Below the pieces are notes generated by a model that saw only the letters and a list, made by a program, of their open reading frames with translations, did not search any database and had not been told where the DNA came from. The position numbers and the translations under genes were made by a program. A stretch of DNA of 64,000 bases from Tissierellales bacterium. Lineage in GTDB: Bacteria; Bacillota; Clostridia; Tissierellales; Sedimentibacteraceae. The stretch lies in assembly GCA_018433765.1 (NCBI GenBank), contig JAHDQO010000013.1, positions 124,001 through 188,000 on the forward strand. The letters are read 5' to 3'. Positions 1 to 64,000 of the stretch are shown here, in pieces (within the stretch, counting starts at the first letter, position 1; the number at the start of each line of letters is the position of its first letter).

Positions 1-1
1 A

Positions 2-409
2 GACACATTTATTCTAGGCTATGGACCCGATATGTATACTATAAAATTTCCACAAGATGATATAGTAGGAAAGCTAAATTTTATTAGAAATCAACTCTTA
101 CTAGTAGATAAACCGCATAATATGTATCTCCAAATAGGTATAAATACTGGAGTTGTATCATTGCTAGCTGTACTAGCATTGTTCATAATGTATTTTATAG
201 ATAGTTTTAAAGTATATTTCAAACGAAATATAAACAGCTTCTACGAATATCTAGGAATAGGTGCTTTCACAGCATTCTGCGGTTACTGCTTAGCAGGTTT
301 ATTCAACGACCACTATGTAGCCATATCCCCACTATTCTGGATAATACTAGGCCTAGGAATATCAATAAATACATTATTAAAAAAACAAAAAGTAAAAACT
401 AATAACTAG
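2..409 (+). CDS. O-antigen ligase/polymerase family membrane protein, 3' part only
   Basis: The reading frame is open from base 2 and continues left of the window, so only the C-terminal 135 or so residues are seen; the first internal ATG (32) is not the true start. The sequence matches the C-terminus of the complete gene at 2089 almost motif for motif: a DKPHNMYLQIGINTG stretch, a membrane segment rich in L/A/F, then a second one with FNDHYVAISPLFW. In Wzy_C/WaaL proteins the conserved His near this place is thought to take part in glycan transfer. It probably polymerises lipid-linked oligosaccharide or transfers it to an acceptor at the outer face of the membrane. Ligase or polymerase cannot be decided. 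Confidence 0.8.
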   Translation, partial: DTFILGYGPDMYTIKFPQDDIVGKLNFIRNQLLLVDKPHNMYLQIGINTGVVSLLAVLALFIMYFIDSFKVYFKRNINSFYEYLGIGAFTAFCGYCLAGLFNDHYVAISPLFWIILGLGISINTLLKKQKVKTNN

Positions 410-490
410 AAACTTTAACTCTTAATTACTAATTGAAAAAGCAGCAAAAAATGTATATGTAAATTAACCACCAAAGACAAAAAGGAATTT

Positions 491-522
491 TTCCGTGTCC
501 TTCCGTGTTCTTCCGTGGTTAA
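491..522 (+). repeat. TTCCGTG..GGTTAA interspersed repeat
   Basis: Three back-to-back TTCCGTG units end in TTCCGTGGTTAA. The same unit recurs, with changes, near 2031, 3959, 7123, 7825 (inverted), 7892, 7958 and 14083. This copy lies just before the ribosome site of the Wzz-like gene. If translated it gives a false N-terminal extension ending in PWL. Confidence 0.85.
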
Positions 523-545
523 GTAACAAAAAAATGGAGGAAAAA

Positions 546-1820
546 ATGGAGCAAAATAATTACACAGACTACACAGACGAAATAAGCCTAAGAGAGCTTA
601 TAGAAATAATACTGAAAGGAAAAAAAATCATAGCCATAATTATAATCATAGCTATGGTAATAAGTTTATTAGTAAGCTTTCTTGTCTTATCACCAAAATA
701 CGAAGCATCTACAACACTCATTACTTCACCAATAACTAGTAAGGAAGTAGAGGTTAGCAGCCTGAAAAATGTAGCAGACATAATAAACCAATATCCTTCA
801 ATGACAATAGAAACATATAAGGAGCAAGTAAAAACACCACAGCTACTTGAAAAGGTAATAAAAGAATTAGAGCTTAAAAACGAAGCAGGAGAGTACATAT
901 CAATCTCTAGTTTATCAAAGAAAATAACAGTTAGTAATATAAAAGATACAAACCTAATTACTATAAAAGTAAATGATACAGACCCAGAAAAAGCGACACT
1001 TATAGCTAATACAATTAGCGATAACTTTATAGATTTAATATCTGAGAATAATAGAAGAATAAGTGAACAAGCTGCAAAAACTATTGAAGAACAAATAAAA
1101 ATAGAAGAAGAAAACTTAAATGAAAAATCAAAAAAATTAGCTGAATACATATCACAAAATAAAAGTGTAACAGAGTTAAAAAATGAGGTTAATTCAATAA
1201 TATCTCAACTAACAAGTTATAAATCTAAACTAAATGATATAGAAAAAAGTATAAAAACAAATAAGGCAGCTTTAGTTGTTTTATTAGGTGCTAATAAAGG
1301 TGTAAGCAGTATAAATCTTAATGATATTTCAATAAACATAACAAATAACGGAAGCATAACAGAAGAGATAAAAACAGATATAAGTAAGCCAGATGAATTA
1401 CAAGCAGCATTACTGAGAATAAAGACAACAGAATTAGAAACAAGCTTAGTTAAAGATGTTGCTGAAAAAGAAGCTTTAGATATAAAAATACAAGAACTTC
1501 AAACAAAATTAAAAGAAACACAAACAACATTAGCAGAAGAAGAATACAAATATAACAGTGTCAATAGAGAATACCAGCTTGCAAACCAAGCATATAATGC
1601 ATATCAGCAAAGACACAAGGAAGCTATAGCTGCTGCAGCAGCTGAAATAGGAAAATCAAGCATAATTGTTTCATCATATGCAATAACTCCTGAGATTCCT
1701 GTTGGGCCAAATAAAAAGCTTAACTTAGCAATCAGTATAGTTCTAGGTCTGATGGTAGGAATATTCGTAGTATTCTTCAAAGCATACTGGAAAGACACAG
1801 CAAATGAAAGTAATAAATAA
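546..1820 (+). CDS. Wzz/CpsC-type polysaccharide chain-length or export regulator
   Basis: About 424 residues with the polysaccharide co-polymerase architecture: a short cytoplasmic N-terminus, a membrane segment at about residues 26-50, a long extracytoplasmic part rich in coiled coil (about 190-350), and a second membrane segment close to the C-terminus. The Pro-rich stretch before that segment (PEIPVGPNKKLNLA) is typical of the family. There is no Walker motif, so it is not fused to a tyrosine kinase. I chose ATG 546 because GGAGG lies 5 bases upstream; the longer frame from 495 runs through the TTCCGTG repeat and is not credible. It lies between two ligase-like genes and probably sets glycan length. 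Confidence 0.8.
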   Translation: MEQNNYTDYTDEISLRELIEIILKGKKIIAIIIIIAMVISLLVSFLVLSPKYEASTTLITSPITSKEVEVSSLKNVADIINQYPSMTIETYKEQVKTPQLLEKVIKELELKNEAGEYISISSLSKKITVSNIKDTNLITIKVNDTDPEKATLIANTISDNFIDLISENNRRISEQAAKTIEEQIKIEEENLNEKSKKLAEYISQNKSVTELKNEVNSIISQLTSYKSKLNDIEKSIKTNKAALVVLLGANKGVSSINLNDISINITNNGSITEEIKTDISKPDELQAALLRIKTTELETSLVKDVAEKEALDIKIQELQTKLKETQTTLAEEEYKYNSVNREYQLANQAYNAYQQRHKEAIAAAAAEIGKSSIIVSSYAITPEIPVGPNKKLNLAISIVLGLMVGIFVVFFKAYWKDTANESNK

Positions 1821-1887
1821 ATAAAAAACAAGATACATCATCAATTAAACACAAGATTTTTCGGCTAATGTTCAGGATGAATAAAAC

Positions 1888-1917
1888 CGTCTTGAGCGAA
1901 GTCGAATAATCTTGTCT
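1888..1917 (+). repeat. GTCATCCTGAGCG-type repeat, degenerate copy
   Basis: It contains CTTGAGCGAAGTCGAATAATC, a worn version of the GTCATCCTGAGCGAAGTCGAAGGATC unit seen at 7052, 11328, 11513, 14701 and elsewhere. It lies in the 268-base gap between the Wzz-like and ligase genes. Confidence 0.7.
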
Positions 1918-2030
1918 TAAAATAAAGAATTAAAACTAAATTCTTAACTATAATAATAAAAACTAATAAATAGTAAGACTACAATTCAAACTATAATCAT
2001 AAAAAACACAAGGAAATCAAAAATAGTATT

Positions 2031-2064
2031 TTTCTGTGTTCTTCTGTGTTTTTACGTGATTAAT
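2031..2064 (+). repeat. TTCCGTG..GGTTAA repeat, degenerate copy
   Basis: Units read TTCTGTG, TTCTGTG and TTACGTGATTAA. Like the copy at 491 it ends shortly before the ribosome site of the next gene. Confidence 0.7.
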
Positions 2065-2088
2065 AAAAACTTGGAGGTGTAATTAATT

Positions 2089-3891
2089 ATGTCTAAAAAA
2101 CACACCATAAAAAAAAATGAACTAAAATGGTATTATTTTCTACCTTTAATATTAATAATCGCAGTAGTACCTCTCATAACATTTGCAAAAGTTATAACAA
2201 TAGAAGGAGCTGAACTTCAGAACTGGAAAGGTGGCAGTACGCATGTAGACTTTTTTAGCTATTGGAAATCAGTATGGCTTCAAATATTTACATACATATC
2301 ACTTGCATTATACTTAATTCTATTAAAATTGAAAAAACTTCCATTTAAAAAAGAAAAAAAATATTACATACCTATGATAATATACGCCGTATTTGTTATA
2401 TTATCTTCTGTTATGTCAGAAAATCAAATTGTAGCTATGAGAGGTTTCATTGAACTTTTTCAAGGTATGTGGGTTCTATTATGTTATATAATAATAACAT
2501 TCTTAACAATAAACTTTGTAAACAGCGAACGAGATGTCAAAATCTTATTATATGCATTTATCTTTTCAGCAGTAGCGATAGGAATTTTAGGTATAGGTCA
2601 GTATTTTGGATTTGATTTATTCAAATCATTATTTGGAAGAAAACTTATATTACCTAAAGAATTATATCCTAGTTTACTAGACTCATTAAAATTCACATTT
2701 GGTAAGTATACTATTTATGCAACATTATATAATACTAACTTTGTTGGAAGTTTTGGAGCTATGCTTTTTCCAATTTCATTAGCTTTATTTTTATTTGCAG
2801 AGAAAAATCAAACAAAAATTATAACAGGTATTTTTTCATACATTACATTTTTTACATGGTTGGGATGTAACTCAAGAGCAGGATATGTAGGATTTTTTGC
2901 AGCCTTTGTTATAGGTATTATAGTATTTAGAAAAGAAGTAATAAAAAATATTAAACCTCTAGCTTTGCTTTTAATAGTATTTATAATTACAGCAGTTGGA
3001 ATGAACTCAGTATCAAATGGAAGAGTATCAGGTCAGTTTTCTAAATTAAGTATAAAGAAAGAATCCGAAAGACTTGAAAATATATCTGAACAAAAACCAA
3101 GGTTTAAAGAAATTAAAGCAGATGGATTTGATTTTATTGTAGAAACAGAAAATGAAAAACTTGTTACAATACTACAAGATAATGAAATAAGTTTTAAAGA
3201 TGAAAATAATAAGCAACTAGAAGTTGAAAATGAAGAAAATATATTTACTTTTACAGATGAAAGATACAAAAACTATAAAATTGTAATAGAAGATTCTCTT
3301 ATTACTTGTTTAGCTTATGGAGTAGATATTAAAGTATATATGTCAAATGAAGGATTTGATATATTATCCACAGGTGGTATTCTTGCAGAAACAGGTTATC
3401 CACCATATATTAAATTATTTGAAGGTAAAGAAAAATTTGCATCAAGTAGAGGATATATATGGTCCAGAAGTATACCAATGCTAAAAGATACATTAATTCT
3501 AGGACACGGACCGGGTAATTACTGTATATATTTCCCTCAAAACGACTTTGTTGGAAAAGCAATAGGATTAAATAATATCAGAAAAATTGTTGATAAGCCA
3601 CATAATATGTATTTGCAAATAGGAATAAATACAGGAGTTATATCATTGTTAGCTTTAATTGCACTGTTTCTTATATATTTTATAGACAGTATGAGATTAT
3701 ACGTTAAATATAGCTTTAAGACATTGGAAGACTATTTAGGAGCAGGAATTCTTACTGCAATTATAGGTTATCTTGCAGCAGGAATGTTCAATGATCACAT
3801 AGTTTCAGTATCACCAATTTTCTGGGCATTACTAGGGTTGGGAACAAGCATAAATCTAAGATTAAAAACAAAAATATCTAAACAAAATTAG
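2089..3891 (+). CDS. O-antigen ligase/polymerase family protein with extracytoplasmic insert
   Basis: A 600-residue polytopic membrane protein with about ten to twelve hydrophobic segments. The family landmark CNSRAGYVGFF is near residue 260, and the C-terminal part shares the KPHNMYLQIGINTG stretch with the partial protein at the left edge. Between the central and C-terminal membrane blocks, about residues 325-460 are hydrophilic, acidic and probably beta-rich, unusually large for the periplasmic or external loop of this family. The start at ATG 2089 follows TTGGAGGTG at good spacing. It likely transfers or polymerises lipid-linked glycan outside the membrane, working with the neighbouring Wzz-like protein. 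The acceptor is unknown. Confidence 0.8.
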   Translation: MSKKHTIKKNELKWYYFLPLILIIAVVPLITFAKVITIEGAELQNWKGGSTHVDFFSYWKSVWLQIFTYISLALYLILLKLKKLPFKKEKKYYIPMIIYAVFVILSSVMSENQIVAMRGFIELFQGMWVLLCYIIITFLTINFVNSERDVKILLYAFIFSAVAIGILGIGQYFGFDLFKSLFGRKLILPKELYPSLLDSLKFTFGKYTIYATLYNTNFVGSFGAMLFPISLALFLFAEKNQTKIITGIFSYITFFTWLGCNSRAGYVGFFAAFVIGIIVFRKEVIKNIKPLALLLIVFIITAVGMNSVSNGRVSGQFSKLSIKKESERLENISEQKPRFKEIKADGFDFIVETENEKLVTILQDNEISFKDENNKQLEVENEENIFTFTDERYKNYKIVIEDSLITCLAYGVDIKVYMSNEGFDILSTGGILAETGYPPYIKLFEGKEKFASSRGYIWSRSIPMLKDTLILGHGPGNYCIYFPQNDFVGKAIGLNNIRKIVDKPHNMYLQIGINTGVISLLALIALFLIYFIDSMRLYVKYSFKTLEDYLGAGILTAIIGYLAAGMFNDHIVSVSPIFWALLGLGTSINLRLKTKISKQN

Positions 3892-3958
3892 TTTAGGAGT
3901 TAGTTACTAATTATTAGTTATTCGTTTATAAGGATTTGGCATAAGCCAAATCTTTTCT

Positions 3959-3994
3959 ATTCTGTGTAATTCTGTGTTCTTCCGTGGTTAATTA
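3959..3994 (+). repeat. TTCCGTG..GGTTAA repeat
   Basis: Units TTCTGTG, TTCTGTG and TTCCGTGGTTAA in the gap after the ligase gene, in the same orientation as the copies at 491 and 2031. Confidence 0.8.
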
Positions 3995-4023
3995 AATCAA
4001 TTGTCAACTATCAATTAATTTAT

Positions 4024-4211
4024 TGTGGACAACTCTGTGGATAATGTGGGTAACTATTAAAATTAAGACAATGAATCAAATAAAAGTAAAGTATATATTG
4101 ATAATATATTAACAAAATTACCCAATAATAATAGATTGATTAGAGTATATAATCGCTAGTATTTCAACAGTAATCAAAGTTATCCACAAATGTATTAACA
4201 GGTGTTGATAA
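4024..4211. promoter_or_regulatory. Cluster of five DnaA-box-like 9-mers
   Basis: TGTGGACAA (4024), TGTGGATAA (4036) and TGTGGGTAA (4045) stand in tandem. TTATCCACA (4180), the consensus DnaA box in the opposite sense, and TGTTGATAA (4203) follow. Two of the five match consensus exactly. The 3900-4600 gap is very AT-rich and has no plus-strand gene. It could be a DnaA-titrating or regulatory cluster or an origin remnant. No dnaA, dnaN or rep gene is near, so I do not call an origin. Confidence 0.5.
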
Positions 4212-4493
4212 CTTTTTGTATATTCATATAAAATTATACATATTTATCATTTACGTATTATTCAACAGAATTATAGTATTTCTTAAAAATAATTTAAAAA
4301 TATTGTAACTTACTTAATTTTCGACAAATTTCTTATTCAAAATAGATTACAATATACGTGTGCACTTATAAAACAAATGTAGAAATTGGGGAATTTATTG
4401 CATTTGATCGTTGATATCACGATACGCAATTAACTAAGAACGGACAAGTCATATATGTAATCAATATGGGGGGGAAATAGATCGGTTTTTTGA

Positions 4494-4540
4494 ATAAAAA
4501 AACAATATAGATAATCTGTCGGCAGTTAATCTATATTAGT
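4494..4540 (-). terminator. Rho-independent terminator of the minus-strand sigma operon
   Basis: On the minus strand, AATATAGAT and its complement form a 9-bp stem with an inner CTG/CAG, followed by a run of seven T (plus strand: seven A at about 4496-4502). A second hairpin with a 10-bp TTAGTTAAAT stem lies between it and the YvrJ stop. This fits the end of the transcript from 7001 down to 4601. Confidence 0.7.
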
Positions 4541-4600
4541 TAAATTAGTTACATATTTAACTAACATAGATTAATGCTCTCTTTTTTTCTCTATACTAAT

Positions 4601-4744
4601 TCATTTTAACCCCTCAATAACCCTCGCAAGCTCATTTATACTCTCCGTCAAATTATTCAATTTTCCCTCAATCCTAACAAGCAAATAAGAAGCAACCGCA
4701 ATAGGGAACCCTAAATTAGCAATTTGATTAAAAAACTCTTCCAA
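4601..4744 (-). CDS. YvrJ family small protein
   Basis: A 47-residue frame with a TTG start at 4744 and a strong GGGAGGT site about 6 bases upstream. The sequence begins MEEFFNQIANLGFPIAVASY and continues with a short helical tail, the pattern of the YvrJ family: one amphipathic or membrane helix with a central Gly-Phe-Pro. In clostridia these genes commonly travel with DUF1659, DUF2922 and a sigma factor, all found just upstream on this strand. Function is unknown in the family. It is separated from the DUF2922 gene by about 940 bases carrying a plus-strand gene and a duplication. Confidence 0.8.
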   Translation of the reverse strand: MEEFFNQIANLGFPIAVASYLLVRIEGKLNNLTESINELARVIEGLK

Positions 4745-4870
4745 AATAATACCTCCCAAAAATAATTAATAGATTATATTTAAAAGTCGATAATTGAAAC
4801 TATTTTATATATATTGCCTAAATATGATATTTATGGTAACATTTATTATACATTAGGATAGGATGATAAT

Positions 4871-5233
4871 ATGTGTAAATTTAAAAAATTAGATGCTTGG
4901 ATATTAAGCAAAAACATTGCTATATTAACTTATAAATTAACAACTAAATTTCCTACAGTAGAAAAATATAGTTTAGTTCCTCAAATGAGAAGAGCTGCTA
5001 TATCAGTACCATCAAATATTGCTGAAGGCAATAGTAGATTTAGCAACAAAGAATATGCTCATTTTATAGAAATTGCATACGGTTCATTAATGGAACTCAT
5101 ATGTCAATACGATATAGCACTAGAACTAAAATTTATAAACAAGAATGACTACGATAATATTATGTTAAAAATAAATCAATTATCGCCTCAGCTGTCAGGC
5201 TTAAGACGATACTTATTAAAAAATAAAAATTAA
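4871..5233 (+). CDS. Four-helix-bundle protein (S23/IVP family)
   Basis: A 120-residue all-helical protein with the family signatures: a Lys-rich start followed by LDAWILSKNIAILTYKLT, then PQMRRAAISVPSNIAEGN at about residues 37-54, and SLMELICQYDIA. The family is known from intervening sequences of 23S rRNA genes and also as stand-alone genes near surface-glycan loci; no molecular role is settled. The ATG at 4871 follows GGATAGGATG. It lies on the opposite strand inside the sigma/DUF1659/DUF2922/YvrJ operon, so it looks inserted. A second member is at 50337. Confidence 0.9.
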   Translation: MCKFKKLDAWILSKNIAILTYKLTTKFPTVEKYSLVPQMRRAAISVPSNIAEGNSRFSNKEYAHFIEIAYGSLMELICQYDIALELKFINKNDYDNIMLKINQLSPQLSGLRRYLLKNKN

Positions 5234-5257
5234 TGCTTGAGGTTACTCATTTATAGG

Positions 5258-5511
5258 TTTTTTTACGCAGTAAAAAACATTTTTTTAATTCTCGTTTACA
5301 CTAATAAATAAAAAATTTTACGTTAGTAAAATTACCATGTTACTCGTTACTAATTTTTCGTTTCTCGTTTATATAAGGAATCCGGGCAAATCACCCGGCA
5401 TTCTTTATATAACACTAATTCTTTAGCTGTAGTTGTCACTACCTTAGCTCCATTAATACTAACAAGATCTCCACCATTAGTATTGAAAATATTTTTATCA
5501 ATAATATTCTG
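5258..5511. repeat. Direct repeat, copy 1 of 277-bp-offset duplication
   Basis: This stretch repeats at 5535-5788 with an offset of 277 bases (276 over part of it because of a one-base gap) and only a few differences. It includes the 3' end and terminator hairpin of the DUF2922 gene. Confidence 0.85.
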
Positions 5512-5516
5512 TATTT
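5397..5516 (-). pseudogene. DUF2922 3' fragment (duplicated, frameshifted)
   Basis: Read on the minus strand, this repeats the last 33 or so codons of the intact DUF2922 gene at 5681. A missing C changes the K-E-L-S-V-I-stop ending to K-E-L-V-L-Y and reads on. There is no 5' part and no ribosome site. It is the inert product of the tandem duplication. Confidence 0.75.
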
Positions 5517-5534
5517 AGTTATTCTTTTCTTAAG

Positions 5535-5788
5535 CTTTTTTACGCAGTAAAAAACATTTTTTTAATTCTTGTTACACTAATAAATAAAAAATTTTACGTT
5601 AGTAAAATTACCATGTTACTCGTTACTAATTTTTCGTTTCTCGTTTATATAAGGAATCCGGGCAAATCACCCGGCATTCTTTATATAACACTAAGTTCTT
5701 TAGCTGTAGTTGTCACTACCTTAGCTCCATTAATACTAACAAGATCTCCTCCATTAGTATTGAAAATATTCTTATCAAGAATATTCTG
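5535..5788. repeat. Direct repeat, copy 2 of 277-bp-offset duplication
   Basis: Second copy of the 5258-5511 segment. It overlaps the 3' half of the intact DUF2922 gene, so this is the parental copy. The upstream limit in both copies is the T run before ACGCAGTAAAAAACA. Confidence 0.85.
5646..5687 (-). terminator. Hairpin at the end of the DUF2922 gene
   Basis: A long imperfect stem (TATATAA.GAAT.CCGGG / CCCGG.ATTC.TTATATA) overlaps the DUF2922 stop. It would fold in the minus-strand transcript. There is no clear T run after it, so it may be a processing or partial-termination site. The duplicated copy is at about 5370-5411. Confidence 0.5.
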
Positions 5789-5899
5789 CATAACTGTCGC
5801 AACCTCTTCATCAGTTAGATCACTCTTAGGATTATCTACAGAAATAGTGGATTTATTATCCATAGCATTTTTAAAACTCATCTCCAGCTTAGTAGCCAT
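5681..5899 (-). CDS. DUF2922 family protein
   Basis: A 72-residue protein with the family layout: a short N-terminal strand (MATKLEMSFKNAMDNKS), a central Asp/Asn-rich turn, a helix around LTDEEVATVMQNILDKN, and the C-terminal GAKVVTTTAKEL strand. ATG 5899 follows GGAGGTGAT. Genes of this family normally pair with DUF1659, as here (5998). Function is not known. The gene is followed by a hairpin and a duplicated, frameshifted copy of its own 3' end. Confidence 0.85.
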   Translation of the reverse strand: MATKLEMSFKNAMDNKSTISVDNPKSDLTDEEVATVMQNILDKNIFNTNGGDLVSINGAKVVTTTAKELSVI

Positions 5900-5997
5900 A
5901 ATATCACCTCCTTACCATAACTTTTCACTTTTAACTCTTAACTTTTATCTTTTTTTGTTACTCGTTACTACTTCCTTATTCTTCGTTTTAACCAGAG

Positions 5998-6222
5998 TTA
6001 ATCACTAATAAGATCATACTCTTCAGTTTTTCTTATAGATGTTACAGGATACTCCTGAAGTCTTGCAATTTCATTAGAAACTGTATAAATATCTTCATCA
6101 GCTGCATTAGACTTAACCCTAGACAAAGTCTTAGATTTAGTAATCATCTTACCTTCTTCATCACTTCCTGCATTAAACATAAGTTTAACCTTTCCCTCTA
6201 GCTCTGTAGAAATAACTGCCAT
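5998..6222 (-). CDS. DUF1659 family protein
   Basis: A 74-residue protein starting MAVISTELEGKVKLMFNAG, with the DUF1659 pattern of a leading strand, a central SKTLSRVKSNAADEDIY helix region and a C-terminal LQEYPVTSIRKTEEYDLI strand. I chose ATG 6222 because GGGAGGTGAG sits right upstream; a GTG at 6231 lies inside that site and is not the start. The gene follows the sigma-factor gene after a 176-base gap and precedes DUF2922 by about 100 bases. The role of this conserved pair is unknown. Confidence 0.85.
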   Translation of the reverse strand: MAVISTELEGKVKLMFNAGSDEEGKMITKSKTLSRVKSNAADEDIYTVSNEIARLQEYPVTSIRKTEEYDLISD

Positions 6223-6398
6223 ATATCTCACCTCCCTTCATTCTTTAAGACGGTAATTTACGAAAATAAAGTTTCCTTTAACTATTAACTATACATTATC
6301 AACTATCAACTGTACTTAAGTCGTCAATATCAACACTCTAATTTCCTACCGTCTACTTTATATATGACTATAAAAAACAAAAATTACTATAAAAATAT

Positions 6399-7001
6399 TT
6401 ATCCATTAATTTTTAACTTTTCACTTTTAACTCTTAACTTATTAACTGCCTTAACCTTTATATTGACAACAGTCCTATAAGCAATACCTAACTTATCTGC
6501 AATAGAATACATATTCATCTTCTTAAAATAATTCATATAAATAACTTGTCTTTCCCTATAACTCAAAAAATTAAGTGCTTTCTTTAACCAATCAATAGAC
6601 TCCTTATGTTCAAAGTCTCTTTCAATATTAATACCTACATCTTCAACTAATTCTAGTAATTCTGTGCTGTCGTTATCTCCAGAAATATTCGTATTAAGAG
6701 ATATACTATCTTTATAAAGTCTGTTCTTTTCAAGATATAAAAACTTTAATTTAGACTTTACATACCCTAAAAAATGAACACCTTTTTTAGGTTCAAATCC
6801 CTCTAAGCATTCAATAATTTTCAAATATCCATCCTGTACTAAATCAGAAAAATCTTCTTTATTCCTATAATAATACTTATTAATGCTACTGATAATAATA
6901 GGTCTCAACCTTTCAAGAAGCTTACAAATACTGTCAACATCACCTCCTAAACTTTCAGCAATAATCACATTAATATCCTCATCAAACTTCAAATTACTCA
7001 T
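6399..7001 (-). CDS. RNA polymerase sigma factor, sigma-70 family
   Basis: A 200-residue sigma factor. Region 2 is visible at about residues 45-75 (FSDLVQDGYLKIIECLEGF, core-binding and -10 recognition), and a region 4 helix-turn-helix at about 145-190 (LSYRERQVIYMNY..SIADKLGIAYRTVVNIK). Region 3 is short or absent, as in alternative and ECF-like factors. ATG 7001 follows GGGAGGG. It is the first gene of the minus-strand set with DUF1659, DUF2922 and YvrJ. This linkage recurs in clostridia, suggesting the small proteins and sigma factor act together, but the regulon is unknown. No anti-sigma gene is visible. Confidence 0.85.
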   Translation of the reverse strand: MSNLKFDEDINVIIAESLGGDVDSICKLLERLRPIIISSINKYYYRNKEDFSDLVQDGYLKIIECLEGFEPKKGVHFLGYVKSKLKFLYLEKNRLYKDSISLNTNISGDNDSTELLELVEDVGINIERDFEHKESIDWLKKALNFLSYRERQVIYMNYFKKMNMYSIADKLGIAYRTVVNIKVKAVNKLRVKSEKLKING

Positions 7002-7051
7002 AATACCCTCCCATAACTTTTCATTTTAACTCTTAATTTTTATCTCTTTAA

Positions 7052-7168
7052 TGTCATCCTGAGCGTTAGTCGAAGGATCTTGTCTTTGTGCCCTGCATGT
7101 TTTTTGCGTTTAACAATATCTCTATGCGAAGCACCTTTCCGTGTTTTTCAGTGTCTTTCCGTGGTTAA
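7052..7168 (+). repeat. GTCATCCTGAG repeat and TTCCGTG repeat, adjacent
   Basis: Positions 7052-7085 carry GTCATCCTGAGCG..AGTCGAAGGATCTTGT. Positions 7123-7168 carry TGCGAAGCACC followed by TTTCCGTG units ending in CCGTGGTTAA. Both lie in the 317-base gap between the divergent sigma-factor and ComK-like genes. Confidence 0.85.
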
Positions 7169-7238
7169 TATTATCACCTAGCAACTATATTTCAAACTTC
7201 AAAAAACCATCTTTTTCTAAATCAAAAATTAACAATTC

Positions 7239-7267
7239 TTGACTCCGAACAAAAGTTCGATTATAAT
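7239..7267 (+). promoter_or_regulatory. Sigma-A promoter with LexA/SOS box in the spacer
   Basis: TTGACT (7239-7244), a 17-base spacer and TATAAT (7262-7267) make a near-perfect vegetative promoter. The spacer contains the perfect palindrome CGAACAAAAGTTCG (7246-7259), matching the Gram-positive LexA (DinR) operator pattern CGAAC-N4-GTTCG. A repressor bound there would block RNA polymerase. The ComK-like gene starts 52 bases after the -10. Confidence 0.75.
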
Positions 7268-7318
7268 TATAAATAAGCCTTTGCAGTAAAAATATTTCAA
7301 ATATAAGGGGATGTAAAA

Positions 7319-7828
7319 ATGCAAGAAATATTACAAAATGAAGGTATAGAAGTTTTAATACCTAAATATGAAGAAAATATAGGAGATTGCACTAAAATAA
7401 TAACAAACTTTAAAGAAACAATAATAAATAAAAGTATTAAAAGTTGTATCAACTCAATAGCAGATTATTATTGCATAAATTTGAAATCAAACAGAAAATA
7501 TTACGGACGAGAACTAGGCATAAAAAATAAAGTACCCATAATAATAAACAGTCAAATAATTTATATACCATTTAAAGCAAGAAAACCACTTTGTAAAAAT
7601 GATTCAGCTTCAGGTTATATAAATATAATGAATATATCCAAAATTGCTCAACAAAATAAAAAAGGAATATTCATTACAAAAACAAATAAAAAAATAATTA
7701 CATATCAAACAGAAATAACACTAAGAAAAGAACTAAACTACGGCAAACTAGCAAAATTACTATACTACCAAAAAAACTACATCCAAACCAATATAGCCGA
7801 AACCCCAGAACCATACAAACCTGATTAA
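7319..7828 (+). CDS. ComK-like competence transcription factor family protein
   Basis: A 169-residue protein resembling ComK in its middle part: GRELGIKNKVPIIINSQ followed by IIYIPFKARKP, then GYINIMNISKI and a C-terminal helix with KLAKLLYYQ. These correspond by eye to the ComK core (K-P-P-I..Q-I-F-L-F-P, then H-V-H-V-K-E and a terminal helix). ComK binds AT boxes upstream of DNA-uptake genes in bacilli; clostridial homologues are poorly studied. No other competence gene is in the window. ATG 7319 follows AAGGGGATG. Its promoter carries a perfect LexA-type box, so expression may follow DNA damage. Family call moderately sure, role inferred. Confidence 0.6.
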   Translation: MQEILQNEGIEVLIPKYEENIGDCTKIITNFKETIINKSIKSCINSIADYYCINLKSNRKYYGRELGIKNKVPIIINSQIIYIPFKARKPLCKNDSASGYINIMNISKIAQQNKKGIFITKTNKKIITYQTEITLRKELNYGKLAKLLYYQKNYIQTNIAETPEPYKPD

Positions 7829-8003
7829 CCACAGAAGTACACGGAAACACACGGAAAGGGAAAATATATAACTAATACACTTCTATTAATATGTGCGAAG
7901 CACTTTTCAGTGTTCTTCCGTGTAATTCCGTGGTTAATAAAAAAATAGTTTTTTCACGTGCGAAGCACTTTTTAGTGTTCTTCCGTGTATTTCCGTGGTT
8001 AAT
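7825..8003. repeat. Three TTCCGTG repeats, one inverted and two direct
   Basis: 7825-7860 is an inverted copy (TTAACCACAGAAGTACACGG). 7892-7938 and 7958-8003 are direct copies, each opening with TGTGCGAAGCAC or CGTGCGAAGCAC (a small GTGC-GAA-GCAC hairpin) and ending in CCGTGGTTAA. Short open frames running through them (7891-8073, 7995-8246) reflect the repeats and are not genes. The rest of the 440-base gap holds a promoter for the SLH gene. Confidence 0.85.
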
Positions 8004-8055
8004 TATAAAATGTCAGAAAAAACCTCAAATTTTAACAGGAAAATTAGGAAAATAC

Positions 8056-8083
8056 TTTACAATTTACAATTAAGTTGTATAAT
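8056..8083 (+). promoter_or_regulatory. Candidate promoter for the SLH protein gene
   Basis: TTTACA (8056-8061), a 16-base spacer and TATAAT (8078-8083), about 185 bases ahead of the start codon. This implies a long leader. I see no known riboswitch in it. Confidence 0.5.
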
Positions 8084-8268
8084 AGAGATTGATTACAAAA
8101 AATTAAATAATATAACAAATTTTTTAAGCAATAACATTCAACGAAATAATATGAAATATAGAATTATAACTATATTTTTTACTAGAAGAAATCATATTTT
8201 TTTCATCTGTTTTAGCTATTTAATTCTTATTTCATTTTATTGTTAATTAAAAAGAAGGGAGAAAAAGG

Positions 8269-10389
8269 ATGAATAATTTAAAAAAGTTTTTATTATTTAC
8301 TTTAATTGCATTCATGATAATTCCAGGAATATGTGACGTTAATGTACTTGCATTAGAAGAGCAAAAAGAAGCAAGTACAAAAGATCAAGACACAATAAGT
8401 GATGAAGACCAAAAATTAATAGAAGAATTTACAGAGGGTGTTTTTGCTCTCAAAGAAAAGGACATATTTATTGACTTAGTAGAGTTATTACATGAGATAA
8501 GTGATTCAGCAGGATTTTCTGATGCTTACTCTAAAGCTTTAGGAAAATTAACTAGTTCTCAACAAAGTCGTTTAGAAAATTATCAATTAACAGCTGATGC
8601 TGTTAAAGGATTTTCACAATTTATGAAAGATAATGAGTTTTCAGTAGAAGCATTAAAAAACTATTTAAAAGAAGATAGTGAAAATATTGATGATAATAAG
8701 GAAGCTTTTGCTGAACAAATTGCAGAAAGAGTTAATGAGTTTAAGACAGCGTTAGAAACAGCAGGGGTTGTTGATGCTAAACAAGAAGCGTTAAAATCAG
8801 GTTTTGCTCAAATGAATAAGATATTTGGTATTTTAGATGATTTTCAAGCTTTATATACTTTAGGTCTTAAACCTGCAGTTTTTGAATCAAAAAAAATAGG
8901 TGGAGATTTTACATTAAACCGTAAAAATGGTGAAACACTTATAAATTTAGCAAATAAACATCTTAAGGATGGTATTGAGGATAAAGATTCTGTATTGAAT
9001 GGTTTTCAAGAATTTGTTGATTATTATAATGGACTGGAATCAGAAGATAAAAATTTAGTATATAATTATCTTAATGATTTAAAATTAGTAAAACGTGAAT
9101 CAAGCTCAGAACCAAGCACTGGCGGCGGTGGCGGCGGTGGTGACCCTGAACCATCAGATGAAGAAGAACAAATACCGTCAGACAATGTACAAGATGAACT
9201 AGATTCAAAAGTAAAAGTAGAATTAAAACCTGTAATTACTTCTTCAGGAACATTAAAAGCAACTGTTTCATCTTCTAATCTTAAAGATGCATGGAAAAAG
9301 ACTCAAGAAGTATTAAAAGAAATAAAAGATAAAACAGAAGATACTAATAAACAAATTAAAAATAAAATTGTTCTTGAAGTACCAAAAACAGATGATGTAG
9401 AAAAAGTAAATATTGCTTTACCAGTAAAAGACATTCAGAATCTTGAAAAAGATGGATTAGATGTTTTACAGATTAATTCACAAGTAGGTAGTGTTGAATT
9501 TGATACATCTAGCATCATAGATAAAGGTCAATCTGCTAAGAATATTACATTTTCAATAAAAGCTGTTTCAGATGTAACAAGTAAAGAAGTTCCAAAAGGC
9601 TCTATTGTAGTTGATTTCAATTTATCAATTGATGGAGATAAAGTAACAAAATTTAATTCACCTATTAAATTATCAATACCATATGAACCAAAAAAAGGCG
9701 ATAATAAAGATGAAATAACTGTGTACTTATTACAAGACGATAATAAATCCATTCCTGTAGGAGGTATATATAACAAAACTACATGTAAAGTTGAATTTAC
9801 AACTAATCATTTCAGTAAATATTATGCTAAAAAATCTAGAGTTTCATTCAATGATGTAGATAAAGATTATTGGGCTAAAGATTATATTGAAATTCTAGCA
9901 GGTAAAGGAATCATTACTGGAAAAGAAAAAGGATTATTTGATCCAACAGCTAGTATAACTCGTGCAGAGTTTGTTGCTTTAATAAATAGAATGCTAAATT
10001 TAGTTGAAACAGATAAAATTGTACCATTTACAGACATTGATAAATCTGAATGGTATGCAGAAGAAATTACTCCAGCATATCAAACTGGATTAATTAACGG
10101 TAGATCAAGTACTACATTTGCACCTAATGCTCCAATTACTAGACAAGAAGTGGCACTTGTTGTTGAAAATACACTTAAATATTTAGGTTATAATACTGAA
10201 AAAAGCAGTAAATTAATAAAAAATAAATTTGCAGATTATGATGATATTGACTCATGGGCTATTAAAGCAGTATCTACAGTATATAGAGAAGAAATCATAA
10301 GCGGTAAACCAAACAATATGTTTGATCCAAAAGGCAATGCATCAAGAGCAGAAGTAGCAAAAATGATGTACATATTATTTAAAAAATAA
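8269..10389 (+). CDS. Secreted SLH-domain surface protein
   Basis: A 706-residue exported protein. The N-terminus has two Lys and a hydrophobic stretch ending near residue 28 (signal peptide). Residues 40-275 are mostly helical and acidic, followed by a Ser/Thr then Gly-only linker (about 285-291) and an acidic stretch. Residues 310-510 look like a beta-rich surface domain. Three SLH motifs follow, starting near 527 (FNDVDKDYW..), 587 (FTDIDKSEW..) and 654 (FADYDDIDSW..), the last two carrying ITR and ASR variants of the conserved ITRAE. SLH domains bind pyruvylated secondary wall polymer, so it likely coats the cell wall. ATG 8269 follows AAGAAGGGAG. It could be an acceptor for the glycan made by the neighbouring locus; that is inference. 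Confidence 0.9.
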   Translation: MNNLKKFLLFTLIAFMIIPGICDVNVLALEEQKEASTKDQDTISDEDQKLIEEFTEGVFALKEKDIFIDLVELLHEISDSAGFSDAYSKALGKLTSSQQSRLENYQLTADAVKGFSQFMKDNEFSVEALKNYLKEDSENIDDNKEAFAEQIAERVNEFKTALETAGVVDAKQEALKSGFAQMNKIFGILDDFQALYTLGLKPAVFESKKIGGDFTLNRKNGETLINLANKHLKDGIEDKDSVLNGFQEFVDYYNGLESEDKNLVYNYLNDLKLVKRESSSEPSTGGGGGGGDPEPSDEEEQIPSDNVQDELDSKVKVELKPVITSSGTLKATVSSSNLKDAWKKTQEVLKEIKDKTEDTNKQIKNKIVLEVPKTDDVEKVNIALPVKDIQNLEKDGLDVLQINSQVGSVEFDTSSIIDKGQSAKNITFSIKAVSDVTSKEVPKGSIVVDFNLSIDGDKVTKFNSPIKLSIPYEPKKGDNKDEITVYLLQDDNKSIPVGGIYNKTTCKVEFTTNHFSKYYAKKSRVSFNDVDKDYWAKDYIEILAGKGIITGKEKGLFDPTASITRAEFVALINRMLNLVETDKIVPFTDIDKSEWYAEEITPAYQTGLINGRSSTTFAPNAPITRQEVALVVENTLKYLGYNTEKSSKLIKNKFADYDDIDSWAIKAVSTVYREEIISGKPNNMFDPKGNASRAEVAKMMYILFKK

Positions 10390-10397
10390 ATATAGTT

Positions 10398-10423
10398 AGG
10401 TTGGGGGTATAATCCCCCAACTT
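10398..10423 (+). terminator. Hairpin terminator after the SLH gene
   Basis: GTTGGGGG (10400-10407) pairs with CCCCCAAC (10414-10421) across a TATAAT loop, extended by G-T and A-T pairs. The following tract is only weakly T-rich, so read-through into the next gene is possible. Confidence 0.65.
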
Positions 10424-10469
10424 ACCTTTATAGCTTTTGTAATCTAAAGAGCGAAAGGAATACACAAAT

Positions 10470-11210
10470 ATGAGTAAAAAAAATATATTTGTATTTAGCA
10501 TAGGAATTATAGTTATATTAATAACCAGTTTATTTATAGTAAATATTTTAAATAATATGAATACAGAAAAATATAAAGTAGATGATAATTATATTTCCAA
10601 AACAACAAAAGAACCAGATACAGTTAAGAATATTGATAAAATAAACGAAAACATACAAAATGAAAAAACAAAAATTGAACCAGAACTAATAAATACAGAA
10701 ATAGAAAAAGAAAACATAGAAGATAAAAAAGAAGATGTAATACAAGAACAACAAGAAGAAGAATTAGTTGAAAAAGTTGAACCACAAGAAAAAATTGCAG
10801 AAAAACCAATTGAAAAGTATGAAGAATCAGAAAAATCAAAACCACAAACAATAAAAGAAGAAATAATACCAGAAGTAACACCAATAGAAGAAAAACAAAA
10901 TGAAAATATAGATGAACAAATAGAACAACCGCAACAGCAAGAAGAAGAATTTGTAGAATACACTGGTAACGAATGGGCAGACGAAAAAGTCAATGAACAT
11001 AAAGATGAAATAGTAGATGACGATTTAGATGAAGGTATATCAATTGGAGAAAAACTCGATAGTGATAAAATACAAGAACTATTAGAAGATGGTTTAACAG
11101 AAGAAGAAGAAAAAGAACTCAAATCATACTTACTAGAAACATTAACCACAAAAGAATACCAAGCACTAAAAGACTTGTACAGTAAATATAATCACATACT
11201 AGAAGAATAG
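10470..11210 (+). CDS. Membrane-anchored acidic low-complexity protein of unknown function
   Basis: A 246-residue protein not assigned to a family. One N-terminal hydrophobic segment (about residues 6-28, after M-S-K-K) would anchor it with the rest outside. Residues 45-165 are very rich in Glu, Lys, Gln, Pro and Ile, like a wall-spanning spacer. The C-terminal 65 residues look folded and helical (GEKLDSDKIQELLEDGLTEE, then a second helix). ATG 10470 follows GCGAAAGGAA. It lies 80 bases after the SLH gene and may be co-expressed with it. An anchor or scaffold at the cell surface is possible. The opposite strand also has a long open frame, which is only the complement of the E/K-rich codons. 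Confidence 0.6.
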   Translation: MSKKNIFVFSIGIIVILITSLFIVNILNNMNTEKYKVDDNYISKTTKEPDTVKNIDKINENIQNEKTKIEPELINTEIEKENIEDKKEDVIQEQQEEELVEKVEPQEKIAEKPIEKYEESEKSKPQTIKEEIIPEVTPIEEKQNENIDEQIEQPQQQEEEFVEYTGNEWADEKVNEHKDEIVDDDLDEGISIGEKLDSDKIQELLEDGLTEEEEKELKSYLLETLTTKEYQALKDLYSKYNHILEE

Positions 11211-11327
11211 TACATTATTGATGCATTATAAATTATTATTAAGATGTATTAAAAAACAAATATAAAATAAATATAAATAACAAATAATTAAAAACAGCTA
11301 ATTATTAAATCAATAGTACATCATCGC

Positions 11328-11550
11328 GTCATCCTGAGCGAAGTCGAAGGATCTAGTACCTAAATAAAGCAATATACTAAAGATTCATATAATTATAAAT
11401 AACAAATAAAGAATTTGAACAAAAAATTAATAGGTAGCAAGAAGAGTTATGCATGTTTTCCAACATACCAACATTACAACTCTTCCAACTTTTAACTATC
11501 ACCTACAACCGCGTCATCCTGAGCGAAACAAAGTGTAGTCGAAGGATCTA
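11328..11550 (+). repeat. Two GTCATCCTGAGCG repeats in the gap before the Cps genes
   Basis: The 473-base gap 11211-11683 has no gene. Copies at 11328-11354 and 11513-11550 both read GTCATCCTGAGCGAA..GTCGAAGGATCTAGTACCT, followed by an A/T stretch with AAAGCA. The second copy has about 12 extra bases inside. Near 11632-11665 there is an AT-rich block of ATTAACTATACATTATCAAT-type words that recurs at 6275. Confidence 0.8.
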
Positions 11551-11683
11551 GTACCTAGATAAAGCAGTATAATAAAAAACAAAAAATAAATATAAATTAA
11601 TAAAAAATTTTAGTTAAAAAATTTTTAACCATTAACTATACATTATCAATTGTCAATTATCAACTAATAAAGGGGTGGTTACA

Positions 11684-12433
11684 ATGGTAGATATACACAC
11701 TCATATACTATACAACATAGACGATGGCTCAAAGTCCAAAGAAGAAACAATAGAAATGTTAAAAATCGCTGTAAAAGATGGTACAAAAACTATATTTGCA
11801 ACACCTCATTATATATACGGAGTTAACAGCTATACAGCAAATCAATTAGAAAATAGATATAAAGAAATAGTTCAATATATTAAAGATGAAAAATTACCTC
11901 TACAGCTTATTTTAGGCAACGAGGTCTTTATAGATGAAAATATTGTCGATGCACTAATAACTGGTGATTGTCATGCATTAGGAGACAGCAATTATGTACT
12001 AACTGAATGTTATAACAATGCTAAAATAGAATTTATTAAACCGATTTTATATAAAATGATGTTAAATAATTATAAACCAATTATGGCACATGTTGAAAGA
12101 CTTATACATTGTCAAGATGATATAGAAAAAATTGAAGAGTTAAAAGATATAGGATGTCTACTTCAAGTCAATGCTGGATCAATTACACATCCTAAAAGCA
12201 GAAACGATAAAAAAATAATTTATAAACTTCTTAAAGATGAAAAAATTGATTTTATTGCATCAGATGCACATAATACAAGAAGTAGAAAACCTGGATTAAA
12301 AAAAGCATATACCATTGTCAGAAAAAAATTTGGACAAACATTAGCTGATGATGTTTTTATAAATAACCCTAATATAATTATACATAACTATACAAATGCA
12401 GAGGGAGGTATAGCTTGTGGAACAAGAATATGA
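11684..12433 (+). CDS. PHP-type tyrosine-protein phosphatase (CpsB/CapC/YwqE family)
   Basis: A 249-residue PHP-fold enzyme. Metal-binding motifs are visible: MVDIHTHILYNIDDG at the start, ATPHY near residue 45, a Glu in GNEVF, MAHVERL at about 145 and ASDAH near 205. Family members remove phosphate from the Tyr cluster of the cognate kinase using a Mn-type metal centre and so control glycan assembly. ATG 11684 follows AGGGGTGG; a GTG at 11675 lies in that site. The gene overlaps the next by 17 bases, showing translational coupling with the CpsC/CpsD pair. Confidence 0.9.
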   Translation: MVDIHTHILYNIDDGSKSKEETIEMLKIAVKDGTKTIFATPHYIYGVNSYTANQLENRYKEIVQYIKDEKLPLQLILGNEVFIDENIVDALITGDCHALGDSNYVLTECYNNAKIEFIKPILYKMMLNNYKPIMAHVERLIHCQDDIEKIEELKDIGCLLQVNAGSITHPKSRNDKKIIYKLLKDEKIDFIASDAHNTRSRKPGLKKAYTIVRKKFGQTLADDVFINNPNIIIHNYTNAEGGIACGTRI

Positions 12434-13115
12434 TGAAATAGATCTTAGAGAACTCTTTGCTATTATTATGAGAAAATGGTGGTTAATAGTGGTGTTCTTT
12501 GTTTTGAGCACAACAATCACTTACTTTGTAACAGATAGATTTATGGATCCTATATATGAAGCTAAGTCTTCATTGTTCTTAGGAAAAGAGCAAAATGAAA
12601 TTGGAGGCATAGGAGTTTCTTTATCAGAACTTCAAACATTTAACCAATTAATAGTTGACTATAAAGAACTAGCAGAAACAAGATTAGTTATAGATGAAGT
12701 AATAGAAAAACTTGGATTGAATATAGATATTAAAACTTTTAGAGATTCTTTACGTATAGATACAATAAAGAACTCAAGACTTTTTACAATAAGTTTTCAA
12801 CATTCAAATCCACAGCTTGCAGCGGATATTACAAATGCAGTTGCAAAGGAATTACTAGTAAAAGCTACAGAAATTGTAGAAGTAAAGAATATACGTATTA
12901 TTGATACTGCATTAGTACCAGAAAATCCAATTAGTCCAAAAAAACTGTTAAACACAGCTATTGCTGGAGTATTAGGCATTATGATTGCTGTATTTGCTGT
13001 CTTTATACTTGAATTCTTTAATAATACAATTAAAACCGAAGAGGATATAGAAAAGAAATTAGGATTAACAACTATTGGTTTAATACCTAGTTTTGAGGGA
13101 GAAGAAAAAAGATAG
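12417..13115 (+). CDS. CpsC/YveK-type polysaccharide kinase adaptor (Wzz domain)
   Basis: A 232-residue membrane protein: membrane segment at about residues 20-40, an external Wzz domain, a Pro motif (PENPISPKK, about 170-180) and a second segment at about 183-207, ending in a short cytoplasmic tail. In Gram-positive systems this adaptor activates the separate CpsD kinase encoded next. GTG 12417 is chosen because GGGAGGT lies 7 bases upstream and the frame MEQEYDEIDLRELF is typical. It shares the D-L-R-E-L start motif with the longer Wzz-like protein at 546. Confidence 0.9.
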   Translation: MEQEYDEIDLRELFAIIMRKWWLIVVFFVLSTTITYFVTDRFMDPIYEAKSSLFLGKEQNEIGGIGVSLSELQTFNQLIVDYKELAETRLVIDEVIEKLGLNIDIKTFRDSLRIDTIKNSRLFTISFQHSNPQLAADITNAVAKELLVKATEIVEVKNIRIIDTALVPENPISPKKLLNTAIAGVLGIMIAVFAVFILEFFNNTIKTEEDIEKKLGLTTIGLIPSFEGEEKR

Positions 13116-13135
13116 TTGAAAGGAATTATTACGAT

Positions 13136-13873
13136 ATGAAGAACAATAAAAGTTTAATTACATATTCAGATCCTAAATCGAGTGCTGCAGAAGCATATAG
13201 AATGTTGAGAACAAATTTACACTATTTAAATATAGACAAAGAAAATAGAGTAATCATGGTAACCAGTTCAAATATGGCTGAAGGTAAGACGACAACAATT
13301 TGCAACTTAGCTGTAACTATGGCACAATCAAATAAAGATGTATTATTACTTGAATGTGATTTAAGAAAGCCAAGAATACATAGAGTATTTAACATAGATA
13401 ACAGTATTGGATTAACTAATGTAATAACAGAGAATAAGACTTTAGACGAAGTAGTGAAAAGTTCACCAGAATATTCTAATTTGTCTATTGTTACCTGCGG
13501 GCCTATTCCACCAGACCCAGCAGAAATATTACAGTCTATTTCTATGAGAAATTTTATTGAACAGATTAAATCAGAATTTGATATTGTTCTTATAGACGTA
13601 CCTCCCGTTTGTTCCGTTGCAGATGCAAGCATATTAGGAGGTATTGTTGATGGAGTTATTTTTGTTATATCTTCACAAGAAACTAATGTAGAATCAGCCA
13701 AAACAGCAGTAAAAACACTAGAAAAAGTGGGTGCCAACATCCTAGGAGCCGTCCTAGTTAAAGTAAAACTATCAAGAAGGGGCTATTACTATTACTACAA
13801 TTACTATAGCGAAGACGAAAACACAACAAAGAAAAAGCGTAAAAAACATAGAAAAAAAACAACAGATGATTAG
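13136..13873 (+). CDS. CpsD/CapB/YwqD-type bacterial tyrosine kinase
   Basis: A 245-residue cytoplasmic BY-kinase. Walker A at residues 44-54 (SSNMAEGKTTT), Walker A' at about 70-80 (LLLECDLRKPR) and Walker B near 154-161 (IVLIDVPP). The C-terminal autophosphorylation cluster at 217-224 is YYYYYNYY, followed by a very basic tail. It phosphorylates itself and regulates capsule-type assembly with the CpsC adaptor and CpsB phosphatase encoded just upstream. The gene starts 20 bases after the adaptor stop behind a GAAAGGAA site. Confidence 0.92.
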   Translation: MKNNKSLITYSDPKSSAAEAYRMLRTNLHYLNIDKENRVIMVTSSNMAEGKTTTICNLAVTMAQSNKDVLLLECDLRKPRIHRVFNIDNSIGLTNVITENKTLDEVVKSSPEYSNLSIVTCGPIPPDPAEILQSISMRNFIEQIKSEFDIVLIDVPPVCSVADASILGGIVDGVIFVISSQETNVESAKTAVKTLEKVGANILGAVLVKVKLSRRGYYYYYNYYSEDENTTKKKRKKHRKKTTDD

Positions 13874-13948
13874 AAGTAAAATTACTATTTTACAACACAA
13901 TTTAACATAAAGAATAGCAAAAAAACTAACGCAAAACTTGACTCAATA

Positions 13949-13957
13949 TGTTATAAT
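13949..13957 (+). promoter_or_regulatory. Candidate extended -10 promoter for the LoaP-like gene
   Basis: TGTTATAAT matches the extended -10 (TGN-TATAAT). A TTGACT lies upstream at 13938 but only 8 bases away, so it is not a normal -35. The leader to the start codon is about 180 bases and contains repeat copies. Confidence 0.4.
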
Positions 13958-13999
13958 ATAGACTGATATAAAAGCTTTAATGTTAAAAGTTATAAATAT

Positions 14000-14128
14000 C
14001 GTCATCCTAAACAAAGTCGAAGCATTTTGTATAGAATTGAAAAGCAGAATTTATAGTTAAAGAAAAAGTTGATATATACCGCGTGCGAAGCACTATTCCG
14101 TGTTTTTTTGTGTTTTTCCGTGGTTAAT
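14000..14128 (+). repeat. GTCATCCTGAG repeat and TTCCGTG repeat ahead of the LoaP-like gene
   Basis: 14000-14030 is a worn GTCATCCT..AAGTCGAAGCAT copy. 14081-14128 is CGTGCGAAGCAC followed by TTCCGTG, TTTGTG and TTCCGTGGTTAA, ending directly before the ribosome site AAAGGAAA of the next gene. Confidence 0.8.
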
Positions 14129-14138
14129 AAAGGAAATT

Positions 14139-14660
14139 ATGTATAACAATGATAGTCGCTGGTATGCTGTTTTTGTTCAAACAGGAAAAGAAGAAACAAT
14201 AAAAAACAAACTCCAAACCTGTCTTGAAAACAAAGCAAAACCAGTTATAATAAAAAGGAAACTAAAAGAAAGAAAAAAAGGTATTTGGACAGAAGTGCAA
14301 AGAAATTTATATCCTGGCTACATATTAGCATATGGTAAACTTAACAAATATGACAATATTGATATAAATAAAATACCAGGTACAATAAAAGTATTATCCG
14401 ACAAAGACGGACCAATACCAATAGATGAAGAAGAAATGCAAATAATAGAAAAACTAATAGATATGGATGGTATCATTGGTTATTCTAATGTAATAATAAA
14501 AAACAGCAAAGTAATCATAACAGATGGACCACTAAAAAATTACCAAGGTCTAGTAAAAAGTATAAACAAACGAAAAGGAAGAGCAAAAGTAAAAGTACAA
14601 TTTCTAGGCGAAGAGCGATTAGTAGACTTTGGTATCAACATACTAGATAAAGTAGAATGA
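14139..14660 (+). CDS. loaP: NusG paralogue, LoaP-type transcription antiterminator
   Basis: A 173-residue protein with the NusG N-terminal domain (RWYAVFVQTGKEE at residues 6-18, LYPGYILAY near 60) and a C-terminal KOW domain (ITDGPLKNYQGLVKSINKRK, about 127-146, then RAKVKV). The short NGN-KOW build and place at the head of a glycan operon fit LoaP, a NusG specialist that lets polymerase pass terminators in long biosynthetic operons of Firmicutes. I chose ATG 14139 behind AAAGGAAA; the frame from 14100 only reads the TTCCGTG repeat. The next gene starts 790 bases later, leaving a long leader with a terminator hairpin at 14920. Confidence 0.85.
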   Translation: MYNNDSRWYAVFVQTGKEETIKNKLQTCLENKAKPVIIKRKLKERKKGIWTEVQRNLYPGYILAYGKLNKYDNIDINKIPGTIKVLSDKDGPIPIDEEEMQIIEKLIDMDGIIGYSNVIIKNSKVIITDGPLKNYQGLVKSINKRKGRAKVKVQFLGEERLVDFGINILDKVE

Positions 14661-14700
14661 TAAAAGGACTAATTTCGAACCAACTATCAACTGTCTTCGT

Positions 14701-15080
14701 GTCATCCTGAACGTAACGTAGTGGAGTTGAAGGATCTTGTATTTAGATAAAGCATTTTATTTTATTAAGCCAAAAAAATTGATAATAGAAATTGGAAAGT
14801 AAATGTTTAACCAACTATTACATCACAATGTTTTTAAAATAATTATCAGGTGTTTCGGCCCTATGCTTATTTAAAAAACTACATAGTAAAAAAAATATGC
14901 GAACAAATAGACCATGTGCGCATAGCGAAGCTATGCAATTTTTTAAATAAACTAGGACAAGTATAAGTAGTACGTCACCCTTGAATACTAGTGGAAAAAA
15001 TTTGAATTGAAAAAGTAATAAAATAAAGAAAACTATATTTCCGTCATCTTGAGCGAAGTGCAATGAAGTTAAAAGATCTT
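14701..15080 (+). repeat. Two GTCATCCTGAG-type repeats in the glycan operon leader
   Basis: Copies at 14701-14740 (GTCATCCTGAACG..GAAGGATCTTGT) and 15042-15080 (CGTCATCTTGAGCGAAG..AAGATCTTAT). The 790-base stretch 14661-15450 holds these, the terminator hairpin at 14920 and a possible prepilin remnant at 15346; I see no gene. Confidence 0.75.
14920..14944 (+). terminator. Strong hairpin terminator between the LoaP-like gene and the glycan operon
   Basis: GCATAGC (14920-14926), loop GAA, GCTATGC (14930-14936), then AATTTTTT. It lies 260 bases after the LoaP-like stop and 500 bases before the first glycosyl gene. It either ends the loaP transcript or is the attenuator that a LoaP-loaded polymerase reads through. 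Confidence 0.75.
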
Positions 15081-15345
15081 ATATTAAATAACAAAATAAA
15101 ATTTTGTATACTATTTAATATGAGTTACTATATAAATAATATAGAATAAAACAATTTTTAAAAAATAAAAAATCTATTATAAGAATACTAGCTATCATAA
15201 TAAAACTAGATTTTAAGGTTCTAGTTCTATTTAAGCAAAAAAGTGTTAAAAAAAGCAGTGGGTAGTTCAATTCGCTTTTGTCTCTTTCATATAACCTTGG
15301 TTAAAGTAGATATATATTAAATATACACTGAAAGAAGTGGTTTAA

Positions 15346-15467
15346 TTGAAATTTTTATTTAGAAACAAAGAGAGGGTTTTACATTAATTGAATGGTTGTG
15401 TGCGCAAGTTGTGTACAGGATAAATACAGTTTTGAAATGGGGGTGTTCAGATGTATCTGAAAATTAA
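15346..15467 (+). pseudogene. Possible type IV prepilin N-terminal remnant
   Basis: TTG 15346 opens a basic start (L-K-F-L-F-R-N-K-E-R). After a one-base frame change at about 15370, the other frame reads E-G-F-T-L-I-E-W-L, the prepilin peptidase and assembly motif, and continues to a stop at 15467. No intact frame joins both parts, and only about 40 residues remain. It could be chance, but GFTLIE in this place is striking. Confidence 0.3.
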
Positions 15468-16104
15468 AAGATTAATAGATATAGTACTTTCGTTTATAGG
15501 GCTTATAATTTTTTCACCTATATTTCTTATATTAGTTATTGCTATTAAGCTTGATTCAAAAGGGTCTGTGCTTTTTAAACAGAAACGTGTAGGATTACAT
15601 AAGAAACATTTTTTTATTTTGAAATTTAGAACAATGAGAATAGATACACCTAAAAATACTCCAACTCATTTATTGGATAATCCAGATCAATGGATTACTA
15701 AGGTTGGTAAGTTTTTGAGGAAGACTTCGATTGATGAATTGCCTCAGATTATTAATATTTTTAAAGGTGAAATGTCTATTATTGGTCCAAGACCTGCACT
15801 TTGGAATCAGTATGATTTGATAGAAGAAAGAGATAAATATGGTGCAAATGATGTACCAGTTGGCCTTACAGGCTGGGCTCAGATTAATGGTAGAGATGAA
15901 CTTGATATTGATGTGAAGGCAAGGTTAGATGGAGAGTATGCTGAGAAGATTGGGTTCATGATGGATATCATATGCTTTTTTGGAACAATTTCCAGTATTT
16001 TAAGAAGTGACGGTATTGTTGAAGGTGGGACTGGTACGAAGATTAGAACGACTCATTCTTCTGATATAGTAAATAACAAAACTGAGGAGACAGTTACTAA
16101 ATGA
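15451..16104 (+). CDS. Initiating sugar-phosphate transferase (bacterial sugar transferase family)
   Basis: A 217-residue PglC-like monotopic phosphoglycosyl transferase. A hydrophobic N-terminal helix (about residues 10-33) with a central Pro is followed by KFRTM, the catalytic Asp-Glu in RKTSIDELPQ (about 89-98), GEMSIIGPRP and GLTGWAQINGR. Such enzymes move a sugar-1-phosphate from a UDP-sugar to undecaprenyl phosphate, starting a lipid-linked glycan. ATG 15451 follows GGGGGTG. It is the first gene of the long operon and overlaps the next by 4 bases. A second member at 41087 suggests two separate glycans or subunits. Confidence 0.92.
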   Translation: MYLKIKRLIDIVLSFIGLIIFSPIFLILVIAIKLDSKGSVLFKQKRVGLHKKHFFILKFRTMRIDTPKNTPTHLLDNPDQWITKVGKFLRKTSIDELPQIINIFKGEMSIIGPRPALWNQYDLIEERDKYGANDVPVGLTGWAQINGRDELDIDVKARLDGEYAEKIGFMMDIICFFGTISSILRSDGIVEGGTGTKIRTTHSSDIVNNKTEETVTK

Positions 16105-17333
16105 AAATATGGTTAATAAATCAGTATAATATGCCGCCTGAGTATGGGCATCTCAATAGGCATTTTAATTTTGGTAAGTATCTGAAACGCCTGGGTCATG
16201 AGCCAACTGTATTTGTAGGGAGTTTTTTGCATAATACTAGAATTCAGATGATAAAAGATGATTCAATAATTAAAAGATATGAGGATACAGATTATCCTTA
16301 CTATTTTGTGAAAACATGTGATTACTCTTCAAGCAAACTAAAAAGGATCTATGCGATGTATGAGTTCTATAAGAATCTATTTAAAGTAGTTAATTTATTT
16401 AAGAAACCAGATGTAATTCTTGGATCATCAGCTCATCCATTAGCTGCAATAGCAGCAATTAAGTTAAGTAAAAAATATGGATGCCAATCAATTGTAGAAG
16501 TTAGAGACTTATGGCCAGAGAGTTTTGTTGCGTATGGAATTATCAGTAAAAAAAATCCATTGCTTCGACTTTTGTATACAGGAGAGAAATGGATTTATAA
16601 AAATGCTGACAAACTTGTTTTCACTATGGAAGGTGGTAGGGACTACATAATAGAACAAGGGTGGGACAAAGATCATGACGGTCCAATAGATATTAGTAAA
16701 GTTCATCATATTAATAATGGCGTGGATTTAGAAGTATTTAATTACAATAAAGAACATTATCAGTTAGAGGATGAAGATTTAGATGATCCAGACACTTTTA
16801 AAGTTATTTATGCTGGATCAATTCGACTGGTTAATAAAGTTGATACAATTTTGGATGTTGCAAAATTAGTTAATGATAAAAGTATAAAATTTTTTATTTG
16901 GGGTATGGGAGATCAGCTGGATAGATTAAAAAAGCGAGTAAATGATGAGAAAATTACGAACGTATATTTTAAGGGATGGATAGATAAAAAGTATATTCCA
17001 TATATATTATCTAGAGCACAGTTGAATATTTCCATGGGCGACACTATAACATTATTCAGATATGGAATATCTCCTAATAAGATGTTTGATTATTTTGCAG
17101 CTGAAAAACCTTGTTTATGGACATTTAAATCAAATTATTCTTTAGTTGAAAAATATAATACTGGAATTGATATGATAGGTAAGTGTGCTGAAGAAATAGT
17201 AGAAAAAATAATGTATTTCAAAGAATTAAGTAAAGAAGACTATATAAATTTTTGTAAGAATTCTAAAAAGGCAGCGATGGATTATGATTTCGGAAATTTA
17301 ACGAACTTATTTATAAATATTATAAACAATTAA
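16101..17333 (+). CDS. Glycosyltransferase family 4 protein (WbuB-like)
   Basis: A 410-residue GT-B-fold enzyme. The N-terminal domain has NQYNMPPEYGHLNRHF and EVRDLWPES; the C-terminal nucleotide-binding domain has VIYAGSIRLVNKVD near residue 235 and the donor-binding stretch GISPNKMFDYFAAEKPCL near 325. The layout resembles the WbuB/L-fucosamine transferase branch that adds the second sugar to an undecaprenyl-linked primer. It shares the ATGA overlap with the initiating transferase, fitting sequential action. Donor sugar not predictable. Confidence 0.88.
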   Translation: MKIWLINQYNMPPEYGHLNRHFNFGKYLKRLGHEPTVFVGSFLHNTRIQMIKDDSIIKRYEDTDYPYYFVKTCDYSSSKLKRIYAMYEFYKNLFKVVNLFKKPDVILGSSAHPLAAIAAIKLSKKYGCQSIVEVRDLWPESFVAYGIISKKNPLLRLLYTGEKWIYKNADKLVFTMEGGRDYIIEQGWDKDHDGPIDISKVHHINNGVDLEVFNYNKEHYQLEDEDLDDPDTFKVIYAGSIRLVNKVDTILDVAKLVNDKSIKFFIWGMGDQLDRLKKRVNDEKITNVYFKGWIDKKYIPYILSRAQLNISMGDTITLFRYGISPNKMFDYFAAEKPCLWTFKSNYSLVEKYNTGIDMIGKCAEEIVEKIMYFKELSKEDYINFCKNSKKAAMDYDFGNLTNLFINIINN

Positions 17334-17376
17334 TTTTAGTGATGACTAATTTAATGATGAGAAAAGAGGTAAAGAA

Positions 17377-18690
17377 ATGAAACAAAATTTACTTAATAAA
17401 ATATCAAATAAAGAGATTATTGTAGGTGTAGTGGGACTAGGCTATGTTGGACTTCCGTTAGCGGTTGAAAAGGCAAAAGCAAGATTTAAGACAATAGGAT
17501 TTGATGTACAAGATAAAAAAGTAGAAATGGTTAACTGTGGAAAGAATTATATTGGGGATGTGGTTGACTCAGATTTATCTGTTCTTGTTGAAAAAGGCTT
17601 GTTGTCAGCTACTTCGGATTATTCATTTATTAAGGATGTAGATTTTATTGCAATTTGTGTACCTACGCCATTAGATAGTCATCAGCAACCGGATATATCT
17701 TATGTAGAAAAATCTGCTTCAGAGATTGCTAAATATTTAAAAAAAGAATCTATGGTAGTACTTGAGTCAACTACATATCCAGGAACCACTGAAGAAGTTT
17801 TAAAACCAATACTTGAAAAAGGTTCTAATCTTAAATGTGGAGTAGATTTTTATTTAGGATTCTCGCCAGAGAGAGTTGATCCAGGCAACCTAATTTACAA
17901 AACAAAAAATACACCAAAGGTAGTTGGTGCAATTGGTGAAGATGCTATGGAAGTTATTTCTGCAATGTACAAAGCAGTATTGGAGGGAGATGTTCATACA
18001 GTGTCTTCACCAGCTATTGCAGAAATGGAGAAGATACTAGAAAACACGTATAGAAATATAAATATAGGTTTAGTTAATGAGTTAGCTATTCTATGCAACA
18101 AAATGGGAATTAATATTTGGGAAGTAATTGATGCCGCAAAATCAAAACCCTATGGTTTTCAAGCTTTTTATCCAGGACCTGGTCTTGGTGGACATTGCAT
18201 TCCATTAGATCCTTATTACTTATCATGGAAAGCAAGAGAATATGGATTCCATACATCTATGATAGAATCTTCAATGATGGTAAATGATAGAATGCCAGAG
18301 TATTGTGCTGAAAGATCAAGTAAAATCCTAAATAAATTCAAAATGGCTATGAACGGATCAAAGATATTAATTCTTGGTGTTGCATATAAACAAGATATTG
18401 ATGATTATAGAGAGAGTCCTGCTATTTTAGTGATAGAAGAACTTGAAAAAGAGGGTGCAGATGTTATTTATTATGATCCGTTTGTCTCTGAATACCGTGA
18501 ACATGGTACTGTTAAAAAGGGTGAGCCTGAACTTACTGTAGAACTCATAGAAAATTCAGACCTAGTTATTATAACTACTGCTCACACAAATGTTGATTAT
18601 GATTTCGTTCAAAAACATGCTAAGGTAATCTTTGATACAAAAAATGCTATGAAGCATATCCAAGCGCGTGAAAATATTGAGGTGCTATAG
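17377..18690 (+). CDS. wbpA: UDP-N-acetylglucosamine 6-dehydrogenase (WbpA-type)
   Basis: A 437-residue nucleotide-sugar dehydrogenase. N-terminal Rossmann motif GVVGLGYVGLPLA at about residues 17-29; VPTPLD near 94; the catalytic Cys274 lies in GLGGHCIPLDPYYL; the C-terminal UDP-binding domain has GVAYKQDIDDYRESP. It oxidises C6 of a UDP-HexNAc with two NAD to the uronic acid. The WbpA assignment rests on sequence style and on homologues of WbpB (21166), WbpD (22245) and WbpE (22824) downstream, the route to UDP-2,3-diacetamido-2,3-dideoxy-glucuronate. UDP-glucose dehydrogenase is less likely. Confidence 0.85.
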   Translation: MKQNLLNKISNKEIIVGVVGLGYVGLPLAVEKAKARFKTIGFDVQDKKVEMVNCGKNYIGDVVDSDLSVLVEKGLLSATSDYSFIKDVDFIAICVPTPLDSHQQPDISYVEKSASEIAKYLKKESMVVLESTTYPGTTEEVLKPILEKGSNLKCGVDFYLGFSPERVDPGNLIYKTKNTPKVVGAIGEDAMEVISAMYKAVLEGDVHTVSSPAIAEMEKILENTYRNINIGLVNELAILCNKMGINIWEVIDAAKSKPYGFQAFYPGPGLGGHCIPLDPYYLSWKAREYGFHTSMIESSMMVNDRMPEYCAERSSKILNKFKMAMNGSKILILGVAYKQDIDDYRESPAILVIEELEKEGADVIYYDPFVSEYREHGTVKKGEPELTVELIENSDLVIITTAHTNVDYDFVQKHAKVIFDTKNAMKHIQARENIEVL

Positions 18691-19431
18691 ATGATGACAT
18701 CTAAGTTCACATATAGATATTTTGAAAAAATTATAGAAATTTTAGAACAAAAGGAGTATATGATTTCAAATTATCATAATTACGTCTTGTATCCGAAAGC
18801 ATGCATTATGAGACATGATGTTGATTATGATGTATCAAAAGCTTTGGAATTTGCTGAATTTGAGAGTAAATATAGAATTAACTCAACGTACTTCTTATTA
18901 CTATCAAGTGATTTTTATAACATTTTTTCACCGAAAATTCTTAAAAAAATAGATGAAATTATATCTTTAGGACATGAAATAGGGCTACACTTTGATGAAA
19001 CAAAGTATGATTTTCAACGAGATAAGGAGAGATTTAGGTGTTTTGTTGAAGAAGAATTGGCAATTATGAGCAAGGCAATAGGGAAAGAAATCAAATCTGT
19101 TTCAATGCATAGACCTTCAAGATTTAGTTTGGAAAATGACTTTGTTTTTAGCGAAGCTATCAATAGTTATTCAAAATTATTTTTTAAAGATTTTAAATAT
19201 GTATCAGATTCTCGTATGAACTGGAGAGAAGATATTATATCTGTAATTGAGAGTGGTGAGCATGACAAAATCCATTTATTGATACATCCTTTTTGGTACA
19301 GCAATTGTGAAGAGAATACAAGAGATAAAATTCTAAGCTATTTAAAAGACGGAAGTAAATTTAGGTATGAAATTATGAGTAAAAACTTTAGAGATATTGA
19401 TGAATTTGTGAAAAAGGAGGATATCATATGA
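18691..19431 (+). CDS. NodB-like polysaccharide deacetylase family protein
   Basis: A 246-residue protein with the carbohydrate esterase 4-like core: MRHDVDYDVSKALEFAEFE near residue 40 (the HDVD metal and base motif), STYFLLLSS, then GHEIGLHFDE near 94 (the second metal motif in variant form), and a late His in LLIHPFW. Members remove N-acetyl or related groups, but distant members in glycan clusters may act on other amides. It starts right after the wbpA stop and overlaps the next gene by 4 bases, so it is tightly coupled to the ATP-grasp and PHP genes. Confidence 0.8.
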   Translation: MMTSKFTYRYFEKIIEILEQKEYMISNYHNYVLYPKACIMRHDVDYDVSKALEFAEFESKYRINSTYFLLLSSDFYNIFSPKILKKIDEIISLGHEIGLHFDETKYDFQRDKERFRCFVEEELAIMSKAIGKEIKSVSMHRPSRFSLENDFVFSEAINSYSKLFFKDFKYVSDSRMNWREDIISVIESGEHDKIHLLIHPFWYSNCEENTRDKILSYLKDGSKFRYEIMSKNFRDIDEFVKKEDII

Positions 19432-20492
19432 AGGATTTAACAGTATTAATGACTGGAGCTGGAGCTCCAGGAGCTCCAGGTATAATTTCTTGTTATAAGA
19501 ACAATGGAGAAAGAACAATTAAAATTATTGGTGTAGATGTAAAGGAAAGAGTTCCAACAATACAGAAATTAGATTGCTTTGAACAGGTTCCACTAGCTAA
19601 TGATTCAAAATTTATTGACTCAGTATTAAACATAGCAAAGAAGTATAATGTTGATGTTATTCAACCTTTGGTAACAAAGGAACTTGAAGTTTTTGCTAAC
19701 AATATAGATTTATTTTTGGAAAATGGAATTAAAGTATGCGTATCACCAATAGATAATCTTAAGATTGCAAATGATAAGGGTAAACTAATTGATGAGTTAA
19801 AAAATGCAAATATCAAGATTCCTAATTATTATAAAATTACTGATCCATTAGAATTTAAAAATGTTGCAAAAGAGCTTAGTTATCCAGATAAACCTATATG
19901 CTTTAAGCCCACAAAAGCCAATGGCAGTAGAGGATTTAGAATAATTGATAATACAAAAGATAGGGTTAAGCTATTATTTAATGAAAAACCTAATTCTACA
20001 TATATAAAATTTGAAGAAGCTAATGATATTTTAACTTCTATGACTGATATTCCTGAACTATTAGTTATGGAATATTTACCAGGTGATGAGTATAGTGTTG
20101 ATTTACTTATTAATCATGGAGAGGTAAAATATTGTATGCCACGCATAAGATTAGAAATGAATGCAGGAATCAGCACAAATTGTACTGTTGTAAATAATGA
20201 AGAAGTAATTAGATATTGTACAGAAGTTGCTGAACATTTAAAATTACATGGTAATATCGGTATTCAAGTTAGATATTCTTTAGATAATAAAGTGAAGATA
20301 TTAGAAATAAATCCTCGTGTTCAAGGTAGCATAGTTGCTTGTGCTGCTGCTGGAGTAAATTTACCATATTTGGGATTGAAATTAGCATTAGGTGAAGAAA
20401 TTCCTGAAGTTAGTATTAACTGGAATGTTGAAATGTTTAGATTTTGGGATGAGGTGTATTTTGATGATTCAGGATCTTCATTTACATTCTAA
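19428..20492 (+). CDS. ATP-grasp ligase (carbamoyl-phosphate-synthase-like)
   Basis: A 354-residue protein. The N-terminus has a pre-ATP-grasp Rossmann-like fold (MTGAGAPGAPGIISCY). The ATP-grasp core has CFKPTKANGSRGFRII near residues 160-175, LLVMEYLPGDEYSVDLL near 205 and the metal-binding ILEINPRVQGS near 290. These ligases activate a carboxylate with ATP and join it to an amine. In this cluster an amino acid or other amine could be linked to a uronic acid sugar (inference). The gene overlaps the PHP gene by 29 bases. Confidence 0.85.
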   Translation: MKDLTVLMTGAGAPGAPGIISCYKNNGERTIKIIGVDVKERVPTIQKLDCFEQVPLANDSKFIDSVLNIAKKYNVDVIQPLVTKELEVFANNIDLFLENGIKVCVSPIDNLKIANDKGKLIDELKNANIKIPNYYKITDPLEFKNVAKELSYPDKPICFKPTKANGSRGFRIIDNTKDRVKLLFNEKPNSTYIKFEEANDILTSMTDIPELLVMEYLPGDEYSVDLLINHGEVKYCMPRIRLEMNAGISTNCTVVNNEEVIRYCTEVAEHLKLHGNIGIQVRYSLDNKVKILEINPRVQGSIVACAAAGVNLPYLGLKLALGEEIPEVSINWNVEMFRFWDEVYFDDSGSSFTF

Positions 20493-21153
20493 TTATTCAG
20501 ATGGAGAAAATTCTCTGAGAGAAATGATAGAAACAGGTATAAATCTTGGTATAGAAGAGTTAGGTTTTACAGACCATGTTTGGAAGTCATCTGATTGGAC
20601 AGACCAATATATTGAAGAGTTAGAAGCTCTAAAAGAAGAGTATACATCAAAAATTAAAATATTTACTGGAGTAGAGGCAAAATTAATAGATTTAAATGGT
20701 GAATTAGATATAGATTGTAACTTGTACGATAAAGATATTCGTATCGTAGCTGCTATTCATAGAATTCCAAAAGGAAATAGAGAATATATCAGACAAAGTG
20801 AGATTGAAAATTCTTTGGAGTTAAGTAAAAGATATTGGTTTAAAGGGTTTAAATCTCTTGTGTTAAACGATAAGATTGATTGTATAGCACATCCGTTTTC
20901 ATTGTTTGAAGCAATGGGAATATCAAATAAAGATGATTTATGGTGGCAAGAGATTTCGACAATTATTGATAGTATGCCATTTAAGATTGAATATAATGTA
21001 AAGTATAACAACGAACTAGTACCTTACTGGATCTGGGAAAAATATGCGGAGAAGATTGTCTTAGGATCTGATAGTCATTCTGTTGTAGATTTAAGAAATC
21101 GATATAAAGAATTATTAGAAATAGGAATAAAAATAAACAGCTTCAAATTATAG
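20464..21153 (+). CDS. PHP-domain phosphoesterase/hydrolase
   Basis: A 229-residue PHP protein: DLHLHSNYSDG at residues 4-14, GFTDHVW near 38, a Glu in GVEAKL, AAIHR near 97, CIAHPFS near 140 and LGSDSH near 200, a full set of metal ligands. ATG 20464 follows GAGGTG and lies inside the end of the ATP-grasp gene; an earlier in-frame start (20392) has no ribosome site. It is probably a phosphatase or amidohydrolase working on the product of the coupled ATP-grasp and NodB-like enzymes. Substrate unknown. Confidence 0.82.
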   Translation: MIQDLHLHSNYSDGENSLREMIETGINLGIEELGFTDHVWKSSDWTDQYIEELEALKEEYTSKIKIFTGVEAKLIDLNGELDIDCNLYDKDIRIVAAIHRIPKGNREYIRQSEIENSLELSKRYWFKGFKSLVLNDKIDCIAHPFSLFEAMGISNKDDLWWQEISTIIDSMPFKIEYNVKYNNELVPYWIWEKYAEKIVLGSDSHSVVDLRNRYKELLEIGIKINSFKL

Positions 21154-21165
21154 GAGGGACTAATA

Positions 21166-22248
21166 ATGAGCTTAAAATATGCGATTATAGGTTGTGGAAG
21201 AATTTCTCCAAATCATATGGCAGCTGCACTTGATAATAAGCTACATATTGTGGCGTTATGTGATATTGAAGAAGTTAAGATGGATTCTACTATTGAAAAA
21301 TTTAATCTACCACTTGATATAAAGAAATATGTTGATTATAAAGAAATGTTAGAAAATGAAAATCCAGAACTTGTTGCAATCTGTACTGAAAGTGGTAAAC
21401 ATGGTCAAATAGCTCTGGATTGTATAGATGTTGGAACCAATCTTATTATTGAAAAACCGATAGCTCTTTCTTTGGAAGAAGCCGATATGATAATTGAAAA
21501 AGCTAATAAGAAGAACATAAAGGTTAGTGCATGTCATCAGAATAGATTCAATAAATCTGTACAAAAGATTAGAGAAGCAGTCGAAGCTAATCGATTTGGG
21601 AGACTGATGCATGGTACAGCCCACATCAGATGGAATAGAGGAGAAGATTACTATAAGCAGGCTTCTTGGAGAGGAACATGGGAGCAAGACGGTGGTGCGC
21701 TTATGAATCAGTGCATCCATAACATTGATCTATTAAGATGGATGATGGGTGATGGAATCACTGAAGTTGTAGGGATGACAGATAATCTAATCCATGGTTT
21801 TATAGATGCTGAAGATTTAGGTATGGCATTAATAAAGTTTGCTAATGGAAGCTACGGAATTATTGAGGGTACTACAAATATTTATCCTAAGAATCTTGAA
21901 GAAACTTTATATATCTTTGGTGAAAAAGGAACGGTTAAAGCTGGTGGTAAGTCTGTTAATCTAATCGAAGAATGGCAGTTTGAAGATAATTTAGACAATT
22001 CAGAAGAAGTAAAAGAGAAATATCATGAGAACCCACCGAATGTATATGGATTTGGTCATAATCCACTCTATACAGATGTAATTGATGCAATTATAAATGA
22101 TAGAGACCCTTATGTAACAGCAGTTGATGGTAGAAATGCACTTGAGCTAGTCCTTGCTATTTACAAATCAGCAGCTGAAGGAAAGAGTGTCAAACTCCCA
22201 TTTGATAAGTGTAGTACATTAGATTTTAAAGGAAGGTTTAATAGATGA
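21166..22248 (+). CDS. wbpB: Gfo/Idh/MocA oxidoreductase, WbpB-type
   Basis: A 360-residue NAD-dependent oxidoreductase with N-terminal IIGCGRISPNHMAA (residues 6-19), EKPIALS near 95 with the conserved Lys, and SACHQNRFN. WbpB oxidises C3 of UDP-GlcNAcA to the 3-keto sugar, which WbpE then aminates. Here it is followed directly by the acetyltransferase (4-base overlap) and then the aminotransferase, so the pathway assignment is firm at pathway level. Confidence 0.85.
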   Translation: MSLKYAIIGCGRISPNHMAAALDNKLHIVALCDIEEVKMDSTIEKFNLPLDIKKYVDYKEMLENENPELVAICTESGKHGQIALDCIDVGTNLIIEKPIALSLEEADMIIEKANKKNIKVSACHQNRFNKSVQKIREAVEANRFGRLMHGTAHIRWNRGEDYYKQASWRGTWEQDGGALMNQCIHNIDLLRWMMGDGITEVVGMTDNLIHGFIDAEDLGMALIKFANGSYGIIEGTTNIYPKNLEETLYIFGEKGTVKAGGKSVNLIEEWQFEDNLDNSEEVKEKYHENPPNVYGFGHNPLYTDVIDAIINDRDPYVTAVDGRNALELVLAIYKSAAEGKSVKLPFDKCSTLDFKGRFNR

Positions 22249-22805
22249 GCTATTTCGTTCATGAGAGCAGTTATATAGATGAAAATGTAACAATAGGTGA
22301 AGATACAAAAATATGGCATTTCTGTCATGTGCATAAAGGTGCTCAGATTGGTGAGAAATGTTCTTTAGGACAGAATGTCAATGTGTCAAACAACGTGAAA
22401 ATTGGTAATGGTGTTAAGATTCAAAACAATGTATCTGTTTATGAAGGTGTTGAACTTGAAGATTACGTATTTTGCGGCCCTTCAATGGTTTTTACTAATG
22501 ATCTGACACCGAGAAGTAAATATCCCAAAGGCTCTGTTAGGTATAAGAAAACTATAGTAAAATACGGAGCATCTATAGGTGCAAATGCAACTATTGTATG
22601 TGGTAATACTATTGGTGAATGGGCTATGATTGCTTCAGGGGCGGTAGTTACAAAAGATGTTCCTGCTTATGCGCTTATGGCTGGAGTTCCAGCTAAACAA
22701 ATTGGATGGGTATGCGAGTGTGGAGTTCCGTTCAAAGAAAATTTCAAGTGCAGTAAATGCGGTAGGGAGTACACATTAGAAAATAATAAATTAAATGAAA
22801 ACTAA
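22245..22805 (+). CDS. wbpD: WbpD-type UDP-3-amino-sugar N-acetyltransferase
   Basis: A 186-residue left-handed beta-helix acetyltransferase: repeated hexapeptides from VTIGEDTKIWHFCHVHKGAQ, NNVKIGNGVKIQNNVSV, and ASIGANATIVCGNTIGEWAM. Acetyl-CoA-dependent 3-N-acetylation of UDP-2-acetamido-3-amino-glucuronate is expected. The C-terminal tail carries CECG..CSKCG, a small zinc-ribbon-like four-Cys motif, an extra on the basic fold. It overlaps wbpB by 4 bases. Confidence 0.85.
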   Translation: MSYFVHESSYIDENVTIGEDTKIWHFCHVHKGAQIGEKCSLGQNVNVSNNVKIGNGVKIQNNVSVYEGVELEDYVFCGPSMVFTNDLTPRSKYPKGSVRYKKTIVKYGASIGANATIVCGNTIGEWAMIASGAVVTKDVPAYALMAGVPAKQIGWVCECGVPFKENFKCSKCGREYTLENNKLNEN

Positions 22806-22823
22806 TTAAAGGGAGCATTTGAT

Positions 22824-23951
22824 ATGAAATTTAGAGACTTAAAGGCTCAATATAATAAATATAAGTATGAAATTGATTCGGCGATACGAGGAGTTATAAA
22901 TAGTAGTAGATTTATTGGTGGAGAAGAAGTGAATGTGTTAGAAAAAAGACTGGCTGAGTATGTAGGCGTTAAAAATTGTATTACCTGTGCAAATGGTACT
23001 GATGCAATGACTCTTCTTATGATGGCTTGGGATATAAATGAAGGGGATGCAGTTTTTGTTCCGGATTTTACATTCTTTTCAACAGGAGAAATTGTGTCAT
23101 TTAGAGGCGCTACACCTGTTTTTATTGATATAGATAGAGATACATTTAACATTGACACGGTTAAACTTGAAAAAGCAATAAACAAAGTGTTGGAGGAAGG
23201 CAAGCTAACTCCAAAGGTTATTATTCCAGTAGATTTATTCGGGTTACCTGCTGATTATTTAAAAATTGAGAAAATATCGAAGAAGTATAATTTGAGAGTA
23301 TTGGAAGACGCAGCTCAAGGCTTTGGTGGAAGCATTAATGGGAAAAAAGCTTGCAGTTTTGGTGATGCTGCAACAACTTCATTTTTCCCTGCAAAACCCT
23401 TAGGATGCTATGGTGATGGTGGAGCGATATTTACAGATGATGACAGTTTAGTGCAGCTTATTAAATCTTTAAAAGTTCACGGCAAAGGCGATAATAAATA
23501 TGATAATGTGAGGATTGGTGTAAATTCAAGACTTGATACAATTCAAGCTGCTGTTTTAAATGTAAAAATGACTGCATTCATGGATCATGAATTAGAGGAT
23601 GTGAACAGAGTATTCAAGTTATACAATGAAAAGCTTGAAGGTGTTGTTGAAACACCTGTTATCCCAGATGGATTTGTATCTAGTTTTGCTCAATACACAA
23701 TTAAGCTTAGGAGTAAAGAAGAACGGGATTTACTTCAAGTTAAGCTTAAAAGACAGGGAATTCCTAGTATGATTTATTATGTTAAGCCAATGCATAAGCA
23801 AGATGCATTTTCTGAGTTAAGCTTTAATGAGGGTGATTTTAAAGTAACAAATGAATTGTGTAAGACTGTATTATCACTCCCAATGCATCCATATTTGGGT
23901 GAAGAGGATATAGATTTAGTGTGTGAAGTGATTAAAGCATATTTGGTGTAA
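22824..23951 (+). CDS. wbpE: DegT/DnrJ/EryC1/StrS aminotransferase, WbpE-type
   Basis: A 375-residue PLP enzyme. NGTDAMTL near residue 58, EDAAQGFGG near 163, and the PLP Lys about residue 191 in FFPAKPLGCYGDGGA. WbpE transfers an amino group (usually from glutamate) to C3 of the 3-keto uronate made by WbpB. With wbpA, wbpB and wbpD it completes synthesis of UDP-GlcNAc3NAcA. No WbpI-type epimerase is visible in the window, so the gluco product is expected. Confidence 0.87.
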   Translation: MKFRDLKAQYNKYKYEIDSAIRGVINSSRFIGGEEVNVLEKRLAEYVGVKNCITCANGTDAMTLLMMAWDINEGDAVFVPDFTFFSTGEIVSFRGATPVFIDIDRDTFNIDTVKLEKAINKVLEEGKLTPKVIIPVDLFGLPADYLKIEKISKKYNLRVLEDAAQGFGGSINGKKACSFGDAATTSFFPAKPLGCYGDGGAIFTDDDSLVQLIKSLKVHGKGDNKYDNVRIGVNSRLDTIQAAVLNVKMTAFMDHELEDVNRVFKLYNEKLEGVVETPVIPDGFVSSFAQYTIKLRSKEERDLLQVKLKRQGIPSMIYYVKPMHKQDAFSELSFNEGDFKVTNELCKTVLSLPMHPYLGEEDIDLVCEVIKAYLV

Positions 23952-24169
23952 GTTAGAATTGATAGTAATTGGAAGGATAGTTAGATATAAAAGTTAATTA
24001 AGCTATTGATGAAAGCGACTATAGTAATGTAAAGTTATATGAAAACATAACAAGTTTAAAACATTTTTACATAATATAAAACTTCAGTTAGTAATAAATG
24101 TTAAGATGACTGATAATATTTAAGAATTTTTAATGTTAATATAATAAATTTGTATGGAGTGAAATAATT

Positions 24170-25282
24170 TTGAAAATATTGTTTTTAGCTAATGCAGCAA
24201 GCATACATACAGTACGATGGGTAAATTCTTTATCTAAAAAAGGGCATAAAGTGCATTTAGTATACAAGAGAGATGATAGCCCAGAGGATAATGAAATATG
24301 TGATGAAGTTACATTACACTCTTTGAAGCATTCAGGAACTAAAGCATATTTTACTAGTGCATATGAATTAAATAAATTATTTAAAAAAATAAAACCAGAT
24401 ATTGTAAATGTTCATTATGCTAGTGGATATGGAACACTAGCAAGATTGGCTAAAATTAGACCTATTGTACTCTCTGTATGGGGAAGCGATGTATACGATT
24501 TTCCACACCAAGGTAGACTGAAAATGAAACTGATTAGAAAAAACTTATTATTTGCTAATCAAATAGCTTCAACTAGCAATTGTATGGCAGAGGTAACTAG
24601 AAAGCTTATGTATCCTATAAATGTGAATATAGCGATTACCCCATTTGGAGTAGATATAAATAAATTTTCGAGAAAAAATTGTAATAACAATTATAAAAAC
24701 ATAGTAATAGGTAATATCAAAACTTTATCATCAAAGTATGGCATTTCTGATTTGATAAAAGCCATTAAAATTTTAAAAGATGATTTAGTAAATGAAAATA
24801 AAAAAAATATATCAGATAAGATTAAAGTATTAATCTATGGAGATGGTGACCAAAAAGTTGACCTTATTAATCTTACTAAAGATTTGAATCTAAATGATAC
24901 TATAAGTTTTATGGGAAAGATACCGAATAGTCAAGTTCCAAAGGCGTTAGAAAAATTCGACATATTTTGTGCAACAAGTGTTTTAAATAGTGAGAGTTTC
25001 GGTGTAGCTGTCGTAGAGGCAATGTCAGTAGGAATACCAGTTGTTGCTACAGATGTAGATGGTTTTAAAGAAGTAGTAAATGATAATGTAACAGGGTTTA
25101 TTGTACAAAAGAAAAATCCTCTGAAAATAGCTAACGGTTTAAAAAAACTGGTATTAGATGAAAAATTAAGAGAGGACATGGGGCTAAAAAGTAGGAAAAG
25201 AGTACTAGAACTATATGATTGGAGCAAAAATGTTGATGCTATGGAATCATTGTATAATTATTGTATAGATTCAAGGAAATGA
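24170..25282 (+). CDS. Glycosyltransferase family 4 protein
   Basis: A 370-residue GT-B enzyme starting with TTG behind TGGAGTGA. N-terminal domain: ILFLANAASIHTVRWVNSL and a VWGSDVYDF acceptor-side motif near residue 103. C-terminal domain: IVIGNIKTLSSKYGI near 180 and the retaining E-x7-E motif in SESFGVAVVEAMSVG near 278. It adds one sugar of the repeat unit on the cytoplasmic face. Separated from wbpE by 218 bases without a visible gene. Confidence 0.88.
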   Translation: MKILFLANAASIHTVRWVNSLSKKGHKVHLVYKRDDSPEDNEICDEVTLHSLKHSGTKAYFTSAYELNKLFKKIKPDIVNVHYASGYGTLARLAKIRPIVLSVWGSDVYDFPHQGRLKMKLIRKNLLFANQIASTSNCMAEVTRKLMYPINVNIAITPFGVDINKFSRKNCNNNYKNIVIGNIKTLSSKYGISDLIKAIKILKDDLVNENKKNISDKIKVLIYGDGDQKVDLINLTKDLNLNDTISFMGKIPNSQVPKALEKFDIFCATSVLNSESFGVAVVEAMSVGIPVVATDVDGFKEVVNDNVTGFIVQKKNPLKIANGLKKLVLDEKLREDMGLKSRKRVLELYDWSKNVDAMESLYNYCIDSRK

Positions 25283-25542
25283 TTTAAGTGATTGTATTTA
25301 AAATACAAAATAATTTTTTATTTATATATACAATAGAACTAAATCAGTTGTAACATAGTAGTGAAGCTTTAAATTACATATAGTAATAAAGAAAATCAAT
25401 ATTATAAATAAGGTAACAATTGTAAATATAAAGATATCAGAATTGACTAAAGTGTCTATTTGATGGATTTTTCTTTACAAACTATTTATAAGATTAATCA
25501 GTTAACGGTTCAGTATATTTATATATATTTTTTTAGATATCA

Positions 25543-25572
25543 AAGACATCCTGTAAATGTCTTAAGTTTTTT
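25543..25572 (+). terminator. Hairpin with T run inside the glycan operon
   Basis: AAGACAT (25543-25549) pairs with ATGTCTT (25557-25563), followed by AAGTTTTTT. It lies in the 360-base gap 25283-25642. In a LoaP-controlled operon such an internal terminator would be a read-through target. The gap holds no gene. Confidence 0.55.
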
Positions 25573-25583
25573 AAGACATTTAA

Positions 25584-25612
25584 TTGATAATAATTGTTTG
25601 AATATGTAATAT
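25584..25612 (+). promoter_or_regulatory. Candidate internal promoter
   Basis: TTGATA (25584-25589), a 17-base spacer and TAATAT (25607-25612), 30 bases before the Wzy-like start. The AT-rich context makes chance matches common. Confidence 0.35.
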
Positions 25613-25642
25613 TAGTATAAATAAAAGTGGTGGGAGTAAAAA

Positions 25643-26878
25643 ATGGAATGGTTTTTAATATTGATTTTTATATGTATAATTGTATTAATTTATATATTTA
25701 AAAAAAGTATTTTTGATGTCAATATATTAATAATGGGTCCTTATATATTAATTATTGTTATCAATAATTGGATTGCGACAAACTTTGGATATCAAGAGAT
25801 TTTACCGGAAGTTATTATAATAATAGCTTCTGCGGTCTTGTTTTTTTATTTTGGTACCATAGTAGGTGGGTCACTTATTCAAAAAATAGGAATAAGAAGA
25901 AGAAAATTTAAACAATGTTCTATTCTTAATATGAAAAGAATAGAATATTATGTTGTTTTTGTGTTAGTAATTAGATTTTTTGATTTAGTTTACAAATACA
26001 TAGTTAACGGATTTAATTTTATGATTTCAAATGATTTCGAGGCAATGCAGATGACGGGTATAGTAGCACATTTGTTTCTATCAATCTATCCTTTGTTGGC
26101 TGTTTTATTTTATAAAGGATTAAAGGGAAAAAATAAAACATATATTGTGCTAGTTTGTTTAGGAGTATTGCTTACATTTGCTAGTTTTATTAAATATCAT
26201 ACCATTTCTTTGGTATTAATTATATATTTATATACGTCCATAAAGGATAAAAAATATCTTTTGAAGGGTGCTAGGCTTGTTATGATAGGAATAATAGCTA
26301 TATTCGTTTTGAATTATTTCGTTTCATTTGTATTAAGGAGTTTAGATGTTGACAATAGTTTTTACATATATCACTTGTGGACTTATATTGCTGGGGGAAG
26401 TATAAACTTCAATTGGTTAGTTCAAGGAGGAGTTTCAAATAAATATGATATTATTGATTTATTGATTAAAATATTTATGGCATTTCCTAATATGTTTATA
26501 AATAAAATTACAGGAATTTCGATAATTGGTAATGATGTTGGTATGGGTTTTCAAAATATATGTGCAAGTAATAGTGGAATGTCATTTCTCAGATCAAATG
26601 TTATAAATACTATTGCTCAAGTATATGCAATTAATAATAAATTGTTATTTGTAATTATAATGTATTGTTGGGGATTTATGAGTGAATTTATATTTAATTT
26701 AGGGATGAGACGTAAAGAAGAAAGTTATAAATTGTTTGCTGCTACCTTTATTTCTTTTAATTTATTGTCTTTTTTTGCTAACTATTTTGCATTATCTGTG
26801 CCAATGGAACTATTAATATGGAGTTGTTTTATAACTAGAATATTTAAGGTGAAAAATAAGAGACAATATAAATTGTAA
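25643..26878 (+). CDS. Wzy-like oligosaccharide repeat-unit polymerase
   Basis: A 411-residue polytopic membrane protein with roughly ten to twelve hydrophobic segments, a large loop at about residues 240-300 (SINFNWLVQGGVSNKYD) and little charge elsewhere. It lacks the Wzy_C PHN motif of the ligase family and looks like the EpsG/O-antigen polymerase type. It likely joins lipid-linked repeat units outside the membrane. Supporting context: a glycosyltransferase follows and a Wzx flippase is at 31430. ATG 25643 follows GGTGGGAGT. Codon use is even more AT-rich than in its neighbours, common for imported glycan genes. Confidence 0.75.
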   Translation: MEWFLILIFICIIVLIYIFKKSIFDVNILIMGPYILIIVINNWIATNFGYQEILPEVIIIIASAVLFFYFGTIVGGSLIQKIGIRRRKFKQCSILNMKRIEYYVVFVLVIRFFDLVYKYIVNGFNFMISNDFEAMQMTGIVAHLFLSIYPLLAVLFYKGLKGKNKTYIVLVCLGVLLTFASFIKYHTISLVLIIYLYTSIKDKKYLLKGARLVMIGIIAIFVLNYFVSFVLRSLDVDNSFYIYHLWTYIAGGSINFNWLVQGGVSNKYDIIDLLIKIFMAFPNMFINKITGISIIGNDVGMGFQNICASNSGMSFLRSNVINTIAQVYAINNKLLFVIIMYCWGFMSEFIFNLGMRRKEESYKLFAATFISFNLLSFFANYFALSVPMELLIWSCFITRIFKVKNKRQYKL

Positions 26879-26916
26879 AATAAACAAGCAATATATAGTG
26901 GGAGGATTATTTAGTT

Positions 26917-27960
26917 ATGGCAAAAAATGCTATATGTATGTTGAACTATAATGGACATTATGATACTATACAATGTATAAATTCAATTATAAAACATGAA
27001 AATATAAGTGACCTTACCATGTTATTACTAGACAATGGTTCAAATGATGAGTCGGTAAGAATTTTAGAAAAATATGTAAATGAATTAAAAATTAGTATTG
27101 GATTTAATACAAAGATTTGTAATTTTTCAGAGTTACATAATATAGATTTTCAAAACTATAGAATTGTTTTAATAAAATCATCTGAAAATTATGGTTTTGC
27201 TAAAGGAAATAATTTTTTAATTAAACATGCTATTAGAAATAATTATTCTTATATAACTTTGTTAAATAACGATACTATATTTACAATGCCGAGTATTACC
27301 AAATTATCAAATTTTCTAAATAAAAATGTAGAGTATAGTGTTGCAACTTCAAATATTCTATACTATTCAAATGCAGATAAAGTATGGAATGCAGGTGGAA
27401 AACTAATATTAGGAACTCGAAAATACAATACAAATAAATTTGTGAATAAAAAATTAAAAAAGGGTGAAAATGTTGTTTCAGTAGAATTTATTACTGGTTG
27501 TTTTATGATGGTTTCCAAAAAAATATTTACTAAATATGGGATATTGTCAGATAAATTCTTTTTTGGGGAAGAAGATTATGAGTTTTGTATGAGAATGAAA
27601 GCTAATAAAGTTAAAATGTGTGTTTTATTAGATAATACTATTTTTCATAAAGTAGGAGCAACAATTAATAATGAGAATAGCGGTAATGTGAAATTAAATA
27701 AAAATTTAGTTCATCACCTTAATCGTTATATTGATATGAAATACTTTTATTCTAATCTTAAATGGAAACTATGGAAAAAAGCATCTAATTGCTATATATT
27801 TTTTTACCTCTTACTAAAAAAGAAAAATAAATTTTTTCAAGTTGTTAGATATGTTCAAATTTTAAATATACTATCTTCTAAGTATGATTGTGTAGATAAA
27901 TGTTTATTTGATAAAATTAGAAAGTGTGAAAATATTAATAAGCTTCTTCAAGTAGATTGA
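26917..27960 (+). CDS. Glycosyltransferase family 2 protein (rhamnosyltransferase-like)
   Basis: A 347-residue GT-A enzyme. It begins [19 protein letters not shown], has [12 protein letters not shown] near residue 40, [12 protein letters not shown] near 91, the metal-binding LLNNDTIF near 117, and [11 protein letters not shown] and [13 protein letters not shown] in the acceptor half. This is the layout of the rhamnosyltransferase-like GT2 group. The rmlACBD genes follow directly, so dTDP-L-rhamnose is a reasonable donor (inference). Confidence 0.85.
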
Positions 27961-28070
27961 GTAAAGTGATTGTTTACATAACTATTTTAAACAATTATAA
28001 ATGTAGTAAGTTTTATAATTCCGCAACAAAATTGTTTTTAGCTAGATATTTAATTGGAGGCAATTTAATT

Positions 28071-28949
28071 ATGAAAGGTATTATTTTAGCTGGTGGGTCA
28101 GGTACACGGTTATACCCACTAACAATGGTAATAAGCAAGCAAATTTTACCAATATATGATAAACCAATGATATATTATCCATTATCTGTACTTATGTTAG
28201 CAGGTATTAAAGATATACTAATAATATCTACACCTGTTGATCTTCCTAATTTTAAAAAGTTATTAGGTAATGGCAGTCAATTTGGAATTGATTTATCATA
28301 TGCAGAACAACCTTCACCAGGAGGACTTGCTCAAGCATTTATTATTGGTGAAGAATTCATAGGAAAAGATGATTGTACTTTAATACTAGGTGACAATATT
28401 TTCTATGGCAATAATTTTAGTGGTATTTTAAAAAATGCGGTTAACAATAAAGGAAGAGCAACAGTGTTTGGATATTATGTAAATGATCCAAAGAGATTTG
28501 GAATAGTTGAATTTGATAATGATGGGAAAGTATTATCAGTAGAAGAAAAACCCAAAGCTCCTAAATCTAATTATGCTATAACAGGATTATATTTTTATGA
28601 CAATAGAGTTGTAGAATATGCTAAAGTATTAAAGCCAAGTGCGAGAGGAGAACTTGAAATAACAGATTTAAATCGAATTTATCTCGAACAAGGAGACTTG
28701 GATGTAAAACTATTAGGAAGAGGTTTTGCATGGCTGGATACGGGTACAATGGATACTCTTGTAGATGCAGCAGATTTTGTTAGAATGATTGAAAAAAGGC
28801 AAGGTATAAAAATTTCAGCATTAGAAGAAATTGCTTATAATAATAAATGGATTGAAAAAGAAACATTATTAGCTTCAGCAGAGAAATATGGAAAATCACC
28901 ATATGGTCAGCATTTAAGAAAAGTAGCAGAAGGTAGAATTCATTATTAA
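28071..28949 (+). CDS. rmlA: Glucose-1-phosphate thymidylyltransferase
   Basis: A 292-residue protein starting [18 protein letters not shown], the nucleotide-binding motif, then [38 protein letters not shown] and GFAWLDTGT. It makes dTDP-glucose from glucose-1-phosphate and dTTP, the first step to dTDP-rhamnose. ATG 28071 is chosen because GGAGG lies about 10 bases upstream and the protein then has the normal length; the frame is open from 27957 but that extension is not family-like. Confidence 0.95.
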
Positions 28950-28975
28950 GAGTATGTACTTTGAAATGAGGTGTT

Positions 28976-29530
28976 ATGTTGAATATCATTAAGACAGATA
29001 TTGAAGGTGTTTGTATATTTGAACCAAAAGTATTTGGTGATCATAGAGGATGGTTCATGGAGACATTTTCAGATAAAGTTATAGAAGAAAATGGATTTGA
29101 TATAGAATTTGTACAAGACAATCATTCTTTTTCTGCACAAAAAGAAACACTTAGAGGATTACATTTTCAATTGAATCCTAAAGCTCAAACAAAGCTTGTT
29201 AGATGCACTAAGGGAAAAATATTAGACGTTGCAGTTGATATTAGAAAAGGTTCACCAACATATAAAAAATGGATTGCAGAGGAATTAACAGAAGAGAACA
29301 AAAGACAGCTCCTTATTCCCAAAGGGTTTGCACACGGCTTTTTAACTTTGAGTGATGATGTTGAAGTACAATATAAAGTTGATGAATACTATGCACCAGA
29401 ATGTGATAGAAGTATACGTTATGATGATCCAGAAATAGGGGTTGACTGGGATGTAGAGAACCCTATTATATCTGATAAAGATACAAAGGCGCCATTACTT
29501 AAAGATAGCGACAGCAATTTTAATTATTAA
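28976..29530 (+). CDS. rmlC: dTDP-4-dehydrorhamnose 3,5-epimerase
   Basis: A 184-residue cupin-fold epimerase. Visible motifs: FGDHRGWFMETFS near residue 20, VQDNHSFSAQKETLRGLHFQ (active-site His), KLVRCTKGKILDVAVDIR and the catalytic-region IPKGFAHGFLTL near 117. It epimerises C3 and C5 of dTDP-4-keto-6-deoxyglucose. GAGGTG precedes ATG 28976. Gene order here is A-C-B-D. Confidence 0.95.
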   Translation: MLNIIKTDIEGVCIFEPKVFGDHRGWFMETFSDKVIEENGFDIEFVQDNHSFSAQKETLRGLHFQLNPKAQTKLVRCTKGKILDVAVDIRKGSPTYKKWIAEELTEENKRQLLIPKGFAHGFLTLSDDVEVQYKVDEYYAPECDRSIRYDDPEIGVDWDVENPIISDKDTKAPLLKDSDSNFNY

Positions 29531-29549
29531 TAAAAGTGAGGGAAAACAA

Positions 29550-30569
29550 ATGCATGTGTTAGTAACAGGTGGAGCTGGTTTTATAGGTAGTAATTTCATA
29601 TTTCATATGTTAAATAAATATCCAAATTATAGAATTGTATGTTTAGATTTGTTAACATATGCAGGTAATTTATCTACATTGAAATCTGTGATGAATAAAG
29701 AAAATTTTAGATTTGTTAAAGGTGATATTGCTGATAGAGAATTTATTTTTAATTTATTTAATAAAGAAAAATTTGATGTAGTTGTAAATTTTGCAGCAGA
29801 GTCACATGTGGATAGATCAATTTTAAATCCTGGTCTGTTTTTAAGAACGAATATAATTGGAACTCAAGTACTTTTAGATGTCTGTAAAGAATATAATGTA
29901 GCAAGATTTCATCAAGTATCAACTGATGAGGTGTATGGTGATTTACCACTAGATAGACCCGATTTATTCTTTACTGAAGATACTCCAATTAATACATCTT
30001 CACCATACTCAGCGTCAAAAGCATCAGCAGATTTATTAGTACAAGCATATCATAGGACATTTAAATTGCCTGTTACAATTTCAAGATGTTCTAATAATTA
30101 TGGGCCATATCATTTTCCAGAAAAGCTTATTCCGTTAATCATTTCAAGAGCATTAAATGATGAAGCATTGCCTGTATATGGAACAGGTGAAAATGTTAGG
30201 GATTGGTTGTATGTTGAAGATCATTGTACTGCTATAGACGAAATTATTCATAATGGAAAAATAGGCGAAGTATATAATGTAGGTGGACATAATGAAAAGA
30301 CTAATCTTGAAGTTGTTAAAACTATTTTAAAAGAGCTTGAAAAACCAGAATCACTGATTTCATTTGTTAACGATAGAGTTGGACATGATATGAGATATGC
30401 TATAGATCCAACTAAAATTAAAAATGAATTGAATTGGGAACCAACAACTAAGTTTGATGATGGAATTAAACAAACTGTAAAATGGTATTTAGATAATAAA
30501 TCTTGGTGGGAAAGAATTATAAATGGTGACTACCAAAATTATTATCAAGAAATGTATGGTGATAGGTAA
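29550..30569 (+). CDS. rmlB: dTDP-glucose 4,6-dehydratase
   Basis: A 339-residue extended SDR. NAD motif TGGAGFIGSNF at residues 6-16; NFAAESHVDRSI near 82; the STDEVYGD active-site segment near 130 with the Asp-Glu pair; YSASKASADLL (Tyr/Lys) near 155; NNYGPYHFPEKLIPL. It converts dTDP-glucose to the 4-keto-6-deoxy sugar. Directly follows rmlC with a 19-base gap and precedes rmlD by 11 bases. Confidence 0.95.
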   Translation: MHVLVTGGAGFIGSNFIFHMLNKYPNYRIVCLDLLTYAGNLSTLKSVMNKENFRFVKGDIADREFIFNLFNKEKFDVVVNFAAESHVDRSILNPGLFLRTNIIGTQVLLDVCKEYNVARFHQVSTDEVYGDLPLDRPDLFFTEDTPINTSSPYSASKASADLLVQAYHRTFKLPVTISRCSNNYGPYHFPEKLIPLIISRALNDEALPVYGTGENVRDWLYVEDHCTAIDEIIHNGKIGEVYNVGGHNEKTNLEVVKTILKELEKPESLISFVNDRVGHDMRYAIDPTKIKNELNWEPTTKFDDGIKQTVKWYLDNKSWWERIINGDYQNYYQEMYGDR

Positions 30570-30580
30570 GGTGATATTGT

Positions 30581-31417
30581 ATGAAAGTATTAATTACAGG
30601 TGCAAAGGGACAATTAGGCTATGATGTAGTTAAAAGATTAGAAAAAAGTGACATTAAATGCTTAGGGACAGATAAAGATAATTTTGATATAACAGAAGAA
30701 AAACAGACTAAAGATTTCATAGTTAAATTCAATCCAGATGTTGTGGTTCATTGTGCAGCGTATACAGCAGTAGATAAAGCGGAAGAAGAGAAAGACATAT
30801 GTTATAGAATTAATGTTATAGGTACAAGCCATATTGCACAATCTTGTGAAAAAATTAATGCAAAAATGGTTTATATAAGTACAGACTATGTTTTTGATGG
30901 AGAAGGTGATAAACCTTTTGAAACTACTTGTAAACCAAATCCGATTAACTATTATGGTCGGACCAAATATGAAGGTGAATTAGAAGTTCAGAAGTACTTA
31001 GAAAAATTCTTTATAGTACGTATATCTTGGGTTTTTGGAAGCCATGGAAATAATTTTGTTAAGACAATGCTTCGTCTTGGTAAAGAAAGAAAAAAACTTT
31101 ATGTTGTAGCGGATCAAGTTGGTTCACCTACTTACACATATGATTTAGCTAAATTATTAGTTGAGATGATTCAAACAGATAAGTATGGTATTTACCATGT
31201 AACAAATGATGGATATTGTAGCTGGTATGATTTTGCATGTGAGATTTTTAAGCAAGCTGATATTGATGTGAAGGTCTATCCTATTAAGACTGAGGATTAT
31301 ACTACGAAGGCAAAGAGACCCAAAAATTCAAGACTGCAAAAAGATTCAATATACGATTATTCAAGACTACAGAATTGGGATGCAGCATTAAGTCATTATT
31401 TTAAAAATATGAAATGA
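30581..31417 (+). CDS. rmlD: dTDP-4-dehydrorhamnose reductase
   Basis: A 278-residue SDR with TGAKGQLGYDVVK at residues 6-18, CAAYTAVDKAEE near 62, STDYVFDG near 101 and YYGRTKYEGE (Tyr/Lys) near 126, ending with LRPKN-like RPKNSRL near 247. It reduces the 4-keto group with NAD(P)H to give dTDP-L-rhamnose, completing the four-gene set. Confidence 0.95.
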   Translation: MKVLITGAKGQLGYDVVKRLEKSDIKCLGTDKDNFDITEEKQTKDFIVKFNPDVVVHCAAYTAVDKAEEEKDICYRINVIGTSHIAQSCEKINAKMVYISTDYVFDGEGDKPFETTCKPNPINYYGRTKYEGELEVQKYLEKFFIVRISWVFGSHGNNFVKTMLRLGKERKKLYVVADQVGSPTYTYDLAKLLVEMIQTDKYGIYHVTNDGYCSWYDFACEIFKQADIDVKVYPIKTEDYTTKAKRPKNSRLQKDSIYDYSRLQNWDAALSHYFKNMK

Positions 31418-31429
31418 GATTGATTACAT

Positions 31430-32884
31430 ATGAGTAGATTGTATAAAAAAGCAGGCGGTACTTTTATATTGAAAACATTTGGACTTGGTATTGCCTTTAT
31501 TTTTCAAATTATCTTAGGTCGTATGCTAAACCCTGAATTATATGGTGAATACACAATGTATCTAACATACTCGACAGTATTTTCAATAATATCAATTTTG
31601 GGTATGGATAGAAATCTAATAAAAGAAGTGGCAAAATATGAGGAAGACGAAAGTAAATGCAAAGATTTTTTAAAATTTTCAATCAAAATATCTTTTATAA
31701 TAACAGTTTTAATTGCAGTCATACTGCTTTTGATAAGAAAATATATCTATTTAACAGGATTTGGATATTTATTATTGCTTTCAATGATTATAATAAGGTC
31801 TATTGTTGCATTATTAGATGGATATTTGCAAGGAAAAGGGTTAATTGTACAGGTAACGATTTTAAATTCAGTATTTAACAATATATTAAAAATGATACTA
31901 TTCATTGTATTTGTTGTTTTTATTGATATTGATAGCTTGAATGCAGCTTTGTTCAGTTTTATTATTAGTGAGTCTATAACAATAATTTTAAGATCAAAGC
32001 AAGTTAATAAAATTGTAGTCACTAATAATAATATAAAGCATTTTTTAAATAAAACAGAAAAGACAACATTTCTAAAGTATTCAATAACGGTAGCGTTAAT
32101 TTCAGGAATTGGATTGATGCTCCAAAACATTGATAAAATAATAATATCTGCATACTTAGATTTGAGTAGTGTTGGTATTTATAAGGTTGCACAGAACTAT
32201 GTGAGACTGATTAGTGTATTTGTTACACCTTTCATCGCTTTTTGGCCTGTAATTTCTAAACTTTATAATGAAAACAAAACAGATCAGATAGAAGTAGAAA
32301 TGAAAAAAATTGTTAGGATTGTTACATATCTCGTTATTCCTATGTTTTTTATATTTTTTATTTTAAGTGATGATTTATTGAGAATTTTTGGTGAAGCGTA
32401 TGTAACAAAAGAAGCAAAGTTAGCATTAATTATTTTAGCGTTCTCGTTCCTGATAGACGCAATATCGGGTCCTATAGGTTCGATATTGACAATGACTAAG
32501 TATGCAAGGTATGCACTGTATAATAATATTATTTCGTTGTTGATTAATGTTGTTTTAAACTTGCTTTTAATTGAGAGATATGGAATTGTAGGAGTTGCAA
32601 TTGCTACGGGAATAAGCATAATAGCAAATAATCTGATTTCAATAATTGAAGTGAAATTGTTATTAGGAGTATTTTCGTATGACTTTAAGAATTTGTTTCA
32701 AATACTATATTTAGCTATTTTTAATTTGGTAATAATTAAGATTTTTTTATCTTATTTGAGTTTTGATAGTATTTATTTAAATGTAATTATTAATGGTTTG
32801 GTATTATATTTTTTAAATGCAATTTTGTATTTTATACTAAATTATAAAAAGATTAGACTCCAATATGTTAGGAGGAGATTATAA
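31430..32884 (+). CDS. Wzx-type oligosaccharide flippase
   Basis: A 484-residue MOP/MATE-superfamily protein with about twelve to fourteen hydrophobic segments. It begins LYKKAGGTFILKTFGLGIAF, with GRMLNPELYGEY near residue 30, the usual N-terminal pattern of this family, and a VGIYKVAQNYVRL repeat-like motif near 250. It moves undecaprenyl-linked repeat units across the membrane. A GGAGGAG just before its TAA likely serves the next gene. A second flippase is at 42829. Confidence 0.88.
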   Translation: MSRLYKKAGGTFILKTFGLGIAFIFQIILGRMLNPELYGEYTMYLTYSTVFSIISILGMDRNLIKEVAKYEEDESKCKDFLKFSIKISFIITVLIAVILLLIRKYIYLTGFGYLLLLSMIIIRSIVALLDGYLQGKGLIVQVTILNSVFNNILKMILFIVFVVFIDIDSLNAALFSFIISESITIILRSKQVNKIVVTNNNIKHFLNKTEKTTFLKYSITVALISGIGLMLQNIDKIIISAYLDLSSVGIYKVAQNYVRLISVFVTPFIAFWPVISKLYNENKTDQIEVEMKKIVRIVTYLVIPMFFIFFILSDDLLRIFGEAYVTKEAKLALIILAFSFLIDAISGPIGSILTMTKYARYALYNNIISLLINVVLNLLLIERYGIVGVAIATGISIIANNLISIIEVKLLLGVFSYDFKNLFQILYLAIFNLVIIKIFLSYLSFDSIYLNVIINGLVLYFLNAILYFILNYKKIRLQYVRRRL

Positions 32885-32886
32885 TA

Positions 32887-33621
32887 ATTAAAATAGTACA
32901 AGAGATAAAAGCTACTAAAAATCTATCACTAAAAACATATTTTTTAAGTTCGTTTTTGATATCAAATAGGATATCACCATATGTATCAATGATTTATATT
33001 AAGTTAGGAGTAATCCCGAATATTATAACAATTCATATGATATTAAGTGGAATATTAGGTGCTATTCTATTTTCATTTCCATACTTGTGGTTGAAAATAT
33101 TAGGTGCAGTTATGATACATTTATGGTTTATACTTGATTGCTCTGATGGAGAAGTGGCTAGATATACTAAAAAATATTCTAAATATGGTAAAGAGCTAGA
33201 TTACATGGCTCATTTAATTAACCATCCATTATTTGGAATGTCTTTATTTTTTTCTCTTTTTCAAATGGGTAAATATGATTTTTATCCACTTTTGTTAATA
33301 GTAATAGCGAGTAATTTTTTAGATTATTTAAATAGAAATTTAAACACATTAAACTTAGTAGTGGATATAAAAAAACAAATTAAGAATAAAGGATTTATGC
33401 CAGTTGCTGAAAATTGGACCATGAAGAAAATTATTTTGTTTTTTACAAATATTTTTACAATATACCCAAATTTAATACTATTTGGAGTGATTATTTATTT
33501 TATAGATTATTTTGTTGGTACAAATATTTTATTCTCTTATTTAATCCTGAATGTTGCTTTAACTGCAATATTTTCAATTAGAAGTTTATTTAAGTTCACA
33601 AAGAAATTTTATAACTCATAA
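32887..33621 (+). CDS. CDP-alcohol phosphotransferase family membrane protein
   Basis: It carries D-C-S-D-G-x2-A-R-x8-G-x3-D-x3-H, the CDP-alcohol phosphotransferase motif with the last Asp replaced by His. About five membrane segments surround it. It would move a phospho-alcohol group from a CDP-alcohol to a lipid or glycan. The first ordinary start is TTG 32956, with no ribosome site. The frame is open further upstream and reads a family-like N-terminus (K-I-V-Q-E-I-K-A-T-K-N-L-S-L-K), and GGAGGAG at 32871 points to ATT 32887 or ATA 32884. I use 32887, but the start is uncertain. The next gene fuses a cytidylyltransferase to a CobD-like enzyme, which could supply its CDP-linked substrate. 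Confidence 0.8.
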   Translation: MKIVQEIKATKNLSLKTYFLSSFLISNRISPYVSMIYIKLGVIPNIITIHMILSGILGAILFSFPYLWLKILGAVMIHLWFILDCSDGEVARYTKKYSKYGKELDYMAHLINHPLFGMSLFFSLFQMGKYDFYPLLLIVIASNFLDYLNRNLNTLNLVVDIKKQIKNKGFMPVAENWTMKKIILFFTNIFTIYPNLILFGVIIYFIDYFVGTNILFSYLILNVALTAIFSIRSLFKFTKKFYNS

Positions 33622-33630
33622 GGTGAAAGG

Positions 33631-35454
33631 ATGATGAAAATGCAAGCAATTATTTTAGCGGCAGGTATGGGGAAAAGACTGAAGGAATTGACCAATGACA
33701 ATACGAAATGTATGGTAAAAGTAAACGGAGTTACAATGATTGAGCGTATGCTCAGACAATTAGATGAGTTGGAACTATCTAGTATTGTAATTGTAGTTGG
33801 TTATAAAAGAAAAGAGTTGATTGACTATATATCAACATTAAACGTTAAGACTCCAGTTGTTTATGTTAATAATGAAATCTATGACAAGACTAATAATATA
33901 TACTCTTTGTACTTAGCACGTAACTATTTATTAAAAGAAGACACTTTGTTATTAGAATCTGATTTGATATTTGAAGATGAGGTATTACATAGGATTGTTA
34001 AAGATCCTTATTCAAGTCTTGCCTTAGTTGCAAAATACGAAAGTTGGATGGATGGAACTGTAGTAACGATAGATGAAGATAATAATATTAGAAGTTTCCT
34101 TGGGAAGAAACAATTTAAATTTGAAGATATTAAAAACTACTATAAAACAGTAAATATTTATAAGTTTAGTCGTGAATTTTCAAATAGTCATTATGTTCCT
34201 TTCTTGGAAGCATACAGCAAAGCACTTGGTAATAATGAATATTATGAGCAAGTTCTCAAAGTGATTACTTTACTGGAGAAACCTGAAATAAAAGCATCAG
34301 TACTAGAGAGTGAACAGTGGTATGAAATTGATGACATCCAAGATTTGGACATAGCAGAATCAATTTTCACTACTTCGGTAGATGATAAACTAAAGAGATT
34401 TCAAAATCGATATGGTGGCTATTGGAGATATCCGAATTTGATTGACTTTTGTTATCTTGTTAATCCTTTTTATCCATCACAGAAGCTTTTAGATGAGATT
34501 AAAGCTAATTTTGAAAGGTTGATTACCGAGTATCCATCTGGTATGGGTGTGAATAGTCTATTAGTGGCTAAATACTTTGGATTAAAACAGGATCACATAG
34601 TTGTAGGTAATGGGGCTGCAGAGCTTATTAAATCATTGGTGGAGAATTTTGAAGGCAAAGTTGGTCTAGTATTGCCTACTTTTGAAGAATATCCAAATAG
34701 ATACTCTAAAGATGATACGATAATATTTACACTGCAGAATGATAATTTTAAATATGACGAAGAAGATCTAATTAAATACTTTTCAGATAAGAATATCTCA
34801 ACTATGTTGATTATTAATCCGGATAATCCTTCTGGGAATTATATTAAAAAATCTGGTGTATTAAAATTGGCTAAATGGGCTGATACAAAATCAATAAAAC
34901 TTGTCATAGATGAATCGTTTGTTGATTTTGTAGATATAGAAGAAGATACAAGTCTTCTGAGCGATGAGATAATCAATGAATATGGTAATTTAATTGTTGT
35001 TAAGAGCATCTCAAAATCGTATGGTGTTCCTGGCTTGAGATTAGGTGTTTTAGCTTCAAAAAACAAAGAACTAGTTGATTTTATTAAAAAAGATGTAGCT
35101 ATTTGGAACATTAATTCATTCGCTGAATTCTATTTGCAGATATTTGAAAAGTATAAAAATGATTATAAACTTGCAATAAATGATTTCTATACTGTTAGAA
35201 AAAATTATTCAGAGAAACTTTCATCTATTAATAATCTTAGAGTTATACCATCACAAGCAAACTATATTCTTTGTGAGGTACTTAATGGATATAAAGCTAC
35301 TGAATTGACAAAGATATTGCTAGATCGTTATAATTTGCTAATCAAAGATTTATCAACTAAAAAAGGATTTGAAGGAGAGTTTATTAGAGTTGCAGTAAAG
35401 AGACCTAAAGAAAATGATAAGCTTGTTGAGGCTATAACGCAAGTTTTAAACTAG
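33631..35454 (+). CDS. Fused nucleotidyltransferase and CobD/HisC-like PLP enzyme
   Basis: A 607-residue two-domain protein. Residues 5-240: a sugar-phosphate/phosphocholine-type nucleotidyltransferase (AIILAAGMGKRLKELT, CMVKVNGV, metal-binding LLLESDLIFED near 112). Residues 255-607: a fold-type I PLP enzyme (VVGNGAAELIK, INPDNPSGN, DESFVDF near 427, PLP Lys462 in SISKSYG, then VPGLRLGVL). The PGLRLG and D-E-x-F-x-D-F patterns resemble CobD, L-threonine-phosphate decarboxylase, more than HisC. A likely reading: phosphoserine or phosphothreonine is decarboxylated to a phospho-amino-alcohol, then coupled to CMP for the CDP-alcohol transferase upstream. It could instead be an aminotransferase. 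Confidence 0.82.
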   Translation: MMKMQAIILAAGMGKRLKELTNDNTKCMVKVNGVTMIERMLRQLDELELSSIVIVVGYKRKELIDYISTLNVKTPVVYVNNEIYDKTNNIYSLYLARNYLLKEDTLLLESDLIFEDEVLHRIVKDPYSSLALVAKYESWMDGTVVTIDEDNNIRSFLGKKQFKFEDIKNYYKTVNIYKFSREFSNSHYVPFLEAYSKALGNNEYYEQVLKVITLLEKPEIKASVLESEQWYEIDDIQDLDIAESIFTTSVDDKLKRFQNRYGGYWRYPNLIDFCYLVNPFYPSQKLLDEIKANFERLITEYPSGMGVNSLLVAKYFGLKQDHIVVGNGAAELIKSLVENFEGKVGLVLPTFEEYPNRYSKDDTIIFTLQNDNFKYDEEDLIKYFSDKNISTMLIINPDNPSGNYIKKSGVLKLAKWADTKSIKLVIDESFVDFVDIEEDTSLLSDEIINEYGNLIVVKSISKSYGVPGLRLGVLASKNKELVDFIKKDVAIWNINSFAEFYLQIFEKYKNDYKLAINDFYTVRKNYSEKLSSINNLRVIPSQANYILCEVLNGYKATELTKILLDRYNLLIKDLSTKKGFEGEFIRVAVKRPKENDKLVEAITQVLN

Positions 35455-35480
35455 AATGGTATGTAAGGAGATGAAGGAAT

Positions 35481-36437
35481 ATGAAAATTTTATCACATAA
35501 AGATATTATGAGTTTGAATATAGACCCTTTAAAGTGCTATCAATGGGTTGAACATATGTTGCATGAGAAAGACAAGGTGATATTACCTGCAAAAACAAGT
35601 ATTAAACCTACCGAAGAAATATTTTATAACGTGATGCCTTCAATCTTACCTGAACATAATTCTGCAGGATTGAAGGTAGTTACTAGATATCCGTCTAGAG
35701 TTCCATCCCTAGATAGTCAGATTATGATATTTGATTATAATAATGGAAAAATAAATGCGTTAATAGATGGCAACTATATAACAACCATGCGAACAGGAGC
35801 TGCTGCAGCTCATTCAATAAAACTATTAGCAAAAGAAGAGTTTGAAAAAATTGGAGTCATTGGATTAGGTAACCAAGCAAGAGCAACAGTTAAAGTCTTA
35901 TCAACAATTTTTCAAGATAAAAGGATAAAGCTTAAACTTTTTAAATATAAAGATCAGCATAAGGCTTTTGAAGAATATGTGAAAAATTTTCCGAATGCTG
36001 ATAATATTATAGTCGAATTTTGTGATACTTACAAAGATACTATTAAAGGTAGTGATGTTATAATATCTTCAGCAACCTATTTTGCTAATGACATCTGTGA
36101 TAATAATTGTTTTGATGAAGGTTGTTTAGTCGTTCCTATTCATACAAGAGGATTCATGAATTGTGATTTAGCTTTTAATAAAGTATTTGCAGATGATACA
36201 GATCATGTTAAAGGTTTTAAGTATTTTGGTAAGTTTAAAAGTTTTGCAGAAATTTCGGACATATTAAGTGGAAAAGTTAAAGGTCGAGAAAATAATAAGG
36301 AAAGAATTCTGGTGTATAACATTGGTTTGTCAATTCATGATGTATATTTTGCTGAACAAATATATGGAATTGCAACTGAGAGAGGTATTGGGACCGAAAT
36401 TGATTTATATTCTCCAACTGATAAGTTTTGGATTTGA
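35481..36437 (+). CDS. Ornithine cyclodeaminase/mu-crystallin family protein
   Basis: A 318-residue NAD(P)-binding protein. The substrate half has KVVTRYPSRVPSLDSQIMIFD near residue 65 and TTMRTGAAAAHSIKLL near 95. The Rossmann part has IGVIGLGNQARATVKVL near 122 and DVIISSATY near 190. The family includes ornithine cyclodeaminase, alanine dehydrogenase-like enzymes and SbnB-type amino-acid dehydrogenases. Following the CDP-alcohol and CobD-like genes closely (27-base gap), it may make or recycle an amino acid used there. Substrate not predictable. Confidence 0.82.
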   Translation: MKILSHKDIMSLNIDPLKCYQWVEHMLHEKDKVILPAKTSIKPTEEIFYNVMPSILPEHNSAGLKVVTRYPSRVPSLDSQIMIFDYNNGKINALIDGNYITTMRTGAAAAHSIKLLAKEEFEKIGVIGLGNQARATVKVLSTIFQDKRIKLKLFKYKDQHKAFEEYVKNFPNADNIIVEFCDTYKDTIKGSDVIISSATYFANDICDNNCFDEGCLVVPIHTRGFMNCDLAFNKVFADDTDHVKGFKYFGKFKSFAEISDILSGKVKGRENNKERILVYNIGLSIHDVYFAEQIYGIATERGIGTEIDLYSPTDKFWI

Positions 36438-36960
36438 TATGTTAAGTTAAGATCAACTTTTGCATCTCACCTAACTCTACAATCGAATAACTAATCCATA
36501 TGAAGCAGAGTTGTGACATGGAGAACAAAAGATAATGATAGTTAAAGTGAGTTGGGAGAGATGTAGATTAACTATATGCTTTAATTGAAGCTGGTTGAGT
36601 AATAGTTGATTCAGATTAATTTAGTGTTGCAGAGATTATAGACTGATGGATGAGTTGATATAAGACACCATTGCATGTCGGTAAGTACGAATAACAGAAA
36701 TTATACAATCAGATTATTCTTTGATGAAGATGCTTTATTTAGCAACAGGAGATATAATCAAGAGATAGATTAGACCTTATGATAATTGGGATTTTGTTAT
36801 AAATAAACTAATTAGAAAGTATATATCATAAGATAGATGCAATAACTACAGTAAACTTCAAAAAAAGGCAATTTAGTATTTTGAGAAAACAAAAATATCA
36901 CCTCTACTTTTTATATTTTGTGTGCTTTAAATTTTATAGAAGATAGGACCCAAAAACATA
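36438..36960. other. Gene-free stretch, probably decayed coding DNA
   Basis: No frame longer than a few dozen codons is open. The base composition of 36540-36840 is less AT-extreme than typical gaps here, and short protein-like runs are broken by stops in every frame, so it may be an eroded gene. I cannot name it. Confidence 0.35.
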
Positions 36961-37002
36961 ATAGTATACACGAAAAATTTTACTGGATTTATAGATATAA
37001 TT

Positions 37003-37660
37003 TAATTAGACGTTTGTTCATTTAAGCTATCTACGCAAAACAACATTAAATCTTTTAAACCTACATTTTTTAATCCATTTAATACTGATAAGCAAAATTT
37101 TGATGTTTCATTTTTAGCAATATTTATTGATAGAATTTATTTAGAACCTTCATTATTAACAACCTACTATATATGTAGTTTTTGAAACTATATGATTCTT
37201 CACGAATTTTAAAATGATAGTATCATAAATATCAAAGCATACATTTTTGCTAAAGGTTTTTTTGACAATTTGCTATCTTTGATAAAAGCTTATTTGTTAT
37301 ATTCCTTACCTTTTCTGTTATATATCTATTTTATATAGTTTTTTAATTTGTTTCTGAATTTTCTTTGTTGAAATACCTCTTGCATATGGTGAAATAGCTT
37401 TTTGTTATTAAACTGAAATATCTCTATTATACTTTGGTACAATGTTTGGTTTAAATTCTTTTTTCTATCTTATGTAACATCTATTTCATATTTTGAATGC
37501 TGTTTTTACATTCTTTTTTGAGAATTTATTCTCTGAATTATCAATTCTTTTTCTGATATATTATATTTTCCATATCTTGAATGTTCATTTAACTTTTACT
37601 GTAAAACATCCTTAAACATCTCTTTTAATGTAGTTGATACGTAATCTATTTTTGTAATAT
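37003..37660 (-). pseudogene. Decayed IS256-family transposase
   Basis: On the minus strand, conserved pieces of an IS256 (mutator-type) transposase appear in order but in different frames. An N-terminal LKEMFKDVLQ and a Y-E-I-D-V..DRKKEFKPNIVPKYNRDIS-like run come first. Then a SPYARGISTKKIQKQI run lies at about 37400-37325, matching the usual S-x-Y-A-R-G-M motif. Last, ETSKFCLSVLNGLKNVGLKD with F-C-V-D-S-L lies at about 37116-37003, matching the W-L-S-V-L-N-x-L-K-N-R-G catalytic-region stretch. Many stops and frame changes; the C-terminal third was not found. No terminal repeats recognised. Confidence 0.75.
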
Positions 37661-37817
37661 TACTTGTTTATGAAAAAAATACTTATTAAAAAATATTCTT
37701 TGAATTATATTCTAATTTTCATCAAAAAGGCTTTGTTTAATTAACTTTGTACAAATTTATTTATGGACTCTAAAAAATATTTGATAATTTAACTAACTTT
37801 GGATAGAATTAATTTTT

Positions 37818-37848
37818 ATTGACAGTAACACTCGTCAATGTTTTTTAT
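37818..37848 (+). terminator. Small hairpin with T run
   Basis: ATTGAC pairs with GTCAAT across 10 bases, followed by GTTTTTT. The stem is only 6-7 bp. It sits between the decayed transposase and the next glycan gene. Weak call. Confidence 0.35.
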
Positions 37849-37964
37849 TAAACCTATAATCTCTAGTATAAATTACAAAACTAATATTCCAATCATTAAT
37901 TTTTTATGATATTCTATATTATAGTTTTTAGTGATAGTGCTCGTTTTTAAGGGGGTACACTTTT

Positions 37965-39308
37965 ATGAAAAATAAAATACAACTATCAATAAATACATTA
38001 CTAATTATCTTAATGCCTTTAATGATGTATATAACGGTAAGTGATACTAAGATTAACTTTTCAATTGCTGATATTGTTCTTGTTTTAATTGGAATTTTAT
38101 TTTTAATTAATATTAAAGAATTCTTTGTTAATAAAAGATGGATTTATATTCTTTATTTTGTAGGATTACTAATAAGTTTATTATTATCTCAGTTTATAGG
38201 AAAGTTTAATGATGATTTTCTTTATGTATCTAATAACGTAATGTTTATGGAAATGGTGAAAACTGTTGTAGTAGGGATGTATTTTTTTAGTGCTTTTATG
38301 TTTATTAGAAATGAAAAGACTTATAGAATATCTCTTATTACTATATCGTTAAGCAGTATTCCAGTTTTTATAATTGGTATTTCATCTTATATTTACTTTT
38401 TACTAGGTAAAGATTTTATTATTGATGCATTTGAAATTCATCAATTAAGATTTTTAGGAACTTTTGAAGATCCTAATCTTTGTGCCTTATATTTTATAGT
38501 TATAGTTTTTGTAAGTTTCTTAAATTTTAAGGTTGTAAAGAATAAGTTTCTTAAATATTTAATGTTTTGTATTAGTATAATTTCATTGATAGCTATCGTT
38601 CTTACCATGTCCAGAGGTGGGTGGTTAGCATTTGCAGGAGCTAGTATAGTTTTTGTTATATTGAATATAAGAAATTTTAAAAAGGAAAGTATATTATTTG
38701 TTATTCCTATTATCATTGTATTATTAGTTTCTTTAAATATTGATTATAGTTTGCAAGATGGTAAGATAACAAATCATATGGTAAATAGGGTACAAAATTC
38801 TTTAAGTAAAGATAATAATGAGATAGATAGAGTGCAGCTTATGAAAGCTGCTGTTAATATGGGAAATGATAATTTTTTCTTTGGTGTTGGTAAAGGCAGT
38901 TTTCCTTTGAACTCTTATAAATATTTGGGTGAGGATAGTCCCAGATATAAACAAAAAAATATTCCTCATAATACCATATTAGGATTTTATGCTCAGCAAG
39001 GAATAGTAGGAGTGTTGATGTTCATCATACTTCCTAGCTTTATTTTATATCTTATGATAAAATCTAAAAGGAGACAAAATATATATTTAATTTCTCTTTT
39101 CATTGGTTTGTTTATACACTCGATGACAATAAATGTTGAAAATGTTAGATTTCTGTGGTACATATTCGGAGTAATGCTAGCAGGAGAAAAAATAAATATT
39201 GATCTAGATTTTGTGCCTGTTGCTAAAATTAATAATAGAAAGTATGCTGTAATTGTTTCTATTTTGTTGTTATTAGCACTAGGACTTTGTTTTAAGTTAT
39301 TACATTAA
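37965..39308 (+). CDS. O-antigen ligase/polymerase family membrane protein
   Basis: A 447-residue polytopic protein with about eleven hydrophobic segments. MSRGGWLAFAGASI near residue 214 and PHNTILGFYAQQGIVG near 328 are the two landmark motifs of the Wzy_C/WaaL family, including the His after Pro. It is distinct from the 2089 protein: shorter, no big insert. It is the first gene of the second glycan block and probably polymerises or ligates that glycan. ATG 37965 follows AAGGGGG. Confidence 0.83.
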   Translation: MKNKIQLSINTLLIILMPLMMYITVSDTKINFSIADIVLVLIGILFLINIKEFFVNKRWIYILYFVGLLISLLLSQFIGKFNDDFLYVSNNVMFMEMVKTVVVGMYFFSAFMFIRNEKTYRISLITISLSSIPVFIIGISSYIYFLLGKDFIIDAFEIHQLRFLGTFEDPNLCALYFIVIVFVSFLNFKVVKNKFLKYLMFCISIISLIAIVLTMSRGGWLAFAGASIVFVILNIRNFKKESILFVIPIIIVLLVSLNIDYSLQDGKITNHMVNRVQNSLSKDNNEIDRVQLMKAAVNMGNDNFFFGVGKGSFPLNSYKYLGEDSPRYKQKNIPHNTILGFYAQQGIVGVLMFIILPSFILYLMIKSKRRQNIYLISLFIGLFIHSMTINVENVRFLWYIFGVMLAGEKINIDLDFVPVAKINNRKYAVIVSILLLLALGLCFKLLH

Positions 39309-39333
39309 TAAATAGTAAATCGGAGTGTGTTAA

Positions 39334-40446
39334 ATGAGAATTCCATTAAGTAAACCTGATATTACTCAGGAAGAAATAAATGCAGTTGTTGAAGTTTTAC
39401 AAAGTAATATATTAAGTATTGGACCAAAACTTTTAGAATTTGAAAAGAGTATGGCAAGTTATGTAGGAACTAAACATGCTATTGGAGTCAATAGTGGTAC
39501 AAGTGGTCTTCATTTATTAATTAAAGCGATGGGTATTAGTAGTGGTGATGAAGTTATTACTACACCTTTTAGTTTTATTTCTTCTACTAATTGTTTTTTG
39601 TATGAAAGTGCAAAACCTGTTTTTACTGATATTGATGACAAAACATTTAATATAAATATTGATATGGTTGAGGATAAGATTACAGATAAAACAAAATTGT
39701 TATTACCTGTAGATGTGTTTGGGCAACCTGTAAATATTAAAGAGTATATGAATATAGCTAAGAAACATAATTTGAAGGTTATAGAGGATAGTTGTGAAGC
39801 GATAGGTAGTGAGTATGATGAAGCAAAAACTGGTTCTTTAGCAGATGGAGCTGTGTTTGCATTTTATCCAAACAAGCAGATTACAACTGCTGAGGGTGGA
39901 ATTATTGTTACTAATGATGATAAGATAGCCAAAGTATGTAGAAGTCTAAGAAGTCAAGGTAGAGCTGAAACGGGAAGATGGCTGCATCATGAACAAATAG
40001 GTTATAATTATAGATTGAGTGAGCTTCATAGTGTATTGGGTGTTACGCAGCTTAGCAGAATAGAAAAGATATTGGAAAGAAGAGAAAAGGTGGCTAGTTT
40101 GTATAATAACAGGCTTAGAAATGTTGACGGTATTTCAATTCCATGGATAGATTGCAAGGTTAACAAAATGAGTTGGTTTGTTTATGTAGTTACTTTTGAT
40201 GAAGGTATAGACAGAAATAAAGTGATGGAGATGCTAAGTGAGAAAAACATTGATTCTAAACCATATTTTACACCTATTCATCTACAGCCGTATATCAGGA
40301 AGATGTTTGGTTTTAAAGAAGGAGATTTTCCTGTAACAGAAAGAATCGGAAATTCAGCTCTTGCACTTCCGTTTTATACTAATATGGAAGAATGTGAAGT
40401 TGATACTGTATGCGATGTCCTAAAGGACATTGTAAGCAAGTTTTAA
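39334..40446 (+). CDS. DegT/DnrJ/EryC1/StrS aminotransferase, PglE-type
   Basis: A 370-residue PLP-dependent sugar aminotransferase. IPLSKPDITQEEI start, NSGTSGLHLL near residue 52, EDSCEAIGS near 150 and the PLP Lys181 in FYPNKQITTAEGG. In PglE-type enzymes the 4-keto-6-deoxy UDP-GlcNAc is aminated at C4. The next gene is a PglD-like acetyltransferase, then a PglC-like transferase; a PglF-type dehydratase is at 48346. Together they could make and transfer diNAcBac. Other 4-amino sugars are possible. Confidence 0.83.
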   Translation: MRIPLSKPDITQEEINAVVEVLQSNILSIGPKLLEFEKSMASYVGTKHAIGVNSGTSGLHLLIKAMGISSGDEVITTPFSFISSTNCFLYESAKPVFTDIDDKTFNINIDMVEDKITDKTKLLLPVDVFGQPVNIKEYMNIAKKHNLKVIEDSCEAIGSEYDEAKTGSLADGAVFAFYPNKQITTAEGGIIVTNDDKIAKVCRSLRSQGRAETGRWLHHEQIGYNYRLSELHSVLGVTQLSRIEKILERREKVASLYNNRLRNVDGISIPWIDCKVNKMSWFVYVVTFDEGIDRNKVMEMLSEKNIDSKPYFTPIHLQPYIRKMFGFKEGDFPVTERIGNSALALPFYTNMEECEVDTVCDVLKDIVSKF

Positions 40447-40455
40447 GGTGATAAT

Positions 40456-41082
40456 ATGGAAAAGATATTGATTATTGGAGCAGGTGGACTTGGTAAAGAG
40501 GTTGTTGATTTAATTAATGATATTGGAAGATATGAAATAGTTGGTTTTATTGATGATGATATTAAGGAAAATAGTGTGATAAATAATATACCTGTAATAG
40601 ATACAGTAAAGAATATCTATAAATATAAAAATGTTCGGAATGTTGTTTGTGCGATAGCAAATCCTAAAATTAAGAATAAAATTTATGATTATATTAAGGA
40701 TATGGGATTTAAGTATCCTAATTTAGTCCATCCAACAGTTTTAACTGGAAGTAATGTTGTTATTGGCATGGGTAATATTATATGCGCTTATTGTATATTA
40801 TCGGCAGATGTTAGGATACATGATTTTGTTACTATTAATCCCCAATGTGGTATTGGACATGATAGTAAGGTAAACAGTTTTACTACTTTTTATTGGAGCG
40901 TTAACATTGGTGGCAATACGTGTATTGGTAAGTTATGCGAATTTGGTAACAAATCATGCGTACTACAAGGGCTTACTGTTACTGACAATGTTATAGTTGG
41001 CAGCGGGGCTGTTGTTGTGAGAGATATTAGAGAGAGTTGCACAGTGGTTGGAGTTCCAGCTAAAAGATTAGATAGAGGTTAA
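40456..41082 (+). CDS. PglD/NeuD-type sugar O/N-acetyltransferase
   Basis: A 208-residue protein with the two-part PglD build: an N-terminal Rossmann-like domain (KILIIGAGGLGKEVVDLI, FIDDD) and a C-terminal left-handed beta-helix (VVIGMGNIICAYCIL, NPQCGIGHDSKV with the conserved His-Asp, IGKLCEFGNKS, VVGVPAKRL). PglD N-acetylates UDP-4-amino-sugars using acetyl-CoA. Nine bases separate it from the aminotransferase gene and four from the next. Confidence 0.85.
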   Translation: MEKILIIGAGGLGKEVVDLINDIGRYEIVGFIDDDIKENSVINNIPVIDTVKNIYKYKNVRNVVCAIANPKIKNKIYDYIKDMGFKYPNLVHPTVLTGSNVVIGMGNIICAYCILSADVRIHDFVTINPQCGIGHDSKVNSFTTFYWSVNIGGNTCIGKLCEFGNKSCVLQGLTVTDNVIVGSGAVVVRDIRESCTVVGVPAKRLDRG

Positions 41083-41086
41083 ATAG

Positions 41087-41713
41087 ATGATTGTAAAATA
41101 TTTATTTGATAAAATATTTTCTTTATTACTAATTATACTATTATCACCATTTTTTATTATTATCTCTATCTTAATAAAGTTAGATAGTAAAGGTTCTGTT
41201 TTTTTTATACAGGAAAGAGTAGGAAAAAATCATAAATTATTTAACATCTACAAATTTAGAACAATGGTTCCTGATGCGATCAATAAAGGTAATGGTGTAT
41301 ATACAGAGAAAGATGATCCTAGAATAACCAGGATTGGAAAGTTTTTAAGAAATACAAGTTTAGATGAATTACCTCAATTATTGAATATTTTGAAAGGTGA
41401 TATGAGTATTATAGGTCCAAGACCAACTTTGGAGTATCAAGTAAAGCAGTATGATGATTTTCAGAAAAAAAGATTACTGATGAAACCAGGGGTTACTGGA
41501 CTTGCTCAGATAAGAGGAAGAAATAGTATAAGTTGGTCGGAGAGAATAAAGCATGATGTTGAGTATATTGAAAATTGGTCCATATGGCTTGATATAAAAA
41601 TACTTGTTAAGACGGTTTTTGTGATTTTTAAAAAAGAGGGTATTTATGGTGGAAAAGAAAACTTTATAATAAGTGATGATAAGAAGGATAATTATGAAAA
41701 CAAAAGTGTTTGA
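41087..41713 (+). CDS. Initiating sugar-phosphate transferase, PglC-like
   Basis: A 208-residue monotopic phosphoglycosyl transferase like that at 15451: N-terminal re-entrant helix with PFF, KFRTMVPDA, catalytic NTSLDELPQLLNIL, GDMSIIGPRP and GVTGLAQIRGRN. The short core form (no extra N-terminal membrane block) is that of PglC, which moves diNAcBac-1-phosphate to undecaprenyl phosphate. It follows the PglE- and PglD-like genes directly and overlaps the next by 20 bases. Confidence 0.9.
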   Translation: MIVKYLFDKIFSLLLIILLSPFFIIISILIKLDSKGSVFFIQERVGKNHKLFNIYKFRTMVPDAINKGNGVYTEKDDPRITRIGKFLRNTSLDELPQLLNILKGDMSIIGPRPTLEYQVKQYDDFQKKRLLMKPGVTGLAQIRGRNSISWSERIKHDVEYIENWSIWLDIKILVKTVFVIFKKEGIYGGKENFIISDDKKDNYENKSV

Positions 41714-42848
41714 GCTTTCTGCTGTAGATATAACTTTATATAAGTTTGTATTGCCATTAATGAAAGAGTTAAGAGATAATGATTTTGATGTAATATGTGG
41801 TGCAAGAAATTTAGGATATCTTGATGAAATTAAGAAGGAAAATTTTAAGACTTATGATATAGCTTTAAGTAGAAACTTAAATCCTATATCTTTATTAAAA
41901 TCATTTATTCAGTTAGTTAAAATATTTAAAGAAGAAGAAATAAATATCCTACATGTTCATACTCCTATTGCATCAATTGTAGGACGATTAGCTGCTTTTT
42001 TTACCAAAGTAGATATTAAGATATATACAGTTCATGGATTTATTACTGAGCCAAAAGTATATTATTATATTGAAAAATTTATGGCTAAGAAATTTACTGA
42101 TTATATATTTACAGTAAATAAAGAGGATTTAGATTTAGCAGTTACCAATAAGTTTATATCCGAAGATAGAGCTATTAATATCAATAGTGTAGGTATAGAT
42201 GTGGATAGATTTAATCCAAGTAAAATATCTGAGGCTGATAATGATAAGTTAAGAGAAGATTTAAATATTAGTAAGGATGAGAGAGTAATAGGATATGTTG
42301 GGCGTATAGTAAGGTCTAAAGGTGTATTAGATTTAGTTAATGCTTATGTAGAGATACAAAAAACATATGATTGTAAGTTATTACTCGTTGGACCTTGGGA
42401 TTTGGATGAGAGAACTAATGAGGTAATAATTAATAAAATCAGAGAGACTATTAAAGAAAATGAACTAGAAAATAAGGTATTATTACTTGGCAGTAGAGAA
42501 GATATAACTAGTCTTTTAAGTATAATGGATATATTTGTATTACCTTCTTATAGAGAGGGAATGCCTGTATCACTTCTTGAAGCAATGTCCATGGAAAAGG
42601 CAGTTATAGGTACTAATATAAGAGGAATTAGAGAGGAAATAACAGCAGATAGTGGTTTGATATACGAATCAAAGGATGTTAATGAGCTTAAGAAACATAT
42701 ACTATATTATTTAAATAATGACGAAAAAGCTAAAATAATGGGCAAAAAGGCAAGGCAAAGAGTAATAAATTATTTTAGCATAGATAGTGTTTTAAAAAGA
42801 CAAATAAAGGTATTTATGGAGTTTAATCATGCTCTCTATAAAAAATAA
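41694..42848 (+). CDS. Glycosyltransferase family 4 protein (PglA-like position)
   Basis: A 384-residue GT-B enzyme: an N-terminal half with HVHTPIASIVGRLAA near residue 85 and YTVHGF near 107, then VIGYVGRIVRSKGVLDLV near 195 and the E-x7-E region PSYREGMPVSLLEAMSM near 280. It would add the second sugar after the PglC-like step. I chose ATG 41694 behind AAGGAT; the frame from 41673 extends into the previous gene without a better site. Confidence 0.88.
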   Translation: MKTKVFELSAVDITLYKFVLPLMKELRDNDFDVICGARNLGYLDEIKKENFKTYDIALSRNLNPISLLKSFIQLVKIFKEEEINILHVHTPIASIVGRLAAFFTKVDIKIYTVHGFITEPKVYYYIEKFMAKKFTDYIFTVNKEDLDLAVTNKFISEDRAININSVGIDVDRFNPSKISEADNDKLREDLNISKDERVIGYVGRIVRSKGVLDLVNAYVEIQKTYDCKLLLVGPWDLDERTNEVIINKIRETIKENELENKVLLLGSREDITSLLSIMDIFVLPSYREGMPVSLLEAMSMEKAVIGTNIRGIREEITADSGLIYESKDVNELKKHILYYLNNDEKAKIMGKKARQRVINYFSIDSVLKRQIKVFMEFNHALYKK

Positions 42849-44226
42849 TATAAAAAAAAGTGCTAGATTAATATTTGTAGATTTTTTTGGATTGGTTGTA
42901 GGTATATTAAATGGATTTTTTTTACCTATGGTTTTTAGTATTGAAGGATATGCACTTTTTAGGACATTTACTTTATATGCTACTTATGCAGTTGTGTTTA
43001 GCTTTGGATTGACTGATGGATTGTATTTGATTTTGGGTGGAAAAGAAGAATCTAAGATTGATGTGTCAAAGACTAAAGCATATTATTTCTTTCTTATTAA
43101 ATTACAAGCTGCTATTTTTGTTGTATTGTTTATATTATCTTATTTGATATTAAAAGATACAGCTCTAATTTTCTTTAGCTTTTTTATTATGCCATTGCAA
43201 TTAATACATTTCTTTAGACTTTATTATAGAGCTCTTGGTGAGTTTGATAAGTATTCTTCTTTACAGATCGTTTTAGTTGTTCTTGAATTGCTTAATACTT
43301 TATTTATAGTATTTTATTTTAAATCAGATAATCCTAATTTATTCATTACTTTTAAAATATTAAATCATATTATTGTTGCAGTATTGTTTACAATTATATT
43401 TTATAGAAATCATAAGGATGCTAAAACAGTAAAGCTAGAACGGGTAGATTACTATAAGGTAATGAAGTCAGGATTTATAGTATTAATGGCTGATATGGCA
43501 GCAGCTCTTATGTTTTCATTGGACAGATGGTTTGTTATGATATTTTTCAGTAAACAAGAGTTTGCATATTATTCGTTTGCTGTTTCTATACTTAATTTGT
43601 TTTTAGTATTTATAACGTCAATAACTAATATATTTTATTCTTATATTTCAAAAAGGATAAAGGATTGTAAATATATAAAAAATCTAAAAAATTATGTGTT
43701 AATAGTTTCTTCTTTTTTTCCTTTGGGATATTTTTTGCTTAAATTTATTATAGAAACTTATTTGCTAAAATATGTTGATGCACTTGAGGTTCTATGGATT
43801 TTAGTATTGATGCTTCCATTTATTAGTGTAGTTAATGTTTTGTATGTTAACTTATATAAGGCTTCTAAGAGCATAAAAATATATTTAAAAAGAATGATTG
43901 TCATGTTATTTATATCTTTTGTATTAAATATTTTAGCAGTTAGTATTTTTGATACAACAGCAGCTATTTCTTGGGCAACATTGATATCTTTTATAATATG
44001 GTATATATATTCTTCAAAAGATTTTGAAAGTGTTGCAGTTAAAACTAAGGAAATAGTTTATTTATCAGTTCTAATTATTAGTTTTATTTGGTTGAAAGTA
44101 GCTGATTTTAATTTGCTTTTATCTATATTTATATTTTTACTTATATTAATTATTGATGTTATAACTTTTTATAAAGATGATAGTATAAACATACTAAAGA
44201 CTATAAGAAATAATTTATATAGATGA
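42829..44226 (+). CDS. Wzx-type flippase, second copy in window
   Basis: A 465-residue protein with about twelve to fourteen hydrophobic segments and the MOP-family feel (LIFVDFFGLVVGILNGFFLP, FSLDRWFVMIFFSKQEFAYYSF near residue 220). It overlaps the previous gene by 20 bases. It differs clearly from the flippase at 31430, so the two blocks probably handle different lipid-linked units. Confidence 0.82.
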   Translation: MLSIKNNIKKSARLIFVDFFGLVVGILNGFFLPMVFSIEGYALFRTFTLYATYAVVFSFGLTDGLYLILGGKEESKIDVSKTKAYYFFLIKLQAAIFVVLFILSYLILKDTALIFFSFFIMPLQLIHFFRLYYRALGEFDKYSSLQIVLVVLELLNTLFIVFYFKSDNPNLFITFKILNHIIVAVLFTIIFYRNHKDAKTVKLERVDYYKVMKSGFIVLMADMAAALMFSLDRWFVMIFFSKQEFAYYSFAVSILNLFLVFITSITNIFYSYISKRIKDCKYIKNLKNYVLIVSSFFPLGYFLLKFIIETYLLKYVDALEVLWILVLMLPFISVVNVLYVNLYKASKSIKIYLKRMIVMLFISFVLNILAVSIFDTTAAISWATLISFIIWYIYSSKDFESVAVKTKEIVYLSVLIISFIWLKVADFNLLLSIFIFLLILIIDVITFYKDDSINILKTIRNNLYR

Positions 44227-44255
44227 TTTATACTTATGATTAAGGATGGTTGTTT

Positions 44256-44726
44256 ATGTTTAAGAAATTTGTGTGGATAATTACAATTTTATGGATGGGT
44301 ATTATATTTTATTTTTCAAGTCAACCTGCATATGTTTCTAGACAAGAATCTGGAGATATATTAGCATGGATGGATAAAATTGAAGAAAATGAAGTGCAAG
44401 ATACAGATAATGCAAGAGTATCTAAACTTCAATATAATATAAGGAAGTTTGCTCATTTTATCATGTATTCTGGTTTAGGATTTTTGATTACTATATCTAT
44501 TGTTTTAATAAAATACAAGTCTTTTGTAAGTTATGTATTAGCGTGGTTAGCTACGGCTGTATATGGTGTATTAGATGAATTTCATCAAAGTTTTGTTCCT
44601 GGCAGGGGAGCAACTCTAGTTGATATAAAAATTGATTGTGTAAGTGCTTTTGTAGGTGTAGTAATGGCAGTTATAGTTATTGAAATATTTAAGTTATTAA
44701 AAAAGAGAAAAAAACAAATGTACTAA
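44256..44726 (+). CDS. VanZ-like membrane protein
   Basis: A 156-residue protein with four hydrophobic segments and the VanZ family landmarks: IFYFSSQPAY near residue 15, RKFAHFIMYSGLGFL near 65 and DEFHQSFVPGRGATLVDIKID near 108-128. The family name comes from a teicoplanin-resistance gene; many members lie in glycan clusters and their role is not settled. ATG 44256 follows AAGGATGG; a TTG at 44250 is an inferior alternative. A second VanZ-like gene is at 47585. Confidence 0.88.
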   Translation: MFKKFVWIITILWMGIIFYFSSQPAYVSRQESGDILAWMDKIEENEVQDTDNARVSKLQYNIRKFAHFIMYSGLGFLITISIVLIKYKSFVSYVLAWLATAVYGVLDEFHQSFVPGRGATLVDIKIDCVSAFVGVVMAVIVIEIFKLLKKRKKQMY

Positions 44727-44814
44727 TTTTAAAATAAAAACATCTTTTTATAGGAAAAGAATGGGCTTGACAAATCAAGCCATGTTAGGTAGAGAGTTAA
44801 CATCAAAAATAGAT

Positions 44815-44837
44815 ATACCGACGGAGTATCGGTTTTT
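44815..44837 (+). terminator. Terminator ahead of the AbiE pair
   Basis: ACCGA (44817-44821) pairs with TCGGT (44829-44833), followed by TTTT. It separates the VanZ transcript from the toxin-antitoxin promoter. A second small hairpin (GGCTTG/CAAGCC) lies at 44764-44781. Confidence 0.5.
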
Positions 44838-44863
44838 ATAAGGTGAATGACACAAAGAACGTA

Positions 44864-44927
44864 TTGATTATTACTTTAAACAATGGTATAATTGAACTTA
44901 AATACCCGCATTGAGATTTAAATGCGG
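44864..44927 (+). promoter_or_regulatory. Promoter and inverted-repeat operator of the AbiE operon
   Basis: TTGATT (44864-44869), a 17-base spacer and TATAAT (44887-44892). Just downstream, CCGCAT (44906-44911) and ATGCGG (44922-44927) form an inverted repeat before the start codon. AbiEi-type antitoxins bind inverted repeats at their own promoters and repress, so this is the likely operator. Confidence 0.7.
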
Positions 44928-44943
44928 ATAATGAGGTGTAATT

Positions 44944-45540
44944 ATGATTGATAAACGAAAAATAATTGAGAAATTCACAAAACACGGAGGAATCCTAAAA
45001 ACAGCAGAGTTAAATGACATGGGTTTGAGTAGTCGTCAAATTAAAAAGCTTCTTGAAGAAGGTGAAATATCAAAAATAAAGCATGGTTTTTATGAACTTG
45101 CCGATGAAGTGAATTCGGAGGAAATAATTATAGCGAGACTTTTTCCTAAAGCGGTTATATTTCTTGAAAGTGCACTTTTACATTATAACTATACTGATAG
45201 AATACCAACGGCTTGGCAGATAGCGGTGGATAGAGATAGTGAAAAAAGCCAGTATGATATAGAGTATCCACTGATAGAACCTTACTATCAAAAATCTAAG
45301 TTTCTAAGTATTGGTGTTTCAATGGTTGAAGTTCAAGGAATAGAAGTTAAAATTTTTGATAGGGATCGTACCATATGTGATATTATGCGCTATGAAAAGA
45401 AACTTGAGAAAGAAGTTTTTTCTAATGCAGTGATGCGATACTTAAAAGATCCCCAAAGGAACATTAGACATCTCTTTGAATATGCTAAAAAATTTAATAT
45501 TACGAAAAAAATACAATCGCAGATAGGAAAGTGGCTATGA
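44944..45540 (+). CDS. abiEi: AbiEi-type antitoxin (type IV toxin-antitoxin)
   Basis: A 198-residue protein with an N-terminal winged helix-turn-helix of the AbiEi type (IIEKFTKHGGILKTAELND then LSSRQIKKLLEEG, KIKHGFYEL) and the C-terminal AbiEi domain (ESALLHYNYTDRIPTAWQIAVDRD). The antitoxin represses the operon and counteracts the toxin without direct binding in studied pairs. ATG 44944 follows GAGGTG. The stop overlaps the toxin start (ATGATGA), a sign of coupling. Confidence 0.88.
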   Translation: MIDKRKIIEKFTKHGGILKTAELNDMGLSSRQIKKLLEEGEISKIKHGFYELADEVNSEEIIIARLFPKAVIFLESALLHYNYTDRIPTAWQIAVDRDSEKSQYDIEYPLIEPYYQKSKFLSIGVSMVEVQGIEVKIFDRDRTICDIMRYEKKLEKEVFSNAVMRYLKDPQRNIRHLFEYAKKFNITKKIQSQIGKWL

Positions 45541-46436
45541 TGAATTATTCAAGTGCATCTATACTAGCAAGATTAAAAAATAAAGCAAAAGTAGAAGGTA
45601 TTGCCTTCCAGCAGCTGTTAAACTTGTTTTTTCAAGAAGAGTTTATCAGAAGACTGGCTCAGAGTAATTATAGAGAACAACTCATTCTTAAGGGCGGGTT
45701 TCTCTTATATTCAATCAGCGGCTTTACCACAAGACCTACTGTTGATGCTGATTATTTATTAAAGAGTCACTCTAATGAGCTAGGTTCAGTGGAGAAATTA
45801 GTCCGTTCAATTATAAACCAAAGCAGTAACAATGAATTGATGGAAATTGAGATCCGTAGCATTGAACCAATTAGTGAAATGAAAGAGTATCATGGAATTC
45901 GTGTAAATCTAATAGGTTATATAGGGAAAACAAAGACACCATTTAGTATTGATTTTGGCGTAGGAGATACTATTGTTCCGTCTGCATTAACAAGAACACT
46001 ACCTGTTTTGCTGGAGGGGTTTGATAAACCGACTATTCTCACGTATTCCTTAGAATCAACAATTTCAGAAAAACTTGATGCTATCATTCGCTTCATGGAA
46101 GCGACAGGACGGATGAAAGACTTTTACGATATTTATTATCTCGCTACTTCCTTTGAATTTGAAGGCAGAAAAATACAAGAAGCGATTTATGAAACCTTTT
46201 CGAAAAGAGGAACACCATATGAAAAAGATTCAATCCAAGTAATAAATAGGCTGAGTACAAATGATGCTATTATTACTAGATGGAATATCTTCTGTAAAAA
46301 GGTTCTAAAATATGAACTTGAATTAAATGAAGTAATAAAATGTATCATTTCATTTTTAGATCCGCCTTTTCAAGCAATGATTAATGATGATGAGGTACTC
46401 AAAAATTGGAACTCAAACAAAAGGCAATATGAATAA
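45537..46436 (+). CDS. abiEii: AbiEii-type nucleotidyltransferase toxin
   Basis: A 299-residue DNA-polymerase-beta-fold nucleotidyltransferase. The family motif LILKGGFLLYSISGFTTRP with DADYL near residues 60-85 holds the G-G/S and D-x-D catalytic pattern; SEKLDAIIRF and RMKDFYDIYYL are further family motifs. AbiEii toxins modify RNA or other targets and cause reversible growth arrest, giving phage abortive infection. I chose ATG 45537 (4-base overlap with the antitoxin stop) over GTG 45531. The pair interrupts the glycan block. Confidence 0.88.
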   Translation: MMNYSSASILARLKNKAKVEGIAFQQLLNLFFQEEFIRRLAQSNYREQLILKGGFLLYSISGFTTRPTVDADYLLKSHSNELGSVEKLVRSIINQSSNNELMEIEIRSIEPISEMKEYHGIRVNLIGYIGKTKTPFSIDFGVGDTIVPSALTRTLPVLLEGFDKPTILTYSLESTISEKLDAIIRFMEATGRMKDFYDIYYLATSFEFEGRKIQEAIYETFSKRGTPYEKDSIQVINRLSTNDAIITRWNIFCKKVLKYELELNEVIKCIISFLDPPFQAMINDDEVLKNWNSNKRQYE

Positions 46437-46576
46437 GCGTTAATAAGTTGATCAACTATCCACGTTTTGATACTTGCTTAACATCCTTTTTTATTAGTAT
46501 CAGGAATATACAATTTATGATATAATTACAAATAGTTCGATTAAAGTTAAATATTACTAGAAAGGATGATAAAATT

Positions 46577-47572
46577 ATGAATATATTAGTAACTGGTGGA
46601 GCTGGATATATAGGTTCACATACTTGTGTGGCATTGATTGAAGCAGGACATACAGTTATTGTTGTTGATAATCTTTGCAATAGTAAGGCTGATACTATAG
46701 ATAGAGTGAAAGAAATAACAAATAAAGAAGTTATATTTTATAAGATAGATGTGACTGACGAAGCAAAAGTGGACAAAGTTTTTTTGAACCATGATATTGA
46801 TGGAATTATTCATTTTGCTGGACTGAAAGCAGTAGGTGAATCAGTTGAAAAGCCATTAGATTATTATTACAATAACTTAGTAGGTACTATGATTCTTTCT
46901 AAGCTTTGTCAGAAGTATAATGTTAATAAATTTGTATTTAGTTCATCAGCAACAGTGTATGGAAATAATACTGTACCATTTGTAGAAACTATGGAACTTT
47001 TACCTACTACAAATCCATATGGCGAAACAAAAGCTATGAGTGAGAGGATACTAACTGATGTTGTGAAAGCAAATCCAGACTTCTCAGTATCTTTACTTAG
47101 ATATTTCAATCCAGTAGGAGCGCATAAGAGTGGACTAATTGGTGAAGCACCTAATGGTATACCTAATAATCTAATGCCTTATGTTGCACAGGTAGCTAAA
47201 GGGAAACTAGAGAAGTTAAGAGTATTTGGAAATGATTATCCAACTGTGGATGGTACCGGAGTAAGAGATTATATACATGTAATGGATATAGCAGAAGGTC
47301 ATGTTGCAGCAATTGAAAGGCTTAATGAAGGTGTAAACATATTTAACCTTGGTACAGGTCAAGGAACTTCAGTATTACAATTAGTTAAAGCTTTTGAAGA
47401 AGCAAATGATATTAAAATATCTTATGAAATAGTAGAACGTAGATTAGGAGATATTGCTGAGTGCTATGCTGATGCAAGTAAAGCAAAAAGGGAACTTGGA
47501 TGGCAAGCTAGACGAAACATAATTGATATGTGCCGTGATGCTTGGAGATTTGAAAAAAATTACGAAGGGTAA
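46577..47572 (+). CDS. galE: UDP-glucose 4-epimerase
   Basis: A 331-residue extended SDR: VTGGAGYIGSHTCVAL at residues 5-20, FAGLKAVGESV near 80, SSSATVYG near 120, NPYGETKAMSE (Tyr/Lys) near 147 and LRYFNPVGAH. It interconverts UDP-glucose and UDP-galactose, supplying galactose for the glycan. ATG 46577 follows AAAGGATG. It lies after the AbiE pair with its own 140-base upstream gap. Confidence 0.95.
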   Translation: MNILVTGGAGYIGSHTCVALIEAGHTVIVVDNLCNSKADTIDRVKEITNKEVIFYKIDVTDEAKVDKVFLNHDIDGIIHFAGLKAVGESVEKPLDYYYNNLVGTMILSKLCQKYNVNKFVFSSSATVYGNNTVPFVETMELLPTTNPYGETKAMSERILTDVVKANPDFSVSLLRYFNPVGAHKSGLIGEAPNGIPNNLMPYVAQVAKGKLEKLRVFGNDYPTVDGTGVRDYIHVMDIAEGHVAAIERLNEGVNIFNLGTGQGTSVLQLVKAFEEANDIKISYEIVERRLGDIAECYADASKAKRELGWQARRNIIDMCRDAWRFEKNYEG

Positions 47573-47584
47573 AAGACTAATAAA

Positions 47585-48043
47585 ATGACTTTTAAAAAAT
47601 TACTTTCTTGGACAGCAGTAATCCTATGGATGATACTCATCTTCAACTTATCATCTCAGGTAGCAGAGCAGTCTAATGAGTTGAGTACAGGAATAACAGA
47701 GGTTATTATAATAATAATTGAGAAAGTTAATCCAAATGCTGACTTTGATATTCATGCGTTTAATCATATAATAAGAAAAAATGCTCATTTTATTGCGTAT
47801 TTTGTATTAGGTATATTGGTTATAAATGCTTTGAGAAGAAGTGGAGTATATGGATATAAGAGCATAGCTATAGCTTTATTGATATGTGTTTTTTATGCTG
47901 TATCTGATGAGGTACATCAGTATTTTGTTCCGGGTAGAGGACCGGGAGTTAAGGATGTATGTATTGATAGTTCTGGTGCTGTTGTTGGAATAATGGTGTA
48001 TTTAGGTATAGCTCGTATAAGAATGAGTTATTTTAAAAAATAA
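47585..48043 (+). CDS. VanZ-like membrane protein, second copy
   Basis: A 152-residue protein with four hydrophobic segments and the same VanZ motifs as 44256: LIFNLSSQ near residue 20, IIRKNAHFIAYFVLGIL near 60 and DEVHQYFVPGRGPGVKDVCID near 115-135. Twelve bases after galE. The function of the family is not settled. Confidence 0.88.
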   Translation: MTFKKLLSWTAVILWMILIFNLSSQVAEQSNELSTGITEVIIIIIEKVNPNADFDIHAFNHIIRKNAHFIAYFVLGILVINALRRSGVYGYKSIAIALLICVFYAVSDEVHQYFVPGRGPGVKDVCIDSSGAVVGIMVYLGIARIRMSYFKK

Positions 48044-48148
48044 AGATAACTTTTTTTAAATGGAACTGTTGATATTACTAGTTAATTTAACAAATTAAGT
48101 TCTATAACTATAGGCTTTTAATCAATATATTACTTGTAATATTATATA

Positions 48149-48195
48149 CAAGATTCTTCGATTACGCTGCGCTTCACTCAGAATGACTGAGCGGA
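48149..48195 (-). repeat. GTCATCCTGAG-type repeat, inverted and worn copy
   Basis: AAGATTCTTCGATTACGCTG followed by GCGCTTCACTCAGAATGAC is the reverse-strand form of the GTCATTCTGAG..GAAGAATCTT unit. It fills part of the 302-base gap 48044-48345, which otherwise has no gene. Confidence 0.7.
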
Positions 48196-48345
48196 CACAG
48201 TGAGTATTCGTTATGATCAAGATGACACAAAATGTGATGTATGTTAAGATACTGTTAATGGTGTCCTTTTTAAATTAATTCTTTTCAATAGTCACAAATA
48301 GTGTTAATATATATACTGTAAATCTTATATAAAAAGAGGGAAATT

Positions 48346-50232
48346 ATGAAATCATTGCCTAAGAATATACGAATATTTGGATTAATAGTAGTTGATGTAG
48401 TTGCTATACTTGCATGCTACTTATTAGCCTTATTATTGAGGTTTAACTTTGATATAGATGTACATAATCAATATTTAGAGCTTTTTATTAACAATTCAGT
48501 AGCAATAGTAGTTATAAAATTAATTGTTTTTTATTTTTTTGATTTATACAAAAGTTTATGGGAGTACGCTAGCATAGATGAGTTGATTAAAATAGTTATA
48601 GCTTGTTTGGTAGCAAATATAGCTGCTATTTCTTATTTTGCTTTTATTCATGAACATTTGCCTAGAAGTGTATATATAGGAGCTTTTGCATTGGATATAC
48701 TGTTTATTGGTGGTATTAGGTTATCGTATAGAATGCTAAGGCGTGTTAGAAAAAATACTATTACATTTAGTAATGATAGTAAAACAAGAAGAGTATTAAT
48801 AGTAGGTGCTGGCGATGCTGGTGTTATGGTTTTAAAAGAGTATAGATATAGTAAAGAGCTTAAAAATAATGTTGTAGCTTTTGTAGATGATGATTTTCAA
48901 AAGATAGGTAAAAAAATAAATGGTGTTAAGGTAGTGGGTAATACTAAGGATATTCCTAGAGCTGTTAGGGCATACAAGGTTGACGAAATAGTTATTGCTA
49001 TGCCTTCTATACCTAAGAAGGTTATAGGAAATATTGTTCAAATTTGCAGTTCTACACATTGTAACCTTAAAATACTTCCTGGTATTTATGAATTTATTGA
49101 AGGAAAATTAGATGCTGCTAAATTAAGGGAAGTAAGGATAGAGGACTTATTGGGTAGAGATGTTGTTGAACTTGATAATGAGAAGATATCATCATATATT
49201 GAAGAAAAAACTGTTTTTGTTACTGGTGGCGGAGGTTCTATAGGTTCTGAGCTTTGCAGGCAGATTATAAGGTATTATCCTAAAATGTTAGTTATTTGTG
49301 ATATATATGAAAACAATGCTTTTGAAGTTAATCATCAATTAAATAGAATAATGAGCAAATTGAAAAATAGTAATAAAAAATTTGAAACTAAAGTTGTTAT
49401 TGCTTCTATAAGGGATGAAAAGCGTATAGATAATTTATTTAAAGAGTACAAGCCTGATGTTGTATTTCATGCAGCAGCTCATAAGCATGTACCTTTGATG
49501 GAGGAATCTCCTAAGGAAGCTATTAAGAATAATGTTTTTGGAACTTTGAATATTGTTAGAAGCGCTGACAAGTACAATGTAGATAGGTTTATACAAATTT
49601 CTACTGATAAAGCTGTTAATCCTACTAATGTTATGGGAGCAACTAAGAGAGTATGTGAAATGATAATGCAAGCTTTTAACAAAGTTAGTAAAACAAAGTT
49701 TGCTGCTGTTAGGTTTGGTAATGTTCTTGGAAGTAATGGTAGTGTAATACCTTTATTTAAGGAACAGATAAAAAATGGCGGTCCTGTAACTGTAACTCAT
49801 GAGGAAATGGAACGGTTTTTTATGACTATACCTGAGGCAAGTCAGCTTGTTCTTCAGGCTGGTTCTTTATGCAAAGGTGGAGAGATTTTTGTTCTTGACA
49901 TGGGTAAACCTGTTAAAATTATTGAGCTTGCTGAGAAGTTAATTAAACTTTCTGGTTATGAACCATATGAGGATATTGATATTGTTATTAGTGGTTTAAG
50001 ACCTGGTGAAAAGCTTTTTGAAGAACTGACTATATCTAATGATAATTTTGATACTACTACTCATGAAAAGATTTTTGTTGAAAAGATGGACGGTTTTACT
50101 ATTGATGATATAAATAAGAAACTGGAGAAGTTAGCTGATATTGTTAAGAGTAATATTGATAATGATGAAGTTAAAGAGGGGATTAGTGAGGTTGTTAGTG
50201 AGTATAGACCTTTTAATACAGTTGATAGTTAA
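48346..50232 (+). CDS. PglF/CapD-type UDP-GlcNAc 4,6-dehydratase
   Basis: A 628-residue membrane-bound SDR. Four N-terminal membrane segments (about residues 8-125), a first Rossmann-like domain (RRVLIVGAGDAGVMVLKEY near 148), then the catalytic domain with TGGGGSIGSELCRQI near 293, HAAAHKHVPLME near 375, and the ISTDKAVNPTNVMGATKR stretch near 423 where the family uses a Lys in place of the usual Tyr-x3-Lys. It makes UDP-4-keto-6-deoxy-GlcNAc, substrate of the PglE-like aminotransferase at 39334. The long operon gap (AbiE, galE) between them is notable. Confidence 0.9.
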   Translation: MKSLPKNIRIFGLIVVDVVAILACYLLALLLRFNFDIDVHNQYLELFINNSVAIVVIKLIVFYFFDLYKSLWEYASIDELIKIVIACLVANIAAISYFAFIHEHLPRSVYIGAFALDILFIGGIRLSYRMLRRVRKNTITFSNDSKTRRVLIVGAGDAGVMVLKEYRYSKELKNNVVAFVDDDFQKIGKKINGVKVVGNTKDIPRAVRAYKVDEIVIAMPSIPKKVIGNIVQICSSTHCNLKILPGIYEFIEGKLDAAKLREVRIEDLLGRDVVELDNEKISSYIEEKTVFVTGGGGSIGSELCRQIIRYYPKMLVICDIYENNAFEVNHQLNRIMSKLKNSNKKFETKVVIASIRDEKRIDNLFKEYKPDVVFHAAAHKHVPLMEESPKEAIKNNVFGTLNIVRSADKYNVDRFIQISTDKAVNPTNVMGATKRVCEMIMQAFNKVSKTKFAAVRFGNVLGSNGSVIPLFKEQIKNGGPVTVTHEEMERFFMTIPEASQLVLQAGSLCKGGEIFVLDMGKPVKIIELAEKLIKLSGYEPYEDIDIVISGLRPGEKLFEELTISNDNFDTTTHEKIFVEKMDGFTIDDINKKLEKLADIVKSNIDNDEVKEGISEVVSEYRPFNTVDS

Positions 50233-50336
50233 TAATTAATAGTGTATAGTTAAAGGAAGATTTACTCATTACTTCGTAAATCTACTTAATAATCATTTCT
50301 TTATTTGGTAGAATGTTTTTTTGAAGGGTGTTTTTA

Positions 50337-50690
50337 ATGGTTAAAGATGATATTTATGATAAGAGTTATAAATTTGCAGTAGATATTGTTAGTTTATATA
50401 AAGAAATTGTAAATGATAATAAAGAATATATTTTGTCAAAGCAGTTGTTGCGTTCTGGTACAAGCATAGGTGCTAATGTAAGGGAAGCTAGAAATGCACA
50501 GAGTAAAAAAGACTTTTTGTCTAAAATGAATATTTCACTTAAAGAATCAGTTGAAACAGAATATTGGTTAGACTTGTTATCTGATACAAAATATATTTCA
50601 CCTGACAAGGCTAAAAATTACAAGAGTAAGTGTGTTGAATTAATAAAAATATTAACTAGTATAGTTAAGAGTACTAGGCATGGACTTTAA
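50337..50690 (+). CDS. Four-helix-bundle protein (S23/IVP family), second copy
   Basis: A 117-residue helical protein with the family pattern: YDKSYKFAVDIVSLYKEI, LLRSGTSIGANVREARNAQS at about residues 37-56 and KESVETEYWLDLL. Same family as 4871 but from a different branch (G-A-N-V-R-E in place of S-N-I-A-E-G). ATG 50337 follows GAAGGGTG. It ends the second glycan block. Function unsettled; these genes are frequent at the edges of surface-glycan loci. Confidence 0.9.
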   Translation: MVKDDIYDKSYKFAVDIVSLYKEIVNDNKEYILSKQLLRSGTSIGANVREARNAQSKKDFLSKMNISLKESVETEYWLDLLSDTKYISPDKAKNYKSKCVELIKILTSIVKSTRHGL

Positions 50691-50716
50691 AAGGTTTTAA
50701 GAATATATATGAATTT

Positions 50717-50740
50717 GGGGACGGTTCTTTTTTGACCACA
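50717..50740 (+). repeat. GGGGACGGTTC repeat
   Basis: GGGGACGGTTCTTTTTTGAC. Related copies at 53678, 55013 (palindromic), 60793 and 62130. The 388-base gap 50691-51078 otherwise shows no gene. Confidence 0.85.
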
Positions 50741-51078
50741 TTTAAAAGCAATAAATACAAACTTAGTTAAAACTTGTATTATCTTGTATCTTCTAGTATA
50801 ATTATAGTAGCTTAAATTATTCTAATCGAAATATTCTTTTTATTAACATTATTAACATCGTACTATATATTAAAAATATTCTTATCTAAAAGCTATACAG
50901 TTTATAGCGTATATAATTCTAATTTTTTCTGGGAAATGGACTTAATTTTATTTCAATAATTCAAATAGAATAATAGGCGATTGTTTCATGAAATTGTAGT
51001 GGTACAACTGTCTATAATAAAGAGAGGAGGGTAGTTTTAAAGTAATATATTTCTACTATAAAAACTTAGGAGGCTTTT

Positions 51079-52629
51079 ATGGAATATGGTTGGTTAGCGG
51101 TAATCCCACCGTTAGTTGCAATTGTACTTTGTTTTATTACAAAAAGAGTACTAATTTCTTTATTTGTAGGTATTTTTACAGGGGCTTTAATTATTTGTAG
51201 ATATAATCCATTAAGTGCAGTTGGTTATTCGCTTGAAACAATAGTAACACAGATGACAGATGATGGGAATGCTAGATTATTAATTTTTAATTTATTAATG
51301 GGAGCGGGTATTGCATATATTTGGAGACTTAATGGTAGTAAGGCTCTTACTGATTGGGCTAAGACTAAGATTAAATCTAAAAAGAGTGCATCTGTTGGAG
51401 CATGGTTGTTGGGTATTATAATATTTTTCAATGATTATTGTAATGCAGCTATTGTAGGTAATGTATTTAGAGATATTTGTGAAGAACACAAGATGTCTTC
51501 AGAAAAACTTTCATACATACTTGACTCCACTGCTGCACCGGTTGCAACATTTTTCATTTCTGACTGGATAGCTTTTCAAATTGGTATGATTGCTACAGGT
51601 TTGGCTGCCGCAGGTATCAGCAGTAGTATCACACCTTTTGCTGCGTATATAAAGAGTATACCTATGAATTTATACTGTATTTTTGCTGTTGCTTTTGTTG
51701 GAATCATATCATTTACAGGGAGAGACTTTGGACCTATGGCAGCTGCTGAAATAAGAGCAGAAAAAGAAGGTAAAATTATCAGAGATGGTGCTAGTCCAAT
51801 GATGGATGTTGGAACTGAACTTGGAGAGCCTATTAAGAAGGCAAAACCTAGAATTATGACATTCTTTTTACCGGTTATTGCTCTGGTTGTAGTTACTTTA
51901 GTAGGATTTTACTATACAGGATTATCACCTGAGACTAAAGGTCAGGGATTAATGGTAATTTTGGGAGCTGCTGATGCTTATACTGCTCTATTATGGGGTT
52001 CTTTTGCAATGACCTTTGTAGGTATTATATTAGCATTAGGTACAAGAACAATGTCTATAAAAGAAACTATGGATAGTTTAATAGATGGTATGAAATTAAT
52101 GCTTCTTGCATGTGTTATCTTAACTTTAGCATGGTCTTTAGGTGCAATTACTGGAGATATGGCTTTGGCTGACTTTATAGTAGCTAAACTCGGAGGCAGT
52201 ATGCCGTTTGGATTATTACCTATAGTAATTTTCTTATTAGGTATGGGAATAGCTTTTGCGACAGGAACTTCATGGGGTACTATGACTATTTTAACACCTA
52301 TTGCTATTCCATTAGCTTATAAATTGACTGGTGATGTTTCACTTTCTGCTATGATGGCTGGAGTTGTTTTCTCAGGAGCAATATTCGGAGATCACTGTTC
52401 ACCAATTTCAGATACTACAGTATTGGCATCAATATTCTCAGGTGCTGATCATATTGATCACGTTTCAACACAAATGCCTTATGCGTTAACAGCTGCTGGG
52501 GTTGCTTTAGTAATGTATGTTTTATACGGATTATTTAATATAACTCCACTGGTATTAATACCTTTAGGAATAGTAATGTTATACTTAGTTTTAAGATTAG
52601 CAGGTAAGAAGGAAGTTCAGAAGGCTTAA
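51079..52629 (+). CDS. NhaC-type Na+/H+ antiporter family protein
   Basis: A 516-residue transporter with about eleven to thirteen hydrophobic segments. Family landmarks: FFNDYCNAAIVGNVFRDI near residue 115, DSTAAPVATFFISDWIAF near 150, ATGTSWGTMTILTPIAIPL near 395 and GDHCSPISDTTVLAS near 437. It probably exchanges sodium for protons or an amino acid or organic acid. It stands alone, with GGAGG ahead of ATG 51079 and a strong terminator after it. Confidence 0.88.
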   Translation: MEYGWLAVIPPLVAIVLCFITKRVLISLFVGIFTGALIICRYNPLSAVGYSLETIVTQMTDDGNARLLIFNLLMGAGIAYIWRLNGSKALTDWAKTKIKSKKSASVGAWLLGIIIFFNDYCNAAIVGNVFRDICEEHKMSSEKLSYILDSTAAPVATFFISDWIAFQIGMIATGLAAAGISSSITPFAAYIKSIPMNLYCIFAVAFVGIISFTGRDFGPMAAAEIRAEKEGKIIRDGASPMMDVGTELGEPIKKAKPRIMTFFLPVIALVVVTLVGFYYTGLSPETKGQGLMVILGAADAYTALLWGSFAMTFVGIILALGTRTMSIKETMDSLIDGMKLMLLACVILTLAWSLGAITGDMALADFIVAKLGGSMPFGLLPIVIFLLGMGIAFATGTSWGTMTILTPIAIPLAYKLTGDVSLSAMMAGVVFSGAIFGDHCSPISDTTVLASIFSGADHIDHVSTQMPYALTAAGVALVMYVLYGLFNITPLVLIPLGIVMLYLVLRLAGKKEVQKA

Positions 52630-52645
52630 GAATAATAGAAGGAAG

Positions 52646-52679
52646 AGGAGCAGATGTATATTTGCTCCTTTATTTTTTT
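52646..52679 (+). terminator. Terminator after the NhaC-type gene
   Basis: AGGAGCA (52646-52652) pairs with TGCTCCT (52663-52669), followed by a T-rich run to 52679. Confidence 0.85.
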
Positions 52680-52737
52680 AGTGTTATAATTATAAACGAG
52701 AGATGAGTAACTAGTAACGAGTAACATGGTTACAATT

Positions 52738-52800
52738 CAAGATCCTTCGACTCACTATGTTCGCTCAGGATGACTCGTCATCGTCATTCTGGACAATCAA
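52738..52800 (-). repeat. GTCATCCTGAG repeat, inverted, with an extra half copy
   Basis: AAGATCCTTCGACTCACTAT then GTTCGCTCAGGATGAC, then a second GTCATTCTGGAC. Just before it (52694-52735), GAGTAACTAGTAACGAGTAA-type words recur in inverted sense from 5335 and 5611. Confidence 0.75.
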
Positions 52801-52904
52801 CTGGAGAGTGATAGACTTTAAATATAGGATAAAAATAAGTGGTATCAATGGTTATATATTAGATAACCGTCTATATATATTTTAAAAATGAGAGGAGGTA
52901 TATT

Positions 52905-53624
52905 TTGGCTGAGGAAATTAAGACAAGTTGCGCTAGACCAGAATTGATGAAGAACTCATCAGAAGAATTTATTGAAAAAACTGAAGTTATTAAAAAAGAG
53001 GAGGAAATGAAAATGATAAAAGTAGGAAAACCGGCACCATTATTTACTGCACCAGCTTTTCATGAAGGGAAATTTATAAATGTAAATTTAGAAGATTATA
53101 AAGGAAAATGGGTATTATTGTGCTTTTATCCAGGTGACTTTACCTTTGTCTGAGCTACAGAAGTATCAGCAGTTGCTGAAAAGTATCCTGAGTTAAAAGA
53201 ATTAGACGTACAAGTTTTATCAGTTAGCGTTGATTCTGTATTTGTACATAAAATGTGGAATGAACATGAATTATCTAAAATGGTTGGTAAAAACATACCA
53301 TTCCCAATGCTATCAGACCAAGATGGAAGTATAGGCAAAATGTATGGCATCTATGATGAAGATAGTGGTGTAGAAACAAGAGGAAGATTCATAATAGATC
53401 CAGATGGTATCGTAAAAGGATTTGAAGTATTAACACCACCAGTTGGAAGAAATGTAGAAGAAACTATAAGACAATTTAAAGCTTTCCAACTAGTAAGAGA
53501 AACTAAAGGTGCAGAAGTTACTCCAGCTGGCTGGAAACCGGGTAAAAAAACTTTAAAACCTGGCCCAGACCTTGTAGGTAACGTATGGAAAGCATGGAAA
53601 GTAAAAGAGGCATTTGAAGACTAA
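52905..53624 (+). CDS. prxU: Selenocysteine-containing peroxiredoxin (PrxU-type), in-frame UGA
   Basis: One peroxiredoxin read through TGA at 53151, about 239 residues with Sec83. Before it is [14 protein letters not shown], after it [20 protein letters not shown]; in ordinary Prx the peroxidatic Cys stands at exactly this place (FTFVCPTE). The rest ([55 protein letters not shown]) is intact, so the TGA is not decay. A short stem-loop, TCAGC-AGTT-GCTGA at 53166-53179, follows the UGA at bacterial SECIS distance with a G second in the loop. TTG 52905 (GAGGAGGT site) gives an N-terminal extension with Cys9; ATG 53009 with its own GAGGAGG is a second possible start. Reduces peroxides. Confidence 0.9.
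53166..53179 (+). promoter_or_regulatory. Candidate bacterial SECIS element
   Basis: A 5-bp stem (TCAGC/GCTGA) with loop AGTT, starting 13 bases after the UGA. The loop lies 18-21 bases downstream and has G at position 2, as expected for SelB recognition. Confidence 0.65.
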
Positions 53625-53677
53625 TATTTTAAGACTAAATAAATAGGATATAAAACTTATATCCTATTCTACATAAA

Positions 53678-53696
53678 GGGACGGTTCTTTTTTGCT
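53678..53696 (+). repeat. GGGACGGTTC repeat
   Basis: GGGACGGTTCTTTTTTGCTC between the peroxiredoxin and ThrE-type genes, same orientation as the copy at 50717. Confidence 0.8.
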
Positions 53697-53778
53697 CATA
53701 AATAAAAAGACATCTCTAGTTGACTTTTTAAAAATAATATAGTATTTTTTAATAAAAGCCAATATAAAGGGTGATTAA

Positions 53779-54558
53779 GTGGAGAACAAACCAAATTTAA
53801 CTAGACTTCTTAATTTAGCTGTATATGCGGGTAAAATATTACTTGAAAATGGAGCTGAGACTTATAGAGTAGAAGATAGTATAGAGAGAATATGTAATTC
53901 AGCGAATGGAGTTTATGCAGAACCTTTTCCAATACCAACAGGTATATTCGTTTCTTTGAAATATGAAGATGAAGTTTATACATCAATAATTAGAATTAAA
54001 AAAAGAGGTATAAATCTTGATGCTATATCCAAAGTTAATGATTTTTCAAGAAACTTTATGGAAGGTAATTTAAGTATAGATGAAGGATTTAGAATACTTG
54101 AAGAAATAGATAAAAGCAAGAAATATCCTCCAATTATTAGAATGTTTGGAGGAGGTTTAATAGGTGGATTTTTTTCATTTATGTTTGGTGGAGGTAGTTT
54201 AGAGTTTACAGCAAGTTTTGTAATATGTTTTCTTAGTATTTTTGTATATGATTATTTTAATAAATATAATACTCCTATATTCATAAATACAATAGTTTGT
54301 TCAGCTATTATTAGCTTTTTATCTGTAATTTGTACATTTATTAATAATAATGTGTCTGTAAGTTTAGTAATTGTAGGATCTATTATGCCACTGGTTCCCG
54401 GTGTTGCTATAACGAATGCTGTGAGAGATATTATTTCTGGTGATTATGTTGCTGGAACTGCTAGAATATCAGAAGTTCTTATTACTGCATCAGGCATTGC
54501 TTTTGGAGTGTTTATTGTACTACAACTTTGGAGCAATATATTTGGAGGTGTTTTTTAA
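53779..54558 (+). CDS. ThrE-type threonine/serine exporter, large subunit
   Basis: A 259-residue protein: a soluble N-terminal part with GKILLENGAETYRVEDSIERIC near residue 15 and PTGIFVSL near 57, the usual start of the ThrE N-terminal domain, then five membrane segments from about residue 120. It forms an exporter with the small subunit encoded next. GTG 53779 follows AAAGGGTGA. The stop overlaps the next start by one base (TAATG). Confidence 0.88.
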   Translation: MENKPNLTRLLNLAVYAGKILLENGAETYRVEDSIERICNSANGVYAEPFPIPTGIFVSLKYEDEVYTSIIRIKKRGINLDAISKVNDFSRNFMEGNLSIDEGFRILEEIDKSKKYPPIIRMFGGGLIGGFFSFMFGGGSLEFTASFVICFLSIFVYDYFNKYNTPIFINTIVCSAIISFLSVICTFINNNVSVSLVIVGSIMPLVPGVAITNAVRDIISGDYVAGTARISEVLITASGIAFGVFIVLQLWSNIFGGVF

Positions 54559-54992
54559 TGCACCAATTTATATTTGCATTTTTAGGAACGCTTGGGTTTA
54601 CAATATTCTTTAATTCAACAAAGAATATAATGTTGATAACATCTATTGTTGGAGGGTTAGGATGGAGTATAAATCTATTGTTTGCGAACTTGACGAATTC
54701 ATCGGTCATTGGAGTTTTTTTTGGAGCTTTTTTAGTTGGAATTTTAGGCGAAATAGCTGCTAGAATATTAAAGTATCCTGTTACTACTTTTGTAATTCCT
54801 GGTATTATTACTATGGTGCCAGGTGCTGGATGTTATTATACTATACTATATATTACTAAAAGTGAATATAATACAGCTGCTTTTTATGGATTAGAAACAG
54901 TACTCATATCTATTTCTATTGCAACAGGAATTATTTTAAGTGCATATATAGGTAAAATATATAACAGATTAAAACAAAATAGAAATGACTAA
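54558..54992 (+). CDS. ThrE-type exporter, small subunit
   Basis: A 144-residue protein with five hydrophobic segments, corresponding to the C-terminal ThrE half: GFTIFFNSTKNI near residue 11, NSSVIGVFFGAFLVGILGE and PVTTFVIPGIITMVPGAGCYY near 75. I chose ATG 54558 behind GGAGGTG with the one-base overlap; the frame is open from 54528 but that is inside the partner gene. Split ThrE pairs are common in Firmicutes and export small amino acids or related solutes. Confidence 0.88.
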   Translation: MHQFIFAFLGTLGFTIFFNSTKNIMLITSIVGGLGWSINLLFANLTNSSVIGVFFGAFLVGILGEIAARILKYPVTTFVIPGIITMVPGAGCYYTILYITKSEYNTAAFYGLETVLISISIATGIILSAYIGKIYNRLKQNRND

Positions 54993-55005
54993 AAAAGTTA
55001 GCTGA

Positions 55006-55072
55006 GAAGAAATAGGGGACGGTTCCAAAATGCTCATTCAATGAGCATTTTGGAACCGTCCCCTATTTCTTC
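55006..55072. repeat. Perfect 33-bp palindrome made of GGGGACGGTTCC repeats
   Basis: Positions 55006-55038 are the exact reverse complement of 55040-55072, with a single C between. Each arm reads GAAGAAATAGGGGACGGTTC then CAAAATGCTCATT. It would act as a very stable hairpin, perhaps a bidirectional terminator between the ThrE pair and the DUF3842 gene. It is a head-to-head pair of the repeat found singly elsewhere. Confidence 0.9.
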
Positions 55073-55135
55073 CCTATTTCACTATTGACAAAACGATATT
55101 TATGTAGTAATGTCTTTAAGAAGGTGCGTAATAGT

Positions 55136-55552
55136 ATGAAAATAGCGGTAATTGATGGAAAAGGCGGAGGCGTAGGACGGCAGATAGTTGAAAGACTGAA
55201 GTCTTTAAAAAGTGATGATTTAGAAATCATTGTATTGGGAACGAATTCTCAAGCTACAACTAATATGCTAAAGGCTGGAGCTGATGATGGAGCTACTGGA
55301 GAAAATGCTATAGTATGGATGTCAAATAAAGTAGATATTATAATTGGTCCTATAGCAATTATTACAGCCAATGCTATGATGGGAGAAGTAAGTACCAAAA
55401 TTGCAGAAGCAGTAGCAAGCAGTAATGCTTTAAAATTACTACTGCCGATAAATAAATGCAATATAAATATTATTGGAGTAGAGAATAAAAAATTTAATTT
55501 ACTCTTTGATGAAATTAGTGACAAGCTTAAAAAAATATTGAATGAAAAATAA
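55136..55552 (+). CDS. DUF3842 family protein
   Basis: A 138-residue Rossmann-like protein: MKIAVIDGKGGGVGRQIVERL at the start (Gly-rich nucleotide-binding turn), LGTNSQATTNMLKAGADDGAT near residue 40, DIIIGPIAIITANAMMGE near 73 and LLLPINKCNINIIGV near 105. This matches the DUF3842 family, common in anaerobic clostridia; no role is known. I chose ATG 55136 behind AAGAAGGTG; the frame from 55085 has no site. A terminator follows. Confidence 0.85.
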   Translation: MKIAVIDGKGGGVGRQIVERLKSLKSDDLEIIVLGTNSQATTNMLKAGADDGATGENAIVWMSNKVDIIIGPIAIITANAMMGEVSTKIAEAVASSNALKLLLPINKCNINIIGVENKKFNLLFDEISDKLKKILNEK

Positions 55553-55597
55553 ACCATGAAGGTTTCCAAGTATGAAACTTTTATGGTTTTTTTATTT
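55551..55597 (+). terminator. Terminator after the DUF3842 gene
   Basis: AAACCATGAAGGTTTC pairs with GAAACTTTTATGGTTT (16 pairs, two of them G-T) across a 7-base loop, followed by TTTTATT. Confidence 0.85.
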
Positions 55598-55638
55598 GAG
55601 AAGAAATTAATTATAAAAAAGAAGGGATGATAATTATT

Positions 55639-56172
55639 ATGCAGAACATCAAAAGTAGAGAGCTAGTTATTGGAGGTTTATTTATTGCTTTAGGCATTTT
55701 AGTTCCAATTATATTTCATAGTTTCGGAATTTTAGGACAAGTATTTTTGCCTATGCATGTTCCTGTGTTAATAGGTGGCTTTTTTCTATCACCTTATTTA
55801 GCTTTAATAGTAGGTATAGTTACACCACTCATCAGCAGTGTACTTACAGGAATGCCAGCGATATATCCAATGGCTGTAATTATGATGTTTGAACTAGGTA
55901 CATATGGGTTAGTTGTTTCACTAGCAGTAAGAAAAATAAAACTTTCAGTAATTCCTTCTCTTATTTTAGCAATGCTAGCTGGAAGAGTATCAGCAGGTAT
56001 CGCAGTATTTATTTTGGCTAATTTGTTTGGATTAAAAATGAATTCTGTTATTTTTATTAAGGGCGTTGTATTAACAGGGCTTCCTGGCATAGCTATTCAG
56101 TTATTATTCATACCTGCACTTATATATTCATTAAATGCTTATACGAAGAAAAATTTGATAAAAGAGAGATAA
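55639..56172 (+). CDS. ECF transporter S component
   Basis: A 177-residue membrane protein with five or six hydrophobic segments. It begins SRELVIGGLFIALGILVPIIFH and contains PMHVPVLIGGFFLSPYLALIVG near residue 40 and LTGMPAIYPMAVIMMFELGTYG near 75, the usual substrate-binding core of ECF S components. No ATPase or T component is next to it, so it likely shares a general EcfAAT module encoded elsewhere. Vitamin substrate not predictable. ATG 55639 follows GAAGGGATG; ATG 55627 is too close to that site. Confidence 0.82.
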   Translation: MQNIKSRELVIGGLFIALGILVPIIFHSFGILGQVFLPMHVPVLIGGFFLSPYLALIVGIVTPLISSVLTGMPAIYPMAVIMMFELGTYGLVVSLAVRKIKLSVIPSLILAMLAGRVSAGIAVFILANLFGLKMNSVIFIKGVVLTGLPGIAIQLLFIPALIYSLNAYTKKNLIKER

Positions 56173-56193
56173 AGTTTATCTCTCTTTTATCAA
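56155..56193. terminator. Shared bidirectional terminator, perfect 19-bp palindrome
   Basis: TTGATAAAAGAGAGATAAA at 56155-56173 is the exact reverse complement of 56175-56193 with one base between. It overlaps the stop codons of both convergent genes (ECF S component at 56172 and M56 peptidase at 56190). Confidence 0.8.
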
Positions 56194-57701
56194 AATTCTG
56201 TAATACTTATTATAGAATTACCTTCTGTTTCAATCCAGAATGGAACTTTTGGTACTTCGTTTAAACAATTGCTTAAGTACTTAAACAATCCATCTTTGTT
56301 AGTAGTACTAAATTGTCTATCATTATCACCCCAATAATTGATTATATCATATACTGTTTTATCATCTAGATTACTTTCTAGGTAGCAAGGATAGGTGTTT
56401 AAGTGATTTATGAATTCATCTTTATTAGTTGTGCTGTAATTGTTATCTTTACCTTCACTAATAAAATCATTTCTCCAATCTACAAAATTATATACTGTTT
56501 TTTCGTTTAATTTAAATGGTATCGTATCTGAACTTTCGTTGTAAATATAACGCCCACAAAACATATCACTTTGTTTGTTTAATTCTAACTCTTTAATTCT
56601 ATCTTTGTTCTCATAGGTTATCAATTCAACTTCATCTAAATAAAGTATGTCATTGTCGAAGTTTATGTAACCTATATGTAGATCCTTATTGTTATATTTG
56701 TTTGAATCATTACATGCAACCAAGACGTGTGTTAATAGTACAATTATTAACATGAAAATTAGTATTACTTTTCCACTTCTTTGTTTTTTATGCTCTATAA
56801 GTTTTCTAATTCTTTCTTTCATAATTTTTTTACCTCCATTAAAATTTGTAGATATCTCTACACTATTATTTTTATTTAACTTCATAGATGAAATAATTGT
56901 TTGTATGTAAATTTTTTTGTAATCTATACTTTTATTTTCTGTGACATCAGCATCACAACATAATTCAATATCATTAGATACTATTTTAGACATTAAGTGT
57001 ACAAAAGGATTGAACCAGTGTATTGATTTTGCAATTAGTATGAACATTTTAAACTCTAAATCAAATCTTTTAAAATGAGTGAGTTCATGTAATAAAATGT
57101 TCTTTAATTCTATTTTAGTAAATCTATTTTTAGGAAGTAAGATGGTTGGTTTAAATAATCCTATAAGCATTGGAGAATTAATATTTGCACATATTTTTAG
57201 TTGTACATTTGATTTGATTTTCAATTCGTTTTTTATATTATTAAATAGTATATTTATATTATGGTCTTTAACCTTATAACTCCATCTATTAATACTTTTT
57301 TTATACACAAAATAAGAAACGATATTCCATAATAAAAATATAGTTCCACCAACAGCCCATATTAGCATAATAAACTGTATTGTTGTTAATGAATTGTTAT
57401 GCTTCTTTGTAACAGACTGCTGATGTATTATTGATTTTGATATTTCATCTGTTTTAATATTGCCTTTATTAAGAATTACTTTTCTATCACTTTTGATATT
57501 TTGTGAATTAATTTTTATCGGTGCATCATGTGTTGAGATATCAATTGGTAGGATAAGCATTATACAAAGTATTACCCACAGCCAATAACGCCACCTATTT
57601 GAATATCTTTTCTTTGTAAATGGTGTAATTATAACAACAAGTAAAATAATAATGGACGAAATAATAGATGTTTTGATTGTATTTAAAAATAGTTGTTCCA
57701 T
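56190..57701 (-). CDS. M56 family (BlaR1/MecR1-like) membrane metallopeptidase
   Basis: A 503-residue sensor-protease. Four membrane segments; zinc motif HELTH at residues 206-210 with the third ligand Glu247 in N-D-I-E-L-C-C-D. A further hydrophobic segment near 310-330 leads to an external C-terminal domain of about 170 residues. That domain shows no penicillin-binding S-x-x-K serine motif, so the signal is probably not a beta-lactam. It overlaps the BlaI-type gene by one base, the classical two-gene unit in which the peptidase leads to cleavage or release of the repressor. Confidence 0.88.
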   Translation of the reverse strand: MEQLFLNTIKTSIISSIIILLVVIITPFTKKRYSNRWRYWLWVILCIMLILPIDISTHDAPIKINSQNIKSDRKVILNKGNIKTDEISKSIIHQQSVTKKHNNSLTTIQFIMLIWAVGGTIFLLWNIVSYFVYKKSINRWSYKVKDHNINILFNNIKNELKIKSNVQLKICANINSPMLIGLFKPTILLPKNRFTKIELKNILLHELTHFKRFDLEFKMFILIAKSIHWFNPFVHLMSKIVSNDIELCCDADVTENKSIDYKKIYIQTIISSMKLNKNNSVEISTNFNGGKKIMKERIRKLIEHKKQRSGKVILIFMLIIVLLTHVLVACNDSNKYNNKDLHIGYINFDNDILYLDEVELITYENKDRIKELELNKQSDMFCGRYIYNESSDTIPFKLNEKTVYNFVDWRNDFISEGKDNNYSTTNKDEFINHLNTYPCYLESNLDDKTVYDIINYWGDNDRQFSTTNKDGLFKYLSNCLNEVPKVPFWIETEGNSIISITEF

Positions 57702-58075
57702 TATTCTTTATCTCTTGTTTTTAAATTAATTAAATTTTCTAATTCTTTTATATCTTCTTCTGTTAAACCATCATCTTCGTACAGTGATGCAACAAGACTG
57801 CTAAAAGAACTTTTATGTAGCTTTTTAAAAAAGTTTTTACTTTCCCACGCTTTATAATCTTTTTCTGCTACAAGATACCAATATTTTTTTGGCCTAATTT
57901 TAGTAACTGATTCAATAAAATTTCTTTTTATAAGTCTAGACAATAACTTGTTTAAAGTAGCAATATGCCAATGCTTTTCATTAAGATTTTCTAATATTTC
58001 ATTTGCTGTAAGTGGTTGTTTTGCATTCCATATAACAAGCATAATACTTAGTTCAGCATCAGGTAATTTGTTCAT
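57701..58075 (-). CDS. BlaI/MecI/CopY family repressor
   Basis: A 124-residue winged-helix repressor: ELSIMLVIWNAKQPLTANEILENL at residues 8-31, WHIATLNKLLSRLIKRNFI recognition region near 32-54, then a helical dimer domain with ESKNFFKKLHKSSFSSLVASLYE. It begins at ATG 58075 behind TTGGAGG. Upstream lie two copies of a A-A-G-A-C-A-x-x-T-G-T-A-A site over the promoter, so it is self-regulated and may also control the divergent transglutaminase-like gene. Confidence 0.9.
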   Translation of the reverse strand: MNKLPDAELSIMLVIWNAKQPLTANEILENLNEKHWHIATLNKLLSRLIKRNFIESVTKIRPKKYWYLVAEKDYKAWESKNFFKKLHKSSFSSLVASLYEDDGLTEEDIKELENLINLKTRDKE

Positions 58076-58090
58076 AATAAAACCTCCAAT

Positions 58091-58143
58091 AAGACAATTG
58101 TAAAACTCATACCAATATTACACTTGTCTTATTTAAATGTCAA
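58091..58143 (-). promoter_or_regulatory. BlaI-type operators over the blaI/M56 promoter
   Basis: On the minus strand: TTGACA (58143-58138), a 17-base spacer and TAATAT (58120-58115). AAGACAAGTGTAA (58130-58118) overlaps the spacer and -10. A second, inverted site (TTACAATTGTCTT, 58103-58091) lies between -10 and the start. These two dyad halves match the TACA..TGTA style of BlaI-family operators. Confidence 0.7.
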
Positions 58144-58235
58144 GTATTTTTTTAAGATTTTATATTAGTGAATTGAAAATTAGCAAATATATGTTAATAT
58201 TAATAATAAGTCTATTAGGAGGTGTAAGATTACAA

Positions 58236-59594
58236 ATGAATAAATTAGAATTTTTAACTATGGATTTACCAGAAGATATCAAAAGATGTGTTGAATTTGG
58301 AAATTTTAGTAAATCTAATAAGCTAATTGATATTTACTTGGACAGAAATATTTCACCTATGCTTAAAGAAAGATTAATATTTGAAAGACACAGAATTAAT
58401 ATACTTAAAGCACAATATGTTTATACATTTAATGAAGCATTAAGAATGGCTCAAGAGAAAATAAAAGTTTTTACTAAAGAAGAATTAGAAGATATGAAGA
58501 ATCAAAGATATGCAGATTGGATATATATTGATGGCAAGATTATGTTTAATAAGAGTTTCTTAAACAATATATTAAAAGTGCATCCTAATTTAGAAGATAG
58601 ATTAACAAAACCCGATGAAGAAAATGATAAAAGAAGTATGCTTTTAGATAAGACTATAAATGAAATGATAGAAAAAGGAGAAAAAAAGTATTTTATTCAT
58701 GTTAAAACTGGAATTACGTTAAAAGAGGAGGGAACAAGACTTGGCGAAGTATTGAAAGTCCATTTACCTATACCTCAAGATGCTCGTCAAATAAGTAATA
58801 TAGAAATAATAAACACTTCACATAAACCAAAGTACATAGCACCTGAAAACTATCCTCAAAGAACTATATATTTTGAAGAGAAGGTAAAAGGTAATGATAC
58901 TTTTAGTGTTGAATATTCATATGAAAATCACGTTAAATATGTGGATTTAGATTATGATAAAGTATCAGAACTACAGCCTAATTTTTATACTAAAGAATGG
59001 CTTCCTCATATAGCTTTTACACCATTCTTAGTGAATCTAGCAAAAGAAATAGTTAGAAGTGAACAGAATCCATTAAAAAAAGCTAGATGTATATATGATT
59101 ACATTACAACAAATGTACAATATTCTTTTGTAAGACCTTATGTTGCAATATTAAATATTCCTGAATACGCTGCATACAACTTAAAAGGTGACTGTGGTGT
59201 ACAAGCACTTTTATTTATTACATTGTGCAGGATTGTTAATGTTCCAGCAGTTTGGCAGTCAGGCCTTTATGTAAATCCAGTTTCAATTGGATGCCATGAC
59301 TGGGCACAATTTTATGTAGAACCTTATGGGTGGCTTTTTGCTGATCTATCTTTTGGAGGAAGTGCATACAGAAAAAACAACATTAAAAGATGGAATTTTT
59401 ATTTTGGCAATCTTGATCCATTTAGAATGGTTGCTAATTCAGCTTTTCACTATCCATTTTTGCCTAAAAAGTATTTTCTCCGCTCTGATCCTTATGACAA
59501 TCAATCAGGTGAAGTAGAATACCTTGATGAACCTTTGTACAGTGATGTTGGGTTTGAATCTAACAAACAAATTATTAATATACATGAAATTTAA
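58236..59594 (+). CDS. Transglutaminase-like domain protein
   Basis: A 452-residue protein. The first 230 residues are helical then beta-rich and unassigned. The transglutaminase core begins near 290 (KARCIYDYITTNVQYSF), with the catalytic Cys in LKGDCGVQALLFITLCR, His in GCHDWAQFYV and Asp in WLFADLSFGGS. No signal peptide or membrane segment is clear from ATG 58236, so it may act in the cytoplasm as a peptidase or amidase. ATG 58236 follows AGGAGGTG at a longish spacing; the frame from 58137 would begin inside the BlaI operator region. Confidence 0.85.
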   Translation: MNKLEFLTMDLPEDIKRCVEFGNFSKSNKLIDIYLDRNISPMLKERLIFERHRINILKAQYVYTFNEALRMAQEKIKVFTKEELEDMKNQRYADWIYIDGKIMFNKSFLNNILKVHPNLEDRLTKPDEENDKRSMLLDKTINEMIEKGEKKYFIHVKTGITLKEEGTRLGEVLKVHLPIPQDARQISNIEIINTSHKPKYIAPENYPQRTIYFEEKVKGNDTFSVEYSYENHVKYVDLDYDKVSELQPNFYTKEWLPHIAFTPFLVNLAKEIVRSEQNPLKKARCIYDYITTNVQYSFVRPYVAILNIPEYAAYNLKGDCGVQALLFITLCRIVNVPAVWQSGLYVNPVSIGCHDWAQFYVEPYGWLFADLSFGGSAYRKNNIKRWNFYFGNLDPFRMVANSAFHYPFLPKKYFLRSDPYDNQSGEVEYLDEPLYSDVGFESNKQIINIHEI

Positions 59595-59639
59595 ATAAGA
59601 AGTTAATAAAAAGTAAAAGATAAAGATAAGGTAAAGAAA

Positions 59640-59670
59640 TTGAACTATTCGGCAAAGCCGAATAGTTCAA
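59640..59670. other. Perfect 14-bp hairpin in a gene-free gap
   Basis: TTGAACTATTCGGC (59640-59653), loop AAA, then the exact complement to 59670. No T run, so it may be a weak terminator or a small repeat of its own. The 607-base gap 59595-60201 is otherwise AT-rich with no gene or known RNA that I can see. Confidence 0.6.
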
Positions 59671-60201
59671 GATAAAGGACATAGATATAAAAATTTAATT
59701 CACATAAAGTTTTAGTTGCAAAATAAATAAAACTATGATAATATATAAAAGTTAGTTAAATAAAGCTGATTAGTGTATAGATATTTTATTTTTACAATAA
59801 TATTAATGATAGTTTAAAAATAACTGGAAGATGATTTTCATTTTGTTTCTAAGATATACAAAAATATAGATGCCTTTCTTAGTAAATTTAGATTTTTAAA
59901 AATGTCTAGTAATGAAAGTAAACTTATTCTATTCTTGAATTTTCAATATGAGTTATTAAATAAGATAAATAATCAACATTATTATAATCACAAATTTTGT
60001 ACAGAATGTACGCTATTTAATTTATTAATAGTAGTTACATAGTTTTGCAATGGTTTAATTTTTATAAATGATTTCACTGATTATTAGCTTGCATACTACA
60101 TGTTAGCTTTTTTGTTATGCCATAATGCAAGGAAGGAACAATATATACTAACAAATGTATTTAAATAGATTGAATATAAATAAAAAAAAGGAGGTGTCTT
60201 A

Positions 60202-60741
60202 ATGACACAACATATAATATTAGCGATTGCGAGCTTGTTTTTAGTGACAGTATTTGCAAATATTTTAGCAACACTAAAGAGTATACTGCTTGCAAAGAAA
60301 ATTATGAATCCTGTGTATCTTTTAGTTTTTGTTGATGCTGTTATTTTTGCAACAGTTATCAGTAAAGTGGCTAGTTCGGAAGGTCTTCAATTTGTAATAG
60401 CCTATGCTTTAGGAAGAACATTAGGAGTATTTATTGGCGGAAAGATTGAAGAAAGACTAGCTTTAGGTATTTTAGAAGTAGATATATTCTTTAATAATAA
60501 AAATAAAATGATTGAAGTAGCAGAAAAACTGAGAGAAGTAGGCTATACAGTTAATAATTTTTTAGCTAGAGGAAATAACGGCAATAGAAGATATAAGGTA
60601 GAAGTTGTTATAAGAAGAAAAGAATTTAAAATACTTCATAATATTATGGATGAATGCGGTGTAGTTAATCCAACTTTAAAGATTAAAAATCTTAATAAAG
60701 TAGAAGGAAAAATTACTACCGCAAGTACAAAAGCACTTTAA
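60202..60741 (+). CDS. UPF0316/DUF2179 membrane protein (DUF5698 + DUF2179)
   Basis: A 179-residue protein with three N-terminal membrane segments (about residues 5-28, 38-60, 65-85) containing FANILATLKSILLAKK and ALGRTLGVFIGGKIEERLALG, then a soluble DUF2179 domain (KLREVGYTVNNFLARG, YKVEVVIRRKEF). This is the UPF0316 family of Firmicutes; no reaction is known. ATG 60202 follows AAAGGAGGTG. A terminator follows. Confidence 0.85.
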   Translation: MTQHIILAIASLFLVTVFANILATLKSILLAKKIMNPVYLLVFVDAVIFATVISKVASSEGLQFVIAYALGRTLGVFIGGKIEERLALGILEVDIFFNNKNKMIEVAEKLREVGYTVNNFLARGNNGNRRYKVEVVIRRKEFKILHNIMDECGVVNPTLKIKNLNKVEGKITTASTKAL

Positions 60742-60744
60742 AAA

Positions 60745-60785
60745 AAATCGAGATAAAGAATTATTTTATCTCGATTTGGCTTTTA
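60745..60785 (+). terminator. Terminator after the UPF0316 gene
   Basis: AAATCGAGATAAA (60745-60757) pairs with TTTATCTCGATTT (60765-60777), followed by GGCTTTT. The preceding A run could make it act on both strands. Confidence 0.8.
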
Positions 60786-60792
60786 CCAAATA

Positions 60793-60812
60793 GGGGACGG
60801 TACTTTTTTGAT
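60793..60812 (+). repeat. GGGGACGGTAC repeat
   Basis: GGGGACGGTACTTTTTTGAT, the TAC variant, shared with 62130. Confidence 0.8.
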
Positions 60813-60866
60813 TCATTTTGAACAATAAATGTATTAAATAAGTCTAAATTATGGAGGAGGTATTTT

Positions 60867-62078
60867 ATGAAGAAAATAATGATTATTATTTTAACAGCTG
60901 TGTTTATAGTTAATTTAGCTGGATGCAGTCAAGAGGTAGATAACAGAAAATTTGATAAAGATAGTATTGACTCTAATGTTACCGGTAAAAATGCTGAATT
61001 TGCATTTGATATTTTTAAAGAACTAAATAAAGAAGATGCCAATAATAATATATTTATTTCACCTTTAAGCATATCTACAGCTCTTACTATGACTTATAAT
61101 GGTGCAGACGGAAAAACAAAGGAAGATATGACAGAAGCTTTGAAATATGCAGGCATAGATATAACAGAAATAAATGAAACTTACAAAAATCTACTACCAT
61201 ATTTATCACAAATAGATAAAAATATAGATTTAGATATTAGTAATTCTATATGGTATAGATTGGGAGAGCCAATAGAGGAAGAATTCATCAATGATAATAA
61301 AGAAATATTTAATGCGGAAGTTAATGAATTAGATTTTTCACAAGAATCAGCTGCTGATACTATTAATGAATGGATAGAAAGATCAACAAAAGGGAAAATT
61401 GAAAAAATGATAAATCCTCCGATATCTCCAGATGTCGTTATGTATTTAATCAATGCAGTATATTTTAAAGGGGATTGGACACATAAATTCAATAAAAAAG
61501 ATACATACTCCACTGCTTTTAAAAACATTGATAATGAAGATGAAGATATACAAATGATGAACAGAGTGAGTACGGTTGATTATGGTGAAGGAGAAGATTA
61601 CAAAGCTGTAAGGCTTCCGTATGGGGATAAAAAAATAAATATGTATTTTATATTACCAGAAGGTGATGAGGAAATAAATAATTTCATACAAGACCTTGAT
61701 AATAGTAAATTTAATGAAATAAGAAAAAGCATTACAGAGAAAGATAATGTTGAATTAAATATTCCCAAATATAAATTAGAATATGGAATAAAAAATTTAA
61801 ACAATGTTCTTGCAAAAATGGGAATGGGTAGTGCTTTTGAATACAATGCAGATTTTTCTAAAATTAGAGAAGGTATATTTATAAGTAAAGTACTGCATAA
61901 AGCAGTAGTAGAAGTAAATGAAGAGGGAAGCGAAGCGGCAGGAGCAACAGTAGTAGAAATAAATGAATCAGCTGTATTAGATCCATTATCATTTACAGCA
62001 GATAGACCTTTCGTATTTCTTATTATGGATGAAGAAACAGGTACTATATTATTTATGGGTAAGTATTGTAGAAAGTAA
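60867..62078 (+). CDS. Serpin family protease inhibitor, lipoprotein
   Basis: A 403-residue full-length serpin with a lipoprotein signal: hydrophobic N-terminus ending L-A-G-C (Cys20), so it is tethered outside the membrane. Serpin core motifs: NIFISPLSISTALTMTYNGA near residue 60, NAVYFKGDWTHKF near 197 and the C-terminal DRPFVFLIMDEETGTILFMG. The hinge EEGSEAAGATVVEI has the small residues needed for loop insertion, so it should be inhibitory; the scissile bond is near Ser368-Ala369 by length alignment. It traps serine or cysteine proteases, perhaps from competitors or a host. Alone, with GGAGGAGG site. Confidence 0.92.
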   Translation: MKKIMIIILTAVFIVNLAGCSQEVDNRKFDKDSIDSNVTGKNAEFAFDIFKELNKEDANNNIFISPLSISTALTMTYNGADGKTKEDMTEALKYAGIDITEINETYKNLLPYLSQIDKNIDLDISNSIWYRLGEPIEEEFINDNKEIFNAEVNELDFSQESAADTINEWIERSTKGKIEKMINPPISPDVVMYLINAVYFKGDWTHKFNKKDTYSTAFKNIDNEDEDIQMMNRVSTVDYGEGEDYKAVRLPYGDKKINMYFILPEGDEEINNFIQDLDNSKFNEIRKSITEKDNVELNIPKYKLEYGIKNLNNVLAKMGMGSAFEYNADFSKIREGIFISKVLHKAVVEVNEEGSEAAGATVVEINESAVLDPLSFTADRPFVFLIMDEETGTILFMGKYCRK

Positions 62079-62095
62079 TTTAACATAATATAACC

Positions 62096-62121
62096 AGAGA
62101 ATTGATAATTATCAATTCTCT
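62096..62121. terminator. Perfect 26-base palindrome after the serpin gene
   Basis: AGAGAATTGATAA followed by its exact complement. It lies between the convergent serpin and ABC-permease genes and probably ends both transcripts, though T runs are poor. Confidence 0.6.
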
Positions 62122-62129
62122 AATAAACT

Positions 62130-62150
62130 GGGGACGGTACTTTTTTGATC
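62130..62150 (+). repeat. GGGGACGGTAC repeat
   Basis: GGGGACGGTACTTTTTTGAT, identical over 20 bases to the copy at 60793; the two flank the serpin gene in the same orientation. Confidence 0.85.
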
Positions 62151-62175
62151 ATTTATTATGAATGCTGACATTTTA

Positions 62176-62919
62176 TTATTCCCATTTGAAAAACTTAAGA
62201 GCTACCCCTATGCATATGATTGTAATAACGCTCATTAAAACGATAGGTATTATTACACTATCTATCATTAAATTAAGAGAAGTCGATTTTAGAAGTTTTA
62301 TACCTTGTGTTAAGGGTAAAATATCTGCAATTTTTTGAAGTGTTGTTGGCATAATTTCATAAGGCAGCGTTGCTCCTGAAAAAATCAGCATTGGAAAATA
62401 TAAAATGCTTGCAATAACACCTGCTGTCTTGATGTTTGAAGCAATTCCACCTACCATCATACCTATACTAAACATGGATACTATTACTAAAAAGTATGAA
62501 CCTAAAAATGGAAGCCATGAACCTATGAAATGAAAATCAAAGAAAAGCGTTGCTACACAGTAAATAAGTAAAAGTGAAGCAATAGAGTATATTACATAAA
62601 TTACTACCTGAACTGTTAAAATCATAGCAGGACTTATTGGTGTTACCTGAAATCTTTTAAGAATTTTTTTGTGACGATAATCAGATACTACTAAAGGTAA
62701 ACCCATCACACCTCCTGCACATATTGCAATCGTAGTGACAGCTCCAAATGACTGTTCTAAAAAAGTATATTCTGCACCATTAAATGCAGGTTTATTTCCA
62801 TATATAATGCCAAGAAGAATGGTAACAACTACAGGCATACAAATTGCGAATATAAACATATCCATTCCTCTAAGTGATAATTTTAATTCTGTTTTTAGCA
62901 TTGTTCTAAATACTTTCAT
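62176..62919 (-). CDS. ABC-2 type transporter permease
   Basis: A 247-residue permease with six hydrophobic segments: MKVFRTMLKTELKLSLRGMD start, GVMGLPLVVSDYRHKKILKRF near residue 78 and a C-terminal ABC-2 motif region (FSGATLPYEIMPTTLQKIADILPLTQ). I chose ATG 62919 behind GAGGAGGAT; it overlaps the ATPase gene by 14 bases. With the ATPase and the MerR regulator upstream it looks like a drug or peptide efflux system. Confidence 0.88.
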   Translation of the reverse strand: MKVFRTMLKTELKLSLRGMDMFIFAICMPVVVTILLGIIYGNKPAFNGAEYTFLEQSFGAVTTIAICAGGVMGLPLVVSDYRHKKILKRFQVTPISPAMILTVQVVIYVIYSIASLLLIYCVATLFFDFHFIGSWLPFLGSYFLVIVSMFSIGMMVGGIASNIKTAGVIASILYFPMLIFSGATLPYEIMPTTLQKIADILPLTQGIKLLKSTSLNLMIDSVIIPIVLMSVITIICIGVALKFFKWE

Positions 62920-63637
62920 AATCAAAATCCTCCTCATCAGTATACCATAAATAAGCTTCTTCTAATTTTTCAAAAGGACTTCCAGCTATTGCTTCTTTTA
63001 CAGTTCCGTAGAAAATGCAAGTTCCTTTTTTCAGAATACAAATCTTATCACATAATGTTTCTACTTCATCCATAAAATGAGAAGTCAAAATAATTGTAAG
63101 CCCTTTTCTTTTTAAATTAGATAAGTATTTCCATACATCTCTCCTTGCTTTTGCATCCAATCCTGTTGTAAGTTCATCTAAAAACACAACTTCTGGATTA
63201 GGAATTAAAGCAAGTATAATGAATAGTTTTTGTTTCTGCCCTCCTGAAAGTTCACTTACTTGGCTTTTACATTTATTCAAAAGATTAAATTGCTTTAATA
63301 ATTCTGTGTACTCTGAAGGTTGTTTGTAAAGAGCTTGTGTGAGTTCACATAGTTCTTCTACTGTTATCTTATCTTGATATTTTGATTCTTGAAATTGAAC
63401 TCCAACTCGTTCAAATAATTTTTTCCGCTCCGTTTGAGGATTCATTCCTAAAATTGAAATCTGTCCACGGTCAAATTTCTTTGTACCTAAAATACATTCA
63501 ATCGTTGTACTTTTTCCAGCTCCATTTGCTCCAAGCAATCCAAACACTTCGCCATGTTTTACTGATAGGCTAACATTATTTACAGCTTGCACATCTCCAT
63601 ATGCTTTGCACAGAGCATTAATCTTAATTGTTTCCAT
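62906..63637 (-). CDS. ABC transporter ATP-binding protein
   Basis: A 243-residue ATPase. Walker A GANGAGKST at residues 36-44, Q-loop VGVQFQES near 80, signature SELSGGQKQKL near 128, Walker B VVFLDELTTGLD near 150 and the switch His in ILTSHFMDE. I chose ATG 63637 behind GGAGG; the frame from 63682 has no site. It energises the permease encoded next. Confidence 0.92.
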   Translation of the reverse strand: METIKINALCKAYGDVQAVNNVSLSVKHGEVFGLLGANGAGKSTTIECILGTKKFDRGQISILGMNPQTERKKLFERVGVQFQESKYQDKITVEELCELTQALYKQPSEYTELLKQFNLLNKCKSQVSELSGGQKQKLFIILALIPNPEVVFLDELTTGLDAKARRDVWKYLSNLKRKGLTIILTSHFMDEVETLCDKICILKKGTCIFYGTVKEAIAGSPFEKLEEAYLWYTDEEDFDYESI

Positions 63638-63696
63638 GTATATAAACCTCCTGTTTTTTACTAGATAAAATAATAACACCATAAAAAAGTCTGGTG

Positions 63697-64000
63697 TTAA
63701 ACTGTAGGGTTTATATTAAATTTTTCCTGCATTGATTTTAATTGATTTAAAATGCAATATGCATTTGATTCTGCACTGCTTAGTGAAGTAAGAAGTTTAT
63801 CACAGGCTGTTACAATATCTTCATCTTTATTGGGGGTATTAATAACTTTTCGTATATCAATTCTCATGTTTTTGGAGGTTGCATTTATCATACGTAAAAT
63901 TGCTGAAAGAGAGTAATTTGCACAGCGCAAAGAACGTATAATCTTCAATTTTTGAATATCCTTTTGCGTATATATACGATATCCATTTTGTTTTCTTTTT
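63697..64000 (-). CDS. MerR family transcriptional regulator, 3' part only
   Basis: The minus-strand frame is open to the right window edge. Read from the edge it gives K-R-K-Q-N-G-Y-R-I-Y-T-Q-K-D-I-Q-K-L, the wing of a MerR winged helix, then RSLRCANYSLSAILRMI and a C-terminal effector or dimer part. A TTG at 63948 could be taken as a start but lies inside the HTH domain. It probably controls the ABC pair 60 bases downstream. Confidence 0.85.
   Translation of the reverse strand, partial: KRKQNGYRIYTQKDIQKLKIIRSLRCANYSLSAILRMINATSKNMRIDIRKVINTPNKDEDIVTACDKLLTSLSSAESNAYCILNQLKSMQEKFNINPTV

Follow-up and report, generated by a model that had tools for sequence, protein, structure and literature searches.

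The window analysed here, a 64,000-nucleotide stretch of a Tissierellales bacterium contig, encodes a putative cytidylyltransferase and a putative PLP-dependent decarboxylase in a single protein. The explanation that best accounts for this fusion and its neighbours, and that we consider reasonably probable as a whole, is that phosphoserine is converted to CDP-ethanolamine, the amine is modified, and the product is moved to a surface polysaccharide or its lipid carrier. The fusion likely makes a CDP-amino-alcohol, and this would probably be CDP-ethanolamine; phosphoserine and CDP-ethanolamine are favoured over phosphothreonine and CDP-aminopropanol because the nearest known enzymes are FrbH and SMUL_1544. 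An earlier sequence-only reading had proposed a CDP-amino-alcohol decoration from either substrate; the idea endures by inference from the SMUL_1544 grouping and the FrbH precedent as the best interpretation, with its phosphothreonine variant less favoured.

A fusion gene in a polysaccharide operon

The genes and domains discussed below are as follows (bit scores are Pfam matches).
31430–32884, + strand: Wzx-type polysaccharide flippase, directly upstream of the CDP-alcohol gene (PF01943, 81.6 bits)
32887–33621, + strand: CDP-alcohol phosphotransferase-like membrane protein (PF01066, 42.9 bits; cut-off 22)
33631–35454, + strand: bifunctional fusion of 607 aa, putative cytidylyltransferase and PLP decarboxylase
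33640–34380, + strand: N-terminal LicC/PntC-type cytidylyltransferase domain of the fusion (about aa 4–250; NTP_transf_3, LicC fold)
34396–35451, + strand: C-terminal PLP fold-type I domain of the fusion (about aa 256–607; 6oux fold, placed in the tree with SMUL_1544)
35481–36437, + strand: ornithine-cyclodeaminase/mu-crystallin (OCD) family protein (OCD_Mu_crystall, PF02423, 112.4 bits; cut-off 24)
37965–39308, + strand: O-antigen ligase/polymerase-type membrane protein, context gene (PF04932, 84.4 bits)
41087–41713, + strand: bacterial sugar transferase of the initiating type, context gene (PF02397, 241.2 bits)

The three neighbouring genes named in the sequence-only reading were all present on the + strand, each above its Pfam cut-off, and the Pfam matches of the surrounding genes place the fusion in a polysaccharide (glycan) operon, not a cobamide operon. 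Within the fusion, residues 6–125 matched NTP_transf_3 (44.9 bits, cut-off 27) and residues 301–602 matched Aminotran_1_2 (97.3 bits, cut-off 19.7). The motifs previously picked out by eye are real and were located at D-E-S-F-V-D-F 427–433, the PLP lysine Lys462 and V-P-G-L-R-L-G 466–472. Across an alignment of 47 full-length sequences, Lys462 and the nucleotidyltransferase Lys26 were unchanged in every sequence, and D427-E428-S429-F430, D432-F433 and P467-G468-R470-L471-G472 were likewise invariant. A homologue scan retained 80 relatives from several phyla at 59–73% identity; all 80 were full-length fusions, and the gene is therefore not a chance open reading frame. We found no literature report characterising these close relatives.

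Relationships of the PLP domain

Sequence comparison groups the PLP domain firmly with SMUL_1544. Its top PDB match by sequence was 6oux (E 6.7e-49), titled SMUL_1544, decarboxylase of Sulfurospirillum multivorans, and structure comparison aligned 356 residues (Z 32.8, rmsd 3.1). A protein 100% identical to 6oux over 336 columns is annotated as the serine-O-phosphate decarboxylase of norcobamide biosynthesis, and its gene is flanked by cbiB and cobU. In a careful tree, for which the bootstrap had not converged, SMUL_1544 formed one clade with 15 close and 4 distant fusions, supported at 100/100; an earlier quick tree gave this grouping a support of 99. The motif D-x-C-Y-L-x-N-P, common to SMUL_1544, occurs in 82 of 83 fusions, and at this site CobD reads DFSANINP-like and HisC differs from both. 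SMUL_1544 is the nearest PLP-domain relative by tree and by fold, but it is a stand-alone enzyme encoded in a cobamide operon and is 27–29% identical to the domain in structural alignments. The branch leading to it is long (2.48 in the careful tree) and 95% of the compared fusions have Lys where CobD has Arg323; a shifted substrate is therefore possible.

The CobD-like character previously assigned to the domain is partly retained: CobD (TIGR01140) was the top NCBIfam match of the fusion at 168 and 169.8 bits, short of the cut-off of 290.55, and six positions carry CobD-type residues (D272, F430, S459, P467, W492 and A588; the HisC letters are K, Y, T, A, F/Y and T), but the nearest characterised relative is SMUL_1544. 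A domain that decarboxylated O-phospho-L-threonine as CobD does, leading to CDP-1-amino-2-propanol, would be consistent with that best match and with the CobD fold (1lkc, Z 31.5), close behind SMUL_1544. We nevertheless regard this as unlikely, given that the closest relative in the tree (100/100) is a serine-O-phosphate decarboxylase, that DxCYLxNP is shared with SMUL_1544 and not with CobD, and that the host genome already has a separate CobD. The latter lies beside cobamide genes (neighbours read by eye) and at 257.2 bits also falls below the TIGR01140 cut-off. CobD as a single group was weakly supported in the careful tree (62/91).

The domain might instead be an aminotransferase, for example one converting dihydroxyacetone phosphate to serinol phosphate like Cj1437, with CDP-serinol or another CDP-amino product. 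HisC (TIGR01141) was the second NCBIfam match at 152.8 bits, near the CobD score and below its own cut-off of 276.55, and at S461 and G465 both the fusions and SMUL_1544 have the HisC letters, where CobD has T and A. A precedent is Cj1437, a capsule-pathway enzyme described as transaminating dihydroxyacetone phosphate (PMC11800397). At one locus (L164), an OCD gene and an octopine-dehydrogenase (ODH) family gene adjoin two genes that were assigned by eye, one to a class V aminotransferase and one to a stand-alone cytidylyltransferase. A firm grouping with histidinol-phosphate or sugar aminotransferases, which the sequence-only reading had named as the outcome that would refute it, did not appear in the best trees: HisC was separate from the fusions (support 97/95 by the group table and 97/71 in the drawn tree), but the AU test did not reject a tree with fusions and HisC on one side (p-AU 0.289). 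The SMUL_1544 grouping and the CobD-type letters at the six positions speak against an aminotransferase, Cj1437 is likened to the domain by description, and we consider this reading improbable. The host genome has a separate HisC among his genes (328.7 bits; neighbours read by eye).

Cytidylyltransferase domain and precedents for the fusion

The N-terminal domain resembles LicC, the CTP:phosphocholine cytidylyltransferase (1jyk), in both fold and motif: 226 residues aligned with Z 26.3 and rmsd 2.1, and the catalytic lysine is present as Lys26. LicC uses phosphocholine, whereas the domain of the fusion is joined to an enzyme that would produce its substrate.

By analogy, FrbH rather than PntC appears to be the best precedent for the fusion. 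The substrate of FrbH is the phosphonate isostere of phosphoserine. In the FR-900098 pathway of Streptomyces, FrbH is described as combining CTP activation and PLP decarboxylation in one protein, acting on an amino-phosphono acid to give a CMP-linked primary amine (PMC8007912, PMC6697681). Compared with FrbH by its published description, the fusion has the same layout, with an N-terminal NTP_transf_3 domain bearing the catalytic lysine and a class I/II PLP domain in one chain. However, FrbH belongs to a phosphonate antibiotic cluster, whereas the fusion lies in a polysaccharide operon, and because no PEP mutase was found we do not class it as a phosphonate FrbH, though it may be FrbH-like in its working.

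The nearest known idea had previously been taken to be PntC, a place now ceded to FrbH and SMUL_1544. PntC-AEPT of Treponema denticola (6pd1/6pd2) likewise has an N-terminal cytidylyltransferase followed by a PLP domain, and 6pd2 was the first Foldseek match, as would suit a PntC-AEPT-like fusion making CMP-2-aminoethylphosphonate. The sequence match of 6pd1 is restricted to the N-terminal domain, and its second domain is a class V AEP transaminase, whereas that of the fusion is Aminotran_1_2. The PntC-AEPT pathway is described as beginning with PEP mutase (PMC6697681), and the motif EDKxxxxxNS occurred in none of the 1160 proteins of 84 loci (flanks of at most 10 kb, many shorter). The one PEP-mutase-like protein found in the host genome carries EDQVAPKRCGH in place of that motif and, at 136.5 bits, scored below the cut-off of 319.55. 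The mismatch with the PntC route noted from the sequence is thus borne out, and a CMP-2-aminoethylphosphonate product seems highly improbable.

In Campylobacter jejuni, Cj1436 is described as decarboxylating serine-phosphate for the capsule, in which ethanolamine-P is amide-joined with ATP and, in that description, without CDP activation (PMC11800397, PMC12409886). Cj1436 and the fusion would be alike as phosphoserine decarboxylases serving a surface polysaccharide, but the Cj1436/Cj1437 system works without the CDP activation that the fusion would provide.

Putative reductase genes beside the fusion

With profiles derived from clusters of the same neighbours, OCD-family genes were counted within six genes of the fusion in 22 of 83 loci, ODH-family genes in 28, and both in 2. 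Positions immediately next to the fusion, 151 of the 748 available, held 47 of these 52 genes; 46 of the 47 share the strand of the fusion, 45 are no more than 60 nt away, and the median gap is 11 nt. The OCD/ODH label switches at least 13 times among 46 labelled fusions. The OCD-like gene is probably part of the fusion's pathway and, beside fusions, is apparently exchanged with ODH genes. One locus without a fusion carries both. The reductase is not obligatory, since both are missing from the six-gene neighbourhood in 27 of 75 labelled loci.

The model of the window's OCD protein (pLDDT 92.5) matched AlaDH, SbnB and pyrroline-carboxylate reductase at Z 34–36. Genes adjoining the fusion share family and fold with octopine/opine dehydrogenases, SbnB and pyrroline-carboxylate reductase; unlike those named enzymes, the OCD protein falls below the curated cut-offs of all 13 NCBIfam subfamilies matched (ornithine cyclodeaminase 123.1 bits against 417, AlaDH 98.2 against 409.15, SbnB 81.5 against 326.9), and the single ODH representative scanned does so in all 20. 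N-carboxyalkylation of the amine is proposed because both families contain C=N reductases, and we give its performance by the adjoining reductase an even chance or slightly less.

CDP-ethanolamine may be made while the OCD and ODH genes serve otherwise, for example by providing a sugar with an amide-linked amino acid or opine. Alanine dehydrogenase and SbnB are among the OCD relatives, ATP-grasp genes occur near some fusions, the loci lacking both reductases would be accommodated, and O-antigens are described as carrying opine-type residues in amide linkage, among them alanopine (PMC10609480). The tight adjacency and the repeated exchange of OCD and ODH argue against such a separate role, which we hold to be a real but lesser possibility.

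CDP-dependent phosphotransferases

The open reading frame list opens the CDP-alcohol gene at TTG 32956, but AGGAGG precedes an ATT at 32887 and a 248-aa relative from another locus (L013) aligns across the part upstream of the TTG; the start at 32887, as previously read, is therefore probably right. The best PDB match of the protein was AF2299 (E 1.6e-6). The CDP-alcohol phosphotransferase family motif is D-x2-DG-x2-AR-...-G-x3-D-x3-D. The window's protein reads DCSDGEVAR...GKELDYMAH, and in both it and the L013 protein the final aspartate is replaced by histidine, leaving the motif incomplete; for this reason we call the protein phosphotransferase-like, with putative catalysis. This type was confined to those two of 83 loci and, among 299 genomes, to the window's own. 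A LicD-, Glyphos_transf- or CDP-OH-type gene lay within six genes of the fusion in 50 of 83 loci, with LicD in 32.

Proposed pathway and its significance

The fusion would act as L-phosphoserine decarboxylase and CTP:phosphoethanolamine cytidylyltransferase, converting O-phospho-L-serine and CTP to CDP-ethanolamine, and cytidylylation may precede decarboxylation, as described for FrbH. The OCD-like, NAD(P)H-dependent enzyme would then reduce the imine that (CDP-)ethanolamine forms through its amine with a 2-oxo acid, yielding an opine-type N-(1-carboxyalkyl) derivative. Finally, the CDP-alcohol phosphotransferase-like protein would move the (modified) phospho-amino-alcohol to the operon's surface polysaccharide or lipid carrier, a step that LicD- or CDP-glycerol-type phosphotransferases may take at other loci; we lean towards a glycan rather than a lipid acceptor. 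Here we infer the substrates, the reaction order, the N-carboxyalkylation and the acceptor.

N-[(R)-1-carboxyethyl]ethanolamine phosphate is described as an O-polysaccharide constituent (PMC9630907). We saw no gene assignment for N-carboxyethyl-phosphoethanolamine in the literature searched, and from its chemistry alone we propose the present gene set as a candidate. More tentatively, the fusion and an OCD/ODH reductase could supply a new type of donor, CDP-N-(1-carboxyalkyl)ethanolamine, transferred by several unrelated CDP-dependent phosphotransferases, with the core tailored otherwise elsewhere. If this holds, tailoring elsewhere would be by methyltransferase, acetyltransferase or N-oxygenase, the fusion would be a general entry to CDP-amine decorations, and a genetic route to the N-(1-carboxyethyl)ethanolamine phosphate of O-polysaccharides would be at hand.

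If the pathway as a whole is correct, it would constitute a widespread bacterial CDP-ethanolamine route from phosphoserine, dedicated to surface polymers. Because the fusion would make CDP-ethanolamine from phosphoserine, neither free ethanolamine nor an ethanolamine kinase would be needed, and ethanolamine uptake would be bypassed. It would join the literatures on the norcobamide linker, FR-900098 biosynthesis and phosphocholine/phosphonate tailoring, and would make predictions about the surface chemistry of many bacteria from the gut and the environment.

Proposed reaction and organization of the operon

For the cytidylyltransferase-PLP fusion, the route from L-phosphoserine to CDP-ethanolamine is favoured over that from phosphothreonine to CDP-aminopropanol. 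The observation made in the sequence-only reading is confirmed. That reading had proposed that a phospho-amino acid is turned into a CDP-amino-alcohol, a core that we infer to be correct; it had named phosphoserine or phosphothreonine as substrate, and the former is retained while the latter is disfavoured. The fusion belongs to a three-gene set preceded by rmlA, rmlC, rmlB and rmlD (identified by eye), with the following features.

31430-32884, Wzx-type flippase, 5' neighbour of the three-gene set
32887-33621, + strand, CDP-alcohol phosphotransferase-like protein
33631-35454, + strand, fusion, 607 aa
35481-36437, + strand, protein of the ornithine-cyclodeaminase/mu-crystallin family (OCD)
37965-39308, O-antigen-ligase-type membrane protein, 3' of the three-gene set

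The start at 32887 proposed earlier for the CDP-alcohol phosphotransferase-like gene is probably right, with ATT as start codon, because AGGAGG lies just ahead and a homologue from another locus (L013, 65% identical) aligns across that part. In both proteins (window 32887-33621; L013 9236-9982) the last aspartate of the motif, presumably the catalytic base, is replaced by histidine (DCSDGEVAR...GKELDYMAH). The 1.5 kb or so at 36438-37964, inside the operon, contain no convincing gene: inspection revealed no open reading frame of note, and tblastn against 1160 neighbourhood proteins gave no match at E 1e-3. A hidden gene was rejected on these grounds, and the stretch is possibly decayed sequence. 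An AbiEi/AbiEii toxin-antitoxin-like pair is also found within the polysaccharide operon, at 44944-46436.

Distribution and conservation of the fusion

The fusion is real and widespread. A scan of species genomes seeded with three full-length sequences matched at least 592 stretches, and 515 of these code for relatives of the query. The 80 best among the 515 are full-length fusions with 59-73% identity to the window protein, and by record titles they come from Bacillota, Bacteroidota, Verrucomicrobiota, Spirochaetota, Thermodesulfobacteriota and one archaeal MAG. Within the window's phylum, nine of 398 sampled genomes matched at E 1e-40, three over the full length (the window's own, G325 and G409) and six in the PLP part only; of the 27 genomes from its family, only the window's own matched at E 1e-60. 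Phage records gave five matches, all partial and in the PLP part only. A full-length fusion, 53% identical, was found in Fusobacterium vincentii on a record labelled as a plasmid (NZ_CP084075.1), which has 2.1 million bases and a single annotated feature and looks like a mislabelled chromosome.

The motifs listed for the PLP domain in the sequence-only reading are present, and nucleotidyltransferase Lys26, PLP Lys462, DESF-x-DF and PG-x-RLG are invariant in all 47 aligned fusions (L051, whose start motif was unrecognised, was omitted). Among titles and abstracts of openly licensed papers, none was found describing the fusion or its gene neighbourhood.

Structure and phylogenetic placement of the PLP domain

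The predicted structure, built from 47 sequences (mean pLDDT 87.4), has an N-terminal domain resembling LicC (1jyk; Z 26.3, rmsd 2.1, 226 aligned residues). The best match of the modelled C-terminal domain was SMUL_1544, a serine-O-phosphate decarboxylase (6oux; Z 32.8, rmsd 3.1, 356 aligned), followed by the threonine phosphate decarboxylase CobD (1lkc; Z 31.5, rmsd 3.1, 339 aligned) and a protein of the histidinol-phosphate aminotransferase (HisC) type (3get; Z 30.1, rmsd 3.0, 327 aligned), a ranking with small margins. SMUL_1544 is the subject of Keller et al. 2016. Sulfurospirillum sp. 'SP' has an identical protein, annotated as a norcobamide biosynthesis serine-O-phosphate decarboxylase, whose gene sits between cbiB and cobU. 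A cobamide role for the fusion itself was rejected, as the genome's own CobD is encoded elsewhere.

In our most careful tree, in which the bootstrap was not fully settled, 15 close fusions formed one group (100/99), joined by four distant plasmid fusions (97/85) and then by SMUL_1544 (100/100), HisC formed a separate group (97/95 in the table of groups and 97/71 on the drawn tree), and CobD was weakly supported as a single group (62/91). The best tree thus keeps HisC apart, although the AU test retained a tree placing the fusions with HisC on one side (p 0.289), which weighs against a firm CobD-side reading. Reference rows were the first 18 CobD and 14 HisC sequences passing a length filter, from 30 and 20 loci. 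One wrongly extracted CobD row (CobD_L114, end branch 10) entered a quick tree and was excluded from the careful tree, the column comparison and the AU test; the careful tree also lacked six close fusions, L169, which nearly duplicates L167, and two rows of the three in the outgroup.

Comparison of alignment columns (20 fusion, 19 CobD and 16 HisC rows) revealed CobD-type letters in the fusions at D272, F430, S459, P467, W492 and A588, and HisC-type letters at S461 and G465. CobD Arg323 is Lys in 95% of fusion rows. The motif DxCYLxNP, found in 82 of 83 fusions, is common to the fusions and SMUL_1544, where CobD has DFSANINP. The structure 3ftb, from Clostridium acetobutylicum, has histidinol-phosphate aminotransferase as its title but may be wrongly labelled, since in the careful tree it joins the fusion/SMUL_1544 group (92/84) rather than HisC.

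Precedents for the reaction

FrbH, the cytidylyltransferase/PLP decarboxylase of the FR-900098 pathway, uses a phosphonate isostere of phosphoserine and forms an isostere of CDP-ethanolamine; it is the subject of Johannes et al. 2010. The activity of FrbH, as cited by later papers, is a precedent for the proposed reaction of the fusion (PMC6697681). Phosphoserine decarboxylation serving a surface polysaccharide is described for Cj1436, whose pathway, unlike the route proposed here, has no CDP activation (PMC11800397 and PMC12409886).

PntC-AEPT, which the sequence-only reading took as the nearest known idea, has the same domain layout, but, unlike the fusion, it contains a class V transaminase and belongs to a pathway that begins with PEP mutase. 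The sequence-only reading had itself noted that PntC has another PLP class and requires a PEP mutase not seen here. None of 1160 proteins in 84 loci had the PEP mutase motif, and the sole PEP-mutase-like protein found in the window's genome scored below the cut-off and reads EDQVAPKRCGH. The PntC/phosphonate reading was rejected because these searches found no PEP mutase and the PLP class is wrong. The chemistry of the fusion would instead be a variant of that of FrbH and SMUL_1544.

Genes beside the fusion

Neighbourhoods were compared at 83 loci, namely the window, the 80 of the scan and two found by a genome search, with genes called by a simple ORF caller rather than taken from annotation. 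The OCD-type gene mentioned in the sequence-only reading recurs: profile searches within six genes of the fusion identified OCD at 22 of 83 loci, the octopine-dehydrogenase family (ODH) at 28, both at two and neither at 35 (27 of 75 after setting aside eight loci without a label and without a gene on one side). Directly adjoining the fusion were 47 of the 52 OCD/ODH genes (one split gene, in L067, is counted twice among the 52), the ±1 positions making up 151 of 748 available; 46 of the 47 share its strand, and 45 are no more than 60 nt away, with a median gap of 11 nt for the 47. The two families co-occur less often than expected (2 vs 7.4; hypergeometric P 0.003, a statistic that ignores relatedness and short contigs). 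They seem to have replaced one another many times, because the label needs at least 13 changes on the fusion tree among 46 labelled rows. A reciprocal search, asking whether glycan-type ODH and OCD also exist where the fusion is absent, matched one and two of 398 genomes, respectively, numbers too small for an answer.

Of the 83 fusions, 32 have LicD in their vicinity, 21 a Glyphos_transf-type gene, and two a CDP-OH protein of the kind seen in the window. The other close same-strand flanking proteins, 66 in all, include seven LicD, six Glyphos_transf, three CDP-OH_P_transf and four DUF1015. A CDP-linked donor predicts such an assortment of three unrelated CDP-dependent phosphotransferase families beside one fusion. 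DUF1015, as a lead a possible serine kinase that would supply phosphoserine, adjoins the fusion in L010, L011, L012 and L059, and three of these fusions are among those most closely related to the window's own; there was no PDB match for one of these proteins and no NCBIfam match for three. A GNAT acetyltransferase adjoins the close fusions L014 and L058, and a methyltransferase is at +1 of L075.

The putative reductase and its possible product

The modelled OCD protein of the window (pLDDT 92.5) is nearest to archaeal alanine dehydrogenase, SbnB and pyrroline-2-carboxylate reductase (Z 34-36), and one ODH-type representative (L065) matched octopine dehydrogenase and N-(1-D-carboxylethyl)-L-norvaline dehydrogenase. 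Because both families include enzymes acting on C=N bonds that link an amine to a 2-oxo acid, either reductase would convert (CDP-)ethanolamine to an N-(1-carboxyalkyl) derivative. A group of this kind, N-[(R)-1-carboxyethyl]ethanolamine phosphate, does exist and is presumably a Proteus component. The compound is named in an O-polysaccharide figure legend of a review on Proteus mirabilis and Klebsiella pneumoniae (PMC9630907), and the main text of a Proteus O-antigen gene paper has no term for it or its enzymes.

Plasmid relatives of the ODH type occur in three records. At L164 (5883-12353, genome G352), OCD and ODH adjoin each other with two LicD; a class V aminotransferase and an oxidoreductase with an attached TagD-like cytidylyltransferase, both identified by eye, are also present. 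G352 had no match to the fusion at E 1e-40. At this locus the same logic was apparently put together independently.

Distant fusions on plasmids

Plasmids carry distant fusions that align with 99-100% of the query at 33-35% identity. In the cyanobacterium Gloeothece verrucosa (7980-11442), the fusion is followed by a SAM methyltransferase and LicD, a set that could be a de novo path from phosphoserine to phosphocholine decoration. In Rahnella sikkimica (L167) and Erwinia rhapontici (L169), from 6716 to about 17700, it is followed by a CDP-alcohol phosphotransferase, with HAD proteins (one joined to an AAC(3)-type domain in Rahnella), SDR, ATP-grasp and MFS, a lead to a small-molecule or lipid cluster that has gone unrecognised.

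Priestia megaterium plasmid pBM700 (3534-11638) has a distant fusion with an AAC(3)-family acetyltransferase, two ATP-grasp proteins, DXP reductoisomerase and a weakly Lys/Orn-oxygenase-like protein (23.6 bits against a cut-off of 21.3). A search of five plasmid records, confined to the plasmids themselves, detected no PEP mutase on pBM700 or the others. These genes would suit the making of a phosphate analogue of FR-900098 from CDP-ethanolamine by a host with a resistant target, and the set is a candidate cluster for an antibiotic of the fosfoxacin/fosfocytocin type (PMC9782300) with self-resistance. As leads, the plasmid contexts, together with the acetyltransferases and the methyltransferase beside close fusions, fit a fusion yielding a CDP-linked primary amine that is then tailored by its partners. 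What is new is the glycan setting, the breadth of the fusion and its proposed opine-type partner.
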